Assembly (NCBI RefSeq): GCF_030816475.1
Contig: NZ_JAUSXF010000001.1
Span: 3,286,001 to 3,350,000, forward strand
Source: Arthrobacter pascens
GTDB taxonomy: Bacteria; Actinomycetota; Actinomycetes; Actinomycetales; Micrococcaceae
Direction of reading: 5' to 3'
DNA: 64,000 bases
Shown: positions 1-64,000 of the stretch, piece after piece
Layout: each line of letters opens with the position of its first letter
How positions within the stretch are numbered: position 1 is the first letter of the stretch
The notes under the pieces: model-generated
Databases searched by the model: none
What the model saw: only the letters and a program-made list of their open reading frames with translations
What the model was told of the DNA's origin: nothing
Made by a program: the position numbers and the translations under genes

Positions 1-1
1 C

Positions 2-439
2 CTGCTCCACGCCAATGGCCGCGAGAACGTCCGCGTACTTCAGCGTGCCATCCGAGACACCATGACCGAGCATGCAGGTGTGGTGCGCAACGAAGAAGGT
101 CTTAAGCAGGGCCTGGCGGAACTCGACGGGATTGAAGCCCGCATCACCGAGGTGGGCGTGCATCCGGACATCGCCGGATATCAGGATCTTGCACACGCTT
201 TCGACTTGAAGGCGGCCGCCCTTGCCGCGCGTGCGACGCTCGAAGCTGCCCGTGAACGCCGTGAAACACGCGGCTGTCATAACCGCAGCGACTATCCGGA
301 ACTTGATTCACGCTTGCAGGTGAATCTGGTCTGGTCTCCCACTCGTGGCATCGAGCACGAAGGCATCGCGCCTGTACCGCACGAGATCGCGCAGCATATG
401 CGCCAACCGGTCACAACCGCGGACAAACTCGTCGAGTGA
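2..439 (+). CDS. FAD-binding fumarate reductase/succinate dehydrogenase/aspartate oxidase family protein, C-terminal part
   Basis: The open frame runs in from the left edge, so the gene is cut at its 5' end and the in-frame ATG at 62 is probably internal. The visible 145 residues are the helical C-terminal domain of the SdhA/FrdA/NadB flavoprotein family. The ETRGCHNRSDYPELD stretch corresponds to the conserved Glu-x-Arg-Gly region that contributes to the active site. The FAD-binding part lies outside the window, so succinate dehydrogenase-like and L-aspartate oxidase-like enzymes cannot be told apart. Confidence 0.8.
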   Translation: MLHANGRENVRVLQRAIRDTMTEHAGVVRNEEGLKQGLAELDGIEARITEVGVHPDIAGYQDLAHAFDLKAAALAARATLEAARERRETRGCHNRSDYPELDSRLQVNLVWSPTRGIEHEGIAPVPHEIAQHMRQPVTTADKLVE

Positions 440-546
440 ATGAAGTGGCATACCAACTTACCGCCAGATTTGCCCGCCGTCGTATGGCACCCAGGCCCGG
501 AATTCCGTCGTCAGGGTCAAATCCTTGCAGCAGTAATATTGGGGGC

Positions 547-1443
547 ATGGATGCCGACACCGGGTCAACGGACGAATTGGAATCGGCATGGACAATTTTC
601 GCTGAGGTCCGTTCTCGGTTGTTCGGGATTGCCTACCGGATGCTCGGCAGTGTCATCGAGGCGGAGGACATTGTCCAGGAGACGTGGGTTCGATGGCAGA
701 CATGCGATCGCAGCCTGGTTCGGAATGCGCCGGCGTTCCTGGCGACCACCGCCACCCGTCTTGCCATCAATGTCGGGCAGTCGGCACGTGTCCGTCGTGA
801 GACGTATGTCGGTCCCTGGCTGCCCGAGCCTGTGGACACAAGCGCCGACCCTGAACTGGGCGCCTTGCATGGTGAAGCGCTCGAGTTCGCGGTGTTGCTG
901 ATACTGGAAAAGTTGTCGCCGACCGAGCGGGCCGCGTACGTGCTGCGGCAAGCGTTCGACTACCCGTATGAGCAGATCGCGGAGATCATCCAACAGACAG
1001 AAGCGAATGCCCGCCAGTTGGTCAGCCGGGCGCGCAAACGCCTTGCTGAGGAGAAACGCGCTGAGGTGAGCGTGAGCGAGCAGCGGCAACTGCTGGAGGC
1101 ATTCCTGGCTGCCGCGCGAACCGGGAACCTGGCCGCGCTGGAGGCACTGTTCGCCGCCGACGTCGTCAGTTACTCCGACGGCGGCGGTAAGGTTCGGGCT
1201 TCCAAGTTCCCTGTTGTCGGACGGGAACGGGTCGCGAAGTATTATCGGGCGTTCGCTTCGCGTTTCTGGGTTGGTGTCGATACCCAGCTTTTCATGGCTA
1301 ACGGCCGGCCTTCCGCGCGGCTGGCACAGGACGGGGTGGTGTTTGCGGTGGTGACTCTCACGGCGTCTGCCGATGGTATTGATCGGCTGTTGTGGACGAT
1401 GAATCCGGACAAACTCTCCGGCGTGACGAGGGTTGGCGGCTGA
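547..1443 (+). CDS. ECF41-family RNA polymerase sigma factor with SnoaL-like C-terminal domain
   Basis: Extracytoplasmic-function sigma factor of 298 residues. Sigma region 2 lies at about residues 18-85 (SVIEAEDIVQETWVRW) and region 4 at about 118-168 (LSPTERAAYVLR). A SnoaL/NTF2-like extension fills about 180-290. All three ECF41 hallmarks are present: WLPEP at 91-95, DGGGKV at 211-216 and NPDKL at 286-290. In ECF41 members the extension acts as a built-in regulator replacing a separate anti-sigma factor. The ATG at 547 is preferred over 436 because the family starts just before region 2. Typical ECF41 targets are neighbouring oxidoreductase, epimerase or carboxymuconolactone decarboxylase genes, and two SDR genes follow on the same strand. 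Confidence 0.93.
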   Translation: MDADTGSTDELESAWTIFAEVRSRLFGIAYRMLGSVIEAEDIVQETWVRWQTCDRSLVRNAPAFLATTATRLAINVGQSARVRRETYVGPWLPEPVDTSADPELGALHGEALEFAVLLILEKLSPTERAAYVLRQAFDYPYEQIAEIIQQTEANARQLVSRARKRLAEEKRAEVSVSEQRQLLEAFLAAARTGNLAALEALFAADVVSYSDGGGKVRASKFPVVGRERVAKYYRAFASRFWVGVDTQLFMANGRPSARLAQDGVVFAVVTLTASADGIDRLLWTMNPDKLSGVTRVGG

Positions 1444-1476
1444 CCTGCCAGCCTTACAGCGCAATTTTCCAAAGCC

Positions 1477-1503
1477 TGTCACAGATTGATCTGATACCCG
1501 GTC
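1477..1503 (+). promoter_or_regulatory. Candidate ECF41-dependent promoter
   Basis: TGTCACA (1477-1483) is followed after exactly 16 bases by GGTC (1500-1503). The published ECF41 consensus is TGTCACA-N16-CGTC, so the -35 element matches fully and the -10 at three of four bases. It lies between the sigma gene and the two SDR genes, where an ECF41 target promoter is expected. Confidence 0.72.
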
Positions 1504-1515
1504 ATAGCTGGTGGA

Positions 1516-1535
1516 CGGAATGTCACTGCATTCCG
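1516..1535 (+). promoter_or_regulatory. Inverted repeat in the leader of the SDR genes
   Basis: CGGAATG and CATTCCG form a perfect 7-bp dyad around a 6-base loop, downstream of the candidate ECF41 promoter and about 28 bases before the first SDR start. It could be an RNA hairpin in the leader or an operator for a further regulator. Nothing in the sequence decides between these. Confidence 0.4.
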
Positions 1536-1563
1536 CCGAGCCACTATCGGAGGAAAGATCATC

Positions 1564-2319
1564 ATGAAGATCGTAGTAATTGGCGGCACTGGCCTGATCG
1601 GCAAGCAGGTGGTGCAGATCCTCAGCAGTCAGGGCCATGAGGCGAAAGCGGCGTCCCCTTCCACCGGGGTGAATTCCGTGACCGGCCAGGGATTGGATGA
1701 GGCGCTGGCGGGGGCGGACGTCGTTGTCGACTTGACGAACACCGCCGATTTCGATGAGAAGGTAGTCGTTCCCTTCTTCTCCACGTCATCCCGCAATCTT
1801 CTCGCTGCCGAGAAAAGGGCCGGCGTGCGGCATCATGTGGCTCTGTCGGTCGTTGGAACCGACCGTATCGTTGACGGCTACTTTGCCGGAAAAAAGGCCC
1901 AGGAGAAGGCAGTTAAAGAAGGCGGAGTGCCGTACACCATTCTGCGGGCCACTCAATTCTTCGAGTTCATCCCGATGATCGCCGATGCAGGAACACGCGA
2001 CGGGTCGGTTTATGTGACAAGTCACCTGATGCAACCGATGGCTGCTGCCGACGTTGCCCGCATTGTGGCGGAGACGGCCGTCTCGCCCTCGATTGACGGC
2101 GTCCTTGAAATGGCCGGCCCTGAACGCGCAGGACTGAATGAATTCGTGGGCCGGGTTCTCGCGGCCCGCAATGATTCCCGCCCAGTGGTCATTGATACCC
2201 AAGCCGGCTACTTCGGCATACCGATCGAAGAGACCAGCATCGTTCCCGTGGGTGAATCCCGCATCGGGGACATCACCCTCAAGGAGTGGCTGAACTCGAC
2301 GTCCCAGCACGCCCTGTAG
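1564..2319 (+). CDS. NAD(P)H-binding SDR/NmrA-like protein (paralog 1)
   Basis: Protein of 251 residues beginning with a Rossmann fold (GGTGLIG, residues 7-13). It belongs to the atypical, NmrA-like short-chain dehydrogenases that bind NAD(P)H and often act as epimerases, reductases or redox sensors. The catalytic YxxxK pair of classical SDRs is not evident. A good ribosome site (GGAGGAAAG) precedes the ATG. It is the first gene behind the candidate ECF41 promoter and is clearly paralogous along its whole length to the next gene. Substrate unknown. Confidence 0.85.
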   Translation: MKIVVIGGTGLIGKQVVQILSSQGHEAKAASPSTGVNSVTGQGLDEALAGADVVVDLTNTADFDEKVVVPFFSTSSRNLLAAEKRAGVRHHVALSVVGTDRIVDGYFAGKKAQEKAVKEGGVPYTILRATQFFEFIPMIADAGTRDGSVYVTSHLMQPMAAADVARIVAETAVSPSIDGVLEMAGPERAGLNEFVGRVLAARNDSRPVVIDTQAGYFGIPIEETSIVPVGESRIGDITLKEWLNSTSQHAL

Positions 2320-2376
2320 CTCGTTATAAGCGGCTAACTACCGCACCCCTCAACACCAAATATCGGAAGGAAGATC

Positions 2377-3120
2377 ATGAAGATCGTAGTTATCGGCGGT
2401 ACTGGCCTGATCGGCTCGAAACTGGTCAGCAAGCTCGGCGAACACGGACACGAAGCAGTGGCCGCTTCCCCTGACTCGGGTGTGAACACCCTCACCGGCG
2501 AAGGCCTCGCGGACGTGCTGCAGGGAGCCCACACTGTAGTCGATGTGTCGAACTCGCCCTCGTTTGAAGATGCAGCTGTGCTGAACTTCTTCACCACCTC
2601 CACCCGCAACCAGCTCGCCGCGGAGAAGGAAGCCGGTGTCGGGCACCACGTCGCCCTGTCCGTCGTGGGCACCGAGCGCCTGGCCGAGAGCGGCTACTTC
2701 CGGGCGAAAATCGCCCAGGAGAAGCTCATCAAGGAATCAGGCGTCCCGTATTCGATCGTTCATGCGACGCAGTTTTTCGAGTTCGTCAAGAGCATCGCCC
2801 AGGCCGCGACCGAGGGAAACACTGTTCGTCTGTCACCCGCCCGTATCCAGCCCATGGCCGCTGAGGACGTGGCCACCGCTGTTGCACGCACCGCCGTCGG
2901 AAGTCCACAAAACGCCACCGTTGAGGTCGCCGGTCCCGAGCAGTTCGGTCTCGACGAGCTGATCCGCAAGGGCCTCAGCTTCCGCGGCGACCCCCGCGAG
3001 GTTGTCACCGACCCTACCGCGCGCTACTTCAACGCCATGCTCCAGGATGGCGAACTGCTCCCGGGAAGCGAAGCGACTATTTATAAGACCCGCTTCGAAG
3101 ACTGGCTGAACCAGCAGTAG
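2377..3120 (+). CDS. NAD(P)H-binding SDR/NmrA-like protein (paralog 2)
   Basis: Protein of 247 residues with the same GGTGLIG cofactor loop and long shared blocks with the preceding gene, such as HHVALSVVGT and ATQFFEF. The two look like an old tandem duplication. It has its own ribosome site (GGAAGGAAG), lies 57 bases downstream of paralog 1, and a strong stem-loop follows its stop. It is probably co-transcribed from the ECF41-type promoter. Substrate unknown. Confidence 0.85.
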   Translation: MKIVVIGGTGLIGSKLVSKLGEHGHEAVAASPDSGVNTLTGEGLADVLQGAHTVVDVSNSPSFEDAAVLNFFTTSTRNQLAAEKEAGVGHHVALSVVGTERLAESGYFRAKIAQEKLIKESGVPYSIVHATQFFEFVKSIAQAATEGNTVRLSPARIQPMAAEDVATAVARTAVGSPQNATVEVAGPEQFGLDELIRKGLSFRGDPREVVTDPTARYFNAMLQDGELLPGSEATIYKTRFEDWLNQQ

Positions 3121-3127
3121 CCGGACG

Positions 3128-3171
3128 GCGCGGGGTGTCCTTCACAGAGGACGTTTAAAGGCACCCCGCGC
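3128..3171. terminator. Stem-loop terminator after the SDR pair
   Basis: A perfect 10-bp stem (GCGCGGGGTG with CACCCCGCGC) starts eight bases after the second SDR stop and encloses a smaller TCCT/AGGA hairpin. There is no U-tract, which is common for actinobacterial terminators, so it may act in both directions. Confidence 0.6.
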
Positions 3172-3248
3172 CCAGCTGTGATCAGCGACCCGGCCAAAAC
3201 CCCAGGCTGAGCATGTTGTGAATCCGTTTTCGGGGCGAAAATGAGGAG

Positions 3249-3917
3249 ATGTTCGTTCTGATCCCAGGAGCAGGCGGCGCGGCCTGGTACTGGAGCCGGG
3301 TCGTCCCCTTGCTTCAAGGGGCTGGCCACGAAGCAGTCGCCGTCGACCTACCAGGTGACGACGAACGCGCCGGTCTGCCCGAATATACGCATCTGGTTCT
3401 CGAGGCCATCGGTGAGCGCCATGACGCGGTGCTCGTCGCTCAGTCGTTGGGCGCCTTCACAGCGCCGCTGGTCTGCAACCGAGCGGCCATTCGAGAGCTT
3501 ATCCTCGTCAATGCAATGATCCCCATGCCGGGCGAGACTCCCGGTGCATGGTGGGACAACACAGGCTGGGCTGAAGCGCAGCAGAGCGCGGCGAAAGCCC
3601 ACGGGTACAGTACCGAGTTCGACGTCGGCACCTACTTCCTGCACGACCTTCCACCGGAAGTTGCCGCCGAAGGAGAAATGCATCAACGGCCAGAGGCAAA
3701 TGCAGTTTTCGAGTCAGTGTGCAATTTCGACGAATGGCCCAACATCCCCATCCGAATACTCACCGGAGAGGCAGATCGCTTCTTTCCGATCGACTTCCAG
3801 CGACGAGTCGCCCGCGAACGCCTCGGCCTGGAGCCAGACGTCGTGCCCGGTGGCCATCTCCTGGCATTGGCAAATCCGGAGGCCGTGGCCAACTACCTGA
3901 TGCAAGACACTCGGTGA
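3249..3917 (+). CDS. Alpha/beta hydrolase (esterase-like)
   Basis: Small 222-residue alpha/beta hydrolase. The oxyanion loop is PGAGG at residues 6-10. The nucleophile elbow AQSLG places Ser66, with Ala instead of the usual first Gly. The acid is likely Asp176 (GEADRFFP) and the base His203 (GGHLLAL). The layout resembles the methyl-salicylate/hydroxynitrile-lyase type esterases. It is a single gene between a terminator and a convergent lipoprotein gene. Substrate unknown. Confidence 0.8.
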   Translation: MFVLIPGAGGAAWYWSRVVPLLQGAGHEAVAVDLPGDDERAGLPEYTHLVLEAIGERHDAVLVAQSLGAFTAPLVCNRAAIRELILVNAMIPMPGETPGAWWDNTGWAEAQQSAAKAHGYSTEFDVGTYFLHDLPPEVAAEGEMHQRPEANAVFESVCNFDEWPNIPIRILTGEADRFFPIDFQRRVARERLGLEPDVVPGGHLLALANPEAVANYLMQDTR

Positions 3918-4025
3918 GCAGATCAATTGCTCTTCGATGTCGTACGGCCAGTGCTATGAGACACCCAGGTGGGTTCGGAGAAGGAGTCGGCGCCCGCGGG
4001 CGGGATCGTCTATCGCATCAGCTGG

Positions 4026-4838
4026 TTACTTGGTGGACTTGAACACGATCGAGTCGAAGACGGCACGTGCCTCTCTCGTCAGCTCCGGATTGATGGGTGC
4101 GTGGACGGCCACCCACTCCTCTCTCGTCAGCTCCGGTTGGGCGGGTGCGTGGTATTGGGCCACCCAGAACATAGCGCGCTGGCCGTTCAGGTCGACTACC
4201 CGGTAGGTTTCCCGTTCATCCTGAGACGAGTACCAGCGGTTGCATTGGTACGAGTTTCCTGAGTGGATGCAGAACTTGCCGCCGTCGCAGGCTGTGATGT
4301 CCACGTCGCCCTCGACGGAGTGGTCGAACTCGAAGCCGGAGTAATCGCCCACCACGACCTTAACGGGAGGGGTGCTCGCCGTGGACGTCTGCGCCGTCAG
4401 CGCCTCGACGAAGGCCTCAGCCGACGGATTGACCTCGACGAGTGCGTCCTGCCACGCGCATGCGTCCGTCGGCACATGGTCGGAGGGCCACCAACCCACG
4501 TAGACCGCCGCTTTACCCGGCCTATCCGGGTCGTCCTTGCCCAGGCCCCCGTCGCCGCCCGACCAGCCGTCTGGGACGGTGATCTCGAAAGGCTCCGTGA
4601 AGCTGGTGACGAGGTATGTGCCGGCGTCGACGTCGCCGCTCTCAGGGAGCGGTGGGATGCCGCTGGCATCCGTAGTCGGAAAACTGGCTTCCGTAGTCGG
4701 AATACTGGCGGACGGGAGGGAGACGTCGTCGGATTCATACTCGCACCCGCCGAGACTTGCAATCAGTGCGATAAGCACCAGGGGCAAGAGATGGCGCGAC
4801 CGCTGATGGGTCATTTCGAGGGGTGTCAAGGAGCTCAT
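4026..4838 (-). CDS. Putative secreted lipoprotein with internal repeats
   Basis: About 270 residues. A signal peptide rich in Leu/Ile ends in a lipobox (SLGGC), so the mature protein should be lipid-anchored outside the membrane. A Ser/Thr/Pro linker follows, then a globular part with several cysteines (DACAW, ITACDGG, SYQCNRW). Two short tandem duplications stay in frame: a 7-residue unit in the linker (SIPTTEA/SFPTTDA) and a 16-residue unit near the C-terminus that repeats PELTRE. The ATG at 4838 has GGAGG six bases upstream and is preferred to the TTG at 4841. Family not recognised. Confidence 0.72.
   Translation of the reverse strand: MSSLTPLEMTHQRSRHLLPLVLIALIASLGGCEYESDDVSLPSASIPTTEASFPTTDASGIPPLPESGDVDAGTYLVTSFTEPFEITVPDGWSGGDGGLGKDDPDRPGKAAVYVGWWPSDHVPTDACAWQDALVEVNPSAEAFVEALTAQTSTASTPPVKVVVGDYSGFEFDHSVEGDVDITACDGGKFCIHSGNSYQCNRWYSSQDERETYRVVDLNGQRAMFWVAQYHAPAQPELTREEWVAVHAPINPELTREARAVFDSIVFKSTK
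4070..4136. repeat. 48-bp period tandem duplication in the lipoprotein gene
   Basis: A 19-base block occurs at 4070-4088 and again identically at 4118-4136, and similarity continues beyond the block. The 48-base period keeps the reading frame and duplicates 16 residues around PELTRE. Confidence 0.8.
4669..4710. repeat. 21-bp tandem repeat in the lipoprotein linker
   Basis: Two nearly identical 21-base units (TCCGTAGTCGGAA core) encode a 7-residue repeat just after the lipid anchor. Such linker repeats often vary in number between strains. Confidence 0.7.
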
Positions 4839-5025
4839 CAATCCTCCAAGCCGCTACAGGGTACTGTGAGGCCCCGCACCGGAGTGGCCCCGCGGGCGGC
4901 CCGAGATGATAGGCCGTCGCCTCAAGTCTCCTCCGGCACAGTACCCGTGACAATTAGGTCCGCAGGGTAAACGGGCAAGCCGGCGCACGGCATCGCAAGA
5001 AAGGCTTGAGGCTGCGGCAGCCTTG

Positions 5026-5358
5026 TTAGTGCAACGCTAGCCGAGAACCGAGAGCCTCCGCCAGCACAGGCTTCGAGTAAGCGTTGGGACTTGGCTCAGC
5101 CGCGAGCTCTCGCTCCCAATGCTCGGCGTCGACCTCAATTGCCGCCCCTGGGACGGGCCGCACGGCGGCGATTGACCCCGCAAGCTCATTGACCGCTGCA
5201 ACCGCGGCGCCGCGTCTGGTCCCGCCCCAACCTGCTGCCCGCATGGTCAGCTCCCGCCGGCCGATACGCACTAAGTGCGTCGGAGTCAGCCAGAGTTCAC
5301 CGTGGCCCCAGTGAAGCCAGCCTGTGGTGCACGAATCGGACAACAGAAATACCCTCAT
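5026..5358 (-). CDS. Hypothetical protein, 110 residues
   Basis: A small protein with a hydrophobic, Trp-rich N-terminal half (WLHWGHGELWLTP) and an Ala-rich charged C-terminal half. No catalytic motif or export signal is obvious. The N-terminal pattern resembles small uncharacterised actinobacterial proteins. The ribosome site is weak, so the start is uncertain. Confidence 0.5.
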   Translation of the reverse strand: MRVFLLSDSCTTGWLHWGHGELWLTPTHLVRIGRRELTMRAAGWGGTRRGAAVAAVNELAGSIAAVRPVPGAAIEVDAEHWERELAAEPSPNAYSKPVLAEALGSRLALH

Positions 5359-5556
5359 GACTTCGCGCCATTTTGAGCAGCAACAAACATGATTCCCCCA
5401 ATAAAGTCTGATACTTCACACAATGAGCGCCACACTAACATCAGAGACCGCGCGGAACTGACTCGCAGGCTGCCCACCCAACTCGGTGTCTCGAAACATC
5501 TGCGCCTCGAAAACCCTAGGCGTACAAAACAGCCTGTTCCTGCCCCACCAACTAGC

Positions 5557-5587
5557 GGGCCGCCGTCGTAAATTACGACGGCGGCCC
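5557..5587. terminator. 31-bp palindrome, probable terminator of the GYD-domain gene
   Basis: Two perfect 15-base arms (5557-5571 and 5573-5587) flank one central base, giving an almost loopless GC-rich cruciform 35 bases downstream of the GYD gene's stop. It probably forms a transcription terminator. The remaining 5359-5556 stretch holds no gene that I can support. Confidence 0.6.
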
Positions 5588-5622
5588 CGCGGCCAGATGC
5601 CTGGCTTCCCTGCTGTCCCTGC

Positions 5623-5943
5623 CTACTGTCCCGGCGGGCGGTAGGACGGCGTCTTCTTGACCGCTTCGTCGATGTCTTCCACCGTCAGGAGCGGCTTCAG
5701 ACGAACGTTGACACTTCCCGTCGAGTTGATGAGCATCGACAGTGCTGCAGCACTTGCATCGTCCGGCGCCTCAATAACGCCAAGAACATCGTAATAACCA
5801 AAAGCGAAGTAGAAGCTCTCCAGCGATCCTCCAACCGAGCCGAGGGCCTCCGCAAAAGCGTCACGCCTCTTGGTGCCGCCTTCCTGCATAAGCCCCTTGA
5901 TGCCCTGGCCCACATATGTTCCTTCAAACAGATACTTCGTCAT
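5623..5943 (-). CDS. GYD-domain protein
   Basis: Protein of 106 residues fitting the GYD family, small alpha/beta proteins named after a Gly-Tyr-Asp motif (FGYYDVLGVIEAP near the centre). Their biochemical role is unknown. A ribosome site (GAAGGGAA) precedes the ATG. It is a single gene with a strong palindrome behind its stop and a repeat-rich upstream region. Confidence 0.85.
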   Translation of the reverse strand: MTKYLFEGTYVGQGIKGLMQEGGTKRRDAFAEALGSVGGSLESFYFAFGYYDVLGVIEAPDDASAAALSMLINSTGSVNVRLKPLLTVEDIDEAVKKTPSYRPPGQ

Positions 5944-6303
5944 GATCGTTCCCTTCCCACATTTTCATTCCGTCCGACGCTCATCACCCAAGCGCGTTGA
6001 CAGCGCCCGGCTGCACGCCGCGCACCATGCCGCTGCCAGCTCAACGGACCCCTGCCAGCTCAACGGCAAGCGGGCAGAAAAGGCCCAGACACCATTCCTT
6101 GGAAACGGGTGTCTGACCCCGTTTTAACGCAGAAACTACTCCGTTACGGCAGAAACTATTCCTCCCGCTACGGGCAGTCAATATGCCCTGATACTTATTG
6201 ACCGGATGCCTCCGCGTCTATGGCCTCCCGTCTGCGGCAGTGCCAGTATGTTGAGGATCAGGCTCACTGCAGGCACCAGTCACGGGGCAGCAAGGATTCG
6301 GTC
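5944..6303. other. Intergenic region with short repeats upstream of the PEP-utilizing gene
   Basis: No gene is supported here. A 15-base unit (CTGCCAGCTCAACGG) occurs at 6033 and 6052. CAGACACC (6086-6093) and GGTGTCTG (6108-6115) form an 8-bp inverted repeat. GCAGAAACTAYTCC occurs at 6129 and 6149, a 20-base period close to two helical turns. These could be regulator sites for the gene starting at 6304, but no regulator can be named. Confidence 0.5.
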
Positions 6304-8958
6304 ATGACCTTTATCAAAAATTTAGCCGATACCGGACCAGGCGACATTGCCGTGGCCGGCGGCAAGGCCGTCGGGCTCGGCGGCCTGATCCCGGCCGGGC
6401 TGCCGGTTCCGCCGGGGTTTGTCCTGATCACCGCCGCCTACTCGCACTTCGTCGAGGAAAACAACCTTGCGACGGCGATCCAGGACCTGGCCGCGCTGCC
6501 ACCGGAGGCCTCGCCGCAGGACTATGAGGATGCCTCAAAGCGGATCACAGTCCTGTTCAGGAACGCGACGATTCCTGCCGGGATTGACGCCGAGCTGACC
6601 GAGGCCTACGGGCGTCTCGGTGCCGGGGATACGGCGGTGGCGGTGCGCTCCTCCGCCACCGCCGAGGACCTCGCGTCCGCCAGTTTCGCCGGGCAACAGG
6701 AAACCTACCTGAACGTCCGAGGCGCGGGGGCACTGCGGGCCGCCGTGATCGACTGCTGGGCTTCCCTCTGGACGGCGCGCGCCATGGCCTACCGGGCCCG
6801 CGAAGGCGTGGGACCGCAAGAGGTGCGTCTCGCCGTCGTCGTCCAGCAGATGGTGGAGGCCGACGCCGCGGGGGTCATGTTCACCGCCAACCCCGGCAAC
6901 GGGCGGCGGGACCAGACGGTGATCAGTGCCGCCTGGGGCCTGGGCGAGTCGGTGGTCAGCGGGACAGTCACCACCGATGACCTGGTGGTCGACGTCGGAA
7001 CCGGCACCGTGGTCTCGCGGCGGACGGCCGACAAGGAAGTGATGACGGTCTATGCGGAGAACGGCACCCAGGAGCAGCCGGTGGCGGCAGCCCGCCGTCG
7101 TGAACCTGTGCTTGATGACAGCGCGGCGGCCGAGCTGGCCTCCTTTGGACAGCGGATCGCGGCTCATTTCGGTGCGCCACAGGACATCGAGTGGGCGCGG
7201 GCCGGGGGCAAGTTCTTCATCCTGCAGTCCCGGCCCATCACGGCGCTGCCCGACCCGGCGGCCGACATCCCCGAGACGTGGCCCCTGCCGTATCCGAAGG
7301 GGCTCTACTTCCGGGCGAGCATCGTGGAGCAGCTGCCCGACCCGCTCTCACCGCTGTTCGCCGACATGATTGACGGCTCCGTGGCGCGGTCGCTGAAGAC
7401 CCTGATGGCCGAGGCGCTGGGCAAGAACGCGATCCGCGACGGCGACATCGGACTGCCCACCATCAACGGCTACGCCTACTACTATTACCGCAACTCGGCG
7501 ATGTGGCGGATGATGGGCAAGCTGCCGACGGCGTTGGCGGCACTGGCCCGCGGCAAGGCGCATATGGGGGTGGCCGGCTGGCGGGAGTTTTCGCACCCCC
7601 GGTACGAACGGGTGATTAAGGACTGGCAGGCCAAGCCCCCGGCAGAGCTCAGCGGCGAGGAACTGCTGGAGGGCGTGCAGGAGCTCCTGGACGCCGGCAC
7701 CGTGTACTACACAGCCGTGCAGTCGATCATTCCGCTCGCCGCCACCAGCGAAATCTCCTTCCGCGCGTTCTACGACAAATTCGTCCGGCGCGACGGCGAT
7801 CCCCCGGCCCAGACGTTCCTCCTGGGCTACGACAGCGAACCCATCCGGGCGGAGAAGTCGCTGTACGACCTGGCCGGCTGGGCCCGCAGCGATCCCGGGC
7901 TGACGGCGGCTTTGCTGGAACGGCCGACGGCGGTGCTCGCCGAGTGCCAGCGCACCGGTTCCGTGCCCGAAGGTGTGGATAACGCCCTGTGGCAGGAATG
8001 GCGTTTCGCCTTCCAGGAGCATCTGAACCTTTACGGCCACGCGGTCTACAACCTGGATTTCGCCAGTCCGGTGGCGGCCGACGATCCGTCCGCCCTGCTG
8101 GAGACGGTGAAGTTCTACCTGCGCGGGCAGGGCACCGATCCGCATGAGCGGCAGCGGCTCTCGACCGAGCGGCGGGAGGAGCTCACCAGCCAGATGGCCG
8201 CCCGGCTGGGGCCGCGCCGCCGGGCGGCGTTCCTCCGGCTGCTCCAGTGGGCCCAGGACACCGCACCGATCCGCGAAGACGCACTGGCCGACGTCGGACT
8301 TGCCTGGCCGCTGCTGCGCCGGATGCTGCGCGAACTCGGACAGCGGCTGGCGGGCTCCGGCGTGATCGCGTCGCCCGACGATGTGTTCTGGCTGCGGTTC
8401 CAGGAGCTGCGGAGCGCCGTCGAGTTCGGCCTCGCCGCGCCCGGTGCCCGGGCCGCCGTCGTCATTAGCGGAGCCGACCGGCCCGTCCGCGCGGCCGCCG
8501 TCGAGGAACGCAGGATGCTGTGGCGGGGGCAGGCGAAGGCCGCGGCCCCGCAGATGCTTCCCAAGACCCGCTGGATGGACAAGGCCTTCGGGTCCATGAG
8601 GCCGGCGGGCCCGGAGCAAAAGCCCGGAGACGTGATCAAGGGCGTTGGAGCCAGTGCCGGCCGGGTCAGCGCTCCCGCCCGCGTACTGTCCGGGCCACAG
8701 GACTTCGGCACCATGCAGCCCGGGGACGTCCTGGTGGCCCGCATCACCACTCCCGCCTGGACATCACTCTTCGCGATGGCCTCGGCCGTCGTCACCGACG
8801 TGGGCGGCCCGCTGAGCCACAGCTCCATCGTGGCCCGCGAATACGGCATCCCTGCGGTCCTCGGCACCGGGGTTGCCACGCAGCGGCTTGCCACCGGCCA
8901 GCAGATTATGGTGGATGGCGACGCCGGTACCGTCACCATCGAGCGGACGGCCACCTAG
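6304..8958 (+). CDS. PEP-utilizing phosphotransferase, rifampin phosphotransferase (Rph)-like
   Basis: Protein of 884 residues with the three-part architecture of rifampin phosphotransferases and PEP synthases. An N-terminal ATP-grasp/PPDK domain covers about 1-320 (GGKAVGLGGL, VRSSATAEDLASASFAGQQ, SRPITALPDP). A divergent central substrate domain covers about 330-780. A C-terminal swivelling phosphohistidine domain follows, with GGPLSHSSIVAREYGIP and the presumed catalytic His839. Rph enzymes move the beta-phosphate of ATP through this His onto rifampin. The middle domain decides the substrate and is not obviously that of Rph, so resistance is only a possibility. It probably forms an operon with the reductase gene 15 bases downstream. 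Confidence 0.85.
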   Translation: MTFIKNLADTGPGDIAVAGGKAVGLGGLIPAGLPVPPGFVLITAAYSHFVEENNLATAIQDLAALPPEASPQDYEDASKRITVLFRNATIPAGIDAELTEAYGRLGAGDTAVAVRSSATAEDLASASFAGQQETYLNVRGAGALRAAVIDCWASLWTARAMAYRAREGVGPQEVRLAVVVQQMVEADAAGVMFTANPGNGRRDQTVISAAWGLGESVVSGTVTTDDLVVDVGTGTVVSRRTADKEVMTVYAENGTQEQPVAAARRREPVLDDSAAAELASFGQRIAAHFGAPQDIEWARAGGKFFILQSRPITALPDPAADIPETWPLPYPKGLYFRASIVEQLPDPLSPLFADMIDGSVARSLKTLMAEALGKNAIRDGDIGLPTINGYAYYYYRNSAMWRMMGKLPTALAALARGKAHMGVAGWREFSHPRYERVIKDWQAKPPAELSGEELLEGVQELLDAGTVYYTAVQSIIPLAATSEISFRAFYDKFVRRDGDPPAQTFLLGYDSEPIRAEKSLYDLAGWARSDPGLTAALLERPTAVLAECQRTGSVPEGVDNALWQEWRFAFQEHLNLYGHAVYNLDFASPVAADDPSALLETVKFYLRGQGTDPHERQRLSTERREELTSQMAARLGPRRRAAFLRLLQWAQDTAPIREDALADVGLAWPLLRRMLRELGQRLAGSGVIASPDDVFWLRFQELRSAVEFGLAAPGARAAVVISGADRPVRAAAVEERRMLWRGQAKAAAPQMLPKTRWMDKAFGSMRPAGPEQKPGDVIKGVGASAGRVSAPARVLSGPQDFGTMQPGDVLVARITTPAWTSLFAMASAVVTDVGGPLSHSSIVAREYGIPAVLGTGVATQRLATGQQIMVDGDAGTVTIERTAT

Positions 8959-8973
8959 GAAAGGCATTCACCC

Positions 8974-9870
8974 ATGCGGATACTCGTCGTCGGAGCCGGA
9001 GCCACAGGCGGGGCGTTCGGTACCCTCCTGCAGGAAGCGGGCCGGGATGTCACGTTTCTGGTGCGGCCGCTCAGGCAGGAGGTGCTTCGCCGCGACGGGT
9101 TGCGCTTCGTCTCCCCCACGGCTGACAGGACGCACCCGGTGCAGACCACCACGGCCACGGATGGGCCAGAGGCCTTCGATCTGATCCTGGTCACGGTCAA
9201 AGCCACCTCGTTCGAGGGCGCACTGGGCGACATGGGCGCTTTTGTCGGGCCTGGAACCACCATCATTCCCATCCTCAACGGCATGGCGCATATGGACCGC
9301 CTTGAGCAGCTGTACCCCGGCCAGGTACTCGGCGGGCTGGCCCGGATCGTCGCCACCCTCGACGGCGATGTGGTCCGGCAGCGGACGGCCCTCACTTCCC
9401 TGACGGTCGGCGGGCTGAACGGGAACCCTGTCCCGGCCGATGTTTCCGATGCTCTGGCCGTGCCCGGCGTCGACTTCTCGGTTGTGGACGACGTCATGGG
9501 CGCGCTGTGGGAGAAGTGGGCATTCATCGCTTCCGCGGGGATCGTCAATTGCCTGTTCCGGGCGCCGGTCGGACGGATCCTCGACGCCGGCGGGGAGTCC
9601 AGGATCCTGGAGGCCATCAGTGAAACCGAAGCCGTGGCGGCAGCGGCAGGACATCCCGTTTCCGACGCCGGTCACGCACAGGCCGTCGGTTTGCTCACCG
9701 AGCCGGGATCGGGCTTCACCTCCTCCCTCTACCGGGACCTGAGCGCAGGGCTCCCCTCCGAAGCCGAGCACATCCTCGGCGACCTCGCCACCAGAGCCCG
9801 CAGTCTCAACGTGCCGACGCCGCTGCTGGACCTCACCCTCATCCAGGTCAGGGCCGGCCTCCCGGTCTGA
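8974..9870 (+). CDS. Ketopantoate reductase family protein (PanE/ApbA-like)
   Basis: Protein of 298 residues with an N-terminal NADP-binding Rossmann motif (GAGATGG) and the C-terminal helical domain of 2-dehydropantoate 2-reductases. The conserved Lys (LWEKWAF) and Asn (ILNGM) regions are visible. Family members reduce ketopantoate for coenzyme A synthesis, but genomes carry several paralogs with other 2-keto substrates. It lies close behind the PEP-utilizing gene with a good AGGAAAGG site, so it may share that unit's function rather than pantothenate synthesis. Confidence 0.85.
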   Translation: MRILVVGAGATGGAFGTLLQEAGRDVTFLVRPLRQEVLRRDGLRFVSPTADRTHPVQTTTATDGPEAFDLILVTVKATSFEGALGDMGAFVGPGTTIIPILNGMAHMDRLEQLYPGQVLGGLARIVATLDGDVVRQRTALTSLTVGGLNGNPVPADVSDALAVPGVDFSVVDDVMGALWEKWAFIASAGIVNCLFRAPVGRILDAGGESRILEAISETEAVAAAAGHPVSDAGHAQAVGLLTEPGSGFTSSLYRDLSAGLPSEAEHILGDLATRARSLNVPTPLLDLTLIQVRAGLPV

Positions 9871-10030
9871 ATACGGAGCTCCCGCTCATCGGCGTCGACC
9901 AGGAGCGACCACCCGCCGTCGGGCTTTACCACCACCTATTGAAGACCATTGACCCCCCGGCCTATCCTGCACGGAAAGATCGAAACAATGGGACGCCCTT
10001 TGACGCCTGCGACTATAGTGGCGCGGCGCG

Positions 10031-10768
10031 TTAGCTAGCCTTCTGCGGGTCGGCGGCCCTGTGGAACTGGTAGACCTCAACGTGGTCGTCCTTGAGCACG
10101 AATCGGGTGAGACCCTGGGCCTGGAACCACACGATCTCCGCGACGGTCTCGAGGCCTTTGGGGGAACACCCTTCGGCGCCGTTCCTCTCGCGAATCGCCT
10201 CGTCGGCCACGAGCAGGCAGACCGTGCCGTAGCGAGACTGTCCGCTCCAGACGCTGAGGCCCCCGAAGTCCTCGTATTCCCGCAATTCATTGGCGCTGAG
10301 ACCCAGCGCGTCGAGAGTGCCGAGGTTGTCTTGCGGCTCATCGGCGTCCGCACCGACCGACTTCAATGCGAGCACGAAGTCCGGCGCAGGCACGTCGTCT
10401 AAACGGTGCTGCGCATCTGGGGCGGGCAGCGCCGTTTCCGTCAACGTGTTGGCCGGGATTGCGGTGGGCTCATCAGCACGCAGCTGCGACAGCCAGGCGA
10501 CGTGAACCGTGATCAGGGCGAGGGCAGCGGTGGCGCCGCCGAGGATCATTAACCAGCGGCGGCGGCGCCACCACGGTACCGCGGGGACGCTCGGGCCGGG
10601 ATCGATGACGGGAGTCAGCTGTCGGTGTTGGGAGGCCTCCAGTTCGGAAAGCCGAGCCTGAGCCGCCACATCCCCCGCGATGTCGCCATCCCGTCCGTAC
10701 GCGCGTCGCCGCAGGCGCTCCAACTCGCCAGCGTCCACGCCCTCTACCGACCGCAGCGGGCCATCCAT
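10031..10768 (-). CDS. Hypothetical single-pass membrane protein
   Basis: A charged, Arg-rich N-terminal cytoplasmic segment (ELERLRRRAYGRDGDI) is followed by one transmembrane helix at about residues 76-95, preceded by WWRRRRW, and an extracytoplasmic domain of about 140 residues. The shape is seen in many uncharacterised actinobacterial proteins. I place the start at the ATG at 10768 because the conserved-looking part begins there; an upstream ATG at 10837 is also possible. Function unknown. Confidence 0.7.
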   Translation of the reverse strand: MDGPLRSVEGVDAGELERLRRRAYGRDGDIAGDVAAQARLSELEASQHRQLTPVIDPGPSVPAVPWWRRRRWLMILGGATAALALITVHVAWLSQLRADEPTAIPANTLTETALPAPDAQHRLDDVPAPDFVLALKSVGADADEPQDNLGTLDALGLSANELREYEDFGGLSVWSGQSRYGTVCLLVADEAIRERNGAEGCSPKGLETVAEIVWFQAQGLTRFVLKDDHVEVYQFHRAADPQKAS

Positions 10769-11007
10769 GCCCTGATTATCCACCCGGGCACCATCCGGGC
10801 CTAGAGGCATGAGCCATACTTTCGGGGACCATTCCATACTGGAGTTGGCATCCTCGTTCGAAGCACGTTGCCAGCGGCTGGCCGGATCACACGCCGCTCA
10901 CGTCGAGGGGCCGCCCGCCGTCGATATACTCCAAACATGCCAATCACTCGCCTCGACCCAGGCATCCACCCCCAGCCGTCCCCCATTAAGCAGCACGGGA
11001 GCTATCT

Positions 11008-12033
11008 GTGAGCGGCGGTCTCGTCGCCCTGCTGGATGACGTCGCAGCCCTGGCGCGCATAGCGGCCGCCTCGGTGGACGACGTCGCTGCCGGAGCGGCC
11101 AAGGCCGGGGCCAAGGCCGCCGGCGTGGTGATCGACGACGCCGCCGTGACCCCGCAGTACGTGTCCGGGGCGGACCCGTCCCGCGAACTGCCGATGATCA
11201 AGCGGATTTTCTGGGGCTCGCTCCGGAACAAGCTGCTGATCATCCTTCCGGCGCTGCTGCTCGTCAGCGCCTTCGTCCCGTGGGCCATCCCGTTCATCCT
11301 CATGCTGGGCGGCACCTACCTCTGCTACGAGGGCGCCGAAAAGGTATGGCACAAGCTCCGCGGCCACCACACCGCGGACGAAGATACACCGGCGGTTGAA
11401 CGGGGCCCCGAGGCGGAGGCAAAGGTCGTCAAAGGCGCCATCACCACCGACTTCATCCTGTCCTGCGAGATCATGGTCATCGCGATGAATGAGGTGGCCC
11501 ATGAGTCCTTGTGGGTCCGGGCGCTCATCTTGGTGTTCGTGGCGCTCGTGATCACTGCGCTTGTGTACGGTGCCGTGGCGCTCATCGTCAAGATGGACGA
11601 CGTCGGCATGCACCTGGCCGCTAAGGATTCCGCGGGCTCCCAGCGCTTCGGCGGGCTGCTCGTCAAGGGGATGCCCTCGGTGCTGGCCGCGATAACGTTC
11701 GTCGGGACGATCGCCATGCTTTGGGTTGGCGGTCACATCATGGTGCAGGGGGCGCACGACCTTGGCTGGCACGGGCCGTATGACTTAATCCATCTCCTTG
11801 AGGCACCTTTCGCGGGGATCCCCGTGGTGGGAGGCTTCCTGGCCTGGCTCCTGGACACCCTGTGCTCGGCCGTCATCGGGCTCGTTTGGGGCATCGTCGT
11901 CATGGCTATCGTGCATCCGCTGCTCAAAGTGCTGCCGTTCGGAAAAAAGAATGGCGGGCACGAGGAGGGCGACATCCGCGCCGAACTTGCCGGCTACCGG
12001 CCCACGAAACACGACGGCGATAAGTCCGCTTAG
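11008..12033 (+). CDS. DUF808 family membrane protein (YedI-like)
   Basis: Protein of 341 residues starting at a GTG behind GGGAG. The N-terminal MSGGLVALLDDVAALA segment and the repeated transmembrane helices identify the DUF808/YedI family of inner-membrane proteins with no established function. Helices lie at about residues 75-110, 150-195, 225-255 and 280-320. Single gene. Confidence 0.9.
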   Translation: MSGGLVALLDDVAALARIAAASVDDVAAGAAKAGAKAAGVVIDDAAVTPQYVSGADPSRELPMIKRIFWGSLRNKLLIILPALLLVSAFVPWAIPFILMLGGTYLCYEGAEKVWHKLRGHHTADEDTPAVERGPEAEAKVVKGAITTDFILSCEIMVIAMNEVAHESLWVRALILVFVALVITALVYGAVALIVKMDDVGMHLAAKDSAGSQRFGGLLVKGMPSVLAAITFVGTIAMLWVGGHIMVQGAHDLGWHGPYDLIHLLEAPFAGIPVVGGFLAWLLDTLCSAVIGLVWGIVVMAIVHPLLKVLPFGKKNGGHEEGDIRAELAGYRPTKHDGDKSA

Positions 12034-12085
12034 CCCGCATCCTCCCCGCCCAGCTCCCCGAAGGCGCCAACGAGGAACTACTTCA

Positions 12086-13600
12086 TCAGGGCTCCCCCGC
12101 CCTCCCCTGAGGTTGCGCGTGCGCCGCCCTCGCCGCCTCATAGCTGCTGTCGAACGGCAGCGAGTCCATCTCCAGAAGAGGGTTGTCGTCCTGCGTCGCC
12201 ACGAGCTCACGGGCCGCTTCATCCGAGTCCACGCTGGGCATCGACCCGGGCAGGTGCCGCCGGGCGGATTCCGGCAGGAAGTAGATGGTGACTGCAGCGA
12301 TCGCCGAGGTGGCCACCAGGTAGTACGCGGGCATCATGTCGTTGCCCGTCGCCTGGATGAGCGAGGCGATGATGAACGGGGTGGTGCCACCAAAGATGGC
12401 GACGGCAAAGTTGTAAGCGATGCCCATGGCCCCGTAGCGGTGGGCCGTAGGGAACAGCGCCGGCAACGCCGAGGCGAGATTGGCGACGAAAAACGTGACC
12501 GGGAAGGCGACAAAGGCCAGGCCCGTGAGAGTGGCCGGAATGGTTCCTATCGAGAGCAGAAGGAACGCCGGGATGGCTAGAACCACCGTGCTGAGTGCAC
12601 CGATCCAGAGCACGGGGCGTCGCCCGATCTTGTCCGAAAGGTGCCCGGTGAAGGGGATGCACAACGACATGACCACCAGGATGGGGATGGTCAGCAGCGT
12701 TCCGTGGATCTCGTCGTATCCCTTGTTGCTCGTCAGGTACGTCGGCATATACGACGTGAGGGCATAGCCCACCGTGTTGGCGGCAGCCACCAGAATCATG
12801 GCCAGCACGATCCTGCGCCAGTGGGCCTTGAAGATCCCCACCGGGCCCAGGGGCCCGATCACCTCGCCGGTCTCGGGATGCCGGGCGGCTTCCTCTTCCT
12901 GTTCCAGGGTTGCCTGGAACGTTGGTGACTCCTCAATCTTCATCCGGAAGTAGATGGCGACGATGCCGAGCGGACCGGCGACCAGGAACGGGATGCGCCA
13001 GCCCCACGCCTCCATCTGGTCCTGGCCCAGCATCAGCTGAAGGACGGAAACCAGTCCGGCGCCAAGCGCGAAGCCCAGGTAGCTGCCCATGTCCAGGAAA
13101 CTGACGAAGAAGCCCCGGCGCCTGTCCGGTGAATGCTCACAGACGAACGTCGTGGCGCCGGCGTACTCACCGCCGGTGGAAAACCCCTGGATCAGCTTGG
13201 TGACCACGAGAAGCACGGCAGCCCAGATGCCCAGCACCGCATAACCCGGGAGGAGGCCGACGACGAACGTCGCCGCCGCCATGAGCATCAAGGTCATCGC
13301 CAGGACCTTCTGGCGCCCGATCTTGTCGCCCAGCCAGCCGAAGAAGATGCCGCCCAGGGGACGGGCGATAAACGTGGCCCCGAAAGTTCCCAACAGGAAC
13401 AGGTTCTGCACGGCTTTGTCCGCTTCGGGCAGGAACACCGGGCCCATGGTGGTGATCAGGTAACCGAACACACCGACGTCGTACCACTCCATCGTGTTGC
13501 CGACGATGGTGCCGCCCAGCGCTTTCCTCAGCGTCCGATGGTTAACGACGTTGATGTCCGGCACCTGGAGGCGGCGGATCTTCGGGGGCTGCGCGGTCAT
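12086..13600 (-). CDS. MFS transporter, metabolite:H+ symporter (MHS) family
   Basis: Protein of 504 residues with about twelve transmembrane helices and the MHS signatures GNTMEWYDVGVFGY near the N-terminus, GWLGDKIGRQ between helices 2 and 3, and IQGFSTGGEYAGATTFVCEH. The family, which includes ProP, takes up osmolytes or organic acids with protons; the substrate cannot be read from sequence. A long acidic C-terminal tail follows the last helix. The ATG at 13600 has GGGAGGACC upstream. The longer open frame extending to 13873 lacks the look of coding sequence. Confidence 0.9.
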   Translation of the reverse strand: MTAQPPKIRRLQVPDINVVNHRTLRKALGGTIVGNTMEWYDVGVFGYLITTMGPVFLPEADKAVQNLFLLGTFGATFIARPLGGIFFGWLGDKIGRQKVLAMTLMLMAAATFVVGLLPGYAVLGIWAAVLLVVTKLIQGFSTGGEYAGATTFVCEHSPDRRRGFFVSFLDMGSYLGFALGAGLVSVLQLMLGQDQMEAWGWRIPFLVAGPLGIVAIYFRMKIEESPTFQATLEQEEEAARHPETGEVIGPLGPVGIFKAHWRRIVLAMILVAAANTVGYALTSYMPTYLTSNKGYDEIHGTLLTIPILVVMSLCIPFTGHLSDKIGRRPVLWIGALSTVVLAIPAFLLLSIGTIPATLTGLAFVAFPVTFFVANLASALPALFPTAHRYGAMGIAYNFAVAIFGGTTPFIIASLIQATGNDMMPAYYLVATSAIAAVTIYFLPESARRHLPGSMPSVDSDEAARELVATQDDNPLLEMDSLPFDSSYEAARAAHAQPQGRAGEP

Positions 13601-13991
13601 AACTTCGGTCCTCCCGCAACAACGTTCAGGTGGTCCCGGCACTGGCTTTGTTGCATTTTGATTCCTCCACTGGAGGTCACGCGCCGTCCCCACACAGCGC
13701 CGTCGTCGGCTTCGGGTCAGCGAAACGGCCGAACCCAAGTGCCCGGCAATCGTGCCGGACTGTCCAGAGGAGTCCAATGTCCGCCGCGGAAGGAATTCTG
13801 CGTTTAGTCCTGTCCCATGGGCATCGAGACTCTTTGCGGTGCTCCGAACATTTTGGCACCGCTGCCCGGGCACATCAATGACATTACGTTGCCTAGCCTC
13901 TGGTCAAAGCCGCTGTTGCGCCGGGCCGGGGGCGCCGACTGACGGCCGCCCCGCAGGTGGGGTGGCCGTCAGTTTCAATGCGCTGTTGGTG
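13601..13991. other. Intergenic region upstream of the MHS transporter
   Basis: No gene is supported in this 391-base stretch. Its left part is the leader and promoter region of the transporter on the minus strand. Its right end holds the stem-loop that ends the DJ-1/PfpI gene. Confidence 0.5.
13938..13973. terminator. Stem-loop terminator of the DJ-1/PfpI gene
   Basis: ACTGACGGCC and GGCCGTCAGT form a perfect 10-bp stem, extended by a G-T wobble and CCCC/GGGG around a 6-base loop. It sits 18 bases beyond the stop of the gene to its right. Confidence 0.65.
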
Positions 13992-14768
13992 TTAGTGCCC
14001 GGCTTCTGCTGCAGCTTTCTTCGCGTTTTTCTGGGCGTCCTTCTCAGAGCGGAGAGTCTCCGTCTCGTGCCGTTCCTCGGCTTTTTCCTGGTGGATGAGC
14101 TCTGCGAAGAGCTTCTCCATCTCCTTGGCCACGCCCGCTGCTGAAGCCGGGTTCTGGCCCGTCACGAGCCGGTCATCAACCACCACCATTTCCTCGAAGA
14201 CATCAGAGGAGACGTGGGTAGCACCCTGTTCCTCAAGTCGGTCTGCCAGAAAGAACGGGATGACCTTGTCCTTCCCTGCGGCAACCTCCTCGTCGTTGGT
14301 GAAGGCGGCAACTTTCCGCCCCTCAACGAGGCGAAGCCCGTTCTCCAATTCGACGTTCAGCAGGCCGGCCGGTCCGTGGCAGACAGCGCCCACCAAGCCG
14401 CCGGCGTTGTAGACGCTTGCCACGAGATTCTGCAATCCTTCGCTCTCCGGGAAGTCCCACATGGTGCCATGGCCGCCCACGAGGAAGACGGCGTCGTACT
14501 GGCCGGGATCAACGACGTCGACTCGGGCAGTGTTGTAGAGACCGGCGCGCGTAGTCTCATCCTCCGTAAAGGCGACCTGGATGGGATCTCCTGGGTCCAC
14601 CTCGTCGCGCGGGGGCTGGCCGCCCTGGATGGACGCAAAGTCGACGAAATGCCCGGAATCCTTGAACACCTTCCAGGGATGTGCCGCCTCGGCCACGTTG
14701 TAGCCGGTCTTCTCTCCGGTGTCGCCCATCTCGGAAACGCTGGTCAGTACCATGAGGATTTTCTTCAT
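13992..14768 (-). CDS. DJ-1/PfpI family protein (Hsp31-like class I glutamine amidotransferase fold)
   Basis: Protein of 258 residues. The nucleophile elbow GAVCHGPAGL carries the reactive Cys, and VGGHGTMWDFPE is typical of the Hsp31/HchA-like branch, whose members act as glyoxalase III, deglycase-like or chaperone proteins. A Lys/Glu-rich helical tail after about residue 225 is unusual in length. AAGGAG lies eight bases before the ATG. Confidence 0.88.
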   Translation of the reverse strand: MKKILMVLTSVSEMGDTGEKTGYNVAEAAHPWKVFKDSGHFVDFASIQGGQPPRDEVDPGDPIQVAFTEDETTRAGLYNTARVDVVDPGQYDAVFLVGGHGTMWDFPESEGLQNLVASVYNAGGLVGAVCHGPAGLLNVELENGLRLVEGRKVAAFTNDEEVAAGKDKVIPFFLADRLEEQGATHVSSDVFEEMVVVDDRLVTGQNPASAAGVAKEMEKLFAELIHQEKAEERHETETLRSEKDAQKNAKKAAAEAGH

Positions 14769-14839
14769 GAAGTGCTCCTTTCGTCCGGGTCCCACCCTAC
14801 GCCCAGCCCAATTTGGGCCCTCCGCGTCTTAGACAGGAG

Positions 14840-15736
14840 TCAGAGAGTGGCAAGGACGCCCCTGGCGCTTTCCACCAGGACATGGGTGCCTGCCTGAACA
14901 TGTACGACTTCGCCGTCAATCTGGCACGGAACAGCATTCCGCGTCGTGAAGGCATAGCTGCTGACGCTGGGTTGGCGCCCCAGTCCCATAGTGACGGCCC
15001 GAAGGGTCATCAGGGCCATCTTCCAACGCCCGGCATGGGGCAACGTCACCACCTCGAACTGTCCATCGTCCGGGTGGTTCGACTCGCTGACCCTCCCATA
15101 CTTCGCCATCCGCGAGATGTTGGCCAGGATCAGACTGTCGAATTGTGCGGTTGCCCCGTCGGCCCGAACGAGCTCAAACGGCCTCAGGCCAGAGAGCGTC
15201 CGGGCAACGGAGAGGAGCTCGAGGACTTTCCCTTTTCCGCCCTTATCGATCCCGATAGCCATCAACGGTGTAAGTCCGAACCCCACATATGAGTGGGCGT
15301 ACTGAACCTGCTCCCGATGTGCGCCGCGGAACGTTATGCGCAACAAGTCGATGCGACGGACCCGGCTCTCGCGGATGGCCTCCGTAAACGGCCTCACCGG
15401 CCTGCTCCTGTGATGATCATTGGCGTTACCTGCAGGGAGCACAGTGCACACCGCCCTGCTGGCGGGAACGTCCATCACGCCGTTGACAACCTCGTTGTAC
15501 CCGCCATCGCCGCTGACTGAAACTATCAGCGGGGCCCCGGCCGCGGCCGCGGACCGCGCCAGATCGCGGGCGTGCCCCGCAAAGTTCGTCGGCAGCAGCT
15601 CGATGGGCAGGCCCGGCAGATCAGTGGCAAGATCACGCTGCAGGTCATCAATCCGCGTGGCCATTCCGGCTTTTCCCGGATTGAAGATCAGGACCACGCG
15701 GTCAAATGGGACGGCAGGTGCCCGGTCATCAGCCAT
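14840..15736 (-). CDS. Diacylglycerol kinase/LCB5-like lipid kinase family protein
   Basis: Protein of 298 residues with the DAGK catalytic signature SGDGGYNEVVNG (the glycine-rich ATP loop) after an N-terminal FNPGKAG motif. C-terminal beta-sandwich features (CQIDGEVV) match bacterial YegS/DgkB-type kinases. These phosphorylate diacylglycerol or related lipids at the inner face of the membrane. GGAGGACG precedes the start. The family is clear; the lipid substrate is not. Confidence 0.85.
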   Translation of the reverse strand: MADDRAPAVPFDRVVLIFNPGKAGMATRIDDLQRDLATDLPGLPIELLPTNFAGHARDLARSAAAAGAPLIVSVSGDGGYNEVVNGVMDVPASRAVCTVLPAGNANDHHRSRPVRPFTEAIRESRVRRIDLLRITFRGAHREQVQYAHSYVGFGLTPLMAIGIDKGGKGKVLELLSVARTLSGLRPFELVRADGATAQFDSLILANISRMAKYGRVSESNHPDDGQFEVVTLPHAGRWKMALMTLRAVTMGLGRQPSVSSYAFTTRNAVPCQIDGEVVHVQAGTHVLVESARGVLATL

Positions 15737-15878
15737 GCGCCCGTCCTCCAGTCCCGGTTGCGGTCGAGTCCAGCCTAGCCGTGGATACTCTCCCCCAGGG
15801 CCTTGCCGTGGGCTCTCTTACGCGTTCTTCACCCTTCCCCTAATCCTGTACACAGTCCTCCGCTACAGCACCCCTGCC

Positions 15879-16565
15879 CTACCCCTCCACCTTCCGCCGC
15901 ACCATCTCCCCAATCCAGGCCGGCGCGAACGGCGAGGTGCAGCCCGGAGGCGTGGGGTAATCCTTGAGCACCTCCAGGCGTTCACCGATGCCGAGGGCAC
16001 GGGCGCGATGCTCAGGGTGCTCGATCCCGATCTGCGCCAGGCAGGTGTTCATGGCCCACTGCAGGCGGTCGGGGGCGTCCTTCATTTCCGTCTCGATGAC
16101 GTCGAGCAGGCGCGTGAGGTCCAGGCCCTCAGGCGTCTTCACCACGCGTTCAGCCGTCAGCGCCCAGCCCGCGCTGGCCACCACCGGATCCGGATCGGCG
16201 GACCACGCCAGGCGCAGCTCCTCGGCATGCGGGCTCTTCTTCACCACGTAGTTCACCAGCCAGTCGTGCACCTTGGGGGCACGCGCCTGCCGCAGCATCG
16301 TGTCCAGCTCGTCGCGCCCGAACGCCTTCGGCCGGCAGATCAGGAGCGCCAGCAGCCTCGCCGCGGTGTCATCCGTCTCCCAGAGCAGGCGGGCGAGTTC
16401 ATGCTGCGACTTCAGCCGCTTCGCCACCGCGCGCAGTCTGCCGAGGTTCACGCCGTGATCGTCGCCGCGCTTCCCGTTTGCCTCGCGCACTCTCGTGTCC
16501 TCGAGCGTGGCCAGCTCGGCCATCACGTCGCCCACCATCGCCTCGTTCAGCGCCGTCCCAGCCAC
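15879..16565 (-). CDS. DNA alkylation repair protein (AlkD-like HEAT repeat)
   Basis: Protein of 228 residues, almost entirely helical, with the spacing of the AlkD/AlkC HEAT-like glycosylase family (LARLLWETDDTAARLLALLI, WLVNYVVKKSPHAEELRLAW, WAMNTCLAQIGI). AlkD-type enzymes bind DNA and excise positively charged alkylated bases without flipping them. The start is a GTG behind GGGAGG. It may be a structural relative without the activity. Confidence 0.75.
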   Translation of the reverse strand: MAGTALNEAMVGDVMAELATLEDTRVREANGKRGDDHGVNLGRLRAVAKRLKSQHELARLLWETDDTAARLLALLICRPKAFGRDELDTMLRQARAPKVHDWLVNYVVKKSPHAEELRLAWSADPDPVVASAGWALTAERVVKTPEGLDLTRLLDVIETEMKDAPDRLQWAMNTCLAQIGIEHPEHRARALGIGERLEVLKDYPTPPGCTSPFAPAWIGEMVRRKVEG

Positions 16566-16690
16566 ATCGGCCTCCCATCCATCACCCTTAGGAGTCCAGC
16601 CTACGACGGCGGCCGCGGCAGTCCTGGAAGCAGGTGAAGGTCAGGCTCCGGCGGGCTAAAGTGGGAGCGCCCGACTTTGAGGAGATCGAG

Positions 16691-17116
16691 ATGGAGAACC
16701 AGCCGACGGCGTCCGGCCCCGAGGATCCCGGACCCTTCTATCACGGCACCAAGGCCGACCTGAAGCCGGGAGAGCTGCTGAAACCCGGCTACACCTCGAA
16801 TTTCGGGACGGGGAAGAAGGCGAACCACATCTACTTCACAGCAACCCTGGACGCGGCCACCTGGGGAGCGGAACTTGGCGTGGGCGAGGGCCGCGGCAGG
16901 ATCTACCAGGTGGAGCCGACCGGTCCATTCGAGGACGACCCCAACCTGACGGACCAGAGGTTCCCCGGCAACCCCACCAGGTCCTACCGCACCCGGGATC
17001 CACTGCGGGTGGTTGACGAGGTCCTCGACTGGCAGCCGCACTCCCCCGAGGTGCTTCAGCACATGCTGAACCACCTTGAAGAACTCAAGCGGCAGGGCAT
17101 CGAAGCCATCGACTGA
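16691..17116 (+). CDS. arr: NAD(+)-rifampin ADP-ribosyltransferase (Arr)
   Basis: Protein of 141 residues matching the compact Arr fold across its length: FYHGTKADLKPGELL at the start, then ANHIYFTATLDAATWGAEL, then GRGRIYQVEPTGPFEDDP and FPGNPTRSYRT. Arr transfers ADP-ribose from NAD+ to the C23 hydroxyl of rifamycins and so inactivates them. The ATG at 16691 follows GAGGAG. Chromosomal arr genes are common in soil actinobacteria and may have additional cellular roles. I saw no rifamycin-associated element upstream. It is followed closely by a CorC/CNNM gene on the same strand. Confidence 0.95.
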   Translation: MENQPTASGPEDPGPFYHGTKADLKPGELLKPGYTSNFGTGKKANHIYFTATLDAATWGAELGVGEGRGRIYQVEPTGPFEDDPNLTDQRFPGNPTRSYRTRDPLRVVDEVLDWQPHSPEVLQHMLNHLEELKRQGIEAID

Positions 17117-17133
17117 TTCGGTAGTGTCAGATC

Positions 17134-18435
17134 ATGGATAGCCACACGCTGGTCAACTTCCTGCTGGTCCTTTTCTTCGTGGTGTTGGGAGGGGTTTTCT
17201 CCGGCACTGAAATGGCGCTGGTTTCCCTCCGCGAGAGCCAGGTGCGGCAGATGGAAAAGGCAGGAAAACGCGGGGCCAGGATTGCAGCCTTGGCCGGGAA
17301 CCCTAACCAATTCCTCTCCAGCGCGCAGATCGGCGTGACCCTTTGCGGCTTCTTCTCAGCCGCCTACGGGGCCTCCACCATCGCCCCCGATGTCCAACCC
17401 CTCCTTGAAGGTGTGGGCTTTGGCCGGGCGGCCGAATCCGTATCCTTCATCGGCGTCACCCTGCTGGTGGCCTACCTCTCCCTGGTGCTCGGGGAGCTGG
17501 TGCCCAAGAGATTGGCCTTGCAGAGCGCCGTCGGCTTCACGAAGATCATGGGTCCGCCCCTGAGCTTTTTCTCGCAAATTATGCGGCCCGCGGTCTGGCT
17601 GCTGTCGGTTTCCACCAACGGGATGGTCAGACTGTTCGGCGGTAACCCCCATGCAAAGCGGGAGGGCGTCAGCTCTGAGGAACTGTGGGACATGGTTGCC
17701 CAGTCGGACATGCTGGAAGAAGACAGCAGGAGCATCCTGAGCGACGTTTTCGGGGCCGGGAACCGATCGCTACAGGAGGTCATGCGCCCCCGCACCGAGG
17801 TCAGCTTCGTCGACGGCGGACTGACTATCGCCGCCGCCCGCGGCGTTCTCCGGGACCGCCCCTATTCGAGGTATCCCGTGATCGACAGGACCCCGGATGA
17901 GGTCCTTGGCTTCATCCACTTCCGTGACCTGATACCACGGGATGACAGGAATGACGCGACGTTGGTGCGGGACATCGCCCGTGAGATCCTTCCCCTGCCG
18001 GGGACGAACCGCGTGCTGCCTTCACTGTCACGGATGCGCAAACTGGGCCAGCACATAGCCCTCGTAGTGGACGAGTACGGCGGCACCGACGGCATCGTCA
18101 CATTGGAAGACCTGGTGGAGGAACTGGTCGGTGAAATCTACGACGAGTACGACACCGGCAGCGACGCCGAGGACCGCGTCAGCGTGGGGAACGGATCCGT
18201 AGAGGTGGACGGCGGCCTGATACTCCAGGAGTTTGAATCAGCTACCGGGGTAGCGCTGCCAGATGGCCATTACGAGACGGTGGCCGGGTTCATCATGGAC
18301 CGCCTGGGCCGACTCGCCCAGACCGGGGACAAGGTGGAAATATCAGGCCATGTTCTGACCGTGACCGCGATCGAGCGGCTGCGCATTGCCCGGATCCGGG
18401 TGACCCCCGTCGACGGGCGGCCGGAACAAGCCTGA
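17134..18435 (+). CDS. CNNM/CorC (hemolysin family) membrane protein
   Basis: Protein of 433 residues with the order typical of this family. An N-terminal DUF21/CNNM transmembrane domain covers about residues 1-175. A CBS pair follows at about 200-325 (VMRPRTEVSFVD, YSRYPVIDRTPDEVLGFIH, VVDEYGGTDGIVTLEDLVEELVG). The C-terminal CorC_HlyC domain ends about 425. Members are linked to Mg2+/Co2+ transport or membrane homeostasis. It starts 17 bases after arr, so the two may be co-transcribed. Confidence 0.92.
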   Translation: MDSHTLVNFLLVLFFVVLGGVFSGTEMALVSLRESQVRQMEKAGKRGARIAALAGNPNQFLSSAQIGVTLCGFFSAAYGASTIAPDVQPLLEGVGFGRAAESVSFIGVTLLVAYLSLVLGELVPKRLALQSAVGFTKIMGPPLSFFSQIMRPAVWLLSVSTNGMVRLFGGNPHAKREGVSSEELWDMVAQSDMLEEDSRSILSDVFGAGNRSLQEVMRPRTEVSFVDGGLTIAAARGVLRDRPYSRYPVIDRTPDEVLGFIHFRDLIPRDDRNDATLVRDIAREILPLPGTNRVLPSLSRMRKLGQHIALVVDEYGGTDGIVTLEDLVEELVGEIYDEYDTGSDAEDRVSVGNGSVEVDGGLILQEFESATGVALPDGHYETVAGFIMDRLGRLAQTGDKVEISGHVLTVTAIERLRIARIRVTPVDGRPEQA

Positions 18436-18484
18436 GCCGCCCGTTGAAGGAAGCGGGTGGAGGCAGGCCCCGTTCCTTCGTGCC

Positions 18485-19003
18485 TCAGAAGAGGCCGAGC
18501 GCCCAGGCAACCAGGACGCCGCCGACGGACAGGACACCTGCCGCAATGCCGACTATTAGCGGCGCCTTGACAGACCACGGCATTCGCTCTTTCAATCCAA
18601 CTTCACGTGCGGCTGCTTTGATCATGCCCCGGCCCTCCTCGGAGCTGAACTTGTAGTCCACGACTTTGGCCGGTTTGCGCTCGCCGTTCAGCGCCCACGT
18701 CTTCTGGGCCGAGAACTGGTATTTGCGTCCAACGAACGCCTCCGCGTTCAGCTTCAACCGTGGTACGCCGGCTGACCACGACACTGAGTAGGTGCGGTCG
18801 GTGATGGTGTACCGCTTCCCTTCGACCTTCACACGGTGCACGAACACGCGATTGAGGCCCTGGGCGGAATAGATCCCGAACCAACGGGCATTGACAATGT
18901 CAAGGCCGACGTCGAATCCGTCATCGCGCGCGGTCACGGTGTACGGCGTGCCCTCAGTGTGGCGCAAAACTGCATCATGGAAGGGCTCTAGTTGATCTAT
19001 CAC
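18485..19003 (-). CDS. Hypothetical protein with C-terminal membrane anchor
   Basis: Protein of 172 residues: a soluble, beta-rich N-terminal part of about 140 residues, then one transmembrane helix at about 147-170 (VGIAAGVLSVGGVLVAWALG). This looks tail-anchored with the bulk in the cytoplasm. The GTG at 19003 has no clear ribosome site. Family not recognised. Confidence 0.65.
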   Translation of the reverse strand: MIDQLEPFHDAVLRHTEGTPYTVTARDDGFDVGLDIVNARWFGIYSAQGLNRVFVHRVKVEGKRYTITDRTYSVSWSAGVPRLKLNAEAFVGRKYQFSAQKTWALNGERKPAKVVDYKFSSEEGRGMIKAAAREVGLKERMPWSVKAPLIVGIAAGVLSVGGVLVAWALGLF

Positions 19004-19087
19004 GTCGGCGAGTCTATAGGGGGAACGAAACCGCCGCCTAGGTAGCAGGGCAGGTCAGCACCATTTAGCGCCCGACAGCCCCGAAAG

Positions 19088-19876
19088 TCAGTGGCCGCGT
19101 CCGTGGGCGGATGCGGTAGCGGACCTGCCCCGTTCAGTGTGCTGCCTGCGAGTCCCGGCACCGAGGAGGAGGACGACGGAGACTGCTGCGATCCAAAGGA
19201 ACATGGGCTGGAAGGAAATGATGAACAGCGGGAGCTGGGTAATGAGCACCGGCCGCAGGATGGTCACGATTCCGGCGAAGACGCCGAACCAGGCAAGCCA
19301 GCGTGGCAGACCGCCGGCCTGCAGAGCGCTGACGCTGATGGCTACGGTGACCACGCCCAAAGCCACTTGCCCCTGAACGAGGGCTGTGAACCACAGGCCC
19401 TGCAGCAGAAGAGCGGAATTAACGTCGAGGTGGTAGTCAGGGGTGGAGCGCAATACTACGGCGATGCCTGTCGATAGGGTCTCCGACAGTAAACCGCCGG
19501 CAAGAAAAACAGCCGAGCCGATGGAGACCAGCCCGCTTAGCCAATCTGAGAGCTCTGACCGGTTGCTGACGCGCCGCAGCCCGGCGAAGAATCCGATCGC
19601 AAACACGAAGATGAGGTTGGAAAGGGCGAAGAAGACCACCATCTGGTCGAGGTTCGCGCCGTCCGGGAGGTAGTCGGCGAATTTCGCGCCCGCGCCCGCC
19701 TCCCAAAAGCTGGGCGTCCTTTGCAGCGCTATCGACAGTGGACCGTTGATGACGATAGCGACCACCATGCCGATTCCGCACCATCCGGTAAGGCGGCGGG
19801 CTCTGCCCACGAGTAGAAAGCGTTTGTGGATGACCGCCGGAGCCGTAGGTTCATTCATTTCCGGTGAGGTCGACAT
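19088..19876 (-). CDS. Hypothetical polytopic membrane protein
   Basis: Protein of 262 residues with about six transmembrane helices and a hydrophilic His/Arg-rich tail. The layout resembles DUF4386-type membrane proteins, but I cannot assign it firmly. GAGGAG lies eight bases before the ATG. It is transcribed away from the TetR gene, with only 53 bases between starts, so the TetR protein probably controls it. Confidence 0.75.
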   Translation of the reverse strand: MSTSPEMNEPTAPAVIHKRFLLVGRARRLTGWCGIGMVVAIVINGPLSIALQRTPSFWEAGAGAKFADYLPDGANLDQMVVFFALSNLIFVFAIGFFAGLRRVSNRSELSDWLSGLVSIGSAVFLAGGLLSETLSTGIAVVLRSTPDYHLDVNSALLLQGLWFTALVQGQVALGVVTVAISVSALQAGGLPRWLAWFGVFAGIVTILRPVLITQLPLFIISFQPMFLWIAAVSVVLLLGAGTRRQHTERGRSATASAHGRGH

Positions 19877-19929
19877 GGCCCGCTCCTCGTTGTAGTAATG
19901 CTCTAATGAGTTAAGTTATACTCCACTCA

Positions 19930-20589
19930 ATGGGCCGTCGCTATACTGAGTCCATGGTTCCTTCCCCCCGACCTACACACCGGCAGCGCCAGGCCCAGGA
20001 AACCAAGGACCGCGTCATCGCCGCTGCCCGGTCACTCATGGCGGCGAAGGGATGGGCGGCCACCACCATCGACGCCATTGCTTCGGGGGCCGGCGTAGCC
20101 CCTCAAACGATCTACGCTGCGTTCGGAAATAAACGCGCCCTGCTCGAAGGCATGCGCCACGCCATGCTGCGAGACTCGAAAATACCTGAACTGATGGCCG
20201 ACGCCGCGGCCGAGCCGAGTGCCTCCCGCCGGCTCGGGCTGTGGGCGCAACTCGTGCGCCAGCAGATGGAGACGAGCTACGACGTCATCTCGATCCACCG
20301 CCAGGCCGCGGCGTCAGATCCGAATGTCGCCGCCGCCTACCGCAAAGTGCTGGACAACAGGGCTCGAACCTTGGCGGGCTTTATCCACGGCCTGCGTGCC
20401 GATCTCGCCCCCGGCATCGACGAAGCCACCGCAAGCGACCTCCTCTGGTGTTTCTCGAACGAGGAAATTTACCGGGAACTCGTCGAGGAGCGCGGCTGGT
20501 CAGCGGACCGCTACCAGCAATGGCTTGCGGCGACCCTGGTCGCGCAGCTGATCACCCCGCCGCCCCGGCAACCGAAGTCCGGACTCTAG
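19930..20589 (+). CDS. TetR/AcrR family transcriptional regulator
   Basis: Protein of about 219 residues with an N-terminal TetR helix-turn-helix (TTIDAIASGAGVAPQTIYAAFGNKRALLE) and a helical ligand-binding domain. Two ATGs are possible, 19930 and 19954. Each is preceded by TATACT (19917-19922 and 19942-19947), so the transcript may be leaderless. It diverges from a membrane-protein gene. The short gap holds GAGT-N8-ACTC (19908-19923), a weak dyad that could be part of an operator. Confidence 0.88.
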   Translation: MGRRYTESMVPSPRPTHRQRQAQETKDRVIAAARSLMAAKGWAATTIDAIASGAGVAPQTIYAAFGNKRALLEGMRHAMLRDSKIPELMADAAAEPSASRRLGLWAQLVRQQMETSYDVISIHRQAAASDPNVAAAYRKVLDNRARTLAGFIHGLRADLAPGIDEATASDLLWCFSNEEIYRELVEERGWSADRYQQWLAATLVAQLITPPPRQPKSGL

Positions 20590-20609
20590 AACGACCCCCG
20601 GCGGGCCCT

Positions 20610-21044
20610 CTACTTGGCCTCGAGGACGGCCTTCAGCCTGGCCAGCTGCGCCACCTCGCCCTCCATGGTCTTCTGGATCAGGGGTCCCAGGAGCTTGGCG
20701 AGTCCTTTGGGCTGCAGGTCCAGGATGAACCGGACGTTCGTCCCTCCGGGTGCCGGGCTGAGGTGATACTCCCCGGCAGGCCGGGCGGGCCCGGCCACCA
20801 CCCGGAAGCCGAGGTGCCGTCCGGGCGCCGTGGCGGTGATCTCGTAGTCGCCGTCGATAGGCCGCCCGCCCGGACCCGTGAGGGTCTGGCTGTAGACGGC
20901 CCCCAACGCCCCGGGGGCACCACTTTTCAGTGAAATGGCCTGCACTCCTGAACGCCAGGCAGGGTTTTTCAGCCCGTCTGCCAGGAACGCGTAGACATCC
21001 TCCGGCGAGCGGCTGATGGTGGTCTGGTTCTCGGCGTGAGCCAT
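20610..21044 (-). CDS. SRPBCC family protein (polyketide cyclase/dehydrase-like)
   Basis: Protein of 144 residues with the START/Bet v1-like pattern: an N-terminal strand (NQTTISRSPEDVYAFLADGLKNPAW), a beta-sheet region, and a long C-terminal helix (LIQKTMEGEVAQLARLKAVLE). Such proteins form a hydrophobic pocket and bind or process lipids and polyketides. It is a single gene, convergent with the TetR gene. Confidence 0.82.
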   Translation of the reverse strand: MAHAENQTTISRSPEDVYAFLADGLKNPAWRSGVQAISLKSGAPGALGAVYSQTLTGPGGRPIDGDYEITATAPGRHLGFRVVAGPARPAGEYHLSPAPGGTNVRFILDLQPKGLAKLLGPLIQKTMEGEVAQLARLKAVLEAK

Positions 21045-21194
21045 GGCTGCCCCTTAGCTGTTCGGTGTCCGTGTTGCCTGTAATAAGTGTCGCTGCTCAC
21101 GGCCGATCTGGCGGGAAAACACCTCATCAATCGGGTAAAATCGGTGGAGGAATTGTTCGGCCTAAAAGAGCCCGGTTCCACTCCTCCCCCTTGA

Positions 21195-22448
21195 ATGGAA
21201 CCCTTTCCCATGTCCTCCGCGACTTCCGCGCCGGCAGGCCAGCGCTTCCCGCTGGCCGCCATGATGGTTCTGGCCACCATCGCCTTCACCGCCATCACCA
21301 CCGAACTGCTCCCCTCCGGCCTGCTCCCCCAGATCAGCACCGGTCTGAACGTGTCCGAACCGGTGGCCGGCTACCTCGCCGCCGCCTATGCCGCCGTCAT
21401 CGTGGTCACGGTGGTGCCCGCCGCACGGCTGCTGGGCAGGGTCCCGCGCCGGCCCCTGCTCGTGGCGCTCGTCCTGACGTTCGCGCTCAGCAACGCGCTG
21501 GTGGGCTTGGCCCCCAACTTCACCGCGGCGATGATAGCCAGGCTGGTGGGCGGCCTAGCCCACGGACTGCTCTGGACCACCATGGCCCCGTACATCACCC
21601 GCGTGGTCCCGGCCAACAAAGTAGGCAAGGCCCTGGCCCTGGTCTTCAGCGGCAACAGCCTGGGCCTGGCCATCGGCGCACCCATCGGCACCGCACTGGG
21701 CGGCTTCCTCGGCTGGCGGGCATCGTTCCTGTTCCTCGCCGGCTTCGGACTGCTCCTCGGCGTCCTCGCCTTCTGGCTGCTGCCATCCGCCCGGCGCGGC
21801 GCCAACGAGGCCCGTCCCTCGCTGCGCAAAGCCATCGCCCAACCCGGCGTAAAATCCGTGGCCATCGCCTGGCCGCTGATGGTCCTGGCGCACTTCGCGC
21901 TCTTCACCTTCATCGCCCCGTACATCCGCGACGCCGGCCTTCCGGATTACGCCATTAGCCTCTCCCTCACCGTCCTGGGCGTCTCCGGCCTGTTCGGCAT
22001 CTGGATCGCCGGGCTCACCGTCGATTCCCACCCGCGCCGTTCACTCTTGATCACGACGTCGGCAATCGCCGTATCGATGCTCCTCTTGCCGTTTGTGGGT
22101 GGCAGCCTTCCCTTCGCCCTGGCCCTGATGACCGTCTGGGGCGCCGGCCTGGGTGCCATTGGCATCTACAACCAGTCGGCCATTCTCCGCGCCGGCCGCG
22201 AGAACAAGGACGCCGCCAACGGTCTCACGGTCCTGACCATCCAGCTGGGCATCACCATCGGCGCCCTTTACGGCTCGGCCGCCCTGGTAGTGGCGGGCCC
22301 GCTGCTGGTGCCGGCCGCCGCGGCCCTCCCGGTCATCGCCGCACTGCTCGTCACCATCGGCGGGCGCAAAGCCGCCTATCCGCCGGGGCCGCGGGAGTCG
22401 GTCTGGAAGAGTCCACGTCCGGTGCAGGAACGAGCGGAGAGCCGGTAG
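21195..22448 (+). CDS. MFS transporter (drug/sugar efflux, AraJ/YdhP-like)
   Basis: Protein of about 417 residues with twelve predicted helices. LLPSGLLPQISTGLNVSEP near the first helix and VGGLAHGLLW resemble the DHA1 group that exports drugs or arabinose-like compounds. Two starts are possible, 21195 and 21210; neither has a strong ribosome site. It is a single gene and ends one base before the convergent lipoprotein gene. Substrate unknown. Confidence 0.87.
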   Translation: MEPFPMSSATSAPAGQRFPLAAMMVLATIAFTAITTELLPSGLLPQISTGLNVSEPVAGYLAAAYAAVIVVTVVPAARLLGRVPRRPLLVALVLTFALSNALVGLAPNFTAAMIARLVGGLAHGLLWTTMAPYITRVVPANKVGKALALVFSGNSLGLAIGAPIGTALGGFLGWRASFLFLAGFGLLLGVLAFWLLPSARRGANEARPSLRKAIAQPGVKSVAIAWPLMVLAHFALFTFIAPYIRDAGLPDYAISLSLTVLGVSGLFGIWIAGLTVDSHPRRSLLITTSAIAVSMLLLPFVGGSLPFALALMTVWGAGLGAIGIYNQSAILRAGRENKDAANGLTVLTIQLGITIGALYGSAALVVAGPLLVPAAAALPVIAALLVTIGGRKAAYPPGPRESVWKSPRPVQERAESR

Positions 22449-22449
22449 T

Positions 22450-23640
22450 TCAGCAGGCCTGATTGAGCGCTTCGACGGCCATCCGGGACATGTCAATCGA
22501 CTCCGGATCATCGAAGCCGATCAGGTCCGGCTTGGGAGCGCGGGCAATGGCCATGGCAATCTGCCGGGAGCCGTCCGCGCTGATCAATGCGAGCGCCGCA
22601 TAGCCCCGCACTACCCCGATGTGGCCGAAGTAGTCATTGTTGGAGCAGGAGTCGTAGCGCCGGACCAGGCCGAGTCCGAACTGTTCGTACTTGGGGTGGT
22701 GCATCTCAGCCACGCTGCGGGGTGTCAGCAGGGTTCCCTTCCGCAATGCAGCGAAATAGGCGTTGAGTTCGGGGACGGTGGAAATCATTCCGCTGTCCGG
22801 GGAACCGGCGTGGAACGGGGACAGTGCGTTGTCCACCTTGTCGCCGTTCTTCGCCAGGGTGTAGCCGTGGATCAGCTTCTGCGGGCCCGGCTCGTCGCCT
22901 GTCATCAGGGTGGCCTGCAGCCCCAAAGGCTCCACGCTGTCAGTGCGGATCACCGCCCCGATGTCCTTGCCCCTCAGCTTCTCAACGAGCATGGCCAGCG
23001 CCGAATAGTTGGTGCTGGAGTACCTGAAGAGGCTGCCCGATCCGCCCGTCCAGCGCTGGGTGGCAGCGGCAGCCAGTCGCTCCTGGTGGCTCATCTTGGA
23101 GTCCCCCGGATCGCCGGCATTGTTCAGGCTTTCCCAATAGTCCGGAATCCCCGACCGGTGGCTGAGCAGGCTGCGGATGTTGATCGGGCCGGGCGGCTTG
23201 ATGATGCTCTCAAAGTCCGGCAGGTACTTCTGGATGGGATCATCCAGCTGGATCTTCCCCTCCTCAACGAGCTTCATGACGGACACGGCCACCATGGTAG
23301 TGGTGATGTCGCCGATGTGGGCCTGGTCGTTCAACTGCACGGGTTCGTTCGTTTCGATGTTCCGGATACCCTTCGCCGTAGACCATTCCCCCAGCCGGGA
23401 CTTCAGCTGGATGACGACGGCGGTGGCTCCCCCGCCAAGAAGCCGCTGACTGTACTTCTCCAGGACAGCGGCGAAAGCCGGCGCAGGCCGGGCGGTGGCA
23501 GTGGGGGCGAGCGCGGTCGCCGTCGGGGTTTGCTGGTCAGGGGGCTCCGGCGCGCTTGTGCAGCCACCGACGGCGAACAGCACCAGGGCTGCGGCGGCCG
23601 CGGTCATACTGCGGAACCGGAAGAACCGTCCTGCCTGCAT
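22450..23640 (-). CDS. Beta-lactamase-fold (class C/PBP-like) lipoprotein lacking the catalytic SxxK
   Basis: Protein of 396 residues. A signal peptide ends in a lipobox with Cys27 (AVGGC), then a Thr/Pro linker, then a serine beta-lactamase-like domain. In this family the motif after the first strand reads GSxTK. Here it is HIGDITTTMVAV, with Asp111 where the catalytic Ser belongs and Thr114 where the Lys belongs. The YxN motif reads YSS (207-209), losing the Asn. Only the HxG-like GHIG near the C-terminus is kept. It is predicted to be a non-hydrolytic, surface-anchored binding protein. GAGGGG lies nine bases before the ATG at 23640; the open frame further upstream is not coding-like. Confidence 0.85.
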   Translation of the reverse strand: MQAGRFFRFRSMTAAAAALVLFAVGGCTSAPEPPDQQTPTATALAPTATARPAPAFAAVLEKYSQRLLGGGATAVVIQLKSRLGEWSTAKGIRNIETNEPVQLNDQAHIGDITTTMVAVSVMKLVEEGKIQLDDPIQKYLPDFESIIKPPGPINIRSLLSHRSGIPDYWESLNNAGDPGDSKMSHQERLAAAATQRWTGGSGSLFRYSSTNYSALAMLVEKLRGKDIGAVIRTDSVEPLGLQATLMTGDEPGPQKLIHGYTLAKNGDKVDNALSPFHAGSPDSGMISTVPELNAYFAALRKGTLLTPRSVAEMHHPKYEQFGLGLVRRYDSCSNNDYFGHIGVVRGYAALALISADGSRQIAMAIARAPKPDLIGFDDPESIDMSRMAVEALNQAC

Positions 23641-23929
23641 CTCAAATCCCCTCGAGACGCCGTACCGCAGCTGGACTCCCGGAGACCACCAGTTGCACCG
23701 GCACCTTCGATGTTCCTCAACGCGGGAAAGGGTGTCAAGGCTGGCGCCACTCCCCAAAAGGTGGGAAAAGATGCCCAGGCGGAAGGCCGACGTCGGCCGC
23801 CGGCCTTCCCTTTTCGGCTCCCCTTTATAGACTGCTGAAGTTCGCCGTACATTGTCGATCTGGACGGCTCCGGAGCGTCGGATAAGTAGGAGCCCGAAAC
23901 CACGGGCTACGGATGAGGGGATGACGAAA

Positions 23930-24265
23930 ATGTCAAAGTATCTGGTCCTGATCTTCCAGGACGAAGCAGTGACGCCACAGGCCGAAGGCGAGTCCATCAG
24001 CGCCTCGTACCAGGAGTTCATGCAACGCCGCAACGGCTCCCTGCTCAATGGTGCCGCCCTGCAGCCGGCTTCTACTGCGACGTCCGTCCGGCGCAACGGA
24101 ACGGGCGGATTCTCGGTGACGGACGGTCCGTTCGCCGAGTCGAAGGAGACACTGGGCGGCTATTTCCTGATTGAGGCAGGCGATCTGGACGAGGCGCTGG
24201 AGATCGCCAAGGAGGTTCCCGCCGGCGTCGGCGTGGAGGTCCGGCCCGTGCGAGTGGTGAGCTGA
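23930..24265 (+). CDS. YciI family protein with DGPF motif
   Basis: Protein of about 111 residues of the YCII/DGPF family (dimeric ferredoxin-like fold), with the signature TDGPFAESKE and LGGYFLIEAGDLDEALEIA. GAGGGG lies nine bases before the ATG at 23930; an ATG at 23921 is the alternative. Its stop overlaps the start of the next gene (TGATG), implying translational coupling. YciI genes are the standard partners of ECF42 sigma factors, whose targets they usually are. Confidence 0.9.
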   Translation: MSKYLVLIFQDEAVTPQAEGESISASYQEFMQRRNGSLLNGAALQPASTATSVRRNGTGGFSVTDGPFAESKETLGGYFLIEAGDLDEALEIAKEVPAGVGVEVRPVRVVS

Positions 24266-25518
24266 TGCCCCAGGCCGCCAGCTCGGAGGTCGCTGCTGCG
24301 GTTGCCGAGGCGCACCGCCGGGAGTGGGCGTTCGTGCTGGCGGCCACGGTGCGCGTTACCGGCGATATCGATGCAGCCGAGGAAGCTGTCCAGGACGCGT
24401 ACGCCAGCGCACTGTCCACCTGGGGTCCGCGCGGCATCCCGAAGAACCCCGGGGCATGGCTCACCGTGGCGGCGCGGCGACGGGCACTGGATATGCACCG
24501 GCGGGCCGCCACGGCGCAGCGCGCTCTCCCGAAGCTTCTTGAGCCGGAGGAGTATCTACCGGACGATGCGGACCTGGAACCGGAGGACATTCCCGATGAT
24601 CGCTTGCGGCTGATCTTCACCTGCTGCCATCCCGCGCTCGCCCCGGACGCCCAGGTGGCCATGACGCTGCGGCTCCTCTGCGGGCTGTCCACGGCTGATG
24701 TGGCGCGGGCTTTCCTCGTCCCGGAGGCGACCATTGCCGCCCGCATCACCCGGGCGAAGAAGAAGATCGCGGCCGCCCGCATCCCTTACCGCGTTCCCGC
24801 GGCGGCGGAGCTGCGGGAGCGTCTGGACGGCGTCCTGTCCGTCGTCTACCTCCTGTACACGACCGGTCATACCGCTCCGTCGGGACAGGATCTGATGCGC
24901 AGGGATCTCGCCGAACGCGGCCACGAACTCGCGAGGATGCTCCGCGTCCTGCTTCCCGACGACGGTGACGTTGCCGGGCTCCTCGCCCTGGTTCTACTCA
25001 CCGATGCCCGTAGCGGCGCCAGGGTGGACGAGCAGCGTGAGCTGGTCCTCCTGGAGAACCAGGACCGGTCCAGGTGGGACCGGCGGGCCATTGCTGAAGG
25101 ACTGGCTCTCCTGCGCGAGGCGTTGAAGCTCCGGCCGCCGGGCCGCTTCGCCCTGATGGCGGCAATCGCCGCGGTCCATGACGAGAGCGCATCCTGGTCC
25201 GACACTGACTGGCTCGAGATCCTCGGCCTGTACGACCTGCTGGTGGAGAAGTGGCCGTCCCCGGTCGTCAAGCTCAACAGAGCCATCGCGCTCGGCTTCG
25301 CGGTGGGCTATGCCGAGGGCCTGGCGGAACTGGATGCACTAGGCACCGAGCCGCAGCTGGCACGCTACCCGTATCTTGCTGCCGCACGGGCCGACTTCCT
25401 GGCCCGGCTGGGCCGTTCCGACGACGCCCGGACCGCCTTCGAAGAGGCGCTGATCCTGACGGAAAACGACACGGAGCGACGCTACCTGCAGACCCGCCTG
25501 AGCGAGCTGACGGGCTGA
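24265..25518 (+). CDS. ECF42-family sigma factor with C-terminal DUF6596/TPR-like domain
   Basis: Protein of 417 residues. Sigma regions 2 and 4 fill the first 180 or so residues (GDIDAAEEAVQDAYASAL, AQVAMTLRLLCGLSTADVARAFL). A long helical C-terminal domain follows (LNRAIALGFAVGYAEGLAEL, YLAAARADFLARLG), the TPR-like extension of ECF42 sigma factors. This extension stands in for an anti-sigma factor. The ATG overlaps the YciI stop. The signal it senses is not known. Confidence 0.92.
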   Translation: MPQAASSEVAAAVAEAHRREWAFVLAATVRVTGDIDAAEEAVQDAYASALSTWGPRGIPKNPGAWLTVAARRRALDMHRRAATAQRALPKLLEPEEYLPDDADLEPEDIPDDRLRLIFTCCHPALAPDAQVAMTLRLLCGLSTADVARAFLVPEATIAARITRAKKKIAAARIPYRVPAAAELRERLDGVLSVVYLLYTTGHTAPSGQDLMRRDLAERGHELARMLRVLLPDDGDVAGLLALVLLTDARSGARVDEQRELVLLENQDRSRWDRRAIAEGLALLREALKLRPPGRFALMAAIAAVHDESASWSDTDWLEILGLYDLLVEKWPSPVVKLNRAIALGFAVGYAEGLAELDALGTEPQLARYPYLAAARADFLARLGRSDDARTAFEEALILTENDTERRYLQTRLSELTG

Positions 25519-25555
25519 TTGCCGGCGCTACTCCGCCGTCGTTCTGATGGAAGCG

Positions 25556-26047
25556 TCAGCTGATGGGGAAGACGAGCAGGGACCCGCTGGCCGTAGCGAC
25601 CAGTTTGCCGCTGGCGTCGGTGACCGTGCCCTCTGCGAAAGCGACTCTGCTGCCAGGCTTCGTCACAACGCCCACACACGTCAACGGGCCGCTGCCGGCC
25701 CGGACTGGCCGCAGGTAGTTCACCTTGATTTCTATCGACGTGTAGCCCTGCCCCTTCGGGAGGGTGGTTTGCACAGCGCAGCCCAGGGCTGAATCGAGGA
25801 GGGAGCACACCAGCCCGCCGTGGACTGCCCCAATGGGGTTGTAATGGGATTCGTCCGGCTCGCAGGTGAATGTGGCCTTTCCCGGGGTTGCCTCAACCAG
25901 GGTCATGTTCAGCAGTTCACCCATAGGCGGTGGCGGCAGCTTTTTGCCCATCATGGAGTGCAGGTAGTCAAGGCCGCTCATGCCCGGCATGGCTGCCGCG
26001 CCAACGCCGGGGTCATCCCAGCTGACAAGTCGCGTTCGTTCTGTCAC
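25556..26047 (-). CDS. PaaI family thioesterase (hotdog fold)
   Basis: Protein of 163 residues with the PaaI-type hotdog signature NPIGAVHGGLVCSLLDSALG. The Gly and acidic residues of that loop form the acyl-CoA thioester-hydrolysing site. The GTG start follows TAGGAG. It is divergent from a TetR regulator with 166 bases between the starts, so it may be that regulator's target. The acyl group is unknown. Confidence 0.87.
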   Translation of the reverse strand: MTERTRLVSWDDPGVGAAAMPGMSGLDYLHSMMGKKLPPPPMGELLNMTLVEATPGKATFTCEPDESHYNPIGAVHGGLVCSLLDSALGCAVQTTLPKGQGYTSIEIKVNYLRPVRAGSGPLTCVGVVTKPGSRVAFAEGTVTDASGKLVATASGSLLVFPIS

Positions 26048-26213
26048 TGCTGCTCCTAATTGGTGTGTTGGTCATGGGCACCACGTTATGGCAACTGCAC
26101 CAAGAGTGCATCGGCAGAAGCCTGATCCGCCACTTTAGTGTTCCTTCTATTATACGAGTTGTTACTGCATAGTAGCTATTAGGATGGAAATCGAGCGAAG
26201 GATGGAGAAACCG

Positions 26214-26792
26214 ATGGGTCGAGCTTTGCGGGCGGATGCCGAGCGCAGTGTCCGTGCCATTTTAGAGGCTGCGGAACAGGTGCTGGCTGATGACCCCAGG
26301 GCTTCGATGGAGCAGATCGGCGAGATGGCGGGACTGACCAGGACGACGGTCCACCGCAGGTTCGCCAACCGCCAGGCCCTCATGGATGCTCTCGCCATTT
26401 CCGCCAAACAGCAGCTTGCCGACGCGATCGAAGCCGGCAACCCCGATTCCGCCCCGCCACTCGTCGCGCTGCATCGGGTGACGGCAAATGTGCTGAGGAC
26501 AAAAAGCGCGTGGAGATTCACCCTGGGCAGCCCGCTGGCAGACACAAGCGCGGCCGCCGAGATCTGGGACCGGATCAACGGCCGCTGCATGGACCTCCTC
26601 ACCAGATGCAGGAGTGAAGGGCTGCTCCATCCGGATGCGGACCTGGAATGGACGCGGCAGGTGTACTACGCACTCCTGAGCGAGGCGATGCAGCGATTCC
26701 CGGAAAACGAAGAGCCGAACGCGAGCGCCATCGACGGACTCGCCACACTGGTCATCGACACCCTGCTGCACGGAACCGGAAGACGAAACTGA
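26214..26792 (+). CDS. TetR/AcrR family transcriptional regulator
   Basis: About 192 residues, with an N-terminal TetR-type helix-turn-helix (MEQIGEMAGLTRTTVHRRFANRQALMDAL) and a helical sensor domain. I place the start at the ATG at 26214, which has GGAG six bases upstream; 26184 is an in-frame alternative. It is divergent from the thioesterase gene. The AT-rich stretch between them (26140-26180) should hold the promoters and operator, but no clean dyad stands out. Confidence 0.88.
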   Translation: MGRALRADAERSVRAILEAAEQVLADDPRASMEQIGEMAGLTRTTVHRRFANRQALMDALAISAKQQLADAIEAGNPDSAPPLVALHRVTANVLRTKSAWRFTLGSPLADTSAAAEIWDRINGRCMDLLTRCRSEGLLHPDADLEWTRQVYYALLSEAMQRFPENEEPNASAIDGLATLVIDTLLHGTGRRN

Positions 26793-26813
26793 CAACCCGG
26801 CTGCCGCCGTCGT

Positions 26814-27299
26814 CTACGTCAGCCGCTTTTTAAAGCACAAGGAAAAGGGAATGGCAGTGGCATAGGGCTCATACACGGGAATGCGGGTGTAGCCCAGCTT
26901 CAAGTACAGGGCCACTGCTTCCGGCTGCTGATCCCCGGTCTGGAGAATGACCCGCGAGGCTCCCCCGCGTGCCGCGATCGCCTCGATCTCGCCCATCAGC
27001 AAACTGGCAATTCCCCGGCCCCGTTCGCTCTCCAGCACCACCACCCGTTTGACCTCCCACTCCCCACGCAGGGAACGGAGGGCCGCGTGGCCAACCGGAC
27101 CGCCGTCGTCGGACACTGCCAGGACGGTGGCGAGAACGTCAGCCGGATCGACCGCCAGGGCAGCGAGGGCAGCGTCCCGCCCGGGACCGGGCTGCAGGCG
27201 GGACGCATACCTGCCATGAAGGTCCTCCTCCAGGATCCCCTGCAGCTCCGCGGCACGCTCATCAGTCCACAGGACCTGCTCAAACCTCACAGCTGACAC
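26814..27299 (-). CDS. GNAT family N-acetyltransferase
   Basis: About 161 residues. The acetyl-CoA loop reads SERGRGIASLLM, after the strand EVKRVVVL, and the C-terminal part LYLKLGYTRIPVYEPY is typical of GNAT enzymes. I place the start at a GTG at 27299 with GGAG five bases upstream; GTGs two codons before and three after are also possible. Substrate unknown. Confidence 0.85.
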   Translation of the reverse strand: MSAVRFEQVLWTDERAAELQGILEEDLHGRYASRLQPGPGRDAALAALAVDPADVLATVLAVSDDGGPVGHAALRSLRGEWEVKRVVVLESERGRGIASLLMGEIEAIAARGGASRVILQTGDQQPEAVALYLKLGYTRIPVYEPYATAIPFSLCFKKRLT

Positions 27300-27330
27300 G
27301 GACACTCCATTTCCACTGGTTCCGTATGGA

Positions 27331-28158
27331 TCAGGCGGGAAGCTTGTTGAGCTTGCGGAGCTGCCGGTCGAACATCCGCACCGGCACGAAACGGCGCATG
27401 GCCGACAGCCCGGCGCTGCGTAAGCTGCCGGAGTATCGCACCTTCGGATTCTCGTCGGTGGCGGCAGCGACAATTGCCTTTGCAACGGTGGCAGGGTCGT
27501 CGCCGTCCTTGACCGCGCCGTTCATGAACTCCTCGAACACCCTGCGGCGCTCGGCGTACACCGGCAGCGGCCGGTCCGGCCTGATGCTGTTGGCCTCAAA
27601 GGAGGTGTTTGTCCAGGCAGGCTGGACCAGGATGACCCGGACGCCGAATTCGCGGAGTTCGTGATCGAGGGACTCCGAGTAACCTTCTAAGGCGTGCTTG
27701 GTTGCCGCATACACGGCCATGTACGGCTGCGGCACGACCCCGAGGATTGACGACAGATTCACGATGCGGCCGCTCTTCTGGGCCCGCATGATCGGCAGGA
27801 CGGCGTTGGTCAGGCGGATCACGCCGAACACATTGACGTCGAAGATCTGCTGGGCCTGCCCGGCGGAACTCTCCTCTGCCGCACCCGAGTATCCGATACC
27901 CGCGTTGTTGACCAGGACGTCGATGCGCCCGTGCGCCTCGATGACGCGGGCGATTACTTTTTCGACAGACGCGTCGCTCGCCACGTCCAGGTCAACGAAG
28001 TGCACTCCGGCTACCGGCTCGGCTTTCGCCGCGTTGCGGCTGGTTCCGATGACGGTGAAACCTGCCCCCACGAGCCCGACGGCGACCGCCTTGCCGATGC
28101 CTACTGACGCCCCCGTCACGAGGGCTACTTTTTGCGTTGCTGCCAATTCCGCCTCCAT
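27331..28158 (-). CDS. SDR family oxidoreductase (classical)
   Basis: Protein of 275 residues with TGASVGIG for NAD(P) binding, NNAG for the central strand, the catalytic Ser in NLSSILG, and YAATK for the Tyr-x3-Lys pair. It is a classical short-chain dehydrogenase of the ketoreductase/retinol-dehydrogenase-like type. The ribosome site is weak. It follows the GNAT gene's promoter region on the same strand. Substrate unknown. Confidence 0.9.
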   Translation of the reverse strand: MEAELAATQKVALVTGASVGIGKAVAVGLVGAGFTVIGTSRNAAKAEPVAGVHFVDLDVASDASVEKVIARVIEAHGRIDVLVNNAGIGYSGAAEESSAGQAQQIFDVNVFGVIRLTNAVLPIMRAQKSGRIVNLSSILGVVPQPYMAVYAATKHALEGYSESLDHELREFGVRVILVQPAWTNTSFEANSIRPDRPLPVYAERRRVFEEFMNGAVKDGDDPATVAKAIVAAATDENPKVRYSGSLRSAGLSAMRRFVPVRMFDRQLRKLNKLPA

Positions 28159-28240
28159 AAGTCGACGTGTCAGCCACGCCCTTAATACCAGTTACAGCAC
28201 TGTATCATTTAGACGTTGATGGGATCCAGTGTTGTTTCTG

Positions 28241-28915
28241 TTAGCTGGTCGCGCCGGAAGCGATGACGCCGGCGCCGAGGGCCGTGATGATGCCGCTGCT
28301 GACGCGTTCGACAACGGTGCTCACCTTTGGGCGCTGCAACCAGGCCATCGCCTTGTAGGCGATGAACGCTACGGCTGCCAGGTACAGGAACCCGATTACC
28401 GCTTCCACTGAACCGAGAACCATCGAGGCGGCCATGATGTCGCCTCCCTGCGGGATGAACTGCGGAACGATGGCCAGGTAAAAGAGGCCAACCTTGGGGT
28501 TGAGCAGAGTAGAGAGCGCCCCCGCGCCGAGACCAGCCATGATGCTGTATTGAACAGACTCGCCTTCATTGCCAGGCTCCAAGCTGCCTTTTGCTGCTTT
28601 CCGGGTCTTCAGGAACGAGGAAATGCCGAGGTAAAGCAGGTAGAGACCGCCGGCGATCTTGAGCCAACGGAAGACCTCAGCGGATTGTTCCAGGATCGCT
28701 GCGAGCCCGACGCCGACAAGGGCAGCCCATGCAAGGGCGGCGACCGCCGAGCCAGCCGCGGCCGCGATCCCCGCCCCGGGCCGGTTTAAGGCAATGCGCA
28801 GCACCAGGAACGTGTCTGGTCCGGGCGTCAGGGACAGAACGAGGCATAGCCCGGCGAAGGCGACGAGGGAAGCAATGGTCACGATGACGATTATCCATGT
28901 ACGCGCCTTCTTCAC
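28241..28915 (-). CDS. LysE/RhtB family translocator
   Basis: Protein of about 224 residues with six hydrophobic segments and the LysE hallmark SLTPGPDTFLVL near the start, plus LLNPKVGLFYLAIVPQF in the middle. The family exports amino acids and their analogues. The extent of the N-terminus is uncertain: the GTG at 28915 gives an unusually long leader, and a GTG about 12 codons further in would give the usual length. Confidence 0.9.
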   Translation of the reverse strand: MKKARTWIIVIVTIASLVAFAGLCLVLSLTPGPDTFLVLRIALNRPGAGIAAAAGSAVAALAWAALVGVGLAAILEQSAEVFRWLKIAGGLYLLYLGISSFLKTRKAAKGSLEPGNEGESVQYSIMAGLGAGALSTLLNPKVGLFYLAIVPQFIPQGGDIMAASMVLGSVEAVIGFLYLAAVAFIAYKAMAWLQRPKVSTVVERVSSGIITALGAGVIASGATS

Positions 28916-28967
28916 GAAGGCATGGTCGCCCTATAGGCTCCCATCAGCATCCACGTCAAGGAGCACA

Positions 28968-29501
28968 ATGAAACGCATTCGGTTAGGGCCAGGCCTAATA
29001 CCCTGCCTGCTTCTTAGCATGCTGCTGACAGCATGCGGTGACAATATGACGGGGGCGCCGGTCACCACCCAACCCGCGCCCAACTCCACCAGCCCAATCC
29101 TTGGTTCTACCACCACCCAGGTTCCAAGCGGTGGCCCTGTAGCGTGCGTTGACTGGGTCCGATTCGAGACCCCTCAAGACCAATACAACAACGCCTCCCT
29201 TGTGCTCATCGGAAAATCTGTAGGTCGAGCCGGAGAAACCACCATCTACGGGCACGAGGCCACGACCCACCTTGTGGAAGTCGAGCAGGTACTCAAAGGG
29301 GACCCCGGAGGTGGGAACCTCCGCATCTCCTCCATGCCTCCGACCTGCACTGGAGGAGTGTCCTACCCGGAGGGTGATCCACTGGATCCCAATCAGAGAG
29401 CCATCATTTTTGCGACCCGGCAGGGCGGTGAGTGGTTCACAGTGACGCCGGCCCAAGGAGTCCTGCCTTTCCAACAGGGCGCAGAGCTTCCCTTTCGCTA
29501 G
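28968..29501 (+). CDS. Putative lipoprotein, hypothetical
   Basis: Protein of 177 residues. A signal peptide ends in LLTACG, so it should be lipidated, and a Thr/Pro/Ser linker follows. The compact domain (ASLVLIGKSVG, HLVEVEQVLKGDPGGGNLRI, RAIIFATRQGGEW) resembles the small OB/TIMP-like domains used by secreted proteins that bear on influx of metabolites. That comparison is only by strand pattern. AAGGAG precedes the ATG. Confidence 0.75.
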   Translation: MKRIRLGPGLIPCLLLSMLLTACGDNMTGAPVTTQPAPNSTSPILGSTTTQVPSGGPVACVDWVRFETPQDQYNNASLVLIGKSVGRAGETTIYGHEATTHLVEVEQVLKGDPGGGNLRISSMPPTCTGGVSYPEGDPLDPNQRAIIFATRQGGEWFTVTPAQGVLPFQQGAELPFR

Positions 29502-29562
29502 TTGAAGATCCCGGTCTACTCACAGACCTCCCAAGCCGCCAATGCGCTGACGCATCGAATAG

Positions 29563-29709
29563 CAAGGGCCCAAGTTCGTTGTCGACTACACGGAGCCTGG
29601 GTCTCGAAGCGATGAACACGAATTTCTTTCTGAAGCTGAAGCCTGTGACTACTTCCTAGAAACAATGAAACGCTTTTACCCGGGCGGCCCTTCTACGAAT
29701 AATGCCTAA
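29563..29709 (+). pseudogene. Gene remnant without a start codon
   Basis: After a TAG at 29560 the frame stays open for 48 codons and ends with TAA at 29707-29709. The predicted stretch (FVVDYTEPGSRSDEHEFLS, then EAEACDYFLETMKRFYPGG) has the composition of a real acidic protein end, but there is no usable start upstream. It overlaps the end of the convergent hypothetical gene. It looks like the C-terminal remainder of a decayed gene. Family not recognised. Confidence 0.4.
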
Positions 29710-30157
29710 CTATTTCAAGGACGTGGACATAGTTTTGCGCGAGAGTGGGGGCTGCGGTTGCAAGACGTCTAATGGCGACCCGAACGACGTCGACAGCGAC
29801 GGTCCTCGTGACACGAACCCGGGGATAACCTTCCTCAACCACCTCCCAATGCGCTCCGGGAATGGTGTGCGTTAGGACATCTCCGTAGAACATCCCGATG
29901 GGGCGGCCCAGCCTTGCCAGCGATTCTTTGTGGCTGGCGTCGTCGATGGCACTATCAATAGCGGCAAGGCTCTTCGCCTTTCGCGGAAGTGCCCGACCTC
30001 TTTCTCGGAAATAATTGAGCAGCTCGTCATATCCGCCGACATTTGTTGGCGCTGGTACTGAGGCATCCGAATCAGATGCCTTGTACTCGGCATATCTCCT
30101 CGGCAATCCCGCCGGAAGCTCCTGCAGGGGTTCAGAGGAATCCTCAGGGACGCTCAT
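29693..30157 (-). CDS. Hypothetical protein
   Basis: About 154 residues. The second half (LARLGRPIGMFYGDVLTHTIPGAHWEVVEEGYPRV, read in parts) has the pattern of uncharacterised actinobacterial proteins in which a helical region is followed by a Gly/Trp/Pro-containing strand pair. There is no export signal or catalytic motif. The ATG at 30157 follows GGAAATCACC; 30178 is the alternative. Confidence 0.6.
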   Translation of the reverse strand: MSVPEDSSEPLQELPAGLPRRYAEYKASDSDASVPAPTNVGGYDELLNYFRERGRALPRKAKSLAAIDSAIDDASHKESLARLGRPIGMFYGDVLTHTIPGAHWEVVEEGYPRVRVTRTVAVDVVRVAIRRLATAAPTLAQNYVHVLEIVRHYS

Positions 30158-30256
30158 TTGGTGATTTCCAATCGACAAAACTCATGGCCGCATTGTGTCA
30201 GCGAAAGACGAAGATAGTCCCTTGGAGGAACGCGCAGCGGAACCCGGGCAAGAACA

Positions 30257-30490
30257 TCAGCCGGCAGTCAGATCCTCATCATTGGCGACAGCCTCGATCC
30301 AATCCACGGCCTGGTCCGAAAGCTGGGGACCATCTGCTGATTCGCCAGCCCACCATCCTGAATCGGTCCTGCCGCCGGTAACCGCCATGATGTCGGCGAA
30401 GACATGCGGCGGCAGCGGCTCGCCGTTGTGCTCAATGAGCCAGCTGCGCGTTTCCGCATCGACGAGAGGCCACCACTCAAGAATGTTCAT
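30257..30490 (-). CDS. Small hypothetical protein, 77 residues
   Basis: A short acidic protein with an N-terminal LEWWPLVDAETRSWLIEHNG block and a helical C-terminal half. The block has the look of a conserved small actinobacterial protein, because Trp and acidic residues are evenly spaced. No ribosome site is clear. Function unknown. Confidence 0.6.
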   Translation of the reverse strand: MNILEWWPLVDAETRSWLIEHNGEPLPPHVFADIMAVTGGRTDSGWWAGESADGPQLSDQAVDWIEAVANDEDLTAG

Positions 30491-30593
30491 GAACGGAGTG
30501 TTGCACCGACGAAGTCCTGTGTACAGATTCCGCCTTCAGCGACCTTCGCACATCATTGATCCTGCCCTCAGCGGGCGCCTACAACCGTTCGTG

Positions 30594-30902
30594 TCAATCG
30601 CGAAGCGGCGACCCGGCAACCTCGAACCGGAATCCTCCGAACGTACCGGACAATAGCGGGCGGGCGCCCGTTATGGATGCCTGGACCTCCGGCAATGCGA
30701 GGGAAGACTTATGCGCCTCCTCGCTCTCCCACAGCTCCACCACAAACACGGTGTCCGGGTCGTTGTCGTTCACACCAACCTCGTAAGCAAGGCAGCCGAT
30801 CTGCCGGAGGGTCTCGCTGCGCCGGGTCAGATAACGCACCAACTCGTCGCGCTTACCTGGGACGGTGCCAAGCGTTCCCACATTCGCAAAGGTCATGGCC
30901 AT
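30594..30902 (-). CDS. Antibiotic biosynthesis monooxygenase (ABM) domain protein
   Basis: Protein of 102 residues matching the ferredoxin-like ABM/quinol-monooxygenase fold: GTLGTVPGKRDELVRYL at the start, CLAYEVGVNDNDPDTVFVVELWES in the middle, then an HKSSLALPEVQ helix. Relatives oxidise quinols or degrade haem, or serve only as small-molecule binding dimers. The start may be 30902 or 30896. Confidence 0.85.
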   Translation of the reverse strand: MAMTFANVGTLGTVPGKRDELVRYLTRRSETLRQIGCLAYEVGVNDNDPDTVFVVELWESEEAHKSSLALPEVQASITGARPLLSGTFGGFRFEVAGSPLRD

Positions 30903-31128
30903 ACCCTAGTAGGACAATGCGAGATTCAAAGGGGAAAGACGGGATTGGGTCCGTAATCTCCTTGAAGGCGGCGTCCACGTGGGCTACAAAACAACACGTT
31001 GACCTGGACCAGGGGTAAAGACTCCATTTCCTTCGCTACCCGCTGAAGTTTCCGGCGGCTATGCCGTGCCAATTGAGGAACCCTCACCGGACGCATCGCC
31101 GTGGGAAGGCCGGAGACGTCGCTGCGGT

Positions 31129-31605
31129 TCAGGTGGTTATCCAGTACCGCAATTTGGGCTTTGTCACGGTCTCCTGGCTGTTGAGAACTTCCGGAACGCC
31201 ATCGTGGCTTTCGATCAGTCGCCGTGACGCAAGGTTGTCGGCGTCGCAGGTGAGCAGCGCCTCGCAGATCCCAAGGTTCCGGGCTTCGATCAGTGCCAGA
31301 TCCAGAATTTGCCCTGCAAAACCGTTCCGCCGGAAGCCTGGGCGCACCGAATATCCAATATGACCCCCGACCAATCGCAGCGCAGGATTGAGGTGATGGC
31401 GTATCGAGACTCGACCCACCAGCTGGCCTCCTATTTCCGCCACCAGAAACGTTTCCGGAACCTGAGTCTCGGACAGAGCGATGCCATGACGAAGGCGTTC
31501 TGTTCTGTCCAGAAAATTCGCCCACTCCATGCCGGGCTCATAGCCCAAGAGGAATTCCAAACCCTCACCGGCAAGTTCTTCATGAGCTCGGGCTGCCTCA
31601 TGCAC
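31129..31605 (-). CDS. GNAT family N-acetyltransferase
   Basis: About 158 residues from a GTG. GNAT signals are HIGYSVRPGFRRNGFAGQIL (acetyl-CoA loop with a degenerate second Arg/Gly) and the C-terminal NLASRRLIESHDG. Relatives usually carry ten to fifteen more residues at the N-terminus. The frame is open a further 13 codons to a TAG at 31645, but with only a CTG available as start. The N-terminus may therefore be slightly shortened. Confidence 0.78.
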   Translation of the reverse strand: MHEAARAHEELAGEGLEFLLGYEPGMEWANFLDRTERLRHGIALSETQVPETFLVAEIGGQLVGRVSIRHHLNPALRLVGGHIGYSVRPGFRRNGFAGQILDLALIEARNLGICEALLTCDADNLASRRLIESHDGVPEVLNSQETVTKPKLRYWITT

Positions 31606-31848
31606 ATCGTGAGGTAAGAGGTGGCGACTGCGCGCTTCCGCCAGCTACATGGTGTGAGGAACAAAAAACAAGACACCACTGCACCTGCGCGCAAGTCTCT
31701 CGCTAGTCGGGCGCATGGGCGACGTCGACGGGCTGGAAGACCTCGGCAGGCTCGGTCACATGGCTGGCTGCAGACACCGATCGGGGTTTGCGCTGGTCTG
31801 CCCTCACTGCTACTTTGTGGTCATCTTGTCGCAAAGGAGGAACGAGCC

Positions 31849-32445
31849 GTGAAGCTCACGATCAGCCTGCAGATCACCCTTGATGGTGTCGCCCAGGCCA
31901 ACGGCGGCAACAACGAGGAAATGGACCCCGGGTTCACTCGTGGCGGCTGGGCACTTCCGCTCAACGACGGCGACGCCGTTCAGTACATCCTCGACACCTG
32001 GAGACGACCCGACGCATTCCTTCTCGGACGGAAGACCTACGGGCTGTTCGAGACCTACTGGGGTGCACGCAGCGACGATGGCGGCTTCGGCGAGGCAATC
32101 AGCTCGAAGCCGAAGCACGTCGTCTCAACCACCCTGACTGACCCGAACTGGGAACAGACGACGGTGATTACCGACGCCCTTCCCACCCGTGTACAGGAAC
32201 TCAAGGCGCAGCCCGGCGGCGAGCTTCTCGTCGTTGGCAGCGTCTCACTCGCACGGTGGCTGCTCGAGAACGAACTGGTCGACGAACTGAATCTGATCCA
32301 GTTTCCCGTCATCATCGGCGAAGGCGAACGCGTATTCCCCCACCACGGGCTCGATTTCGCCCTCCAGCTCACGGACTCTCGCGTCTTCGGGACCGGAATC
32401 GTGGGCCTCACCTACCGAGTGGGCGGACGCCCCGAGTACGCCTAA
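31849..32445 (+). CDS. Dihydrofolate reductase family protein (RibD C-terminal-like)
   Basis: Protein of 198 residues starting at a GTG eight bases behind AAAGGAGG. ITLDGVAQANGG, AFLLGRKTYGLFETYW and LLVVGSVSLARWLLENELVDELNLI are the hallmarks of the YwjB/RibD-C reductase family, which binds NADPH in a DHFR-like fold. It is a paralog of the gene at 51574. Substrate unknown. The 240 bases upstream hold nothing I can support. Confidence 0.88.
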   Translation: MKLTISLQITLDGVAQANGGNNEEMDPGFTRGGWALPLNDGDAVQYILDTWRRPDAFLLGRKTYGLFETYWGARSDDGGFGEAISSKPKHVVSTTLTDPNWEQTTVITDALPTRVQELKAQPGGELLVVGSVSLARWLLENELVDELNLIQFPVIIGEGERVFPHHGLDFALQLTDSRVFGTGIVGLTYRVGGRPEYA

Positions 32446-32560
32446 CACGTGCACCCGTCGCCGCGCGAGCAAGGTGCTGATTCAGCCCTAACACCACTCC
32501 GGCCCAGCCATAACAACTGCACTGCCCGCCATAACTGGAAATGCACCGAAAAACACACGG

Positions 32561-32659
32561 GTGGCCATTGAGTACGACCCCGAACCTCCTTTCGACCACG
32601 GGTCACCCGCAAAGGCAGACCCTCGATATGTCCAGGAAATGATCAGCACTGGTCACTGA
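32561..32659 (+). pseudogene. C-terminal remnant of a DJ-1/PfpI-family gene
   Basis: A 32-codon open stretch ends in TGA and contains VAIEYDPEPPFDHGSPAKA. The YDPxPPFDxGSPxKA pattern is characteristic of the C-terminal end of one group of DJ-1/PfpI (ThiJ-like) proteins. The upstream frame is stopped by TAA at 32489 and no catalytic Cys region is present. It therefore appears to be the tail of a deleted gene. Confidence 0.6.
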
Positions 32660-32712
32660 CTTTCGTGCCCCGTAGCCGATCACTCTAAGGCTACGAGCCC
32701 TCCTACGCAGTG

Positions 32713-32738
32713 TCCCGGTGAGAGATCCCTCACCGGGA
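32713..32738. terminator. Strong stem-loop
   Basis: TCCCGGTGAG and CTCACCGGGA form a perfect 10-bp stem around the 6-base loop AGATCC. It lies about 50 bases after the DJ-1/PfpI remnant and may be that lost gene's terminator, or a leader element of the hypothetical gene at 32903. Confidence 0.55.
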
Positions 32739-32902
32739 TGGCTGCAGCCGGAAGGAACTGTTCCGGACGGCGGAAGCCCACTGATTCTATTGGAGGCCAC
32801 CGGGTCTGTGAGTCTTGACAGCAGAGGGCCATCAGGCATCATCGGTGGTGTGTCACTGAACGGAATGGGGGCCGCGCTGATGACGGAAAGAGGAGCTAAG
32901 CA

Positions 32903-33373
32903 ATGGGGACGATGATCGGCGCAGTGCACTCTATGGGGGGCGAGCCGCCTCGGCTCGAACGGGTGCTACTGCCCGGGCGGCATGAGTTCGAGGTGACGGT
33001 GCCGGACGGCTCGGTGGTCCGAGGCTATGTGACCAGCTACGAGGTCTGGGACTCGTTTGTGCGGGTGAACGTGACTTTCATCGAGCGGCCGCTGCGGAGC
33101 GGGCACGACGACGCGCTCGTTCTACGACTCGCTGACGGCACCTTCGCGAAGATGGTTCACGGGAATGGCGGCGGGAGCGATCGCTTCAGCGTCATGGCAA
33201 GCGCGTTCGCCCGCCCGCCCATAGCCCAGACTGCAACCCTGGGGCTCGGACGGGACCGGCGGAAACCCCCCACGCCTAGCATTGTCCAGAACCCAGGCGG
33301 CGCGATATTGCCTGCACGCGACCCGAACGAGGAGATGGTCTTCACACAGATCATGGACCTCGCGCTCCCGTAG
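32903..33373 (+). CDS. Hypothetical protein
   Basis: Protein of 156 residues with a beta-rich first half (HEFEVTVPDGSVVRGYVTSYEVWDSFVRV, in parts) and a less ordered, Pro-rich second half. AGGAG lies nine bases before the ATG. No recognised family, signal peptide or membrane segment. Confidence 0.6.
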   Translation: MGTMIGAVHSMGGEPPRLERVLLPGRHEFEVTVPDGSVVRGYVTSYEVWDSFVRVNVTFIERPLRSGHDDALVLRLADGTFAKMVHGNGGGSDRFSVMASAFARPPIAQTATLGLGRDRRKPPTPSIVQNPGGAILPARDPNEEMVFTQIMDLALP

Positions 33374-33574
33374 CGGATCCCCTGGCAGGCCCCTGCCGCA
33401 GAGGGTTCGGCTTTACGGGCACCAGTGGCGACATTCAGGGTCGCGAAAATCCCGCCACTTATCGCTGCGGTTCACACACGATGCGCCGGTTTCCGCGGCC
33501 GACCTATTCCCGTAAGACCCGCCTGAGATAAAGCCCGGTGCCAGCGGTCGTACAGGGTCAGTATATATAGACAT

Positions 33575-33590
33575 GTGACCATTTAGTCAC
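33575..33590. promoter_or_regulatory. Candidate operator of the ArsR-SRPBCC gene
   Basis: GTGAC and GTCAC form a perfect dyad around six bases, centred about 20 bases before the GTG start of the ArsR-type gene and next to an AT-rich TATATATAG stretch. Position and symmetry suit autoregulation by an ArsR dimer. Confidence 0.5.
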
Positions 33591-33603
33591 CTATCCTTAA
33601 AGC

Positions 33604-34356
33604 GTGGACGCGGTATTCAAGGCCCTCGCTGATCCGACCCGCAGGGATCTGCTTGACGAACTCTTCAAGGAAGACGGGCAGACTCTGCACGCGCTCGAGG
33701 CCCGCTTCGACATGACCCGCTACGGCGTCATGAAGCACCTCAAGCAGCTGGAAGATGCAGGCCTGGTGGTGACCCGCCGTCGGGGTCGGGAAAAACTCCA
33801 CTTCCTGAATCCGGTCCCCATCCGCCTGGTCCACGACCGCTGGGTCAGCAAATATGCAGAACCATGGGCCGCTGCCCTCAGCGACCTCAAAACCAGATTG
33901 GAAAGTCCCATGGAAAAAATCTTCGAGATCTACATCAAGACCACTCCGGAGCGGCTCTGGGAAGCCATCACGGACAGCGACATCCGCGGCAAGTACCAGT
34001 TCGGGAACACCATCAGCTCGGACTGGTCCCCCGGCGGCCGCTTCGAAATGGGCAACCCGAAGGCCGGCGGCCTCCTGGGCGAGGGCGAGAACGTCGAGCT
34101 GGACCCGCCGAGGAAACTTGTCCAGACCATGCGCGCTCTCTGGGGCGAGGACGTCAAGGCCGAGGGGACCTCCCGCATCACGTGGGAGATTGAACCCGTG
34201 GGCGATTCCTGCCACCTCACCGTCACGCACGACCAGCTCCGGGAAGGCGCCAACGAACAGCTCTATGGCGGCTGGCCGATGATCCTCTCCGGCCTGAAAA
34301 CCTGGCTGGAAACCGGCGAACTCCTCACCACCCCCGGCTCCCTCATGTACACCTAA
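33604..34356 (+). CDS. ArsR-type HTH fused to an SRPBCC (AHSA1-like) domain
   Basis: Protein of 250 residues. An ArsR winged helix fills residues 1-95 (ALADPTRRDLLDELF, YGVMKHLKQLEDAGLVVTRRRGREKLHFLNP). An SRPBCC/AHSA1 domain fills about 103-245 (FEIYIKTTPERLWEAITDSDIRGKY). In many genomes these are two neighbouring genes, so here they are a natural fusion: a regulator with its own hydrophobic-pocket sensor. No metal-binding Cys pair is present. Only short spacing separates the upstream dyad and the GTG start, so the leader is short. Confidence 0.88.
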   Translation: MDAVFKALADPTRRDLLDELFKEDGQTLHALEARFDMTRYGVMKHLKQLEDAGLVVTRRRGREKLHFLNPVPIRLVHDRWVSKYAEPWAAALSDLKTRLESPMEKIFEIYIKTTPERLWEAITDSDIRGKYQFGNTISSDWSPGGRFEMGNPKAGGLLGEGENVELDPPRKLVQTMRALWGEDVKAEGTSRITWEIEPVGDSCHLTVTHDQLREGANEQLYGGWPMILSGLKTWLETGELLTTPGSLMYT

Positions 34357-34481
34357 GGCAACCGTCGCCCCCAAAGCCAGGTACCGGCGTCGTACTCCCC
34401 TCCCCCGGCGGTAGCTGCATTGTTTTCCTCCTGGCCAGGCCCTACCGTGAAGGAACGGTCAGCCGAAAACGCAGGTGCGGC

Positions 34482-36059
34482 ATGGGACAGATTTCCTGGT
34501 CATCGCGTTGTTTTCTGCTGTGTTTCCTGGCCGCCTTGGGCAGCGTCAGCCTGGCGACGGCGGCCCACGCCGACAACGCGCAAACCCAGGGCGCGCATCC
34601 CGATCAGGCCTATGACACGCTGGACAACTTCCTCCAGGACCAGCTGGATGACCTCGACATTCCGGGTGCCGCCGTCGTCGTTGTCCAGCACGGCCTGCAG
34701 GTGCACTCGGCCGCGTTGGGGCGTGCAGATGATTCAGGACGGCAGATGACCGCTCAGACCCCTGTACTGCTGGCATCGACCAGCAAGTCGCTCACCGCCA
34801 TCGCCGTGATGCAGCAGGTCGAGGCCGGCCGCCTCAAGCTGGACGAGCCGGTACGTACGTACCTTCCCTGGTTCACGCTGAGTGACAGCCGCGCGTCCGC
34901 CATTACGGTCGGGCAGCTCCTCTCGCAGACCAGCGGCATGGCCTCAGGTGACACCGCCTTCGAAGCTTCGGATGCGCAGGATCCGGAGGCCATCGAAGCC
35001 GGGGTGCGTGCCCTGCAGGACTCCCCGCTGGCCGGCGCTCCCGGCGAGGCGTTCCGCTACGCCAGCGCCAACTTCAACATCCTGGGCCTCCTCGTGCAGA
35101 CCGTGTCCGGCCAGCCGTTCGGCGACTACCTCAAGGAGCAAGTTTTCGGACCGCTGGACATGACTCACAGCTATCCGACCCTGACCGCCGCGCGGGCGGA
35201 CAACATGGCTGCCGGGTATTCACTGTGGTTCGGTTCCTTCTGGCTCCCGACTGCTGTTCCCGCACCCACCACCGGGATGCCGTCCACCACCATGTACGCC
35301 TCGGCCGAAGATCTGGGTCACGAGCTGATGGCGCTGCTCGACGGCGGACGGTACGGCGACGTTCGCATCCTTCAGCCGGAAAGCGTGGCGGCCATGTTCG
35401 AGACCCGCGTGCAGGTGGACGGGTCCAGGGGATACGGCATGGGGTGGTTCACCCGCCCGCTCGTGGAGTCCGTGGGCCCTTCAGAGGCGAATGCCGACGG
35501 CGATTTGCCGCTGCTGCTGGAGCATCAGGGCGAATGGGGCAACACGCACACCTATCTGGCCATGGTTCCGGACTCCCGACTGGGCGTCGCCCTGGTCATC
35601 AACGGAAACGACACCTCCGCCCCGTCACGACTCAAAGCCATCGACTCCAACATCCTACGGATTCTGCACGGGCAGCCTCCGACGCCGGCCGTGGTGCAGG
35701 AAGACTGGCTGCAGCAGTACAGCTGGGCGGTCTCCCTGGGGCTGCTCCTGGCGGAGCTGCTGAGCGTGTGGCTGGCGCTGCGCCTGCTCCTCCGGCACCG
35801 TGGCGTTCCGAGGACACGGCGGGTGCCTTTGGCTCTGGCCGCCGGGGCCCTCGCGCTCGACGGGTTCGCGCTGTGGCTATCCCTCGCCTACGCCCCTGCC
35901 CGCTTCGACACGGATCTGGCCGTGATCATCCGCCAGTTTCCCGACGCCGGCATCTCGCTGGTGCCGGTGCTTGCACTGGCTATTGTGGTGCCGCTCCCCC
36001 GGACGGTTTTGCTGCTGTTTCAGCGGGCACGACTATCCCCGCACCACCATCCACGGTGA
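34482..36059 (+). CDS. Serine hydrolase, class C beta-lactamase/PBP family, with C-terminal membrane helices
   Basis: Protein of 525 residues. An N-terminal signal peptide (FLLCFLAALGSVSLATAAHA) is followed by a beta-lactamase-like domain at about 45-400. The catalytic STSK is at residues 99-102 and the second motif is YASANFNILG. Three to four transmembrane helices fill about 420-515. The usual role is D-stereospecific peptide or ester hydrolysis outside the cell; true beta-lactamase activity is not implied. Its last 80 bases overlap the end of the convergent PEP-utilizing gene. Confidence 0.87.
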   Translation: MGQISWSSRCFLLCFLAALGSVSLATAAHADNAQTQGAHPDQAYDTLDNFLQDQLDDLDIPGAAVVVVQHGLQVHSAALGRADDSGRQMTAQTPVLLASTSKSLTAIAVMQQVEAGRLKLDEPVRTYLPWFTLSDSRASAITVGQLLSQTSGMASGDTAFEASDAQDPEAIEAGVRALQDSPLAGAPGEAFRYASANFNILGLLVQTVSGQPFGDYLKEQVFGPLDMTHSYPTLTAARADNMAAGYSLWFGSFWLPTAVPAPTTGMPSTTMYASAEDLGHELMALLDGGRYGDVRILQPESVAAMFETRVQVDGSRGYGMGWFTRPLVESVGPSEANADGDLPLLLEHQGEWGNTHTYLAMVPDSRLGVALVINGNDTSAPSRLKAIDSNILRILHGQPPTPAVVQEDWLQQYSWAVSLGLLLAELLSVWLALRLLLRHRGVPRTRRVPLALAAGALALDGFALWLSLAYAPARFDTDLAVIIRQFPDAGISLVPVLALAIVVPLPRTVLLLFQRARLSPHHHPR

Positions 36060-38268
36060 CGCGCTGCCCTGTGCGCAGTCGGCGGGTTGCGTCTCCCGTT
36101 CCGACGACGGCGGGAATTCCGAATTCGCGGGCTATCAGGGATGCATGGGCGGCCAGGGTTCCGCCGTCTGTGACGATGGCCGCGGCGCGGCTGAAGAGGG
36201 GTGTCCAGCCGGGCGCCGTCGCCCTGGCCACGATTATTTCGCCTTCTTGGAAATTATCGAACTCTTCCGGTCCGCTCATGACACGGACGATTCCTGTCGC
36301 CCGTCCCGTGCTCGCCGGATGGCCGACGACGGCGCCCTCGGGCAGGTTGTGGGATGTTCTTGCCGCTTCAACAGCCCGTGCAACCGGATCGCCGATAATC
36401 CTCGGGGACGCGCCCAGTGTCAGTGGGGCGGCCAGGCTCCTCTGCTGCTGCCAGGTCTGGCGCCGGCTGTTGACCACCGAACGGTAGTTCATCACCGGGG
36501 CGGTGGCCTCATCCCGCATCAGGAAGTGAATGTCTGCGGCCTGGTCGATGGCCTGCGCGGCGACCAACCGTTCGCCGAGCCGCCGGGCGCAGCTGCGCAG
36601 GACCGGCCATCCCAGCGTCAGATTGAGGGCCTGTTCCTCACGCAGTACCGCATAGTGCTGGGCTACGCCAAGGAGGACATTGAATTGTGCCAGCCTTCCT
36701 GGATGGTCCTTAAGGGCATTGCGTGCCGCCGCCTCGGCCATGGCGCGCTGGGTGCCGGCTGCCGCGGACATTGTGGTTGCCGGCCGCGGTTCCTGCCGGT
36801 TACTGCCTGACACCGCCTCACCCGCAGTGGGGTGGTACCAATCGAGGGAATAGACGGCGTGCGGAACATGGGCAGTCGCGATTTCACCCAGACCGCTCAG
36901 AAGAACCTGATGACCGGACTCCCCGGCTGCCGTCCCATGCAGCGGTCCGGCCAGGTGCTTCTGCCAGAATCGCGCGAGCGCTGATTCCATTTTCCAGGCC
37001 GATCCGCCAACGATGCTCAGTGACCAGAGGTAGATTCCCGCCTGGTTGCAGAGGGAGTCAACGAGCTCAACAACCCGGGCGGGTGTTGCGGAATCAACTT
37101 CCTGCTCGCTGTTCCGCACCAGCTCGCGGTACTCAGGAAGCAGCTCATTCCGCCACTTGAGTTCCAGGTCATGGAGTACAGCGCGGTGGGCAGCCGCTGG
37201 ATTATGCGAGACACGGAAAAGTGCGTTGAACAGCAACCAGGGAGCCCGCCCCCTGCTCTTCAGGATCACTCCTGCCAAAACCCTCGGAGATGGTACCGGC
37301 GGCGCGTTGAAGTACCAGCCGTTGACGGAGGCGTAACGGAAGGGCACCTGCACGCCTGCGTCCGCCTTCATACCGTCAAGGTAGCCAGCTTCAATCCGCG
37401 GCAGCAGCCAGTCCTCGAACAAGGGGGTCATAGGGTCCGGAAGCCATTCGCCGAGGCGGAAGTTCCGTGCCCACAGGCCCTTGCCCGGAGCCACCCAGTC
37501 AACAGGCTCCGGGAGGGCCGTCATGGGCCTGGCCTGCAGAAGGAACAGGACACCGTCCGTGCCGATGGCCCATTCAATGTCCTGTGGCACTCCCGCCCGA
37601 TCCGCCACCCTGCGGGCCAGTCCGGCAACCTCAAGTGCCTGGGCGGCATTAAGCGTGCCCGTCCTTCGATTACAGATTGCGGTCCGCGCCCGGACGGTCC
37701 ATTCTTCCCCGATGGCAGAGCCTGCAACGAGGGCTTCGCCTAGTCCTTGAACGGCGGTGATGATGGTTTCGCCCCTGCTGCCGGTCAATGGATTGGCAGT
37801 GAAGGCCACCCCGGCAGCAAGCGGCTGGACCATCTGCTGGACGAGTACTGCCATGCCCGGTTTGGCTGACGGCGTCGACTGCCCGGGTCCCTCCAGGGCC
37901 GTCTGGTATGCCGCCACCCGGCCATGGGCAGCGGAGGCCAGGCACCGCGTGATGCCATCGACCAGATCGTCCCTTTTCACGTTGAGGAAGGTCTCGTAAA
38001 GCCCCGCATAGGACGCCCCGGCCAGATCCTCCGCAGCAGCAGAGGACCTGATGGCAAACGGTCCGGGACCGGTCCGGTCAGCAGCGGCAGCCAGCTCATC
38101 TGCGAGCCGGGGACCGAGCCGTTCCAAGGCATCGGCAGTGACGACAAAACCCGCTGGTACGCGGAATCCATTGGCTGCAAGCTCATTGAGGGTCGCGGCC
38201 TTACTGCCCAGCAATGCAGGTTCTGCGGCAATCTCTCCAAGCGGCGGAAATGCATTAAGGACGCCCAT
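35980..38268 (-). CDS. PEP/pyruvate-binding, PEP-utilizing enzyme (PEP synthase/Rph-like)
   Basis: Protein of 762 residues. An N-terminal ATP-binding PPDK domain spans about 1-265 (GSKAATLNELAANGFRVPAGFV, IRSSAAAEDLAGASYAGLYET, QARPMTALPEP). A central domain follows. The C-terminal swivelling domain has GGTLAAHASLIAREFGIP with the presumed phospho-His708. It is a paralog in architecture of the gene at 6304, with a shorter middle domain. GGAAGGG precedes the ATG at 38268. A UspA remnant lies just upstream on the same strand, and PEP-utilizing proteins of this kind often sit next to universal-stress genes. Substrate unknown. Confidence 0.85.
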   Translation of the reverse strand: MGVLNAFPPLGEIAAEPALLGSKAATLNELAANGFRVPAGFVVTADALERLGPRLADELAAAADRTGPGPFAIRSSAAAEDLAGASYAGLYETFLNVKRDDLVDGITRCLASAAHGRVAAYQTALEGPGQSTPSAKPGMAVLVQQMVQPLAAGVAFTANPLTGSRGETIITAVQGLGEALVAGSAIGEEWTVRARTAICNRRTGTLNAAQALEVAGLARRVADRAGVPQDIEWAIGTDGVLFLLQARPMTALPEPVDWVAPGKGLWARNFRLGEWLPDPMTPLFEDWLLPRIEAGYLDGMKADAGVQVPFRYASVNGWYFNAPPVPSPRVLAGVILKSRGRAPWLLFNALFRVSHNPAAAHRAVLHDLELKWRNELLPEYRELVRNSEQEVDSATPARVVELVDSLCNQAGIYLWSLSIVGGSAWKMESALARFWQKHLAGPLHGTAAGESGHQVLLSGLGEIATAHVPHAVYSLDWYHPTAGEAVSGSNRQEPRPATTMSAAAGTQRAMAEAAARNALKDHPGRLAQFNVLLGVAQHYAVLREEQALNLTLGWPVLRSCARRLGERLVAAQAIDQAADIHFLMRDEATAPVMNYRSVVNSRRQTWQQQRSLAAPLTLGASPRIIGDPVARAVEAARTSHNLPEGAVVGHPASTGRATGIVRVMSGPEEFDNFQEGEIIVARATAPGWTPLFSRAAAIVTDGGTLAAHASLIAREFGIPAVVGTGDATRRLRTGQRVTVDGGAGIVVPAETAAKPSGGAAPQ

Positions 38269-38317
38269 AATCACCCTTCCCAATGAGTAGCAACGCTATA
38301 TGCAGTGATGCTACGCA

Positions 38318-38410
38318 TCAGGGCCGGTCACCTGCCTCGGGCACAACCAGGACTGGTCGCCCATGTTGGTGGATCAGGGACGCGGACACAGATCCTTTCA
38401 GGAACCGCCC
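38318..38410 (-). pseudogene. C-terminal remnant of a universal stress protein (UspA) gene
   Basis: On the minus strand, in the same frame as the ArsC-like gene but beyond its stop, the codons read GRFLKGSVSASLIHQHGRPV, then LVVPEAGDRP and TGA. The G-x2-x-GSVS...HxxxPVLVVP pattern is the C-terminal nucleotide-binding end of UspA proteins. No start and no N-terminal domain are present, so this is the tail of a truncated gene. Confidence 0.62.
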
Positions 38411-38437
38411 TGCGGCAAAGGCCCAGGGCAGGAAGGG

Positions 38438-38857
38438 CTATCGCCTGGTGAGCTCTGTGTAGAGCGCCTCGACCCGGGCTTTGATGTCATCCCGGACAAG
38501 GCGCATTCGCTCCATGCCCTCGATTCCGCGCTCCGACGGCTCGTCCGTTTCCCAGACCTCAAAGCGGGTCCCTTCGCGCGGTTCAAGCTTCGCTTCGGTT
38601 CCCAGGACGACGACGGCATCGACGGTGTCGAGGATGTCGTCAGTGACCGGTTTGGGATACTCGCCGGTGACGTCCACGCCAAGTTCGGTCAGGGACTCCA
38701 CTGCCTGGGGGTTCAGCGCATTGCCCGGTTTAGTGCCTGCGGAATAGACAGCAATGGCGTCCCCCGCCAGATCACGCATCAGTCCGGCGGCCAGTTGGGA
38801 TTTGCCGCCGTTCTTGCTGCAGACGAACAGTATGGAAGGAGTCTTTTGGTGGGTCAT
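38438..38857 (-). CDS. ArsC-like low-molecular-weight phosphatase family protein with CX5K loop
   Basis: Protein of 139 residues with the low-molecular-weight phosphatase/arsenate reductase fold. The active loop reads CSKNGGKSQ, with Cys13 kept but Lys19 where the family has an invariant Arg (CX5R). The acidic loop near 100-112 (ETDEPSERGIEG) is retained. It is the last full gene of the leftward arsenic cluster, 27 bases after the flavoprotein gene. It may be an arsenate-mycothiol transferase variant or have another oxyanion as substrate. Confidence 0.83.
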   Translation of the reverse strand: MTHQKTPSILFVCSKNGGKSQLAAGLMRDLAGDAIAVYSAGTKPGNALNPQAVESLTELGVDVTGEYPKPVTDDILDTVDAVVVLGTEAKLEPREGTRFEVWETDEPSERGIEGMERMRLVRDDIKARVEALYTELTRR

Positions 38858-38884
38858 GAGTGGGTTGTTTCCTTTGCTAGGGAG

Positions 38885-40276
38885 TTAGTTGTTTATCCCG
38901 GAGCGGCCGTGGACCAGACCGGTCGGGAAGCCGATCAGCACCAGTTCCGGCGCCGCGCAGCAACCGGAATCCGTAGAGGTGGAGTCCTCCGCGCCCGATG
39001 CCGTGACGGGGACATCGCAGCTGGTGCCGGCGTCGGTGGAGCAGACCCCTGTTTCGGGGAGCTCGAGGTGGACGGTGTCAGCTGATTCCTGGTCGCCTGC
39101 GAGTGCTGCGGCTACGGAGCGGACCTGCTCGTAACCGATGGCCAGCAGGAAAGTGGGGGCACGCCCGTAGGACTTCATGCCCACAATGTAGAAGTCCTTG
39201 TCCGGGTGGGCGAGGAGCTTGGCGCCGTGCGGCGGGACGGTGCCGCAGGAGTGGAATTCGGGGTCGATCAGAGGGCCCAGTTCCGTCGGCGCTTCGACGG
39301 CGGGGTCCAGGTTGAGCCGAAGCTCGCGCAGGATGCCCAGATCGGGCCGGAATCCCGTGCAGGGCACCACGATGTCAGCCTCGAGGATGCGGCCGTCCAC
39401 AGCTCCCACAGTGACGGATGAGTCCAGGGATTTGATTGAGCTGATGCCAAAGCCGGTGTGCAGTTCTATCTTTCCGGCCTCCACAAGCCGGCGGACCCGG
39501 CCTCCGAGCTGGCCCCGGGCCGGCAGCCCGTCGAGGTCTCCTCCGCCGTAGACCTTCGCGGCCGAGTCGCCCCTAACAGCCCACAGAATCCGGGTGTCCG
39601 GCTCGTCCCAGGCGAGGTCAGCGAGGTTGATCAGGGTGTTGGCGGCGGAGTGCCCGGCACCAGCCACCAAGACCCGGCGGCCGGCAAACGACGCGCGGTC
39701 ACGGCCCGTGACGTCAGGCAGCGGCACGGAGATCCGGCCCTCTGCTGCATCTTCGCCGATGGCGGGAAGGCCCGAGGTTCCCAGCGGGTTCCGGGTGAAC
39801 CATGTGCCGGAGGCGTCGATAACTGCCGCGACGGTGTGGTCCCGGGTTCCGCCGTCGGCATGTACTACCCGGACTTCGAAAGGTGTGTTTTCCCGATCCC
39901 GGACGTGGGTCTTGTCCAGGCCCTGACGGGTGACGCCGGTGACCCGGGAGCCGGCCTGCAGACGCGACGAGATCTGGGGAAGTGCAGCCAGGGGTGCGAG
40001 GTAGCTGTCGATCAGCTCCCCTCCATAGGGCAGGGCAGTGGGCCGTGGCGCTTCCCAGCCGGTTGCTTCCAGGAGGCGGACGGCGGCGGCATCGAGGTTG
40101 AACCGCCAAGGTGAGAACAAGCGGATGTGGCGCCATTGCTCAATGGCCGCCCCGGCAGCAGTGCCGGCTTCGAAGATCAGCGGTTCCAGGCCCCGTTCGA
40201 GCAGGTGGGCCGCGGCAGCCAGGCCGACCGGACCGGCGCCGATGACTGCGACCGGGAGGGTCTTCGCTGGCTCCAC
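38885..40276 (-). CDS. FAD/NAD(P)-dependent oxidoreductase of the arsenic cluster (ArsO-like)
   Basis: About 463 residues. It has an N-terminal FAD-binding GAGPVGLAAAAHLLERG, an NADP-binding GAGHSAANTLINLADL in the middle, and the flavin monooxygenase-like ATGxR-region equivalents. Flavoproteins of this class in arsenic operons are called ArsO, with an unsettled biochemical role. The C-terminal 50 residues are unusual: Ser/Thr-rich with GVCSTDAGTSC and TDSGCC, which may bind metal or act in thiol exchange. The GTG at 40276 has AAAGAGGAC upstream; an ATG at 40291 is possible. A large inverted repeat and a Cys-rich small ORF precede it. Confidence 0.83.
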   Translation of the reverse strand: MEPAKTLPVAVIGAGPVGLAAAAHLLERGLEPLIFEAGTAAGAAIEQWRHIRLFSPWRFNLDAAAVRLLEATGWEAPRPTALPYGGELIDSYLAPLAALPQISSRLQAGSRVTGVTRQGLDKTHVRDRENTPFEVRVVHADGGTRDHTVAAVIDASGTWFTRNPLGTSGLPAIGEDAAEGRISVPLPDVTGRDRASFAGRRVLVAGAGHSAANTLINLADLAWDEPDTRILWAVRGDSAAKVYGGGDLDGLPARGQLGGRVRRLVEAGKIELHTGFGISSIKSLDSSVTVGAVDGRILEADIVVPCTGFRPDLGILRELRLNLDPAVEAPTELGPLIDPEFHSCGTVPPHGAKLLAHPDKDFYIVGMKSYGRAPTFLLAIGYEQVRSVAAALAGDQESADTVHLELPETGVCSTDAGTSCDVPVTASGAEDSTSTDSGCCAAPELVLIGFPTGLVHGRSGINN

Positions 40277-40321
40277 GGTGTCCTCTTTCATCCGTCGTGG
40301 TGGTGCGTTAAGACTTACTTC

Positions 40322-40387
40322 CCCAACTAGGTAGCAGCAGATGTCGTTTTGAGCGGGCAAAACCACATCTGCTGCTACCTAGTTGGG
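40322..40387. repeat. 66-bp near-perfect inverted repeat
   Basis: Two identical 23-base arms (40322-40344 and 40365-40387) are perfectly complementary. After one mismatch, GTTTT/AAAAC extends the stem, leaving an 8-base loop. It lies inside the leftward arsenic operon, between the small Cys-rich ORF and the flavoprotein gene. It has no U-tract. It could be an RNA processing or stability hairpin, an attenuator, or one copy of a dispersed palindromic element. Confidence 0.85.
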
Positions 40388-40397
40388 CGAAAGTGGG

Positions 40398-40460
40398 TCA
40401 GCAGCAATCCAGATCGTCGTCGTCACAGCAACCGGAGTCGCTGCAGCATCCGTTCCTCAT
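40398..40460 (-). CDS. 20-residue Cys-rich acidic peptide in the arsenic cluster
   Basis: A complete ORF starting at ATG 40460 and ending at TGA 40398-40400 encodes MRNGCCSDSGCCDDDDLDCC. Six of 20 residues are Cys, all in three CC pairs, and six are Asp. A purine-rich ribosome site (GAGGGGAGGGGG) lies about 8-20 bases before the ATG. It starts 28 bases after the trxB stop on the same strand and precedes the ArsO-like gene, whose C-terminal tail also contains DSGCC. Composition and place suggest a thiol metalloid-binding peptide. Coding status is inferred; no expression evidence is available from sequence. Confidence 0.6.
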   Translation of the reverse strand: MRNGCCSDSGCCDDDDLDCC

Positions 40461-40488
40461 CGAGCTCACCCCCTCCCCTCTTCCCGGT

Positions 40489-41466
40489 TTAGGCGTGCGT
40501 GGGTTCTTCCACCAGCGCAGTGGCTATGCTGTCCGCATCGGCCAGGGCGGCCAGGTAGCGTTCTGCATCCAGTGCGGCAGCACACCCGGTTCCCGCCGCC
40601 GTAATCGCCTGGCGGTACCGGTGATCCACGGCGTCCCCGCAGGCAAACACACCGGAAAGATTGGTCACGGTGGTGGGCGAGTCCACCTTGATGTAGCCCT
40701 CGGCGTCCAGGTCTATCTGCCCGGCCACGAGTTCGGTGCGCGGGACATGGCCAATGGCCACGAAGAGGCCGGTGGCCGTGTGCTCGCGGGTCTCGCCGGA
40801 ACGGGTGTCCGTCAGGGTTACCCCGGTGACCTTCCCGTCGCCGTGGATCGCGGTGACGGCGGAGTTCCACGCGAAGCTGATCTTCGGGTTGTCCTTGGCG
40901 CGCTGGGCCATGATGCGGGATGCGCGCAGTTGATCCTTACGCACGACGACGGTCACGGACTTTGCGAACCGGGTCAAGAAGGTGGCTTCCTCCATGGCAG
41001 AGTCACCGCCGCCGACGACGATGATGTCCTGTTCGCGGAAGAAGAAGCCGTCGCAGGTGGCACACCAGGAGACGCCGTGCCCGCTGAGCCTCTTCTCCTC
41101 CGGCAGGCCGAGTTCTTTGTAGGCGGATCCGGTGGCCAGGATGACCGCCGGGGCCTGGTGCGTTTCGCCTGATCCGGTTACCACGATCTTCAGGTGACCT
41201 TTGAGATCAACTGACGTGACGTCGTCGAACACTACCTTGGCGCCGAATTTTTCGGCCTGTTCCTGAAGCCCGTCCATCAGCTCAGGGCCCTGGATTCCGC
41301 CCGGGAAACCGGGGAAGTTTTCCACCTCGGTGGTGTTCATCAGGGCTCCGCCGGCGGTGACAGATCCGGCCAGCACCAGCGGTTCCAGTCCGGCACGCGC
41401 CGCGTAGATGGCTGCGGTATAACCTGCGGGGCCGGATCCGATGATGATCAGCTGTTCGTTGCTCAT
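40489..41466 (-). CDS. trxB: Thioredoxin-disulfide reductase
   Basis: Protein of 325 residues with FAD-binding [17 protein letters not shown], the redox-active CATC (Cys135, Cys138) and NADPH-binding [13 protein letters not shown]. It uses NADPH to reduce thioredoxin or, here, possibly a dedicated partner of the arsenic operon. It starts 24 bases after arsC on the same strand. Since the housekeeping trxB is normally next to trxA and no trxA is seen, this is probably a second, arsenic-dedicated copy. Confidence 0.93.
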
Positions 41467-41490
41467 GGCGCGTTCCTCAGTGGTTTCGGG

Positions 41491-41913
41491 CTACTTGGCG
41501 GCCGGGATCAGCGAGTCGATCAGACCCTCGATGCGGGTCTTGATCTCGTCGCGGATAGGCCGGACCGACTCTACGCCCTTGCCTGCCGGATCCTCCAGGA
41601 CCCAGTCCTCATAACGCTTCCCCGGGAAGTAGGGGCACTCATCGCCACAGCCCATGGTGATCACCACGTCGGACTCCTTCACGGCCTCGGTGGTGAGGAC
41701 CTTTGGAACCTCTGCGGACATGTCGATCCCGACCTCGGCCATAGCCTCGACGGCGGCAGGGTTGATCTTGTCGGCCGGCTGGGAACCTGCCGAGCGGACC
41801 TCGATTTCGCCTTTCGAGAGGGATGTCAGGAACGCCGCGGCCATCTGGGAGCGGCCGGCGTTGTGGACGCAGACGAAGAGGACGGAGGGCTTCTTGGCTG
41901 TTTCGGTGGTCAC
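41491..41913 (-). CDS. arsC: Arsenate reductase (low-molecular-weight phosphatase type, arsenate-mycothiol transferase-like)
   Basis: Protein of 140 residues. The catalytic loop CVHNAGRSQ starts at Cys15 with the invariant Arg21, and EDPAGKGVESVRPIRDEI matches the acidic loop. In mycothiol-containing actinobacteria such enzymes couple arsenate to mycothiol, with mycoredoxin releasing arsenite. The GTG at 41913 has AGGAGAAC upstream. It is the first gene of the leftward unit with trxB and the flavoprotein, and is preceded by an ArsR operator and a sigma70-type promoter. Confidence 0.92.
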   Translation of the reverse strand: MTTETAKKPSVLFVCVHNAGRSQMAAAFLTSLSKGEIEVRSAGSQPADKINPAAVEAMAEVGIDMSAEVPKVLTTEAVKESDVVITMGCGDECPYFPGKRYEDWVLEDPAGKGVESVRPIRDEIKTRIEGLIDSLIPAAK

Positions 41914-42010
41914 GCTGTTCTCCTGGATTCGGTTGGGTTGGGTGGGTACGGTCTGATCTGCGATGACCCTGTGACTCCCAAACCGAACATTGATGATGAT
42001 CGATATAGAG

Positions 42011-42041
42011 AGTATCCGGTCATACATTGATGAATGTCAAT
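42011..42041 (-). promoter_or_regulatory. Promoter and ArsR-type operator of the arsC operon
   Basis: On the minus strand TTGACA (42040-42035) and GATACT (42016-42011) are separated by 18 bases, a good sigma70-type promoter. ATTGA-N6-TCAAT (42026-42041) overlaps the -35. The same dyad, with the same spacing and the shared TG..GTCAAT context, stands before the arsR gene at 43562-43577. This points to regulation by that ArsR. Confidence 0.75.
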
Positions 42042-42070
42042 ATTGTTCTGAATGAAGCTTTCCAAACCGC

Positions 42071-42745
42071 TCAGGCTGCGCTGACACGTGGCGCAAGGTC
42101 GGTAACGCGGTGGGCGATGTCATCAAAGGCCCGATCGAAGGCCTCCTTGGTGCCCAGGCGCAGGGGGTCAGGGATGGACCAGTGGATGCCCGTCATCCCG
42201 CGCAGTTCCTCGTGGGCGTTGTCGCAAACGGTCACGACGAAGTCCGCTTCGTTCGCCACCTCACCCAAGGCTCGGGGCGATATGTTGGGAAGGTCCAGGC
42301 CGTGGCGGCGGGCAGTTTCGATGGCACCAGGGGCGATGCGGTTCGCGGGATGCGTTCCGGCGGAGACTGAGGGGATACTGCTAGCCTGCCCCCAGAGGGC
42401 TGCGGCCAGCTGCGAGCGCGCACTGTTGTGCGTGCAGACAAACAGGACGCGGCGGGCTCCGTGGACAGCTCCCGGCACCAGTCCATCAAGAGCCCCGGCC
42501 GCGAGTCGAAGATAGCTCCGGCGCTTGTCCGCTTCCGAGCGGTGCCGGGTCGCTAGTCCGGCGTCTTCCAGCGTTTTCAGGTGGTGCGAGAGCAAATTGG
42601 AGGACATGCCCAGTTCCGCCTGCAGTTCCGTGGGAGAGAAATCCCCCAGCGTCAGCAGGTCCACGATGCGCAGGCGCGCCGGATCGGCGAGGGCTGCGTG
42701 CCTGGCTACGCGCGCTTGGAAGGTGGAAGCTGCCTCAATATCCAT
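42071..42745 (-). CDS. ArsR-type HTH fused to an arsenate reductase/phosphatase-like domain
   Basis: Protein of 224 residues. A winged-helix ArsR domain fills about residues 8-85 (ALADPARLRIVDLL, SSNLLSHHLKTLEDAGLATRHR). A low-molecular-weight phosphatase/ArsC domain fills about 98-222, with the catalytic loop CTHNSARSQ (Cys104, Arg110). The typical metalloid-binding Cys cluster in the HTH part is absent. ATG 42745 is chosen because a TTGACG-N17-CAAAAT promoter ends seven bases upstream, giving a leaderless start. It diverges from the aquaporin gene. Confidence 0.88.
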   Translation of the reverse strand: MDIEAASTFQARVARHAALADPARLRIVDLLTLGDFSPTELQAELGMSSNLLSHHLKTLEDAGLATRHRSEADKRRSYLRLAAGALDGLVPGAVHGARRVLFVCTHNSARSQLAAALWGQASSIPSVSAGTHPANRIAPGAIETARRHGLDLPNISPRALGEVANEADFVVTVCDNAHEELRGMTGIHWSIPDPLRLGTKEAFDRAFDDIAHRVTDLAPRVSAA

Positions 42746-42752
42746 TGATTCA

Positions 42753-42781
42753 ATTTTGACTGAGGTAATTTCTTGCGTCAA
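42753..42781 (-). promoter_or_regulatory. Leaderless promoter of the ArsR-ArsC fusion gene with overlapping dyads
   Basis: TTGACG (42781-42776) and CAAAAT (42758-42753) lie 17 bases apart, with the ATG seven bases beyond, so the message should begin at or near the start codon. ATTGATTCAAT (42744-42754) is a perfect palindrome over the start, and TTGAC/GTCAA (42756-42781) is a wider dyad. Either could bind the fusion protein and also control the divergent aquaporin. Confidence 0.6.
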
Positions 42782-42790
42782 GCTGGAGGC

Positions 42791-43531
42791 ATGATTTCAG
42801 ACCAGCCGCCCCTGTGGCGCCGAGCCGTCGCTGAACTCCTCGGCACCGGCCTGCTCGTTGCCGTCGTCGTCGGTTCCGGGATTGCCGCCCAACAGCTCTC
42901 CCCGGGCGACGTCGGTCTGCAGCTGTTCGAAAACAGCACCGCAACAGTTCTGGGCCTGACGGTGCTGATCCTGGCGTTCGGTCCGGTCAGCGGCGCCCAT
43001 TTCAACCCGGTCGTTTCGCTGGCCGACTGGTTTTTGGGCCGGCGCAGCGGGTCCGGCCTGACCCTGCCGGATGTCGGCGCCTACGTGACGGCCCAGGTGG
43101 CCGGGGCCATTGGCGGCAGCGTGCTGGCCAACGCAATGTTCGACGTCGGGACGTCCATCTCTGCCAAGGAACGGGCAACGTCGGGGCACCTGCTCGGTGA
43201 GGTCGTCGCGACCGCAGGGCTCATCCTGCTGATCTTCGCCCTCGCGGCTACGAAACGCGGCGCCCTTGCGGCACCCGCAGTAGGCGCCTATATCGGGGCC
43301 GCGTACTGGTTCACGTCCTCAACGGCGTTCGCCAACCCCGCCGTGACCGTCGGCCGCATCTTCAGCGACACCTTCGCCGGTATCGCGCCGGGCTCCGCGC
43401 CCGCCTTCGTCGTCGCCCAGGTGCTCGGTGCCGCCGTCGGCCTGGGCCTGCTGCTTCTGCTGTTCCCCGCTGCTTCCCGCGCTGCGGACGATGTCGTGAT
43501 CCCTCATGCCACCCGGACAACCAGGCCATAG
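42791..43531 (+). CDS. MIP/aquaporin family channel in the arsenic cluster (AqpS-like)
   Basis: Protein of about 246 residues with six helices and the two MIP half-loops: SGAHFNPVVS at about residue 75 (NPV in place of NPA) and FANPAVTVGRI at about 185. In some bacteria a MIP channel replaces the arsenite pump and lets arsenite leave the cell by diffusion after reduction. GGAGG is only one base from the ATG at 42791, so a TTG at 42773 is possible. It diverges from the ArsR-ArsC fusion. Confidence 0.88.
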   Translation: MISDQPPLWRRAVAELLGTGLLVAVVVGSGIAAQQLSPGDVGLQLFENSTATVLGLTVLILAFGPVSGAHFNPVVSLADWFLGRRSGSGLTLPDVGAYVTAQVAGAIGGSVLANAMFDVGTSISAKERATSGHLLGEVVATAGLILLIFALAATKRGALAAPAVGAYIGAAYWFTSSTAFANPAVTVGRIFSDTFAGIAPGSAPAFVVAQVLGAAVGLGLLLLLFPAASRAADDVVIPHATRTTRP

Positions 43532-43561
43532 GCTCTTCTTGCGGGGGCATCCGGCTCATAG

Positions 43562-43590
43562 ATTGATGGACGTCAATATTCGGGCATAAT
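43562..43590 (+). promoter_or_regulatory. Operator and leaderless promoter of arsR
   Basis: ATTGA-N6-TCAAT (43562-43577) overlaps a -35-like TTGATG (43563-43568). CATAAT at 43585-43590 is a good -10, and the ATG follows after six bases, so arsR should be translated from a leaderless message. The dyad repeats the one before arsC and fits autorepression. Confidence 0.72.
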
Positions 43591-43596
43591 GGATAG

Positions 43597-43947
43597 ATGA
43601 CCTCACTGCCTCTGCTTGAACCGGCCGCGGACACCGCCGCCTGTTGCCCGCCGGCGGCGCCCGGGATCGGTGCTGCCGAAGCTCAAGACACAGCGGCCGT
43701 GTTCAAGGCGCTGGCCGACCCCAACCGGCTGCGGCTCCTTTCCATCGTCAAGGGCGCCGAGGGCGGAGAGTCCTGCGTCTGCGACCTCACCGAGCCGCTG
43801 GACCTGGGCCAGCCCACCGTGTCCCACCACCTGAAAATCCTCGTCGATGCCGGGCTGCTCCGCCGTGAAAAGCGCGGAACCTGGGCCTACTACTCGCTGG
43901 TTCCCGGCGCCCTTGAGCGCACGGCAGGACTACTGGAGACCCTGTGA
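43597..43947 (+). CDS. arsR: ArsR family arsenite-responsive repressor
   Basis: Protein of 116 residues. The winged helix reads VFKALADPNRLRLLSIV and GQPTVSHHLKILVDAGLLRREKRG. Cysteines suited to As(III)/Sb(III) sensing are Cys16-Cys17 in the N-terminal arm and Cys60/Cys62 (ESCVCDL). This resembles the atypical Corynebacterium glutamicum ArsR, which uses an N-terminal Cys pair with a distal Cys. It overlaps the next gene by four bases. Confidence 0.93.
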   Translation: MTSLPLLEPAADTAACCPPAAPGIGAAEAQDTAAVFKALADPNRLRLLSIVKGAEGGESCVCDLTEPLDLGQPTVSHHLKILVDAGLLRREKRGTWAYYSLVPGALERTAGLLETL

Positions 43948-44528
43948 CCGCAGCTTTGCCATTGGCAATCACCATCCGTTCCATGCGCCAGGAGGATTGG
44001 CCGTCCGTCCAGAGCATCTACCAGCAGGGGATCGACACCGGCCACGCGACGTTCGAATCCTTGGCGCCGGACTGGGATGGGTTTGACGCGTCCCGGCTTC
44101 CCCGCCACCGGATCGTGGCCGAGACAACGCAGGGCCGCATCGTCGGCTGGGCTGCCGTCTCTCCGGTGTCAGCGCGCCCTGTCTACGCCGGCGTCGTCGA
44201 ACATTCCGTGTACGTCGCGGCCGAAGCGCGGGGCCTCGGCGTGGGCACAGCACTGCTGCGGGCCCTTTCCGCATCAACCGAGGCGGACGGGATCTGGACC
44301 ATCCAAGCCAGCGTCTTCCCCGAAAACGAAGCCAGCCTCAACCTCCATCTCGCCAACGGCTACGTCGTCGTCGGACGACGGCAACGCATAGCCCGGATGG
44401 GCCACGGACCCCTTAGCGGCACATGGCGCGACACCATCCTGATCGAACGCCGCTCACCCGAGCCGGGCGCCGCCGTCGTTCTCCCTACGCCGGAAGCTGC
44501 ACCAGCCGGTCAGTCTTCACCACCGTAA
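43944..44528 (+). CDS. GNAT acetyltransferase, ArsN/phosphinothricin acetyltransferase-like
   Basis: Protein of 194 residues. ITIRSMRQEDWPSVQSIYQQGIDTGHATFE at the start and ARGLGVGTALLRAL for acetyl-CoA binding are the pattern of phosphinothricin N-acetyltransferases. ArsN members in arsenic operons acetylate the organoarsenical arsinothricin. The GTG overlaps the arsR stop (GTGA), so translation is coupled and expression should be arsenic-induced. A Pro/Ala-rich tail overlaps the convergent cupin gene. Confidence 0.85.
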   Translation: MTAALPLAITIRSMRQEDWPSVQSIYQQGIDTGHATFESLAPDWDGFDASRLPRHRIVAETTQGRIVGWAAVSPVSARPVYAGVVEHSVYVAAEARGLGVGTALLRALSASTEADGIWTIQASVFPENEASLNLHLANGYVVVGRRQRIARMGHGPLSGTWRDTILIERRSPEPGAAVVLPTPEAAPAGQSSPP

Positions 44529-44838
44529 AGAGCACCGCTGAGTCTTCTTCCGCCTCGAGGCTGTGCAGTCCCTCCGGCACGATCAGCAGGTCCCCCGCCT
44601 TCCCCTGCCACGAGTTCCCGCCTGACTTCAGCCAAACACTTCCCTTCAGCACAAAGACCGTGGCCTCGCCGGGGTTCAGATGTTCGCTGAGCCGGGTGCC
44701 GGCACGGAAGGCCATGACGGTTTGGCGGAGGGTTTTCTCGTGCCCGCCGAACGCTGTATCTGCTGCGCGGCCGCTGGGGGCGGCAACCGCGGCCTCGATT
44801 TGCTGACGGGCCAGGGCGTCGATCGATATCTTCTGCAT
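44485..44838 (-). CDS. Cupin domain protein
   Basis: Protein of 117 residues with a single cupin barrel: LNPGEATVFVLKGSVWLKSGG for motif 1 and GDLLIVPEGLHSLEAEEDSAVLF for motif 2. The first His of the metal triad appears in LSEHLNPGE. Overlaps the end of the acetyltransferase gene by 44 bases, tail to tail. Function unknown. Confidence 0.82.
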   Translation of the reverse strand: MQKISIDALARQQIEAAVAAPSGRAADTAFGGHEKTLRQTVMAFRAGTRLSEHLNPGEATVFVLKGSVWLKSGGNSWQGKAGDLLIVPEGLHSLEAEEDSAVLFTVVKTDRLVQLPA

Positions 44839-44923
44839 GAGGCCACCGTACCCATGTTTGCGGCTGCTAACCGGGAGATGTGCGGCTGCGCGCCCAAGGG
44901 TGAGGCACAGCCACGAGGACTTC

Positions 44924-45973
44924 CTACGGGCTCGGGGCCGGGGAAGGAAAGAGTGCCTCCACGATTGTCTTCGTCAGCGAGTGGATCATCCTGATGCGGC
45001 GGGCCTGGTCCCTACTGTCGGCGCTTTCGGTGTAGATCACCAGTGCATAGGTTGTGTCATGGAAGCTCAGCAGCGCGACGTCGTGGAGGTTCCCGTAAAC
45101 CTGCCCGTATTTGTGATGCACCGTGATATCCGGTCGGGTGGCGGCGGGGATAAAGGCTTCAACGTTGGTGTTCTGCATGTAACTGAGCAGCTGCTTGGTG
45201 TTCTCCGGGCTGAGCAGATCCCCTGCATAGAGTTGCTTTAGGAAGACCGCCATTTCCGCCGGTGTAAGCCGGTTCTGTCGCGGATCGTACGTGATGCCTA
45301 TTGAGGCGGCGTACTGAATGAGATCCGGAAACCCGACAGCGTTCATCAGCAGGAGCCACGAATCGTTGTTGCTGGTATTGATCATGGACCTAATTTGAAA
45401 ACCGGCGCTGTAGCTCCCCAGCTCTTGTTCCATCGTTGCTTTACCGGTTTCAACGAGGTGATAGTAAGCCGCTGCGGTGATGAGCTTCGCCGTGCTGGCC
45501 GCAACGAATGCCGACGCATCTCCATATGTGCGTGTCTCGCCGCCGGCAACCGCAGTCAGGGCAACACCCACGCGGTAGCCCTTGGCGCCCTTGAGAATCC
45601 GATCGATTTTGTTCTGCAGGTTCGCAGGCATGGCTGCCGTCGCCCGGCCTTTTGGTTCTGCAGCCAGCGTGGCGGTGGCGGCAGGGAACTCCGAAGCAAC
45701 CGGGGCGGCAGACGAGGCAGGGGCAGTCGGGGCCCCGGAGGCAGGCAGTGCCGGGGCAGGCAGGGCGGGGGCAGTCGTAGCCCAGACAGCCGGAGCGTCG
45801 GGCCAACTCAGCGAACCGGACCAGGAGGGGAGTCCCGGAGGAGCCACTCCGAACGTGACGCTGGCCAGGATAACCAGCGCGAGGGTACCCCCCGAGAAAG
45901 CGAGTTGTTTCCGCCAGCGCAGCGGTGATCGGTAATGGCTGCCCTCCTGATACAGCGGCAAATCCAAGGGCAT
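44924..45973 (-). CDS. Serine hydrolase, class A beta-lactamase-like, membrane anchored
   Basis: Protein of 349 residues. One membrane helix (residues 26-45) is followed by an Ala/Pro-rich linker to about 110, which sets the enzyme away from the membrane. The catalytic domain has STAK (Ser160, Lys163), SNND in the SDN position and HHKYGQV for the KTG motif. This is the layout of PBP4-like/class-A hydrolases involved in cell-wall turnover or beta-lactam tolerance. AGGAG precedes the ATG at 45973. Confidence 0.86.
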   Translation of the reverse strand: MPLDLPLYQEGSHYRSPLRWRKQLAFSGGTLALVILASVTFGVAPPGLPSWSGSLSWPDAPAVWATTAPALPAPALPASGAPTAPASSAAPVASEFPAATATLAAEPKGRATAAMPANLQNKIDRILKGAKGYRVGVALTAVAGGETRTYGDASAFVAASTAKLITAAAYYHLVETGKATMEQELGSYSAGFQIRSMINTSNNDSWLLLMNAVGFPDLIQYAASIGITYDPRQNRLTPAEMAVFLKQLYAGDLLSPENTKQLLSYMQNTNVEAFIPAATRPDITVHHKYGQVYGNLHDVALLSFHDTTYALVIYTESADSRDQARRIRMIHSLTKTIVEALFPSPAPSP

Positions 45974-46172
45974 TGGGGATCTCCTGTCTCGACCATAGAT
46001 CGAAGCAGCATCAGCATCCCCAGCCACCGCCAATACCAAGCACGCTTATTAAAGCACGGGTATCTGCGGAACGAGACTATTGACGTTTCCAGGCGTGCAT
46101 GCATGCCCGTCGGCCGGGGCGCCGCCCGGCTGCCTCCCTCTGGCGCGATGCATGTCCGCCCTAAGATGAGGC

Positions 46173-47075
46173 ATGGACTTCGCGGATATGCTCTGGACGG
46201 TTTTGGGGGCCGGGCTGATCCTGCTGATGCTCGCCGACGTCTTTCGCACACTCCTCTTTCCGCATGGTTCAGGTCCTGTAAGCCGGGCCATCATGCGGGG
46301 ACTTTGGCGGCTCAGCCGGAAGCTGAGGGGCCGGGGGTCCACCATCGCAGCGCCGTTGGCCATGGCTGCAGTCATCGGCGCGTGGGCAGGGATGGCGGCC
46401 ATCGGGTGGGCGCTGCTGTATCTGCCCCACCTGGCAGATGGCTTCGTCTACGGCGATGGGGTGCCGCGGGAGGCTGACTTCGCCGAAGCGCTCTATATCT
46501 CGCTGGTCACTCTTTCCACCGCGGGATACGGAGACATTGTGGCGGCCTATCCGCTGCTCCGGCTGGTGGTGGCCTTCCAGGCCGTCACTGGTTTCGGCTT
46601 GCTTACCGCCACGGTCTCCTGGATCCTGCAAATGTACCCGGCGCTGAGCCGTCGGCGGGCTCTTGCCCATGAGCTGAACCTGTTCCGGGAATCTGCAGGT
46701 CCTGAAGGTTTGGCCTCACTGGATCCGCAGCATGCAGCCGGGCTGCTCGAATCACTCGCCAGGAACGTGGCATCGGTCAGCATAGATCTGCTGTCATTCC
46801 AGGAGACCTATTACTTTCATGAAGTCGAAGAGAGGAGTTCGTTGCCGGCGACAGTTGGCTATGCCGGCCAACTGGCGGCAGACGCCGAGCACAGCGGGAA
46901 CCCCGACCTGCAATTTGCCGGACGGATGCTGCATGCAGCACTTGAACATCTCGCAGAGGTCCTCCGCGGGAATTTCGGCCATCCCGGGACGACGTCGTCT
47001 GACGTGTTTGACAGCTACGCGCTGCATCACAAACACACGCAGTCCCGGAAAACGGACACTTCGGAGGCGGAGTAG
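46173..47075 (+). CDS. Potassium channel family protein
   Basis: Protein of 300 residues with three hydrophobic segments (about 8-28, 58-85 and 125-150). A K+ selectivity filter, TLSTAGYGD, lies at residues 113-121 between the last two. A cytoplasmic C-terminal domain of about 150 residues follows without a recognisable RCK/TrkA motif. It ends five bases before the convergent frameshifted GerW-family gene. Confidence 0.87.
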   Translation: MDFADMLWTVLGAGLILLMLADVFRTLLFPHGSGPVSRAIMRGLWRLSRKLRGRGSTIAAPLAMAAVIGAWAGMAAIGWALLYLPHLADGFVYGDGVPREADFAEALYISLVTLSTAGYGDIVAAYPLLRLVVAFQAVTGFGLLTATVSWILQMYPALSRRRALAHELNLFRESAGPEGLASLDPQHAAGLLESLARNVASVSIDLLSFQETYYFHEVEERSSLPATVGYAGQLAADAEHSGNPDLQFAGRMLHAALEHLAEVLRGNFGHPGTTSSDVFDSYALHHKHTQSRKTDTSEAE

Positions 47076-47079
47076 TTGG

Positions 47080-47402
47080 CTATTTAGCCGCCTGAATGGC
47101 TTTGCGGACCGCTGAACCCAGCACCGAGATAACCGGGACCAGGCAGGCGAGCGCCACCACGGTATTGGGCCGGAAAACCACTCGTCCACGGATACAGCGG
47201 TAGACGCCCAGCGGCAGGACCTGCCGCCTCCCCCTCCGCCGGACGCGCCCACCTGTCCGGCCTCGCCGCCGCCGCCGAACCCGAAGGACACCAGCGCAAC
47301 GGGGATGACCTCCTCGCCGCCAAGCTGGACGGGCGCGGCATAAGCCTTTGAGACGCCCACGTTCTTGAAGGTTTCAACCAGGGACGCGAAAGTATCAGGC
47401 AT
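47080..47402 (-). pseudogene. GerW (YtfJ)-family protein gene, frameshifted
   Basis: From ATG 47402 the frame encodes the N-terminal half of a GerW-family protein (FASLVETFKNVGVSKAYAAP, VIPVALVSFGFGGGG). The C-terminal half continues in another frame (VLPLGVYRCIRGRVVFRPNT, ending AIQAAK and TAG at 47080-47082). The break falls in the Gly-rich tract at about 47221-47240, where a C5 run (47230-47234) one base longer would restore the frame. Related actinobacterial proteins are about 110 residues and cover both halves. It may be a real mutation, an assembly error or a slippery site. Confidence 0.75.
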
Positions 47403-47489
47403 GGCTCCCACAATATGAGCCCGCGCCAACTATCGATACCCCTGGTTAGCGCCTCTATAGATGGACTGCTCAAACAGCCTCATATGAAA

Positions 47490-47526
47490 GCCGTGGATAC
47501 CTTCTACATGAAAAGGTATCCACGGC
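47490..47526. terminator. Terminator of the HNH-nuclease gene
   Basis: A perfect 14-bp stem (47490-47503 with 47513-47526) around a 9-base loop lies 25 bases beyond the stop of the minus-strand nuclease gene and is followed on that strand by TTTCAT. Confidence 0.75.
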
Positions 47527-47550
47527 CATCAGAGCCTGAAGAGGCAACCA

Positions 47551-48855
47551 TTACTCGCAGGCGATCCCGTCGGAATCCCGGTCAAGGGCACCCCGGTAGC
47601 CAGGCTGGTTCGCATACAAGGGAGCGGCACCGGCCGCCCTGACAGCATCGCAATTTTTGTAGTAGGCAGCCGGAGCAGGTGCGGGAGCCGGAGCGGGAGC
47701 AACGCGGGCAGCGGGGGCAGGTGCCGGTGCCGCGACGGGCGCAACCGGCGCCTTCTCGTTGGTCGGTGCGAGCTGACCTGGGCAGTCAGCCAGAATCCTG
47801 GCCATCGCATCGTGCTCCGCTTGGGTAACCCACAGGCTGTACGTTGCCTTGACCGAAATCTGGCGGGCGACGTACTCGCAGCGGAAACCCTTGTTCGGCG
47901 GCAGCCAGGTGGCCGCGTCGCCGTCGCCCTTCTTGATGTTGGTGGGACCGTCTGTCGACTGCAGGTTCAACGGATCATTGGCGAACGCCGTCCGCTGCTC
48001 GGTTGTCAGCTGCTGCGCGCCCTTCTGCCAGGCGTCGCTGAGGGCAACCACATGGTCGATCTGGACGGCGCTGCTGGTGGCAGTCCCCCGCAGGAAGCTG
48101 ATGGTGGAGCCCGTGTAGGGATCCGCCAGCGTTCCCGTCTGCACCTTGCAGGGAACACTGTTGGTGAACGTAATGGCCGTCAGGTCGCGCTTGAGAATGT
48201 CGTTCCTGGTGTCGCAACCGTTACGGTCCACGTCCGCCCAGGCCTGCCCGAACAACGCACGGTCATATCCCGTTTTGGGCGCCCGGCCCTTAATCGGGAG
48301 CGTGGCCAGCAGATCGACCGCCTTCGTCGCGAAGGCCGGCTGCGTCTTCGGAGCCGTGGCGGTGATGCCCTGCGCCAAAAGGTAGGGAGTCTCCGGATCC
48401 AGCGGCTCACCCGTCTCCTGGGCCGTCGGAGCGGACGACGGCGTGGGCGTGGGTATGGCTGTTGCGCTTGCTTTTGTGGTGGTTGGCGAAGCGTTCTTAT
48501 CCAAAGAGGCGGCCCGGAGGTCCTCCGGAGCAGGCCGCGGCGTTACGGCGGCCCCGGCGATAAGAAGCGCAAAGGAGACAGCAAGGGCGATGGCACCTGA
48601 CTTCCGCTTCGCCGGTAGCCTCGCCCAGGATCGGCGTCCGGTTGCCAGGACATAGAGGCCGGTGATGGCGCCCGAGAAGGCCAGGACGACGAGTGCTCCT
48701 CCCACGCCACTGCCAAACGAAGCGATGATCATGAACAGGGCGGTGACGGCCCCAACGATGAACGTTGAAACAGGCTGCTTACGCGGCGGCTTCTGGCCAG
48801 GCCCGGGCCCGGGAGCAGATGGAGCTGACCCCAGGAGGGTCTCATAGTTCGACAA
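47551..48855 (-). CDS. Membrane-anchored/secreted DUF1524 HNH nuclease with Excalibur domain
   Basis: Protein of 434 residues. Three hydrophobic segments lie at about 30-50, 52-68 and 86-104, then a Thr/Pro linker. A DUF1524 (GmrSD C-terminal-like) HNH domain follows at about 190-360, with IDHVVALSDAWQKGA and NDPLNLQ. A Pro/Ala linker leads to a C-terminal Excalibur calcium-binding domain with DRDSDGIACE. This architecture belongs to extracellular nucleases that degrade DNA outside the cell, not to restriction systems. The start is a TTG behind GGGGAAAC. Confidence 0.87.
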   Translation of the reverse strand: MSNYETLLGSAPSAPGPGPGQKPPRKQPVSTFIVGAVTALFMIIASFGSGVGGALVVLAFSGAITGLYVLATGRRSWARLPAKRKSGAIALAVSFALLIAGAAVTPRPAPEDLRAASLDKNASPTTTKASATAIPTPTPSSAPTAQETGEPLDPETPYLLAQGITATAPKTQPAFATKAVDLLATLPIKGRAPKTGYDRALFGQAWADVDRNGCDTRNDILKRDLTAITFTNSVPCKVQTGTLADPYTGSTISFLRGTATSSAVQIDHVVALSDAWQKGAQQLTTEQRTAFANDPLNLQSTDGPTNIKKGDGDAATWLPPNKGFRCEYVARQISVKATYSLWVTQAEHDAMARILADCPGQLAPTNEKAPVAPVAAPAPAPAARVAPAPAPAPAPAAYYKNCDAVRAAGAAPLYANQPGYRGALDRDSDGIACE

Positions 48856-48871
48856 GTTTCCCCATTAATAA

Positions 48872-48896
48872 AGGCCCAGGCAACCTGGCCGGGCCT
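48872..48896. other. Stem-loop upstream of the HNH-nuclease gene
   Basis: AGGCCC (48872-48877) and GGGCCT (48891-48896) enclose CCAGG-CAA-CCTGG, forming a hairpin in the leader of the minus-strand nuclease gene, 17 bases from its start. It may influence message stability or translation. Confidence 0.4.
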
Positions 48897-49042
48897 CTTG
48901 CTTTCAACACATTTGTGCTCTGACAAGCCTATTTAGTTGCAGGCCCGTGCGGTCGATATCGCGGCGATCCTGCCGAAAGCCTGATTGAGTCTTGATCCAA
49001 CCTTGATAACCGTCCGTCGAATTGCCATCCGCAGAACGTCCC

Positions 49043-49099
49043 TTGCAGCCGCCCACTGACCGGAGCATAATGGTTAGCAGAGCTAATTAGCAGTGCTAA
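49043..49099 (+). promoter_or_regulatory. Promoter and double MarR-type operator
   Basis: TTGCAG (49043-49048) and CATAAT (49066-49071) are 17 bases apart. Directly behind the -10 lie two abutting perfect 13-bp palindromes, TTAGCAGAGCTAA (49074-49086) and TTAGCAGTGCTAA (49087-49099). They cover the transcription start, so a bound MarR dimer pair would block the marR-MFS operon. Confidence 0.78.
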
Positions 49100-49123
49100 C
49101 TATCGCCGGAGGCGCAAGAGTCC

Positions 49124-49585
49124 ATGACCATCAACGAAACGACGGACCGGGAAACTATCGGGTCCATCAGTCCGCACACCCTGGCGATGGAGCTTCGCAC
49201 TGCCGTCATGCGGACCTCCCGCCGGCTCCGGGTCGAAGCAACCGGAGAGGTGATCACGCCGGGACAATACACAGTGCTGGCTCAGCTGCACGGCGGCGGC
49301 CCCCGCACGCTCCGGGAACTGGCTGAAAGCGAGCATGTACAGGCACCTTCCATGACACGCATCGTCAATGCCCTTACGGAGCAGGGCTTTGTGTCCCGGT
49401 CGGCCAGCCCCGAGGACGGACGCCAGGTGCAGGTAACCATCACGCCTGCCGGTGCGGCTGTCCTGGAACAGGCCCGCAGCCAGCGGACCGCATGGCTGGC
49501 CCACCGGGTGGCCGGCCTCAGCGCCGAGGACCGCCGGACACTGAGCCGCGCCGCCCACATCATGCAGGACATGAGCGCCAAATGA
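49124..49585 (+). CDS. MarR family transcriptional regulator
   Basis: Protein of 153 residues with a MarR winged helix (LRELAESEHVQAPSMTRIVNALTEQGFVSRSASPEDGRQVQV, quoted here only as location at about residues 65-105). Helical dimerisation ends flank it. Its ATG stop overlaps the start of the MFS gene (ATGA), so regulator and pump are translationally coupled. It should autoregulate through the two palindromes upstream, being released by the pump's substrate or a related phenolic compound. Confidence 0.92.
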   Translation: MTINETTDRETIGSISPHTLAMELRTAVMRTSRRLRVEATGEVITPGQYTVLAQLHGGGPRTLRELAESEHVQAPSMTRIVNALTEQGFVSRSASPEDGRQVQVTITPAGAAVLEQARSQRTAWLAHRVAGLSAEDRRTLSRAAHIMQDMSAK

Positions 49586-50841
49586 GCACGATGTTCCAGG
49601 CACTGGAGGACCGCAGCTACCGCTTGTGGGCCGGCGGGGCCCTGGTGTCCAACGTTGGCACCTGGATGCAGAGGGTGGCGCAGGACTGGCTGGTACTGAC
49701 CGTCCTCACCAACCATTCAGGCACCGCCGTCGGCATCACTACGTTTCTCCAGTTCCTTCCGATGCTGCTGCTCGGCCCCTACGGGGGCGTCCTCGCCGAC
49801 CGTTACCGCAAACGCGTGATCCTGCTGTGGACGCAGTCGGCAATGGGCCTGTGCGGGCTGGCCGTTGGGCTCCTGGTGGTGACCGGTTCAGCGCAGCTGT
49901 GGCATGCCTATCTGACTGCCCTCTGCCTCGGACTGGCCAGCGCCGTTGACGGACCCACACGCCTGGCCTTCGTTTCCGAACTCGTGGGCCAGGACAAGGT
50001 AGCCAATGCAGTGGCACTGAATTCTGCTTCTTTCAACACCGCCCGGCTCACAGGTCCTGCCATCGCTGGCGTGCTCATTGCCTGGGTCGGCACCGGCCCC
50101 GTGTTTCTGCTGAATGCAGCCAGCTTCGCGGCCGTCATTATCGCGCTGACACGGATCCGGGCAGCGGAGTCTGCCCCGTCCGCTCAGGCACCCCGAGGCA
50201 AACGCCAGGTCGCGGAGGGCCTGGGCTACGTGCGCCGCCGGCCCGACCTGGTGCTGATCCTTGTCCTGGTGGGCATCCTTGGGGCCTTCGGCATGAATTT
50301 CCCCATCACCAATGCCCTGATGTCCACGACGGAATTCGGGATGGGGCCCGGGGAATTCGGGCTCCTGGGCTCGATCATGGCCGTGGGAACACTGGCCGGC
50401 GCGCTGCTCGCCGCCCGCAGGGACCGTCCCAGGCTGCGTTTCCTTCTTGGCGGGGCCCTGGGGTTGGGCTTCTTCACCCTCATTGGCAGCGTGTCGCCGT
50501 CGTTCTGGTTGTACGCGGCGGTCCTGATACCCGTCGGCCTGGCATCAATGACATTCCTGAACAGCTGTAATACGAGCATCCAGCTCACCGTGGACCCGCG
50601 GTTCCGCGGACGGGTGCTTGCCCTGTCCCTGGCCGTCCTTCAGGGCGGGACCGCCCTGGGGGCGCCCCTCATGGGCTGGATCGGCACCGAACTCGGCGCG
50701 CGCTGGGCCGTGGCCGCCAGCGGAACGATTGTCTTGCTGACCGGCCTGTGCGCGGTGACAGTTGTCGCCCGAAGAAGCCGGCTGACCTTCCGGGAGCAGC
50801 TTCGGACCGCGCTCCCCCGGAAGCGCGAATCCGTCGCCTGA
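49582..50841 (+). CDS. MFS transporter (MFS_3/EntS-like efflux)
   Basis: Protein of 419 residues with about twelve helices. SNVGTWMQRVAQDWLVL in helix 1 and GPYGGVLADRYRKR between helices 2 and 3 are typical of MFS_3/EntS-type exporters. The gene starts in the stop of marR. A drug or metabolite exporter under MarR control is the simplest reading; the substrate is unknown. Confidence 0.92.
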   Translation: MSTMFQALEDRSYRLWAGGALVSNVGTWMQRVAQDWLVLTVLTNHSGTAVGITTFLQFLPMLLLGPYGGVLADRYRKRVILLWTQSAMGLCGLAVGLLVVTGSAQLWHAYLTALCLGLASAVDGPTRLAFVSELVGQDKVANAVALNSASFNTARLTGPAIAGVLIAWVGTGPVFLLNAASFAAVIIALTRIRAAESAPSAQAPRGKRQVAEGLGYVRRRPDLVLILVLVGILGAFGMNFPITNALMSTTEFGMGPGEFGLLGSIMAVGTLAGALLAARRDRPRLRFLLGGALGLGFFTLIGSVSPSFWLYAAVLIPVGLASMTFLNSCNTSIQLTVDPRFRGRVLALSLAVLQGGTALGAPLMGWIGTELGARWAVAASGTIVLLTGLCAVTVVARRSRLTFREQLRTALPRKRESVA

Positions 50842-50848
50842 ATGGTTG

Positions 50849-51229
50849 TTAGCTGCGCTGGGAGATATTGAGAATATTCCCCTCGCTGTCCAGGAACCAG
50901 GCGGCTTTCCCCCAGTCATTGGTGGCAACGCCGTTCTCCGTCTTCAGGCCGGGAAAGTCGTACTCTTCGAAAACGACGCCGCGGCCCCGCAGTTCCTCCA
51001 TCTCGCGTTCGATGTTGTCCGTCTCCCAGCCCATCTGAGTGTTTTTGGCTGAACCTGCATTCTCTGTCTGGTAAACGAGGAAGCTCGTCCCCTTGCCTGC
51101 GCGGTACATCAGGCTGTCGTCCTCAGGGGTTTCGGAAGGCTCCAACCCCAGCTTGTCCCGATAGAAATCCTTCGCCCTGTTGATGTCCTTCGCGGGGAGG
51201 ACAGCCATGATCTCTAAGTCCTTGAGCAT
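50849..51229 (-). CDS. VOC family protein (glyoxalase/bleomycin-resistance fold)
   Basis: Protein of 126 residues with the VOC pattern: VLPAKDINRAKDFYRDKLGL at the start, YRAGKGTSFLVYQT, and WFLDSEGNILNI at the end. The metal ligands of true glyoxalases are only partly present, so it may be a binding or dioxygenase-type protein. GGAAA precedes the ATG. The gene ends seven bases from the convergent MFS gene. Confidence 0.87.
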   Translation of the reverse strand: MLKDLEIMAVLPAKDINRAKDFYRDKLGLEPSETPEDDSLMYRAGKGTSFLVYQTENAGSAKNTQMGWETDNIEREMEELRGRGVVFEEYDFPGLKTENGVATNDWGKAAWFLDSEGNILNISQRS

Positions 51230-51573
51230 GATGATTTCCTTTTGTGCATTCTTTTGTTGCTGGATGGCGATCCTCTCCCCCGGTTTCGGTCCCGGAGCGT
51301 GCTTATCCGGGCCGCGTGGCCGCCCGTTCCGCCGAATGCCGGGACGGCCACCTGGGACTCTGCAACGCCCCTCCAGCCATCATCGGCGCGAGGGTCCCCG
51401 AAAGCTTATGTGGCCATTATGGAACTGATTTGTGCCCACGGAAATAGTCGTTTAATTACCGTCCACGGGCCGGTTCAGAACCCTTCGACTTTCACGCAAT
51501 TAACCCCGCTCCGGGCGCCCCTATGGGCGGGATAATGAAAACTCAGCGCTCGGACGGCTCTAAGGAATCGATC
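51230..51573. other. Intergenic region between VOC and DHFR-like genes
   Basis: Both neighbours point away from this 344-base stretch, so it must carry their promoters. I see no gene, no convincing remnant and no strong dyad. Confidence 0.4.
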
Positions 51574-52155
51574 ATGGGAAAAGTATCCGTCACCAACAAT
51601 GTCTCGCTGGACGGCGTGATGCAGGCCCCCGGCAGGCCCGACGAGGATACCCGCGGGGGCTTCGACCGCGGCGGCTGGGCGGTGCCCTACACAGATCCCG
51701 TCATGGCCGGCGCCATGGCGGAAGGAATGTCGCGGCCGGGCGTCCTCCTGTTGGGGAGGCGCACCTATGAGGATTTCGCAGGCTACTGGCCGCAGCAAAA
51801 AGACAATCCCTATACGGAAGTCCTGGACAACACCTGGAAATACGTCGCCTCGAACACGCTGACAGAACCGTTGCCCTGGAAGAACTCCACCCTCCTCACC
51901 GGTGACGCGGCAGATGCGGTGGCCGAACTGAAGAACCAGCCCGGGCCGGACATTGCCATCCTCGGCAGCGGGGAACTCATCCAGTCGCTGAGGCGCCGGA
52001 ATCTCATCGACGAGTACGTGCTCCTCATCTATCCGCTAATTCTCGGAGCGGGCCGCCGCCTGTTCCCTGACGGGGCGCCGCCGTCGGGGCTCCGGCTCAC
52101 CAACAGCCTGACGACGACCACCGGCGTCGTGATCGCCACGTATCAGACAGCGTGA
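51574..52155 (+). CDS. Dihydrofolate reductase family protein (RibD C-terminal-like)
   Basis: Protein of 193 residues with VTNNVSLDGVMQAPG, VLLLGRRTYEDFAGYWP and ILGSGELIQSLRRRNLIDEY, the NADPH-binding DHFR-like reductase family. It is a paralog of the gene at 31849. AAGGAATCG precedes the ATG at 51574. Substrate unknown. Confidence 0.9.
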   Translation: MGKVSVTNNVSLDGVMQAPGRPDEDTRGGFDRGGWAVPYTDPVMAGAMAEGMSRPGVLLLGRRTYEDFAGYWPQQKDNPYTEVLDNTWKYVASNTLTEPLPWKNSTLLTGDAADAVAELKNQPGPDIAILGSGELIQSLRRRNLIDEYVLLIYPLILGAGRRLFPDGAPPSGLRLTNSLTTTTGVVIATYQTA

Positions 52156-52167
52156 ACCAAGCCGGCC

Positions 52168-52512
52168 CTACTTCAGGATCTCCGCGCGGCGCAGTAGGAC
52201 GATGTCCTCCAGCACGTCGTCCGGGACAGGGTGGTCCGGCGTGAAACGGATGGTCCCCTTGGACAGGGAGTATCCCTCAAGCCTGCCGGCGACGGCGTCA
52301 ATCACCGCAGGGGAAAACGGAAAGATGGAGAGGTGCTTGGCCGCCGCCACGACACCGATGAGGGGCTTGCCCTCTAACTTCAGGGCAGGCATCCCGTAGC
52401 TCATCCCCTCCACAGCCTCCGGCACCAAGGCCCGGGCAGTGTCTATGACGCGCTGCAGGCATCCGCGTTCGGGCTCAGGCAGATCGGCCAAGGAATCGTC
52501 AACGGAACCCAT
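52168..52512 (-). CDS. DUF1801 family protein (iron-chaperone YdhG-like)
   Basis: Protein of 114 residues with the YdhG/DUF1801 pattern VPEAVEGMSYGMPALKLEGKPLIGVVAAAKHLSIFPFS (residues about 30-67). The family resembles frataxin-like folds but its role is not established. It is convergent with the DHFR-like gene, 12 bases away, and followed on the same strand by a second DUF1801 gene upstream. Confidence 0.85.
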   Translation of the reverse strand: MGSVDDSLADLPEPERGCLQRVIDTARALVPEAVEGMSYGMPALKLEGKPLIGVVAAAKHLSIFPFSPAVIDAVAGRLEGYSLSKGTIRFTPDHPVPDDVLEDIVLLRRAEILK

Positions 52513-52576
52513 GGGCCATTCTATTCACGCCGGACGTGACGGCGGCACTGAGATGAGGGGGTGGCACGGGACCGTG

Positions 52577-52915
52577 TCAGGCAGCGGCTTTCTCGACGAG
52601 CGCGCGAATCTTGGCCTCCGTTGCAGCATCCAGCGAGGTGATATTCCAAGCGACCGGGTGCATATGGGCGCCTTCCTCACGTGCGGGGTTCACAACTTCG
52701 CCAAAACCGAACGCGATGAAGTCCTTATCCGGTTTGATGTAGCAGATGTCCTTGCCGTCCTTCACATAGAACGGGAGTCCCCAGCGGACGATCGGTTCTA
52801 ACGAGGGCGCGCTCTCCCGGATGATGCGATGCAGGCGTTCCCCAATTTCCCGATACTCTGCGGGGGCTTCGCTGAGTTTGCTGAGAACAGCCGCGTCACC
52901 CTTCTTCGTGAACAT
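52577..52915 (-). CDS. DUF1801 domain protein
   Basis: Protein of 112 residues with IVRWGLPFYVKDGKDICYIKPDKDFIAFGF, the DUF1801 core in a different sub-branch from its neighbour at 52168. GGAGG lies 12 bases before the ATG. The two DUF1801 genes, 64 bases apart on one strand, may form an operon. Function unknown. Confidence 0.83.
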   Translation of the reverse strand: MFTKKGDAAVLSKLSEAPAEYREIGERLHRIIRESAPSLEPIVRWGLPFYVKDGKDICYIKPDKDFIAFGFGEVVNPAREEGAHMHPVAWNITSLDAATEAKIRALVEKAAA

Positions 52916-53132
52916 CGTGTTCAGGCCTCCTTCAAATCGTCGTCAGGCAGTTGTTGTAGCCGGCCTCGTGTGCGCGTGGACCACGCAGGTGTCGGGACCA
53001 GCGACGGCGCCAAGCCTATGTCGCCGGAGCGAGGTAGTCGAGGCATGCAGGAGTTGGCCGTCACCGAGCGCCCGTTGACTGGGTGGGGTCGGCACGGCAG
53101 GCTGTGAGGACATCCGCGGCAAGGGGAGCACG

Positions 53133-53534
53133 ATGAAGTACCCGGTGTACCTGATCGCCGTCGCGGCTGTGCTCGGGTTCGCCCTTGGCGAGGGGCAGAT
53201 GACCGCGGCCTACCGATCCAAGCGCGAGCGGGACCTCACAGTGGTGGCCCGGTCGAAGGCCGGATTCAAGTCGATGGGCTTCTGGTACACGTCCTTTTCA
53301 ACCACGGTAACGGTGGAGTCGGTGGAGGTGACCGGTTCGGAGGCTGGCGTCCGGTTCAAGGAATTAACCGAGCAATACCAGGCCTCGACGGCGAATGGGC
53401 CCAGCATCGCCCCCTCGGCCTACTCGCTGCCGCAGACCGCAACATTCCGTGCATCCGGGGACGGCTGGCAGCTGGACAGCATCACCCCTACCGTGCACGG
53501 GGGCGGCCTGCCAATGTCCGTCGTCGAGGACTGA
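53133..53534 (+). CDS. Hypothetical exported or membrane-anchored protein
   Basis: Protein of 133 residues. One hydrophobic N-terminal segment (VYLIAVAAVLGFALGEGQM) acts as signal or anchor, and a small beta-rich domain with many Ser/Thr follows. AGGGGAGC precedes the ATG. No family recognised. Confidence 0.65.
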   Translation: MKYPVYLIAVAAVLGFALGEGQMTAAYRSKRERDLTVVARSKAGFKSMGFWYTSFSTTVTVESVEVTGSEAGVRFKELTEQYQASTANGPSIAPSAYSLPQTATFRASGDGWQLDSITPTVHGGGLPMSVVED

Positions 53535-53642
53535 GAACTGCCCCGTAGGCCGGCCTGCTTTCAGGCGGTCATTGCCCGGGACAAGGGTCGTTGGCATGAT
53601 GAGGAAACCAACCGTGCCGCAAAATCAGACGGGGAGACTGCC

Positions 53643-54566
53643 ATGAAAGCTGTCCAATTCACCGAGTATGGCGGGCCGGAGGTCCTCAAGCTCGTCGACG
53701 TAGAGGAACCGCACGCCGGGCCTGGCCAGATCCGTGTGGCCGTTCGTGCGGCAGGCGTCAATAGCTTCGACTGGAAGATTCGACGCGGGGCACTGGCAGC
53801 CGTCATGCCGATGAGTTTTCCTGCCGGAGTGGGGCTGGATGCATCGGGAATCGTGGACGAGGTCGGCGACGGTGTGCAGGGAACTGCAGTCGGTGAGGAG
53901 GTCTTCGGCAGCGTCCCCATTAACCCCTCCTCCACCGGCGCGGCGGCCCAGTACGCGGTGTTGGCCGAGTGGGCGAAGAAGCCGGAGAGTCTCTCCTTTG
54001 AAGAGGCTGCCGGGTATCCGATGTCGACCGAAACGGCGCGCCGGGCGTTGAACGTGTTGCCCCTGGAGACCGGTCAGACCCTCCTTGTCAATGGAGCCGC
54101 TGGCGGTGTGGGCCTGTCCGCCGTCCAATTCGCCCTCGCCGCCGAAGCCACTGTGATCGGCACGGCCAGTGAGGGGCATCACGAGTATTTGCGCTCCCTC
54201 GGTGCGATCCCGACGACGTACGGCCCCGGTCTGGTTGACCGGGTGCGGGAGCTTGCCCCGAGCGGAGTCGATGTCGCCCTCGACGCGGTGGGCTCCGGGA
54301 TCCTGCCGGAGCTCATTGAGCTCACAGGCAGTGCCGACAGGGTTATCACCACCGCCGACAACCGGGCCGCCGAGTATGGCGTGCGGCTCACTGGCGGAAT
54401 AGGCCCGGACCGTGCGCCGCAAGCACGCACCGAAGCGGCTGCGCTATTCGAGCAGGGAAAGTTTCGCCTGCCGGTCGAGGAAACCTTTTCGTTGGAAAAT
54501 GTCGCGGCCGCGCACGCGAAAAGCGAACAGGGCCACGTGCTGGGCAAATTCATCGTGACTGTGTAA
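53643..54566 (+). CDS. NADP-dependent alcohol dehydrogenase/quinone oxidoreductase (MDR family)
   Basis: Protein of 307 residues of the zinc-free medium-chain dehydrogenase/reductase group. It has MKAVQFTEYGGPEVLKLVDV at the start, GVNSFDWKIRRG, then the cofactor loop VNGAAGGVGLSAVQFAL. GTASEGHHEYLRSLGA follows the NADPH 2'-phosphate region. It should reduce quinones or enones with NADPH. GGGGAGA precedes the ATG. Confidence 0.92.
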   Translation: MKAVQFTEYGGPEVLKLVDVEEPHAGPGQIRVAVRAAGVNSFDWKIRRGALAAVMPMSFPAGVGLDASGIVDEVGDGVQGTAVGEEVFGSVPINPSSTGAAAQYAVLAEWAKKPESLSFEEAAGYPMSTETARRALNVLPLETGQTLLVNGAAGGVGLSAVQFALAAEATVIGTASEGHHEYLRSLGAIPTTYGPGLVDRVRELAPSGVDVALDAVGSGILPELIELTGSADRVITTADNRAAEYGVRLTGGIGPDRAPQARTEAAALFEQGKFRLPVEETFSLENVAAAHAKSEQGHVLGKFIVTV

Positions 54567-54727
54567 TCGTCGGCATACCGGAAAACATCTGGCGGCAATC
54601 CGTTTCGCTCCGCCATCAACGGAATAGACCAGTCCCTAATCTTGAGCAAATACTTCACCCGTTTTCGGCTGATGCTGAGCAGAGATGGCTAGCTTGGGTG
54701 CATCAGCGAAAGGGAAGGTGAACTGGA

Positions 54728-54850
54728 ATGACGATATTTGAGTACTTGTCAGGATTAGCCATCATGCTTGGTTCTCTGGCAGCGCTCCTCGGACTGTCTG
54801 CGGGAGTCATCCGCTACCGGACAGGACGGCACGTAACGCCGGCTCCTTAA
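54728..54850 (+). CDS. 40-residue single-pass membrane peptide
   Basis: ATG 54728 to TAA 54850 encodes 40 residues with one hydrophobic helix (LSGLAIMLGSLAALLGLSAG) flanked by a short acidic N-terminus and a basic C-terminus (RYRTGRH), predicted N-out/C-in. AAGGTG lies eight bases before the ATG. GGCTCC-N7-GGAGCC (54841-54859) across the stop forms a terminator-like hairpin. Small membrane proteins like this often tune larger membrane complexes; no partner is evident. Confidence 0.5.
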   Translation: MTIFEYLSGLAIMLGSLAALLGLSAGVIRYRTGRHVTPAP

Positions 54851-54868
54851 GCCGGAGCCCCGCCGACG

Positions 54869-55900
54869 TCACAATGGCGGGGTGCTCGGTGCCGCCGTCG
54901 ACCCCCGCACCACCAGCTCCGTCCCGAGCTCGATCCGCTGCGGCAGTTCCTCGTCCCCGTCCAGGTGCCGGAGCAGGGCGCGCATCGCGGTCTCCGCCAT
55001 CTGGACCACAGGATGGCGGATGGTGGTCAGCCCGGGCTCGATCCACTCAGCCGCTGGAATGTCGTCAAAGCCAACGATGGACAAATCCTGCGGAATACGG
55101 AGGCCGGCCGCGCGCGCAGCCCGGTACGCACCCAGGGCCTGGGCGTCGTTGCCCGTGAAAATCGCGGTGGGCCTTTCGGCCAGCTCCAGTAATTTCCGGG
55201 TTCCGGCCTCGCCCGCCTCAGTTGAGAAGTCGCCCGGAACCATCAGTTCCGGATCCACCCTGACCCCGGCGCGGCGCAGCGCGGAAATGTACCCGTCCTC
55301 GCGGGCACTGCTGCACTGCAGGTCCTCGCGGCCGCCGATCATGCCGATCCGCCGGTGGCCCAGCTGCAGAAGGTATTCCGTCGCCGCGTGGGCGCCCTCC
55401 CAGTTCGCGGCCCCCACCGTCATCAGATCAGGGCCGGGCTGGCCCACCGGGTCAATGAGCACCACCGGGATCCCCAGCGACTTGATCCGCTGGATCTGCT
55501 TGGCGTCGAGTTCATAGACCGCCATCAGCAGCCCGTCCGACTTCCGCTCGGCAAGGTTCGCCAGCCAGGGCCTGATCCGCGAGCCGTCCATGGACAAGCT
55601 GCTCACTACCGTGCCGTACCCGGCATCCTGCGCCACGCGCTCCACGCCTTCGATGATCTCCAGCGCCCACTCCGAACCCAGCCCGGGGAACACCAGATCG
55701 ATCAGGCCGGCCTTCTTGCTCCGCTTCGCCGGGCGGCGGGCATAGTCCCGCCTGGCGATGATCTCCTCCACCCGGGCCCTTGTGGCCGTCGCAACATGGG
55801 CACGGCCGTTCAGCACTTTGGAAACGGTGGGAACCGAGACGCCGGCCTCCCGGGCAATCTCGCTGATCGTCGCCCGCCCGACGTCCTGTTTGCTCACCAC
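54869..55900 (-). CDS. LacI family transcriptional regulator
   Basis: Protein of about 343 residues. The LacI helix-turn-helix is ATISEIAREAGVSVPTVSKV, followed by LNGRAHV. The periplasmic-binding-protein-like sensor domain includes SDGLLMAVYELD and GFDDIPAAEW. Two adjacent GTGs (55900 and 55897) follow AAGGTGGG. It is the last gene of the leftward carbohydrate operon. A TTTCGGAAAGTTCC-type site 45 bases upstream could serve autoregulation. Confidence 0.93.
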   Translation of the reverse strand: MVSKQDVGRATISEIAREAGVSVPTVSKVLNGRAHVATATRARVEEIIARRDYARRPAKRSKKAGLIDLVFPGLGSEWALEIIEGVERVAQDAGYGTVVSSLSMDGSRIRPWLANLAERKSDGLLMAVYELDAKQIQRIKSLGIPVVLIDPVGQPGPDLMTVGAANWEGAHAATEYLLQLGHRRIGMIGGREDLQCSSAREDGYISALRRAGVRVDPELMVPGDFSTEAGEAGTRKLLELAERPTAIFTGNDAQALGAYRAARAAGLRIPQDLSIVGFDDIPAAEWIEPGLTTIRHPVVQMAETAMRALLRHLDGDEELPQRIELGTELVVRGSTAAPSTPPL

Positions 55901-55935
55901 GGAACCCACCTTCCAGCCGGAGTGACCTCGCAGCG

Positions 55936-56670
55936 CTAATCGGTTTCGGAAAGTTCCCAAGCCTGGATCCGGCCGCACATGCCGTAAATCCTGCTGGTAT
56001 TCCGTTTTCCCATGATAGTCCGCGCATCCTGCAGATAGAAACTTTCGGCCGCTTCCAGAGAACGCAACTGCTTCCGGGTGGTTTCGGCCTGCTGCTCCGC
56101 TCCTTCGGACAGGAATTCCGCCCACCTCCCGGCCTTGGAACTGACCAGCCGCGCCGCCGCAGCATGGAAACCTGCCAGGGCGGCGGGGCCGGATGCCAGG
56201 ACGGCCTCCTTCAGCGCCAGGTACCCTTCGAGTGCCAGATCACGACGACGGCGGGCGGCGTCCTCGCCTGCCGCCAGTCCGGCGTCGGCGTCCCGGAGTT
56301 CAAGCACCGCCGCGCGGCGGTACGCCTCAGCGTCGGCGAGGTGCTCCTGCGGGAAGGTCATCACGGCGTCGCCGTTTTCCGGCAGCCCGGCGTTCTGCAT
56401 GACCACCAGGACCTTCAGGTCGCCCGAATCGTTGATGGCCCGGTGCACTGTGCCGGGGGTGAACCACACCACGGCTCCCGGCGCCAGCAGTGTGGACGTG
56501 AACCCGCGCGAGTCCAGCGTCTCCAGCCGGCCGGTGCCCGCCAGCACCACATAGGCCTCGGTGGATGCGGTGTGCAAATGCGGTGCGCCACCGGCGGCAC
56601 CGTCCTGGCCCGGCCAGTTGTAGATGCTGATCTCGGACACGGCGGTGGCTCCGGGAAACGTGGTGCCCAC
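55936..56670 (-). CDS. Cupin domain protein of the carbohydrate cluster
   Basis: Protein of 244 residues. A cupin domain fills about residues 1-115 (APHLHTASTEAYVVLAGTG with the His/Glu metal ligands, and VVWFTPGTVHRAIND). A helical C-terminal half of unknown role follows. The GTG start lies three bases after the PmoA-like gene's stop. Its place between sugar-modifying enzymes suggests a sugar isomerase or sensor. Confidence 0.82.
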   Translation of the reverse strand: MGTTFPGATAVSEISIYNWPGQDGAAGGAPHLHTASTEAYVVLAGTGRLETLDSRGFTSTLLAPGAVVWFTPGTVHRAINDSGDLKVLVVMQNAGLPENGDAVMTFPQEHLADAEAYRRAAVLELRDADAGLAAGEDAARRRRDLALEGYLALKEAVLASGPAALAGFHAAAARLVSSKAGRWAEFLSEGAEQQAETTRKQLRSLEAAESFYLQDARTIMGKRNTSRIYGMCGRIQAWELSETD

Positions 56671-56673
56671 GGT

Positions 56674-57699
56674 TCAGGTCCAGCTGTCCAGCGCGGCCCG
56701 GGCGGCGCCGGCGAGCGCCCCGGCGAAGCCTTCATCCAGGCTCCCGTCCGCGATTACCACGGCGTACCGGTACGTCAGCGGCGCGCCTTCACTCAGGGGC
56801 ACCACCTCACTGAAGAACGGCGCGGAACCCAGGCAGGCGAACATCGATGAGCGGGCGAACCACTGATTCGGCGCCCCGGGGTTGGCGCCGTCCTCCACGA
56901 ACATGATCGAAGAGAAGCGGCAGGTCACATCATGCTGGCCTGTGAAGGCGATCCACGGCGACCGGCTGCCCATGAGCTCGTCCCCGCCGGCGCCCTGCCC
57001 GGAGCGGAATTCGCCTCCCGTGAAGGACCGCGGTCCGCGCCAGAACAGTCCGCCGTAGCCGGCGTTGTCCCTGCCCTCCGTGGTGGGGCTGCCGATCCCG
57101 ATCTCGGCGCCGGAGATGTTGTGCATCTCCGTCTCGAACAAAAGCACCCAGCCGGCCGCGGGCCTGCCGGGAACATCCAGCAGCCGGACGTTGAAACGGC
57201 GCTGCTCGGCTATCACCGGCCGGCCGTCCTGGCCGGACCAGTGCAGGACTTCCGACGCCGTGATCCCGGCACCGGAATCATTGATCGCCGTGAACGCCCG
57301 ATGCTTCATGGCGCCGTTGTTGTCCAGGTTGGCGTAGCCCGTGGCCCGGGTGTACGTGGCGCCGCCCCAGAAGTTGTGCTCCCCTACATTGGGCAGCGCC
57401 CAAGAGAGGCCCTTGTGCCACACATGGTCCCAGGGCCGGGAAATGGTCACCTCGTCGCCGTCCAGGGTGGTGAGCGGGTGGAAGAACGGCCGCGGGCTCT
57501 CATACTGGTCATCCGCGGGCCGGTAGGTGTACCTGGCAATCTGCTGGCTGCCGGCCGAGAAGACCAGGGCGGTGCCGTCGTCGGAATAGCTCAGCTCTGT
57601 TTGTTCCACGGCGGTTTGTTGCACGGCGGTTTGGTGCACGGCGGCTTGGTGCAGGGCGGGATCGGTAGCAGCGGAATCGGTTGCGACAGGGCTGGTCAT
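56674..57699 (-). CDS. PmoA-like (DUF6807) family protein
   Basis: Protein of 341 residues. The domain from about residue 40 has PFFHPLTTLDGDEVTISRPWDHVWHKGL (residues about 68-95) and NFWGGATYTR, typical of the PmoA/DUF6807 family found beside Gfo/Idh oxidoreductases in sugar-degradation clusters. The first 35 residues hold a repeat of a 5-residue unit around HQTAV, encoded by 15-base repeats. GGAG precedes the ATG. Biochemical role is unknown. Confidence 0.85.
   Translation of the reverse strand: MTSPVATDSAATDPALHQAAVHQTAVQQTAVEQTELSYSDDGTALVFSAGSQQIARYTYRPADDQYESPRPFFHPLTTLDGDEVTISRPWDHVWHKGLSWALPNVGEHNFWGGATYTRATGYANLDNNGAMKHRAFTAINDSGAGITASEVLHWSGQDGRPVIAEQRRFNVRLLDVPGRPAAGWVLLFETEMHNISGAEIGIGSPTTEGRDNAGYGGLFWRGPRSFTGGEFRSGQGAGGDELMGSRSPWIAFTGQHDVTCRFSSIMFVEDGANPGAPNQWFARSSMFACLGSAPFFSEVVPLSEGAPLTYRYAVVIADGSLDEGFAGALAGAARAALDSWT
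57601..57660. repeat. Four 15-bp tandem repeats in the PmoA-like gene
   Basis: Four consecutive 15-base units (57601-57615, 57616-57630, 57631-57645, 57646-57660) differ at a few positions and keep frame, giving the 5-residue repeats near the N-terminus. The unit number probably varies by slippage. Confidence 0.82.
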
Positions 57700-57738
57700 G
57701 AAAACTCCAAATATCGGGGGTTTGGTGCCGGAAAAAGA

Positions 57739-58860
57739 TCAGGCGACGGCGGTGGCGGCAGTGGCTGTTGAATTCAGGACCCGGGTTCCCAGGCCGTCGC
57801 CGTCCATGCCTGAGTAAAAGGTGTGGCCGGGGACAATCTCTCCCCGGCGCACGGTTTTGCCCGTGAAGGCGGAGGCGTAGATGGCGGCAGCGAACTCCAG
57901 CGTCTGCCGGGCCGAGTCCGCCCCGGCTGGAAGCGGCTGTCCGGCGTCGAGCGCGTCATACATGGCCAGGAACTGGGCGGAGTGGCCGCTGCCCAGTTCC
58001 AGCGGTTGGCTTTCCCACGCATTCCGGACCGGATCCTCATGACCCGGCGCGGCAGTGATGGTCCAGTCGTTGCTGCCGTACCCGTACAGGTGGCTGAGCT
58101 CCACGGTGGCGAACTCGCAGTCGACCCGGATGTCCGAGGTCTCCCGCGGGGACAGCAGCGAGTTGGTGACGGTGGCTACAGCGCCGTTGGCGAAGCGCAC
58201 AATTGCCACGGACAGATCCTCGGTGGAGGTGGCCCGCGCCTGCCGCGAGGCAAGGGCCGTCACCTCCTCCCACGGTCCCAGCAGATGGAGCAGGAGATCG
58301 AACTGGTGGATGCCGTGGCCCATGGTGGGACCGCCGCCTTCGGCTGCCCAGGTGCCGCGCCACGGCACATCCCAGTAACTGTCGGGGCGATACCAGAGGG
58401 TATCGCAGCGCGCCACGAGCGGACGGCCGAAATCGCCGGCGCCGATCAGGGAGCGGGCAGCGGCCGAGGCATCCCCGAACCGGTGCTGAAAGACGCAGGA
58501 GAACTGCGCTCCGCCTTTTGCCTGCGCCGTTTCCAGCCTGTCGAAGTCGGCCAGGGACAGGGCCGGCGGCTTCTCGGAGAGGACGTGGGCGCCGGCTTCC
58601 AGGCACTCGATGGCCTGGTCAATGTGCAGCATCGGCGGGGTGCACAGGTGCACGATGTCCGGCTTCGCCTCCGCCAGCAGCTCTGTGAGGCCCAGGTAGC
58701 GGCCCGAAATGTTGTGCTGGTCGCCGAAGGCCTGCAGCCTGGACTCATCCACATCGCAGGCGGCCACCAGCTCCGCCCGGCCGCCGGTCCGGGCCAGATT
58801 GTCAGCATGCACCGCCGCAATCCCGCCTGTTCCCACAATGGCCACTTTGTACGTCCGCAT
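57739..58860 (-). CDS. Gfo/Idh/MocA family oxidoreductase
   Basis: Protein of 373 residues. The NAD(P) Rossmann loop is VAIVGTGGIAAVHADNL; EKPPALSLADF matches the Gfo/Idh EKP motif; and the C-terminal beta-sheet domain includes GGPTMGHGIHQFDLLLHLLG. Such enzymes oxidise or reduce sugars and inositols; some convert glycosides to 3-keto forms before cleavage. ATG 58860 follows GGCGGAG. First gene of the leftward operon with the PmoA-like, cupin and LacI genes, 39 bases before the PmoA-like gene. Confidence 0.92.
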   Translation of the reverse strand: MRTYKVAIVGTGGIAAVHADNLARTGGRAELVAACDVDESRLQAFGDQHNISGRYLGLTELLAEAKPDIVHLCTPPMLHIDQAIECLEAGAHVLSEKPPALSLADFDRLETAQAKGGAQFSCVFQHRFGDASAAARSLIGAGDFGRPLVARCDTLWYRPDSYWDVPWRGTWAAEGGGPTMGHGIHQFDLLLHLLGPWEEVTALASRQARATSTEDLSVAIVRFANGAVATVTNSLLSPRETSDIRVDCEFATVELSHLYGYGSNDWTITAAPGHEDPVRNAWESQPLELGSGHSAQFLAMYDALDAGQPLPAGADSARQTLEFAAAIYASAFTGKTVRRGEIVPGHTFYSGMDGDGLGTRVLNSTATAATAVA

Positions 58861-59084
58861 CTGAAATTCTCCGCCTTTGCAGTCAGTCATCGGGAGCGCT
58901 CCGGATATTTCCGAAACTTTCCAAACTGCACCAGAAGTTTCTGCCGCAGCTTGAGGGCAGCCTTGCCCCGGCCCTTCAACCGTAGGAAGCCAATCCGTTC
59001 AAAGTCAAGGGTTTTCAAATCTAGAAAGTAAACAAAATTTTCTGATACTTTCTAAGAAACGTGTTCCAAACCTAGGAGAAGCGT
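58861..59084. promoter_or_regulatory. Divergent promoter region of the carbohydrate cluster with several palindromes
   Basis: Between the Gfo/Idh and GH3 starts lie TTTCCGAAA (58908-58916) overlapping GAAACTTTC (58913-58921), CAGAAGTTTCTG (58932-58943), TAGAAAGTA/TACTTTCTA (59022-59054, 15-base spacer) and TTTCTAAGAAA (59049-59059). All share GAAA/TTTC half-sites. A related TTTCGGAAAGTT occurs at 55944-55955 before the lacI gene. They are candidate LacI-family operators serving both directions. Confidence 0.6.
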
Positions 59085-61478
59085 GTGAGCAGCGTTGCCC
59101 AGAATGAAGTTCTGCCCCGCGATGCCGGTCAGGACGCCGTCGAACGCCTGGTGCGGGAGATGACCCTGGAGGAAAAAGCAGCCCAGCTGGTGGGCGTCTG
59201 GGTGAATGCCTCGACCGACGGCGACTCGGTTGCGCCGCTGCAAAGCCAGCTGGCCGGCGATGACCGGTCCTGGGATGAGGTCATCTCCCGGGGCCTGGGG
59301 CAGATTACCAGGATGTACGGGACAACACCGCTGGAACCCGTGGAGGGTGCACGGCGCCTGGCGGCGGCCCAGGAACAGATTATGGCAGCCTCCCGCTTCG
59401 GCATTCCTGCCCAGGTGCACGAGGAATGCCTGGCCGGCCTCGCCGCCTGGAAAGCCACAGCATTCCCTGTGCCGCTCGCCTGGGGCGCCACGTTCAACCC
59501 TGACCTGGTGCGCATGATGGCCGGAAGGATCGCTGCCGGCATGCGTTCACTGGGCGTGCACCAGGGCCTGGCGCCCGTGCTGGATGTGGTCCGGGACCTG
59601 CGCTGGGGCCGGGTGGAGGAGACCATCGGCGAGGATCCTTATCTGGTGGGCACTGTGGCCACCGCCTACGTCCAGGGCCTGGAGTCCGCGGGAATCGTAG
59701 CCACGCTTAAGCACTTTGTGGGCTACTCGGCCTCCCGCGCCGGCCGCAACCACGCGCCTGTCTCCATGGGTCCGCGCGAACTGGCCGACGTCATGCTGCC
59801 GCCTTTCGAGATGGCCATCAGGCACGGCGGGGCCCGGTCGGTGATGCACGCGTACACCGACATCGACGGCGTCCCGGCCGCGGCCAACCCCGCCCTGCTC
59901 ACTACGCTTTTGCGGGACGAATGGGGCTTCACCGGAACTGTGGTCGCCGACTACTTCGGCGTGGCCTTCCTCCACCACACCCACGGCGTGGCGGCCGACG
60001 CGGGCGATGCCGCGGTGCTGGCACTGCAGGCGGGGGTCGACGTCGAACTTCCCACCGTGAACTGCTTCGGCGAGCCGCTGCTCCAGCGCGTCCGCGACGG
60101 CGCACTGGACGAATCGGTCATTGATACCGCGCTGCGCCGGGTCTTGCGGCAGAAGCTGGAAGCCGGGCTCCTCTCCCCCGGCTTCCAGCCTGCCCCGCCT
60201 GCCCTGGCCGGCGGCCAGGTCGATCTGGATCCGCCTGGGAACCGTGATCTCGCCCGGCTCGTGGCGGGGCAGTCCCTGGTGCTGTTGAGCAACAGGACGT
60301 TCGACGGCGGTCCGGCGCTTCCGCTGCTCCCCGGAGGTCAGGGTTCACTGGGCATTGTGGGCCCGCTGGCCGAGGATCCGTTTGCCATGCTGGGCTGCTA
60401 TTCCTTCGACGCGCATGTCGGAGCGTCGCACCCGGACGTGCCCATGGGCATTTCGGTGCCCACCGTCGCCGGGGCCGCTTCGGCGCGGTTTGGCACCGTC
60501 CACAGTTCGGTGACGGGCACCTGCGAGGCGGCCAGCGAGGAACAGGTCCTGGAGGCCTGCCGGGTTGCTTCCGAGGTGGATACCTGCGTGATCGTCGTGG
60601 GTGACAATGCGGGGCTGTTCGGCCGCGGAACCTCCGGCGAGGGCAACGATGCCGCCGATCTCCGCCTCCCCGGCGACCAGCACCCCATGCTGGACCGGAT
60701 CCTTGCGGCTGCGTCCGGCGCCGGCACCCGTACCGTCCTGGTGGTCCTCAGCGGCCGGCCCTACGCGCTCGGGGATTTCGCCGAACGGGCCGACGCCATC
60801 ATTCAGGGGTTCTTTCCCGGCGAGGAGGGTGCCGAGGCGCTCTGGGACGTGCTCACCGGCGTCGTCAATCCATCCGGCAAACTTCCGGTGTCCATCCCCC
60901 GGACCCCGGGCGGGCAGCCTGGCACCTACCTGCACAGCAGGCTGGCGGGCCCTTCAGAGGTCAGCGCTCTTGACCCGTCACCCCTGTACGGCTTCGGCCA
61001 CGGCGGCTCGTACACCACCTTCGGCTTCTCGGACCATCATTGCAGCAGCCGCTCCATCCCGACGTCGGGCGCCGTCACCATCGGCTGCACTGTCACCAAC
61101 ACGGGCGTGCTGGCTGGCGCCGAGGTAGTGCAGCTGTACCTCGAGGACCCGGTGGGCGAGGTGGTCCGCCCGGTCCGGGAGCTGATCGGCTACACCCGGG
61201 TGGAACTGGCCGCCGGTGCCTCCGCCGCCGTGGAGTTCACCGTGCACGCCGACCGCACGTCCTTCACCGGGCTGGGGATGGAACGCATCGTGGCGCCCGG
61301 ACTCGTGAAGCTGCACGTGTCGACGTCGAGCACCACCGACGTGCATACGCACGACGTGATCCTGGACGGTGAGCGCCGGGTGGTGGGGTTTCAGCGGGAG
61401 ATGCTGACGCCGGCCAGGGTCACGCCCAGCTCGTCCGCCGCGCGTGGCGCCGCCTCCGAAGCTCCACGTAGCCAGTGA
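59085..61478 (+). CDS. Glycoside hydrolase family 3 (beta-glucosidase/beta-xylosidase-like)
   Basis: Protein of 797 residues with the three GH3 domains. The N-terminal barrel covers about 1-350 (LKHFVGYSASRAGRNHAP) with the nucleophile Asp289 in TVVADYFGVAFLHH. The alpha/beta sandwich covers about 385-620, and GEGNDAADLRLPG provides the likely acid/base Glu. A fibronectin III-like domain runs from about 670. No signal peptide is seen, so it should act inside the cell on imported glycosides. The GTG at 59085 follows TAGGAG. Divergent from the Gfo/Idh operon. It overlaps ltrA by 59 bases at its 3' end. Confidence 0.93.
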   Translation: MSSVAQNEVLPRDAGQDAVERLVREMTLEEKAAQLVGVWVNASTDGDSVAPLQSQLAGDDRSWDEVISRGLGQITRMYGTTPLEPVEGARRLAAAQEQIMAASRFGIPAQVHEECLAGLAAWKATAFPVPLAWGATFNPDLVRMMAGRIAAGMRSLGVHQGLAPVLDVVRDLRWGRVEETIGEDPYLVGTVATAYVQGLESAGIVATLKHFVGYSASRAGRNHAPVSMGPRELADVMLPPFEMAIRHGGARSVMHAYTDIDGVPAAANPALLTTLLRDEWGFTGTVVADYFGVAFLHHTHGVAADAGDAAVLALQAGVDVELPTVNCFGEPLLQRVRDGALDESVIDTALRRVLRQKLEAGLLSPGFQPAPPALAGGQVDLDPPGNRDLARLVAGQSLVLLSNRTFDGGPALPLLPGGQGSLGIVGPLAEDPFAMLGCYSFDAHVGASHPDVPMGISVPTVAGAASARFGTVHSSVTGTCEAASEEQVLEACRVASEVDTCVIVVGDNAGLFGRGTSGEGNDAADLRLPGDQHPMLDRILAAASGAGTRTVLVVLSGRPYALGDFAERADAIIQGFFPGEEGAEALWDVLTGVVNPSGKLPVSIPRTPGGQPGTYLHSRLAGPSEVSALDPSPLYGFGHGGSYTTFGFSDHHCSSRSIPTSGAVTIGCTVTNTGVLAGAEVVQLYLEDPVGEVVRPVRELIGYTRVELAAGASAAVEFTVHADRTSFTGLGMERIVAPGLVKLHVSTSSTTDVHTHDVILDGERRVVGFQREMLTPARVTPSSSAARGAASEAPRSQ

Positions 61479-62574
61479 CAAGGAGCAGCAGCATCACGGC
61501 AAACGCGAGGACGACGGCGGCGGGCACCAGCGCGCTCACCGGTATGAGCAGGGCAGCGATCACCACTGTCGGCAGTGCCCAAGGCAGCACAGTGCGCACC
61601 GGCTGCCCGTATCGCAGCGAGATCATCGCGTTGGTCGCGTAGAACAGGGCCACACCCCCGCCGAGCGATATGCCGGAACCGAGCGGCAGGTGCTCATACG
61701 GCTCCGGAATCGCCGTCGCGATTGCGCCGGCGATTGCTGTCACTCCCAGGACCAGGAGAAACGGCAGGAACAGTGTGGTCTGCAGTATCCCGGCGAAGTC
61801 TGACCGGGCCTGGAGCCGCAGCAGCCCCGCCGTCATCGTACCGGTGCCGTACTGGAAGAACGCCCAGCCAAGGAGGGCAACGACGAGGAACCCCAGTGCC
61901 CCGACCAGGCCGGAGCCCGGGCCCCATTCATCCGAGACCTCACTGACGATGGTAAAAATCGATTCGCCAAGAACGATGATCACAAAAAGGCCGAGCCGTT
62001 CAGACGCATGCTCGATGTTGATGCCGCCGACTCCCCTGTCCGGCCAAAGGCGGGCGCCCAGCGCCGCCATGCCGACCTCGACGGCGATGGAGACGGCCCA
62101 CAAGATGACAGCAATGTGGAGCGGTAAAAAGGCTGCGGCGAGCCAGAGGAGCGCCGTTCCGCCGTTATAGATCCAGATCCGCCACGGTGTATCCGCCGAT
62201 TTTTGGCCATGCTGGTAAAGCCACAGGACCAGCAGGACGGCGCGCATCGCGGCGTTGCCAAGCGAAAAGGCCCACGACCGTTCACCAAAAGCGCCCGGAG
62301 CTGCGGCCGCCATGACGCTGCTTGCGGCCATGGCCGCCAGCATCGCAACGCCCAGCGCCCGGGCCGACAAACGGGGCAGCAGGTTAACGACAGAGGCGAT
62401 GTTGACCCAGGCCCACCAGGCCGGGAAGAAAAGCAGGACAAACGTGCCGAACTGGGCCAGGCCGGGGTCGCCGTGGATCCCGTGGGCCAACTGCCCCACG
62501 AACGCGACAAAGACGAGGTCGAAGAACAGTTCCATCCAGTGCACGCGGCCGGGATCACGGAATCTCTCCATCAT
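61420..62574 (-). CDS. Low temperature requirement protein A (LtrA) family membrane protein
   Basis: Protein of 384 residues with about ten hydrophobic segments and the LtrA signatures VHWMELFFDLVFVAFVGQL near the start and HASERLGLFVIIVLGESIF in the middle. Its basic C-terminal tail lies in the overlap with the convergent GH3 gene. Named from Listeria; its molecular function is not known. Confidence 0.92.
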   Translation of the reverse strand: MMERFRDPGRVHWMELFFDLVFVAFVGQLAHGIHGDPGLAQFGTFVLLFFPAWWAWVNIASVVNLLPRLSARALGVAMLAAMAASSVMAAAAPGAFGERSWAFSLGNAAMRAVLLVLWLYQHGQKSADTPWRIWIYNGGTALLWLAAAFLPLHIAVILWAVSIAVEVGMAALGARLWPDRGVGGINIEHASERLGLFVIIVLGESIFTIVSEVSDEWGPGSGLVGALGFLVVALLGWAFFQYGTGTMTAGLLRLQARSDFAGILQTTLFLPFLLVLGVTAIAGAIATAIPEPYEHLPLGSGISLGGGVALFYATNAMISLRYGQPVRTVLPWALPTVVIAALLIPVSALVPAAVVLAFAVMLLLLVTGYVELRRRRHARRTSWA

Positions 62575-62665
62575 TGCCCCATGCTATTGCCGGGCCACCC
62601 GGTTATGTAGGTCCCGGCTACACACGCTCTTGTCCTTAGCTATACACTCGAGTAGCATCCTATAC

Positions 62666-63346
62666 ATGCGTACAGCAGTGATGACTTCGCTGAGCAGCCA
62701 GAACCTGGAGCTGACTGCCCGGACACGGCTTCGCAACGCGGCAATCGAGTGCTTCGCCATCGACGGGTTCGATGTCTCCGTGCGCACCATTGCCTCGCAG
62801 GCCGCCGTAAGCGCCGGCCTGATCAGGCATCATTTCGGGTCAAAGGACCTGCTTCGGGAGGAATGCGATGCCGCCGTCCTGACTACGCTCCGCGAGCTCA
62901 AGAGCGCCGCCGTCGAAATGCCCTCCGGGCAGCTCATGGAACTGCTGGCTCAGGCCGACGAATACGGCGGTCTCCTGCTGTACATCCTGCGCAGCGTGCG
63001 CGACGGCGGCAGCGGGGGCCGGGCGTTCCTCGAGCACATGATCGCCGATGCCCAGGAATACACCCGGAAGGCCATCGACACGGGCCTGCTGAAGCCGAGC
63101 CACGATCCGGAGGCCCGCGTCCGCTATCTGGTGATGCAGGGTGTCGGCGGCATGATCGTGGCACTCTCCCGCTACCCGAACATCACCATGGACAATTTTT
63201 CCGCCATCATGTCCGAGATCATGGCCGACATGACGCTGCCGCAGCTGGAGCTGTACAGCCAGGGACTATTCGCCGACAGCAGTGTCTTCGACGAATATCT
63301 GCGCGCCACCGGCAGGACGGACCGCCCTGCTTCAACCCAATCCTGA
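62666..63346 (+). CDS. TetR/AcrR family transcriptional regulator
   Basis: Protein of 226 residues with the TetR helix-turn-helix [30 protein letters not shown] and a helical ligand domain. Start choices are ATG 62666 and 62681. TATACA direct repeats at 62641 and 62661 and the palindrome ACTCGAGT (62646-62653) stand just before the start and could form promoter and operator. It lies 25 bases upstream of an ABC-transporter ATPase gene, so regulator and exporter probably share an operon. Confidence 0.9.
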
Positions 63347-63371
63347 TCGGTTCTCAGCAAGAGGAGTTCCC

Positions 63372-64000
63372 GTGTCCACATCAAGTCCCGCCATTGAAGT
63401 TGTTGGCCTTCGAAAGTCGTTCGGGCGCCAGGTTGCGCTCGACGGCCTGGACCTGAGGGTCGGGACAGGCCAGATCGCCGGCTTCCTTGGACCCAACGGA
63501 TCAGGCAAGTCCACCACCATCCGGATCCTGCTGGGAATGCTGCGGGCTGAAGCCAGCACCGTGCGGGTCCTCGGCGGTGATCCCTGGAACGACGCCGTCG
63601 CCCTGCACCGCCGCATTGCCTACGTCCCCGGGGACGTGAATCTTTGGCCGAACCTCACCGGAGGGCAGGCAATCGACATCCTGGGTGAGCTCAGGGGCGG
63701 CGCCAGCAGGGCCCGCCGGGATGAGCTTCTGCAGCGTTTCGAACTTGATCCGTCGAAGAAGGCGCGCGCCTACTCGAAGGGGAACCGGCAAAAGGTCGCC
63801 CTGGTCTCCGCACTGGCATCGGATGCGGAACTTCTGATCCTGGACGAGCCGACGTCGGGGCTCGACCCGATCATGGAGGCTGCGTTCAGGGCCTGCATCC
63901 GGGAGGTCAAGGCCGAGGGCCGCTCGGTGCTGTTGTCCAGCCACATCTTTGCCGAGGTCGAAAACCTCTGCGACACCGTGACCATCATCCGGAAGGGCAG
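63372..64000 (+). CDS. ABC transporter ATP-binding protein, 5' part
   Basis: The gene starts at GTG 63372 behind GAGGAG and runs off the right edge. Its first 209 residues are a complete ABC ATPase core: Walker [10 protein letters not shown], a degenerate signature SKGNRQK, Walker [14 protein letters not shown], and the switch His in SSHIFAEVE. This is the drug/antibiotic exporter subtype (DrrA/CcmA-like). The permease should follow outside the window. Gene order suggests control by the TetR protein just upstream. Confidence 0.92.

Follow-up and report, generated by a model that had tools for sequence, protein, structure and literature searches.

What is encoded in the short gap between trxB and an ArsO-like gene in the arsenic cluster of Arthrobacter pascens, and what could a peptide of 20 residues with three Cys-Cys pairs do there? 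A first-pass annotation of the window, by which we mean the whole stretch of 64,000 nucleotides analysed here, had placed a complete small open reading frame (ORF) in this gap, with a good ribosome site and the direction of the operon, but had given no strand. Reading of the sequence bears this out: the ORF lies on the minus strand in the same orientation as trxB and arsO, starts 28 bases past the end of trxB and is preceded by a strong Shine-Dalgarno (SD) sequence. The plus strand of 40398-40460 gives a different reading, and the peptide is that of the minus strand only.

Table. Features of the arsenic cluster around the peptide gene (positions in the window)
Feature	Positions	Strand	Basis or remark
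Peptide gene, 20 codons, MRNGCCSDSGCCDDDDLDCC, with TGA stop	40398..40460	minus	translation of the window's letters
Shine-Dalgarno sequence GGAGGGGGTGA	40466..40476	minus	5 bases upstream of the peptide ATG
Inverted repeat of 30 bp (66-bp near-perfect palindrome CCCAACTAGGTAGCAGCAG ... CTGCTGCTACCTAGTTGGG)	40322..40387	minus	just downstream of the peptide gene
trxB, thioredoxin-disulfide reductase, upstream neighbour	40489..41466	minus	TIGR01292, 386.9 bits (cut-off 343.45)
ArsO-like FAD oxidoreductase, Cys tail GVC..SC...DSGCC	38885..40291	minus	NF040505 (ArsO), 55.2 bits, below the cut-off of 425
ArsC-type arsenate reductase (LMWPc domain)	41491..42027	minus	NCBIfam scores below cut-offs
Second low-molecular-weight phosphatase/ArsC-like gene, operon end	38438..38857	minus	domain matches
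ArsR-ArsC fusion protein (ArsR and ArsC-type phosphatase domain)	42071..42781	minus	domain matches
MIP family channel, aquaglyceroporin-type, divergent	42773..43531	plus	domain matches
Promoter-like site ahead of arsC	42011..42040	minus	consensus match only

The cluster also contains genes for an ArsR and an ArsN-like acetyltransferase; several of the gene assignments score under the NCBIfam cut-offs. The real start of the ArsC-type ORF is probably lower than 42027. The mechanically called arsO ORF (38888-40366) reaches 25 codons further upstream, into the hairpin formed by the inverted repeat; judged by the starts of its relatives, arsO probably begins at 40276-40291 and not at 40366, in which case the extension would be untranslated. 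Of the two promoter-like sites that a scan of 38400-42900 returned, both on the minus strand, the first precedes arsC and the second lies where the ArsR-ArsC gene starts; none was reported between arsC and the peptide gene. Searches of the window's genome for ACR3, ArsB and ArsD gave zero matches to these three, which leaves room for an intracellular binder.

The window contains a single ATG-started ORF of 12-35 codons that has three or more CC pairs, the peptide ORF itself, and 60 random 64-kb windows with matching trinucleotide statistics contain none. Because the ORF is conserved in 70 loci, a chance origin is untenable; the random windows and the substitution pattern described below likewise speak against it.

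The first-pass annotation had proposed a search of trxB-arsO gaps in ars clusters of the Arthrobacter group for short ORFs with CC pairs. Such ORFs were found, and the final family comprises 70 distinct loci, representing 67 DNA sequences and encoding 61 different peptides. A scan of genome contigs for trxB relatives gave 583 matches, and the best 80 loci were examined: an ArsO-like gene lies directly after trxB in 12 of these 80, and a homologous peptide gene occupies the same place in five of the 12 (L002, L004, L005, L008 and L014). With a profile built from the six peptides collected first, matches were obtained in 21 of 395 genomes of the bacterial family; 17 of the 21 hold full-length members (in 18 places, G349 having two), G309 holds a true member that was matched in part (L106), and the remaining three gave chance matches only. 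Profile matches L107-L109 and L111 were rejected as unrelated reading frames. An improved profile matched 49 of the 206 genomes of the window's genus, and inspection of the places in all 49 revealed the same gene behind arsC or trxB. A search for arsO matched 174 of the 206 genus genomes, and reading upstream of arsO, among the matches listed, uncovered 16 loci in 15 further genomes that the profile had missed. With L106 included, at least 65 of the 206 genus genomes carry the peptide gene, and two further members reside on plasmids of Arthrobacter strains (L179, L181). Since the profile missed variants (L106 itself scored merely E 0.06), counts obtained with it are lower bounds.

All members belong to the window's genus or to plasmids of Arthrobacter strains. 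In profile searches of the order and of the phylum, with 396 genomes in each set and a few of the genus in both, nothing convincing turned up outside the genus, an absence valid only at the sensitivity of the profile. L184, a match nine positions long, was rejected because it runs antisense to an apparent thioredoxin-like gene; an ArsR-like match lies about 1.4 kb from it. L185 and L186 were also rejected, neither having shown a short ORF with two CC pairs. Within the family, 67 of 70 members precede arsO, the gene upstream of them being trxB in 43 and an arsC-type gene in 24; the other three (L116, L131, L141) lie in ars clusters without arsO, and a search for arsO at E 1e-60 found no match in G410 and G429, the genomes of two of these three. 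Among 118 distinct arsO loci inspected, which were partly picked through peptide matches and so do not give an unbiased frequency, 67 have the peptide gene and 51, counting the remnants L177 and L194, lack it. The peptide gene is therefore accessory.

Across the family the start codon is ATG in 70 of 70 loci and the SD motif GG[AGT]GGTG[AG] is conserved in 69, a pattern characteristic of a small-protein gene. The Cys pairs are the most conserved feature of the peptide: Cys-Cys stands at its end in all 70 loci, with the stop codon directly after it in 69, and Cys makes up 410 of the 418 letters in the six pair columns of the unfiltered alignment of all 70, a figure that is somewhat circular, membership having been judged partly by Cys. 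Other residues are conserved as well, among them Asp8 (66/70), Gly10 (63/70) and two Asp near the end (62/69 and 63/69). A test of codon conservation, as the first-pass annotation had suggested, gave pN/pS = 0.43 when all 70 loci (67 of them distinct) were aligned by codon with no residue filter, this and the following ratios being pairwise, without correction for relatedness or a tree. In the ungapped codons 2-8, pN/pS is 0.60 in frame versus 0.81 and 2.2 in the shifted frames; in the last four codons it is 0.55 versus 2.34 and 0.51, one shifted frame being equally low, so that frame-specific purifying selection is seen in codons 2-8 and in the full alignment while the last four codons are undecisive. 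For 53 members filtered by residue pattern, codons 2-12 give 0.44 versus 0.93 and 2.09. Taken together, the reading frame provides moderate evidence for coding. In the same 53 regular members, sequence diversity is high 18 to 30 bases upstream of the start and nearly zero across most of the ribosome site, and the spacer immediately upstream is far more variable than the SD and the ORF. Absence of conservation of the ORF or its Cys codons in related clusters, or many broken copies in close relatives, had been named in advance as grounds for abandoning the gene; the ORF and its Cys codons are conserved, although some relatives have lost or broken it.

In composition the peptide is about one-third Cys and one-quarter Asp, acidic and nearly without aromatic residues: over the 61 peptides, Cys accounts for 32% of residues after Met, Tyr for 0.3% and Trp for 0.2%, with no Phe listed. 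The Cys codons of the family are TGC in 425 cases and TGT in seven, compared with 18 and 6 in eleven nearby ORFs of the window, a preference that may reflect selection for efficient translation, as in a strongly translated gene. From the conserved start and ribosome site we infer that the ORF is translated, to an acidic, thiol-rich and probably unstructured peptide.

The number of CC pairs varies, with three in 61 of the 70 peptides, two in seven, four in one and five in one. The changes of module number are in frame: L141 owes its four pairs to an exact second copy of the 18 bases that encode GDSGCC; L106, with five, has repeated TDTGCC units; and L181, with two, has lost the last unit. The spacer between pairs 2 and 3 is of variable length and mostly acidic. 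Such gain and loss of ligand units is what a binding peptide can tolerate. A single Cys is lost in L101, L105, L139, L142 and L233, and L230 is a divergent variant. The idea, drawn from L101 and L105, that loss of trxB is coupled to loss of Cys was discarded: of the 24 peptides that lack an upstream trxB, 21 show no Cys substitution within a pair, L139 being the third exception, and L142 and L233 have trxB yet each lost a Cys. Losses of the gene, identified by eye, comprise apparent deletions (L190, L192), a partial deletion (L226) and a degenerate remnant (L194). In L177 a deletion leaves the peptide gene's initial codons fused to arsO. In L126 (genome G400, at about 1500-1560 of the reversed locus) the stop codon is TGG and the frame continues into ArsO as an open frame of 593 codons, which could be a natural fusion or a sequencing error.

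The palindrome that follows the ORF in the window is a genome-wide repeat. Its arms have 34 matches with at most two mismatches in the genome, 30 of which form 15 pairs, 14 of these with members 47 bases apart, and it resembles a REP-type element, either mobile or stabilising mRNA. The same repeat also occurs in related Arthrobacter ars loci. Many other loci have a second palindrome type, CTGCCGG...CCGGCAGG, unrelated to that of the window; by loose motifs, the window type is present in 18 of the 70 loci, the second type in 45 and neither in seven. Palindromes also occur at loci lacking the peptide gene (L161, L197, L217, L229, L245), the first three of which have the window's repeat. A scan for T-tailed terminators did not list the inverted repeat, and comparison of the hairpin region with Rfam gave 13 weak matches, mostly to microRNA models and all under the gathering score. 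Because the repeat is genome-wide, and hairpin and peptide are found apart, the hairpin does not belong to the peptide gene; it may nonetheless affect the mRNA. For the same reasons we rejected hairpin and ORF as a single attenuator, and base pairing between CTGCTGC in the ORF and GCAGCAG in the hairpin was rejected in view of the other palindrome at most loci.

ArsO proteins of the genus end in GVCSTDAGTSC...SGCC... and mostly have one CC pair, whether or not the peptide is present. In five peptide-less loci of other lineages, the ArsO tail has three pairs in L016 and L017 and one in L018, L032 and L036. Five tails were read among six ArsO homologues on plasmids and have one to three CC pairs, three in the case of a Hydrogenophaga plasmid. 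C-terminal tails with one to three CC pairs are thus carried by ArsO-like flavoproteins such as those of the window, L016, L017 and L250; the three-pair tails observed belong to loci without the small peptide, other loci without it having one pair.

We hypothesize, with a probability of roughly 0.58, that the peptide is a buffer binding As(III) or Sb(III), akin in its action to the thiol peptides of the phytochelatin or metallothionein kind. Of the functions that the first-pass annotation had put forward, a chelator of these metalloids is the reading best supported by the Cys pairs and the linkage to ars genes, the binding itself being deduced from sequence. Both As(III) and Sb(III) are held tightly by two or three thiolates. 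When the ArsC enzymes, whose genes lie just upstream, release trivalent arsenic or antimony into the cytosol, the peptide would catch it: two thiolates would come from every vicinal Cys pair and the third ligand from neighbouring pairs or from water. It would hold As(III) until the metalloid leaves through a channel or pump or is transferred to a thiol protein, such as the Cys-tailed ArsO. We stress that binding of Cu(I), Cd, Zn or Hg is chemically just as possible, As and Sb being indicated by the operon only, and that a peptide of 20 residues may not persist long in the cell.

Other readings of the same data must be weighed against this metalloid buffer. That the ORF is non-functional and conserved through linkage or TGCTGC repeat dynamics is very improbable: although the operon around it is generally conserved, copies of it have been lost or broken in some loci and the pN/pS of its last four codons is no better than that of one shifted frame, the ratio of 0.43 over all 70 loci, the frame contrast at codons 2-8, the far more variable upstream spacer and the unfailing CC ending all argue otherwise. 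The ORF might instead be a cysteine-sensing leader, in which stalling at TGC-TGC codons would control arsO via the downstream hairpin, as in the mycobacterial polycysteine short ORFs, which Canestrari et al. in 2020 reportedly found to be leaderless and cysteine-responsive. Both are short Cys-rich ORFs in actinobacterial operons, the Cys codons here are clustered, and 60 of 70 loci have a perfect stem of 8 bp or more, located upstream of arsO or in the 110 bases past the ORF; the Bacillus ars1 operon, moreover, is attenuated by an internal ars hairpin (PMC4562236). Unlike the mycobacterial ORFs, however, the peptide gene has its own strong SD and a mid-operon position behind arsC or trxB, and conservation extends beyond Cys codons to Asp, Gly and the acidic spacer. 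No stem of that kind is present in L119, L130, L136, L142 and L168, palindromes stand without the peptide at the five loci named above, one palindrome type being a genome-wide repeat, and the peptide is retained without arsO, so that hairpin and target can each be separated from the ORF. The variation from two to five pairs is also more easily explained by a binder, and we regard a leader function as improbable.

A redox role is unlikely as well, if somewhat less so. Here the vicinal dithiols would be a substrate of, or electron shuttle from, the adjacent thioredoxin reductase, feeding ArsC; dithiols require a reductant, and in 43 of the 67 peptide-bearing arsO loci it is trxB that lies upstream. 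Yet the first-pass annotation's suggestion of a TrxB substrate loses ground because the other 24 have no trxB there and 21 of these retain their Cys pairs; in addition, trxB is present and the peptide absent in 30 inspected loci, the spaced CxxC motif occurs in only two of 70 peptides, and 17-20 residues are insufficient for a thioredoxin fold. Its further suggestion of a chaperone for a particular channel is likewise less supported: the gene is accompanied by a MIP channel in the window and by ACR3 in L002. A partnership with ArsO is possible, if tentative, and compatible with the buffer: the peptide would be a free-standing counterpart of ArsO's CC tail and an As(III) metallochaperone for that flavoenzyme. 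It draws on the position of 67 of 70 copies directly before arsO, on the CC pairs of ArsO tails (three in the peptide-less L016 and L017), on the frame of L126 that enters ArsO and on the first codons fused to ArsO in L177. Clean loss of the tail CC, judged by eye, was seen in five ArsO proteins (L090, L101, L115, L211, L244), all encoded beside the peptide, giving 5/67 with it versus 0/51 without, numbers too few for significance that make a link between tail loss and peptide presence suggestive only. Against a partnership stand the 51 of 118 arsO loci without the peptide and the three peptides without arsO, the single CC pair of most genus tails irrespective of the peptide, as also in L018, L032 and L036, the possible sequencing error in L126 and the putative status of ArsO activity itself. 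That peptide and ArsO are functionally linked is an attractive idea, yet each is found without the other. In its extended form, which we consider possible but well short of probable, the family would consist of genus-restricted modular As(III) carriers of two to five CC units, a detachable form of the ArsO tail that loads ArsO with arsenite.

How would a metalloid buffer of this kind compare with known systems? Phytochelatins are short, acidic, Cys-rich chains with a variable number of thiol units, directed against As(III) and Cd, and the peptide resembles them in these properties. It differs in being ribosomally encoded, with a repeat number set by the gene, and in having vicinal Cys pairs with alpha-Asp in place of gamma-Glu-Cys, phytochelatins being of the form (gamma-Glu-Cys)n-Gly. 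Phytochelatins are Cys-rich peptides produced by an enzyme (PMC9265389). Like the bacterial metallothioneins (SmtA/BmtA, MymT), the peptide has about 30% Cys and scarce aromatic residues; unlike them, it is of 12-30 residues and ars-linked, and comparison of three family members with Pfam and NCBIfam gave no match at E up to 10, short queries having little power. Bacterial metallothioneins are of about 50 residues or more and bind Zn, Cd or Cu. By analogy, the peptide would work like a metallothionein or a phytochelatin; we do not claim membership in either. ArsD, too, has vicinal Cys pairs and is encoded in ars operons, that of Ochrobactrum having 124 residues with Cys12-13 and Cys112-113, and it serves the ArsAB pump, while the ArsR of Acidithiobacillus uses a vicinal Cys pair in its response to trivalent metalloids (both PMC2440759). 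The ArsD fold of about 120 residues (PF06953) is not that of our peptide, which has 20 residues and no Pfam match. In the PDB, the window's peptide had no matching chain at E 1, and in the open-licence literature we found no title or abstract start naming such a peptide.

If it binds, the peptide would to our knowledge be among the shortest gene-encoded metalloid-binding peptides. A 2025 study states that no specific intracellular arsenic sequestration genes have been found within the ars operon (PMC12093948), and the present family is a direct candidate for such a gene. Should the peptide indeed load ArsO, the two would make up a chaperone-enzyme pair for arsenic that differs from ArsD-ArsA, and the ars operon would hold a dedicated gene for sequestering arsenic inside the cell. 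The peptide is short enough for chemical synthesis, and its natural variation from two to five pairs offers a ready structure-affinity series.

The suspicion that gene finders had overlooked the gene is supported: in five annotated plasmid records with the peptide gene, a CDS for it is absent in 5 of 5, the gene tables of PLSDB being incomplete. Genes of about 20 codons can thus escape annotation inside well-studied operons. In plasmid pTC2 of Paenarthrobacter aurescens TC1 (CP000476.1; L182, 3361-3423), the arsO-like CDS ABM10838.1, annotated as 'putative Secreted protein', begins inside the peptide gene in another frame, and its annotated start is probably wrong.
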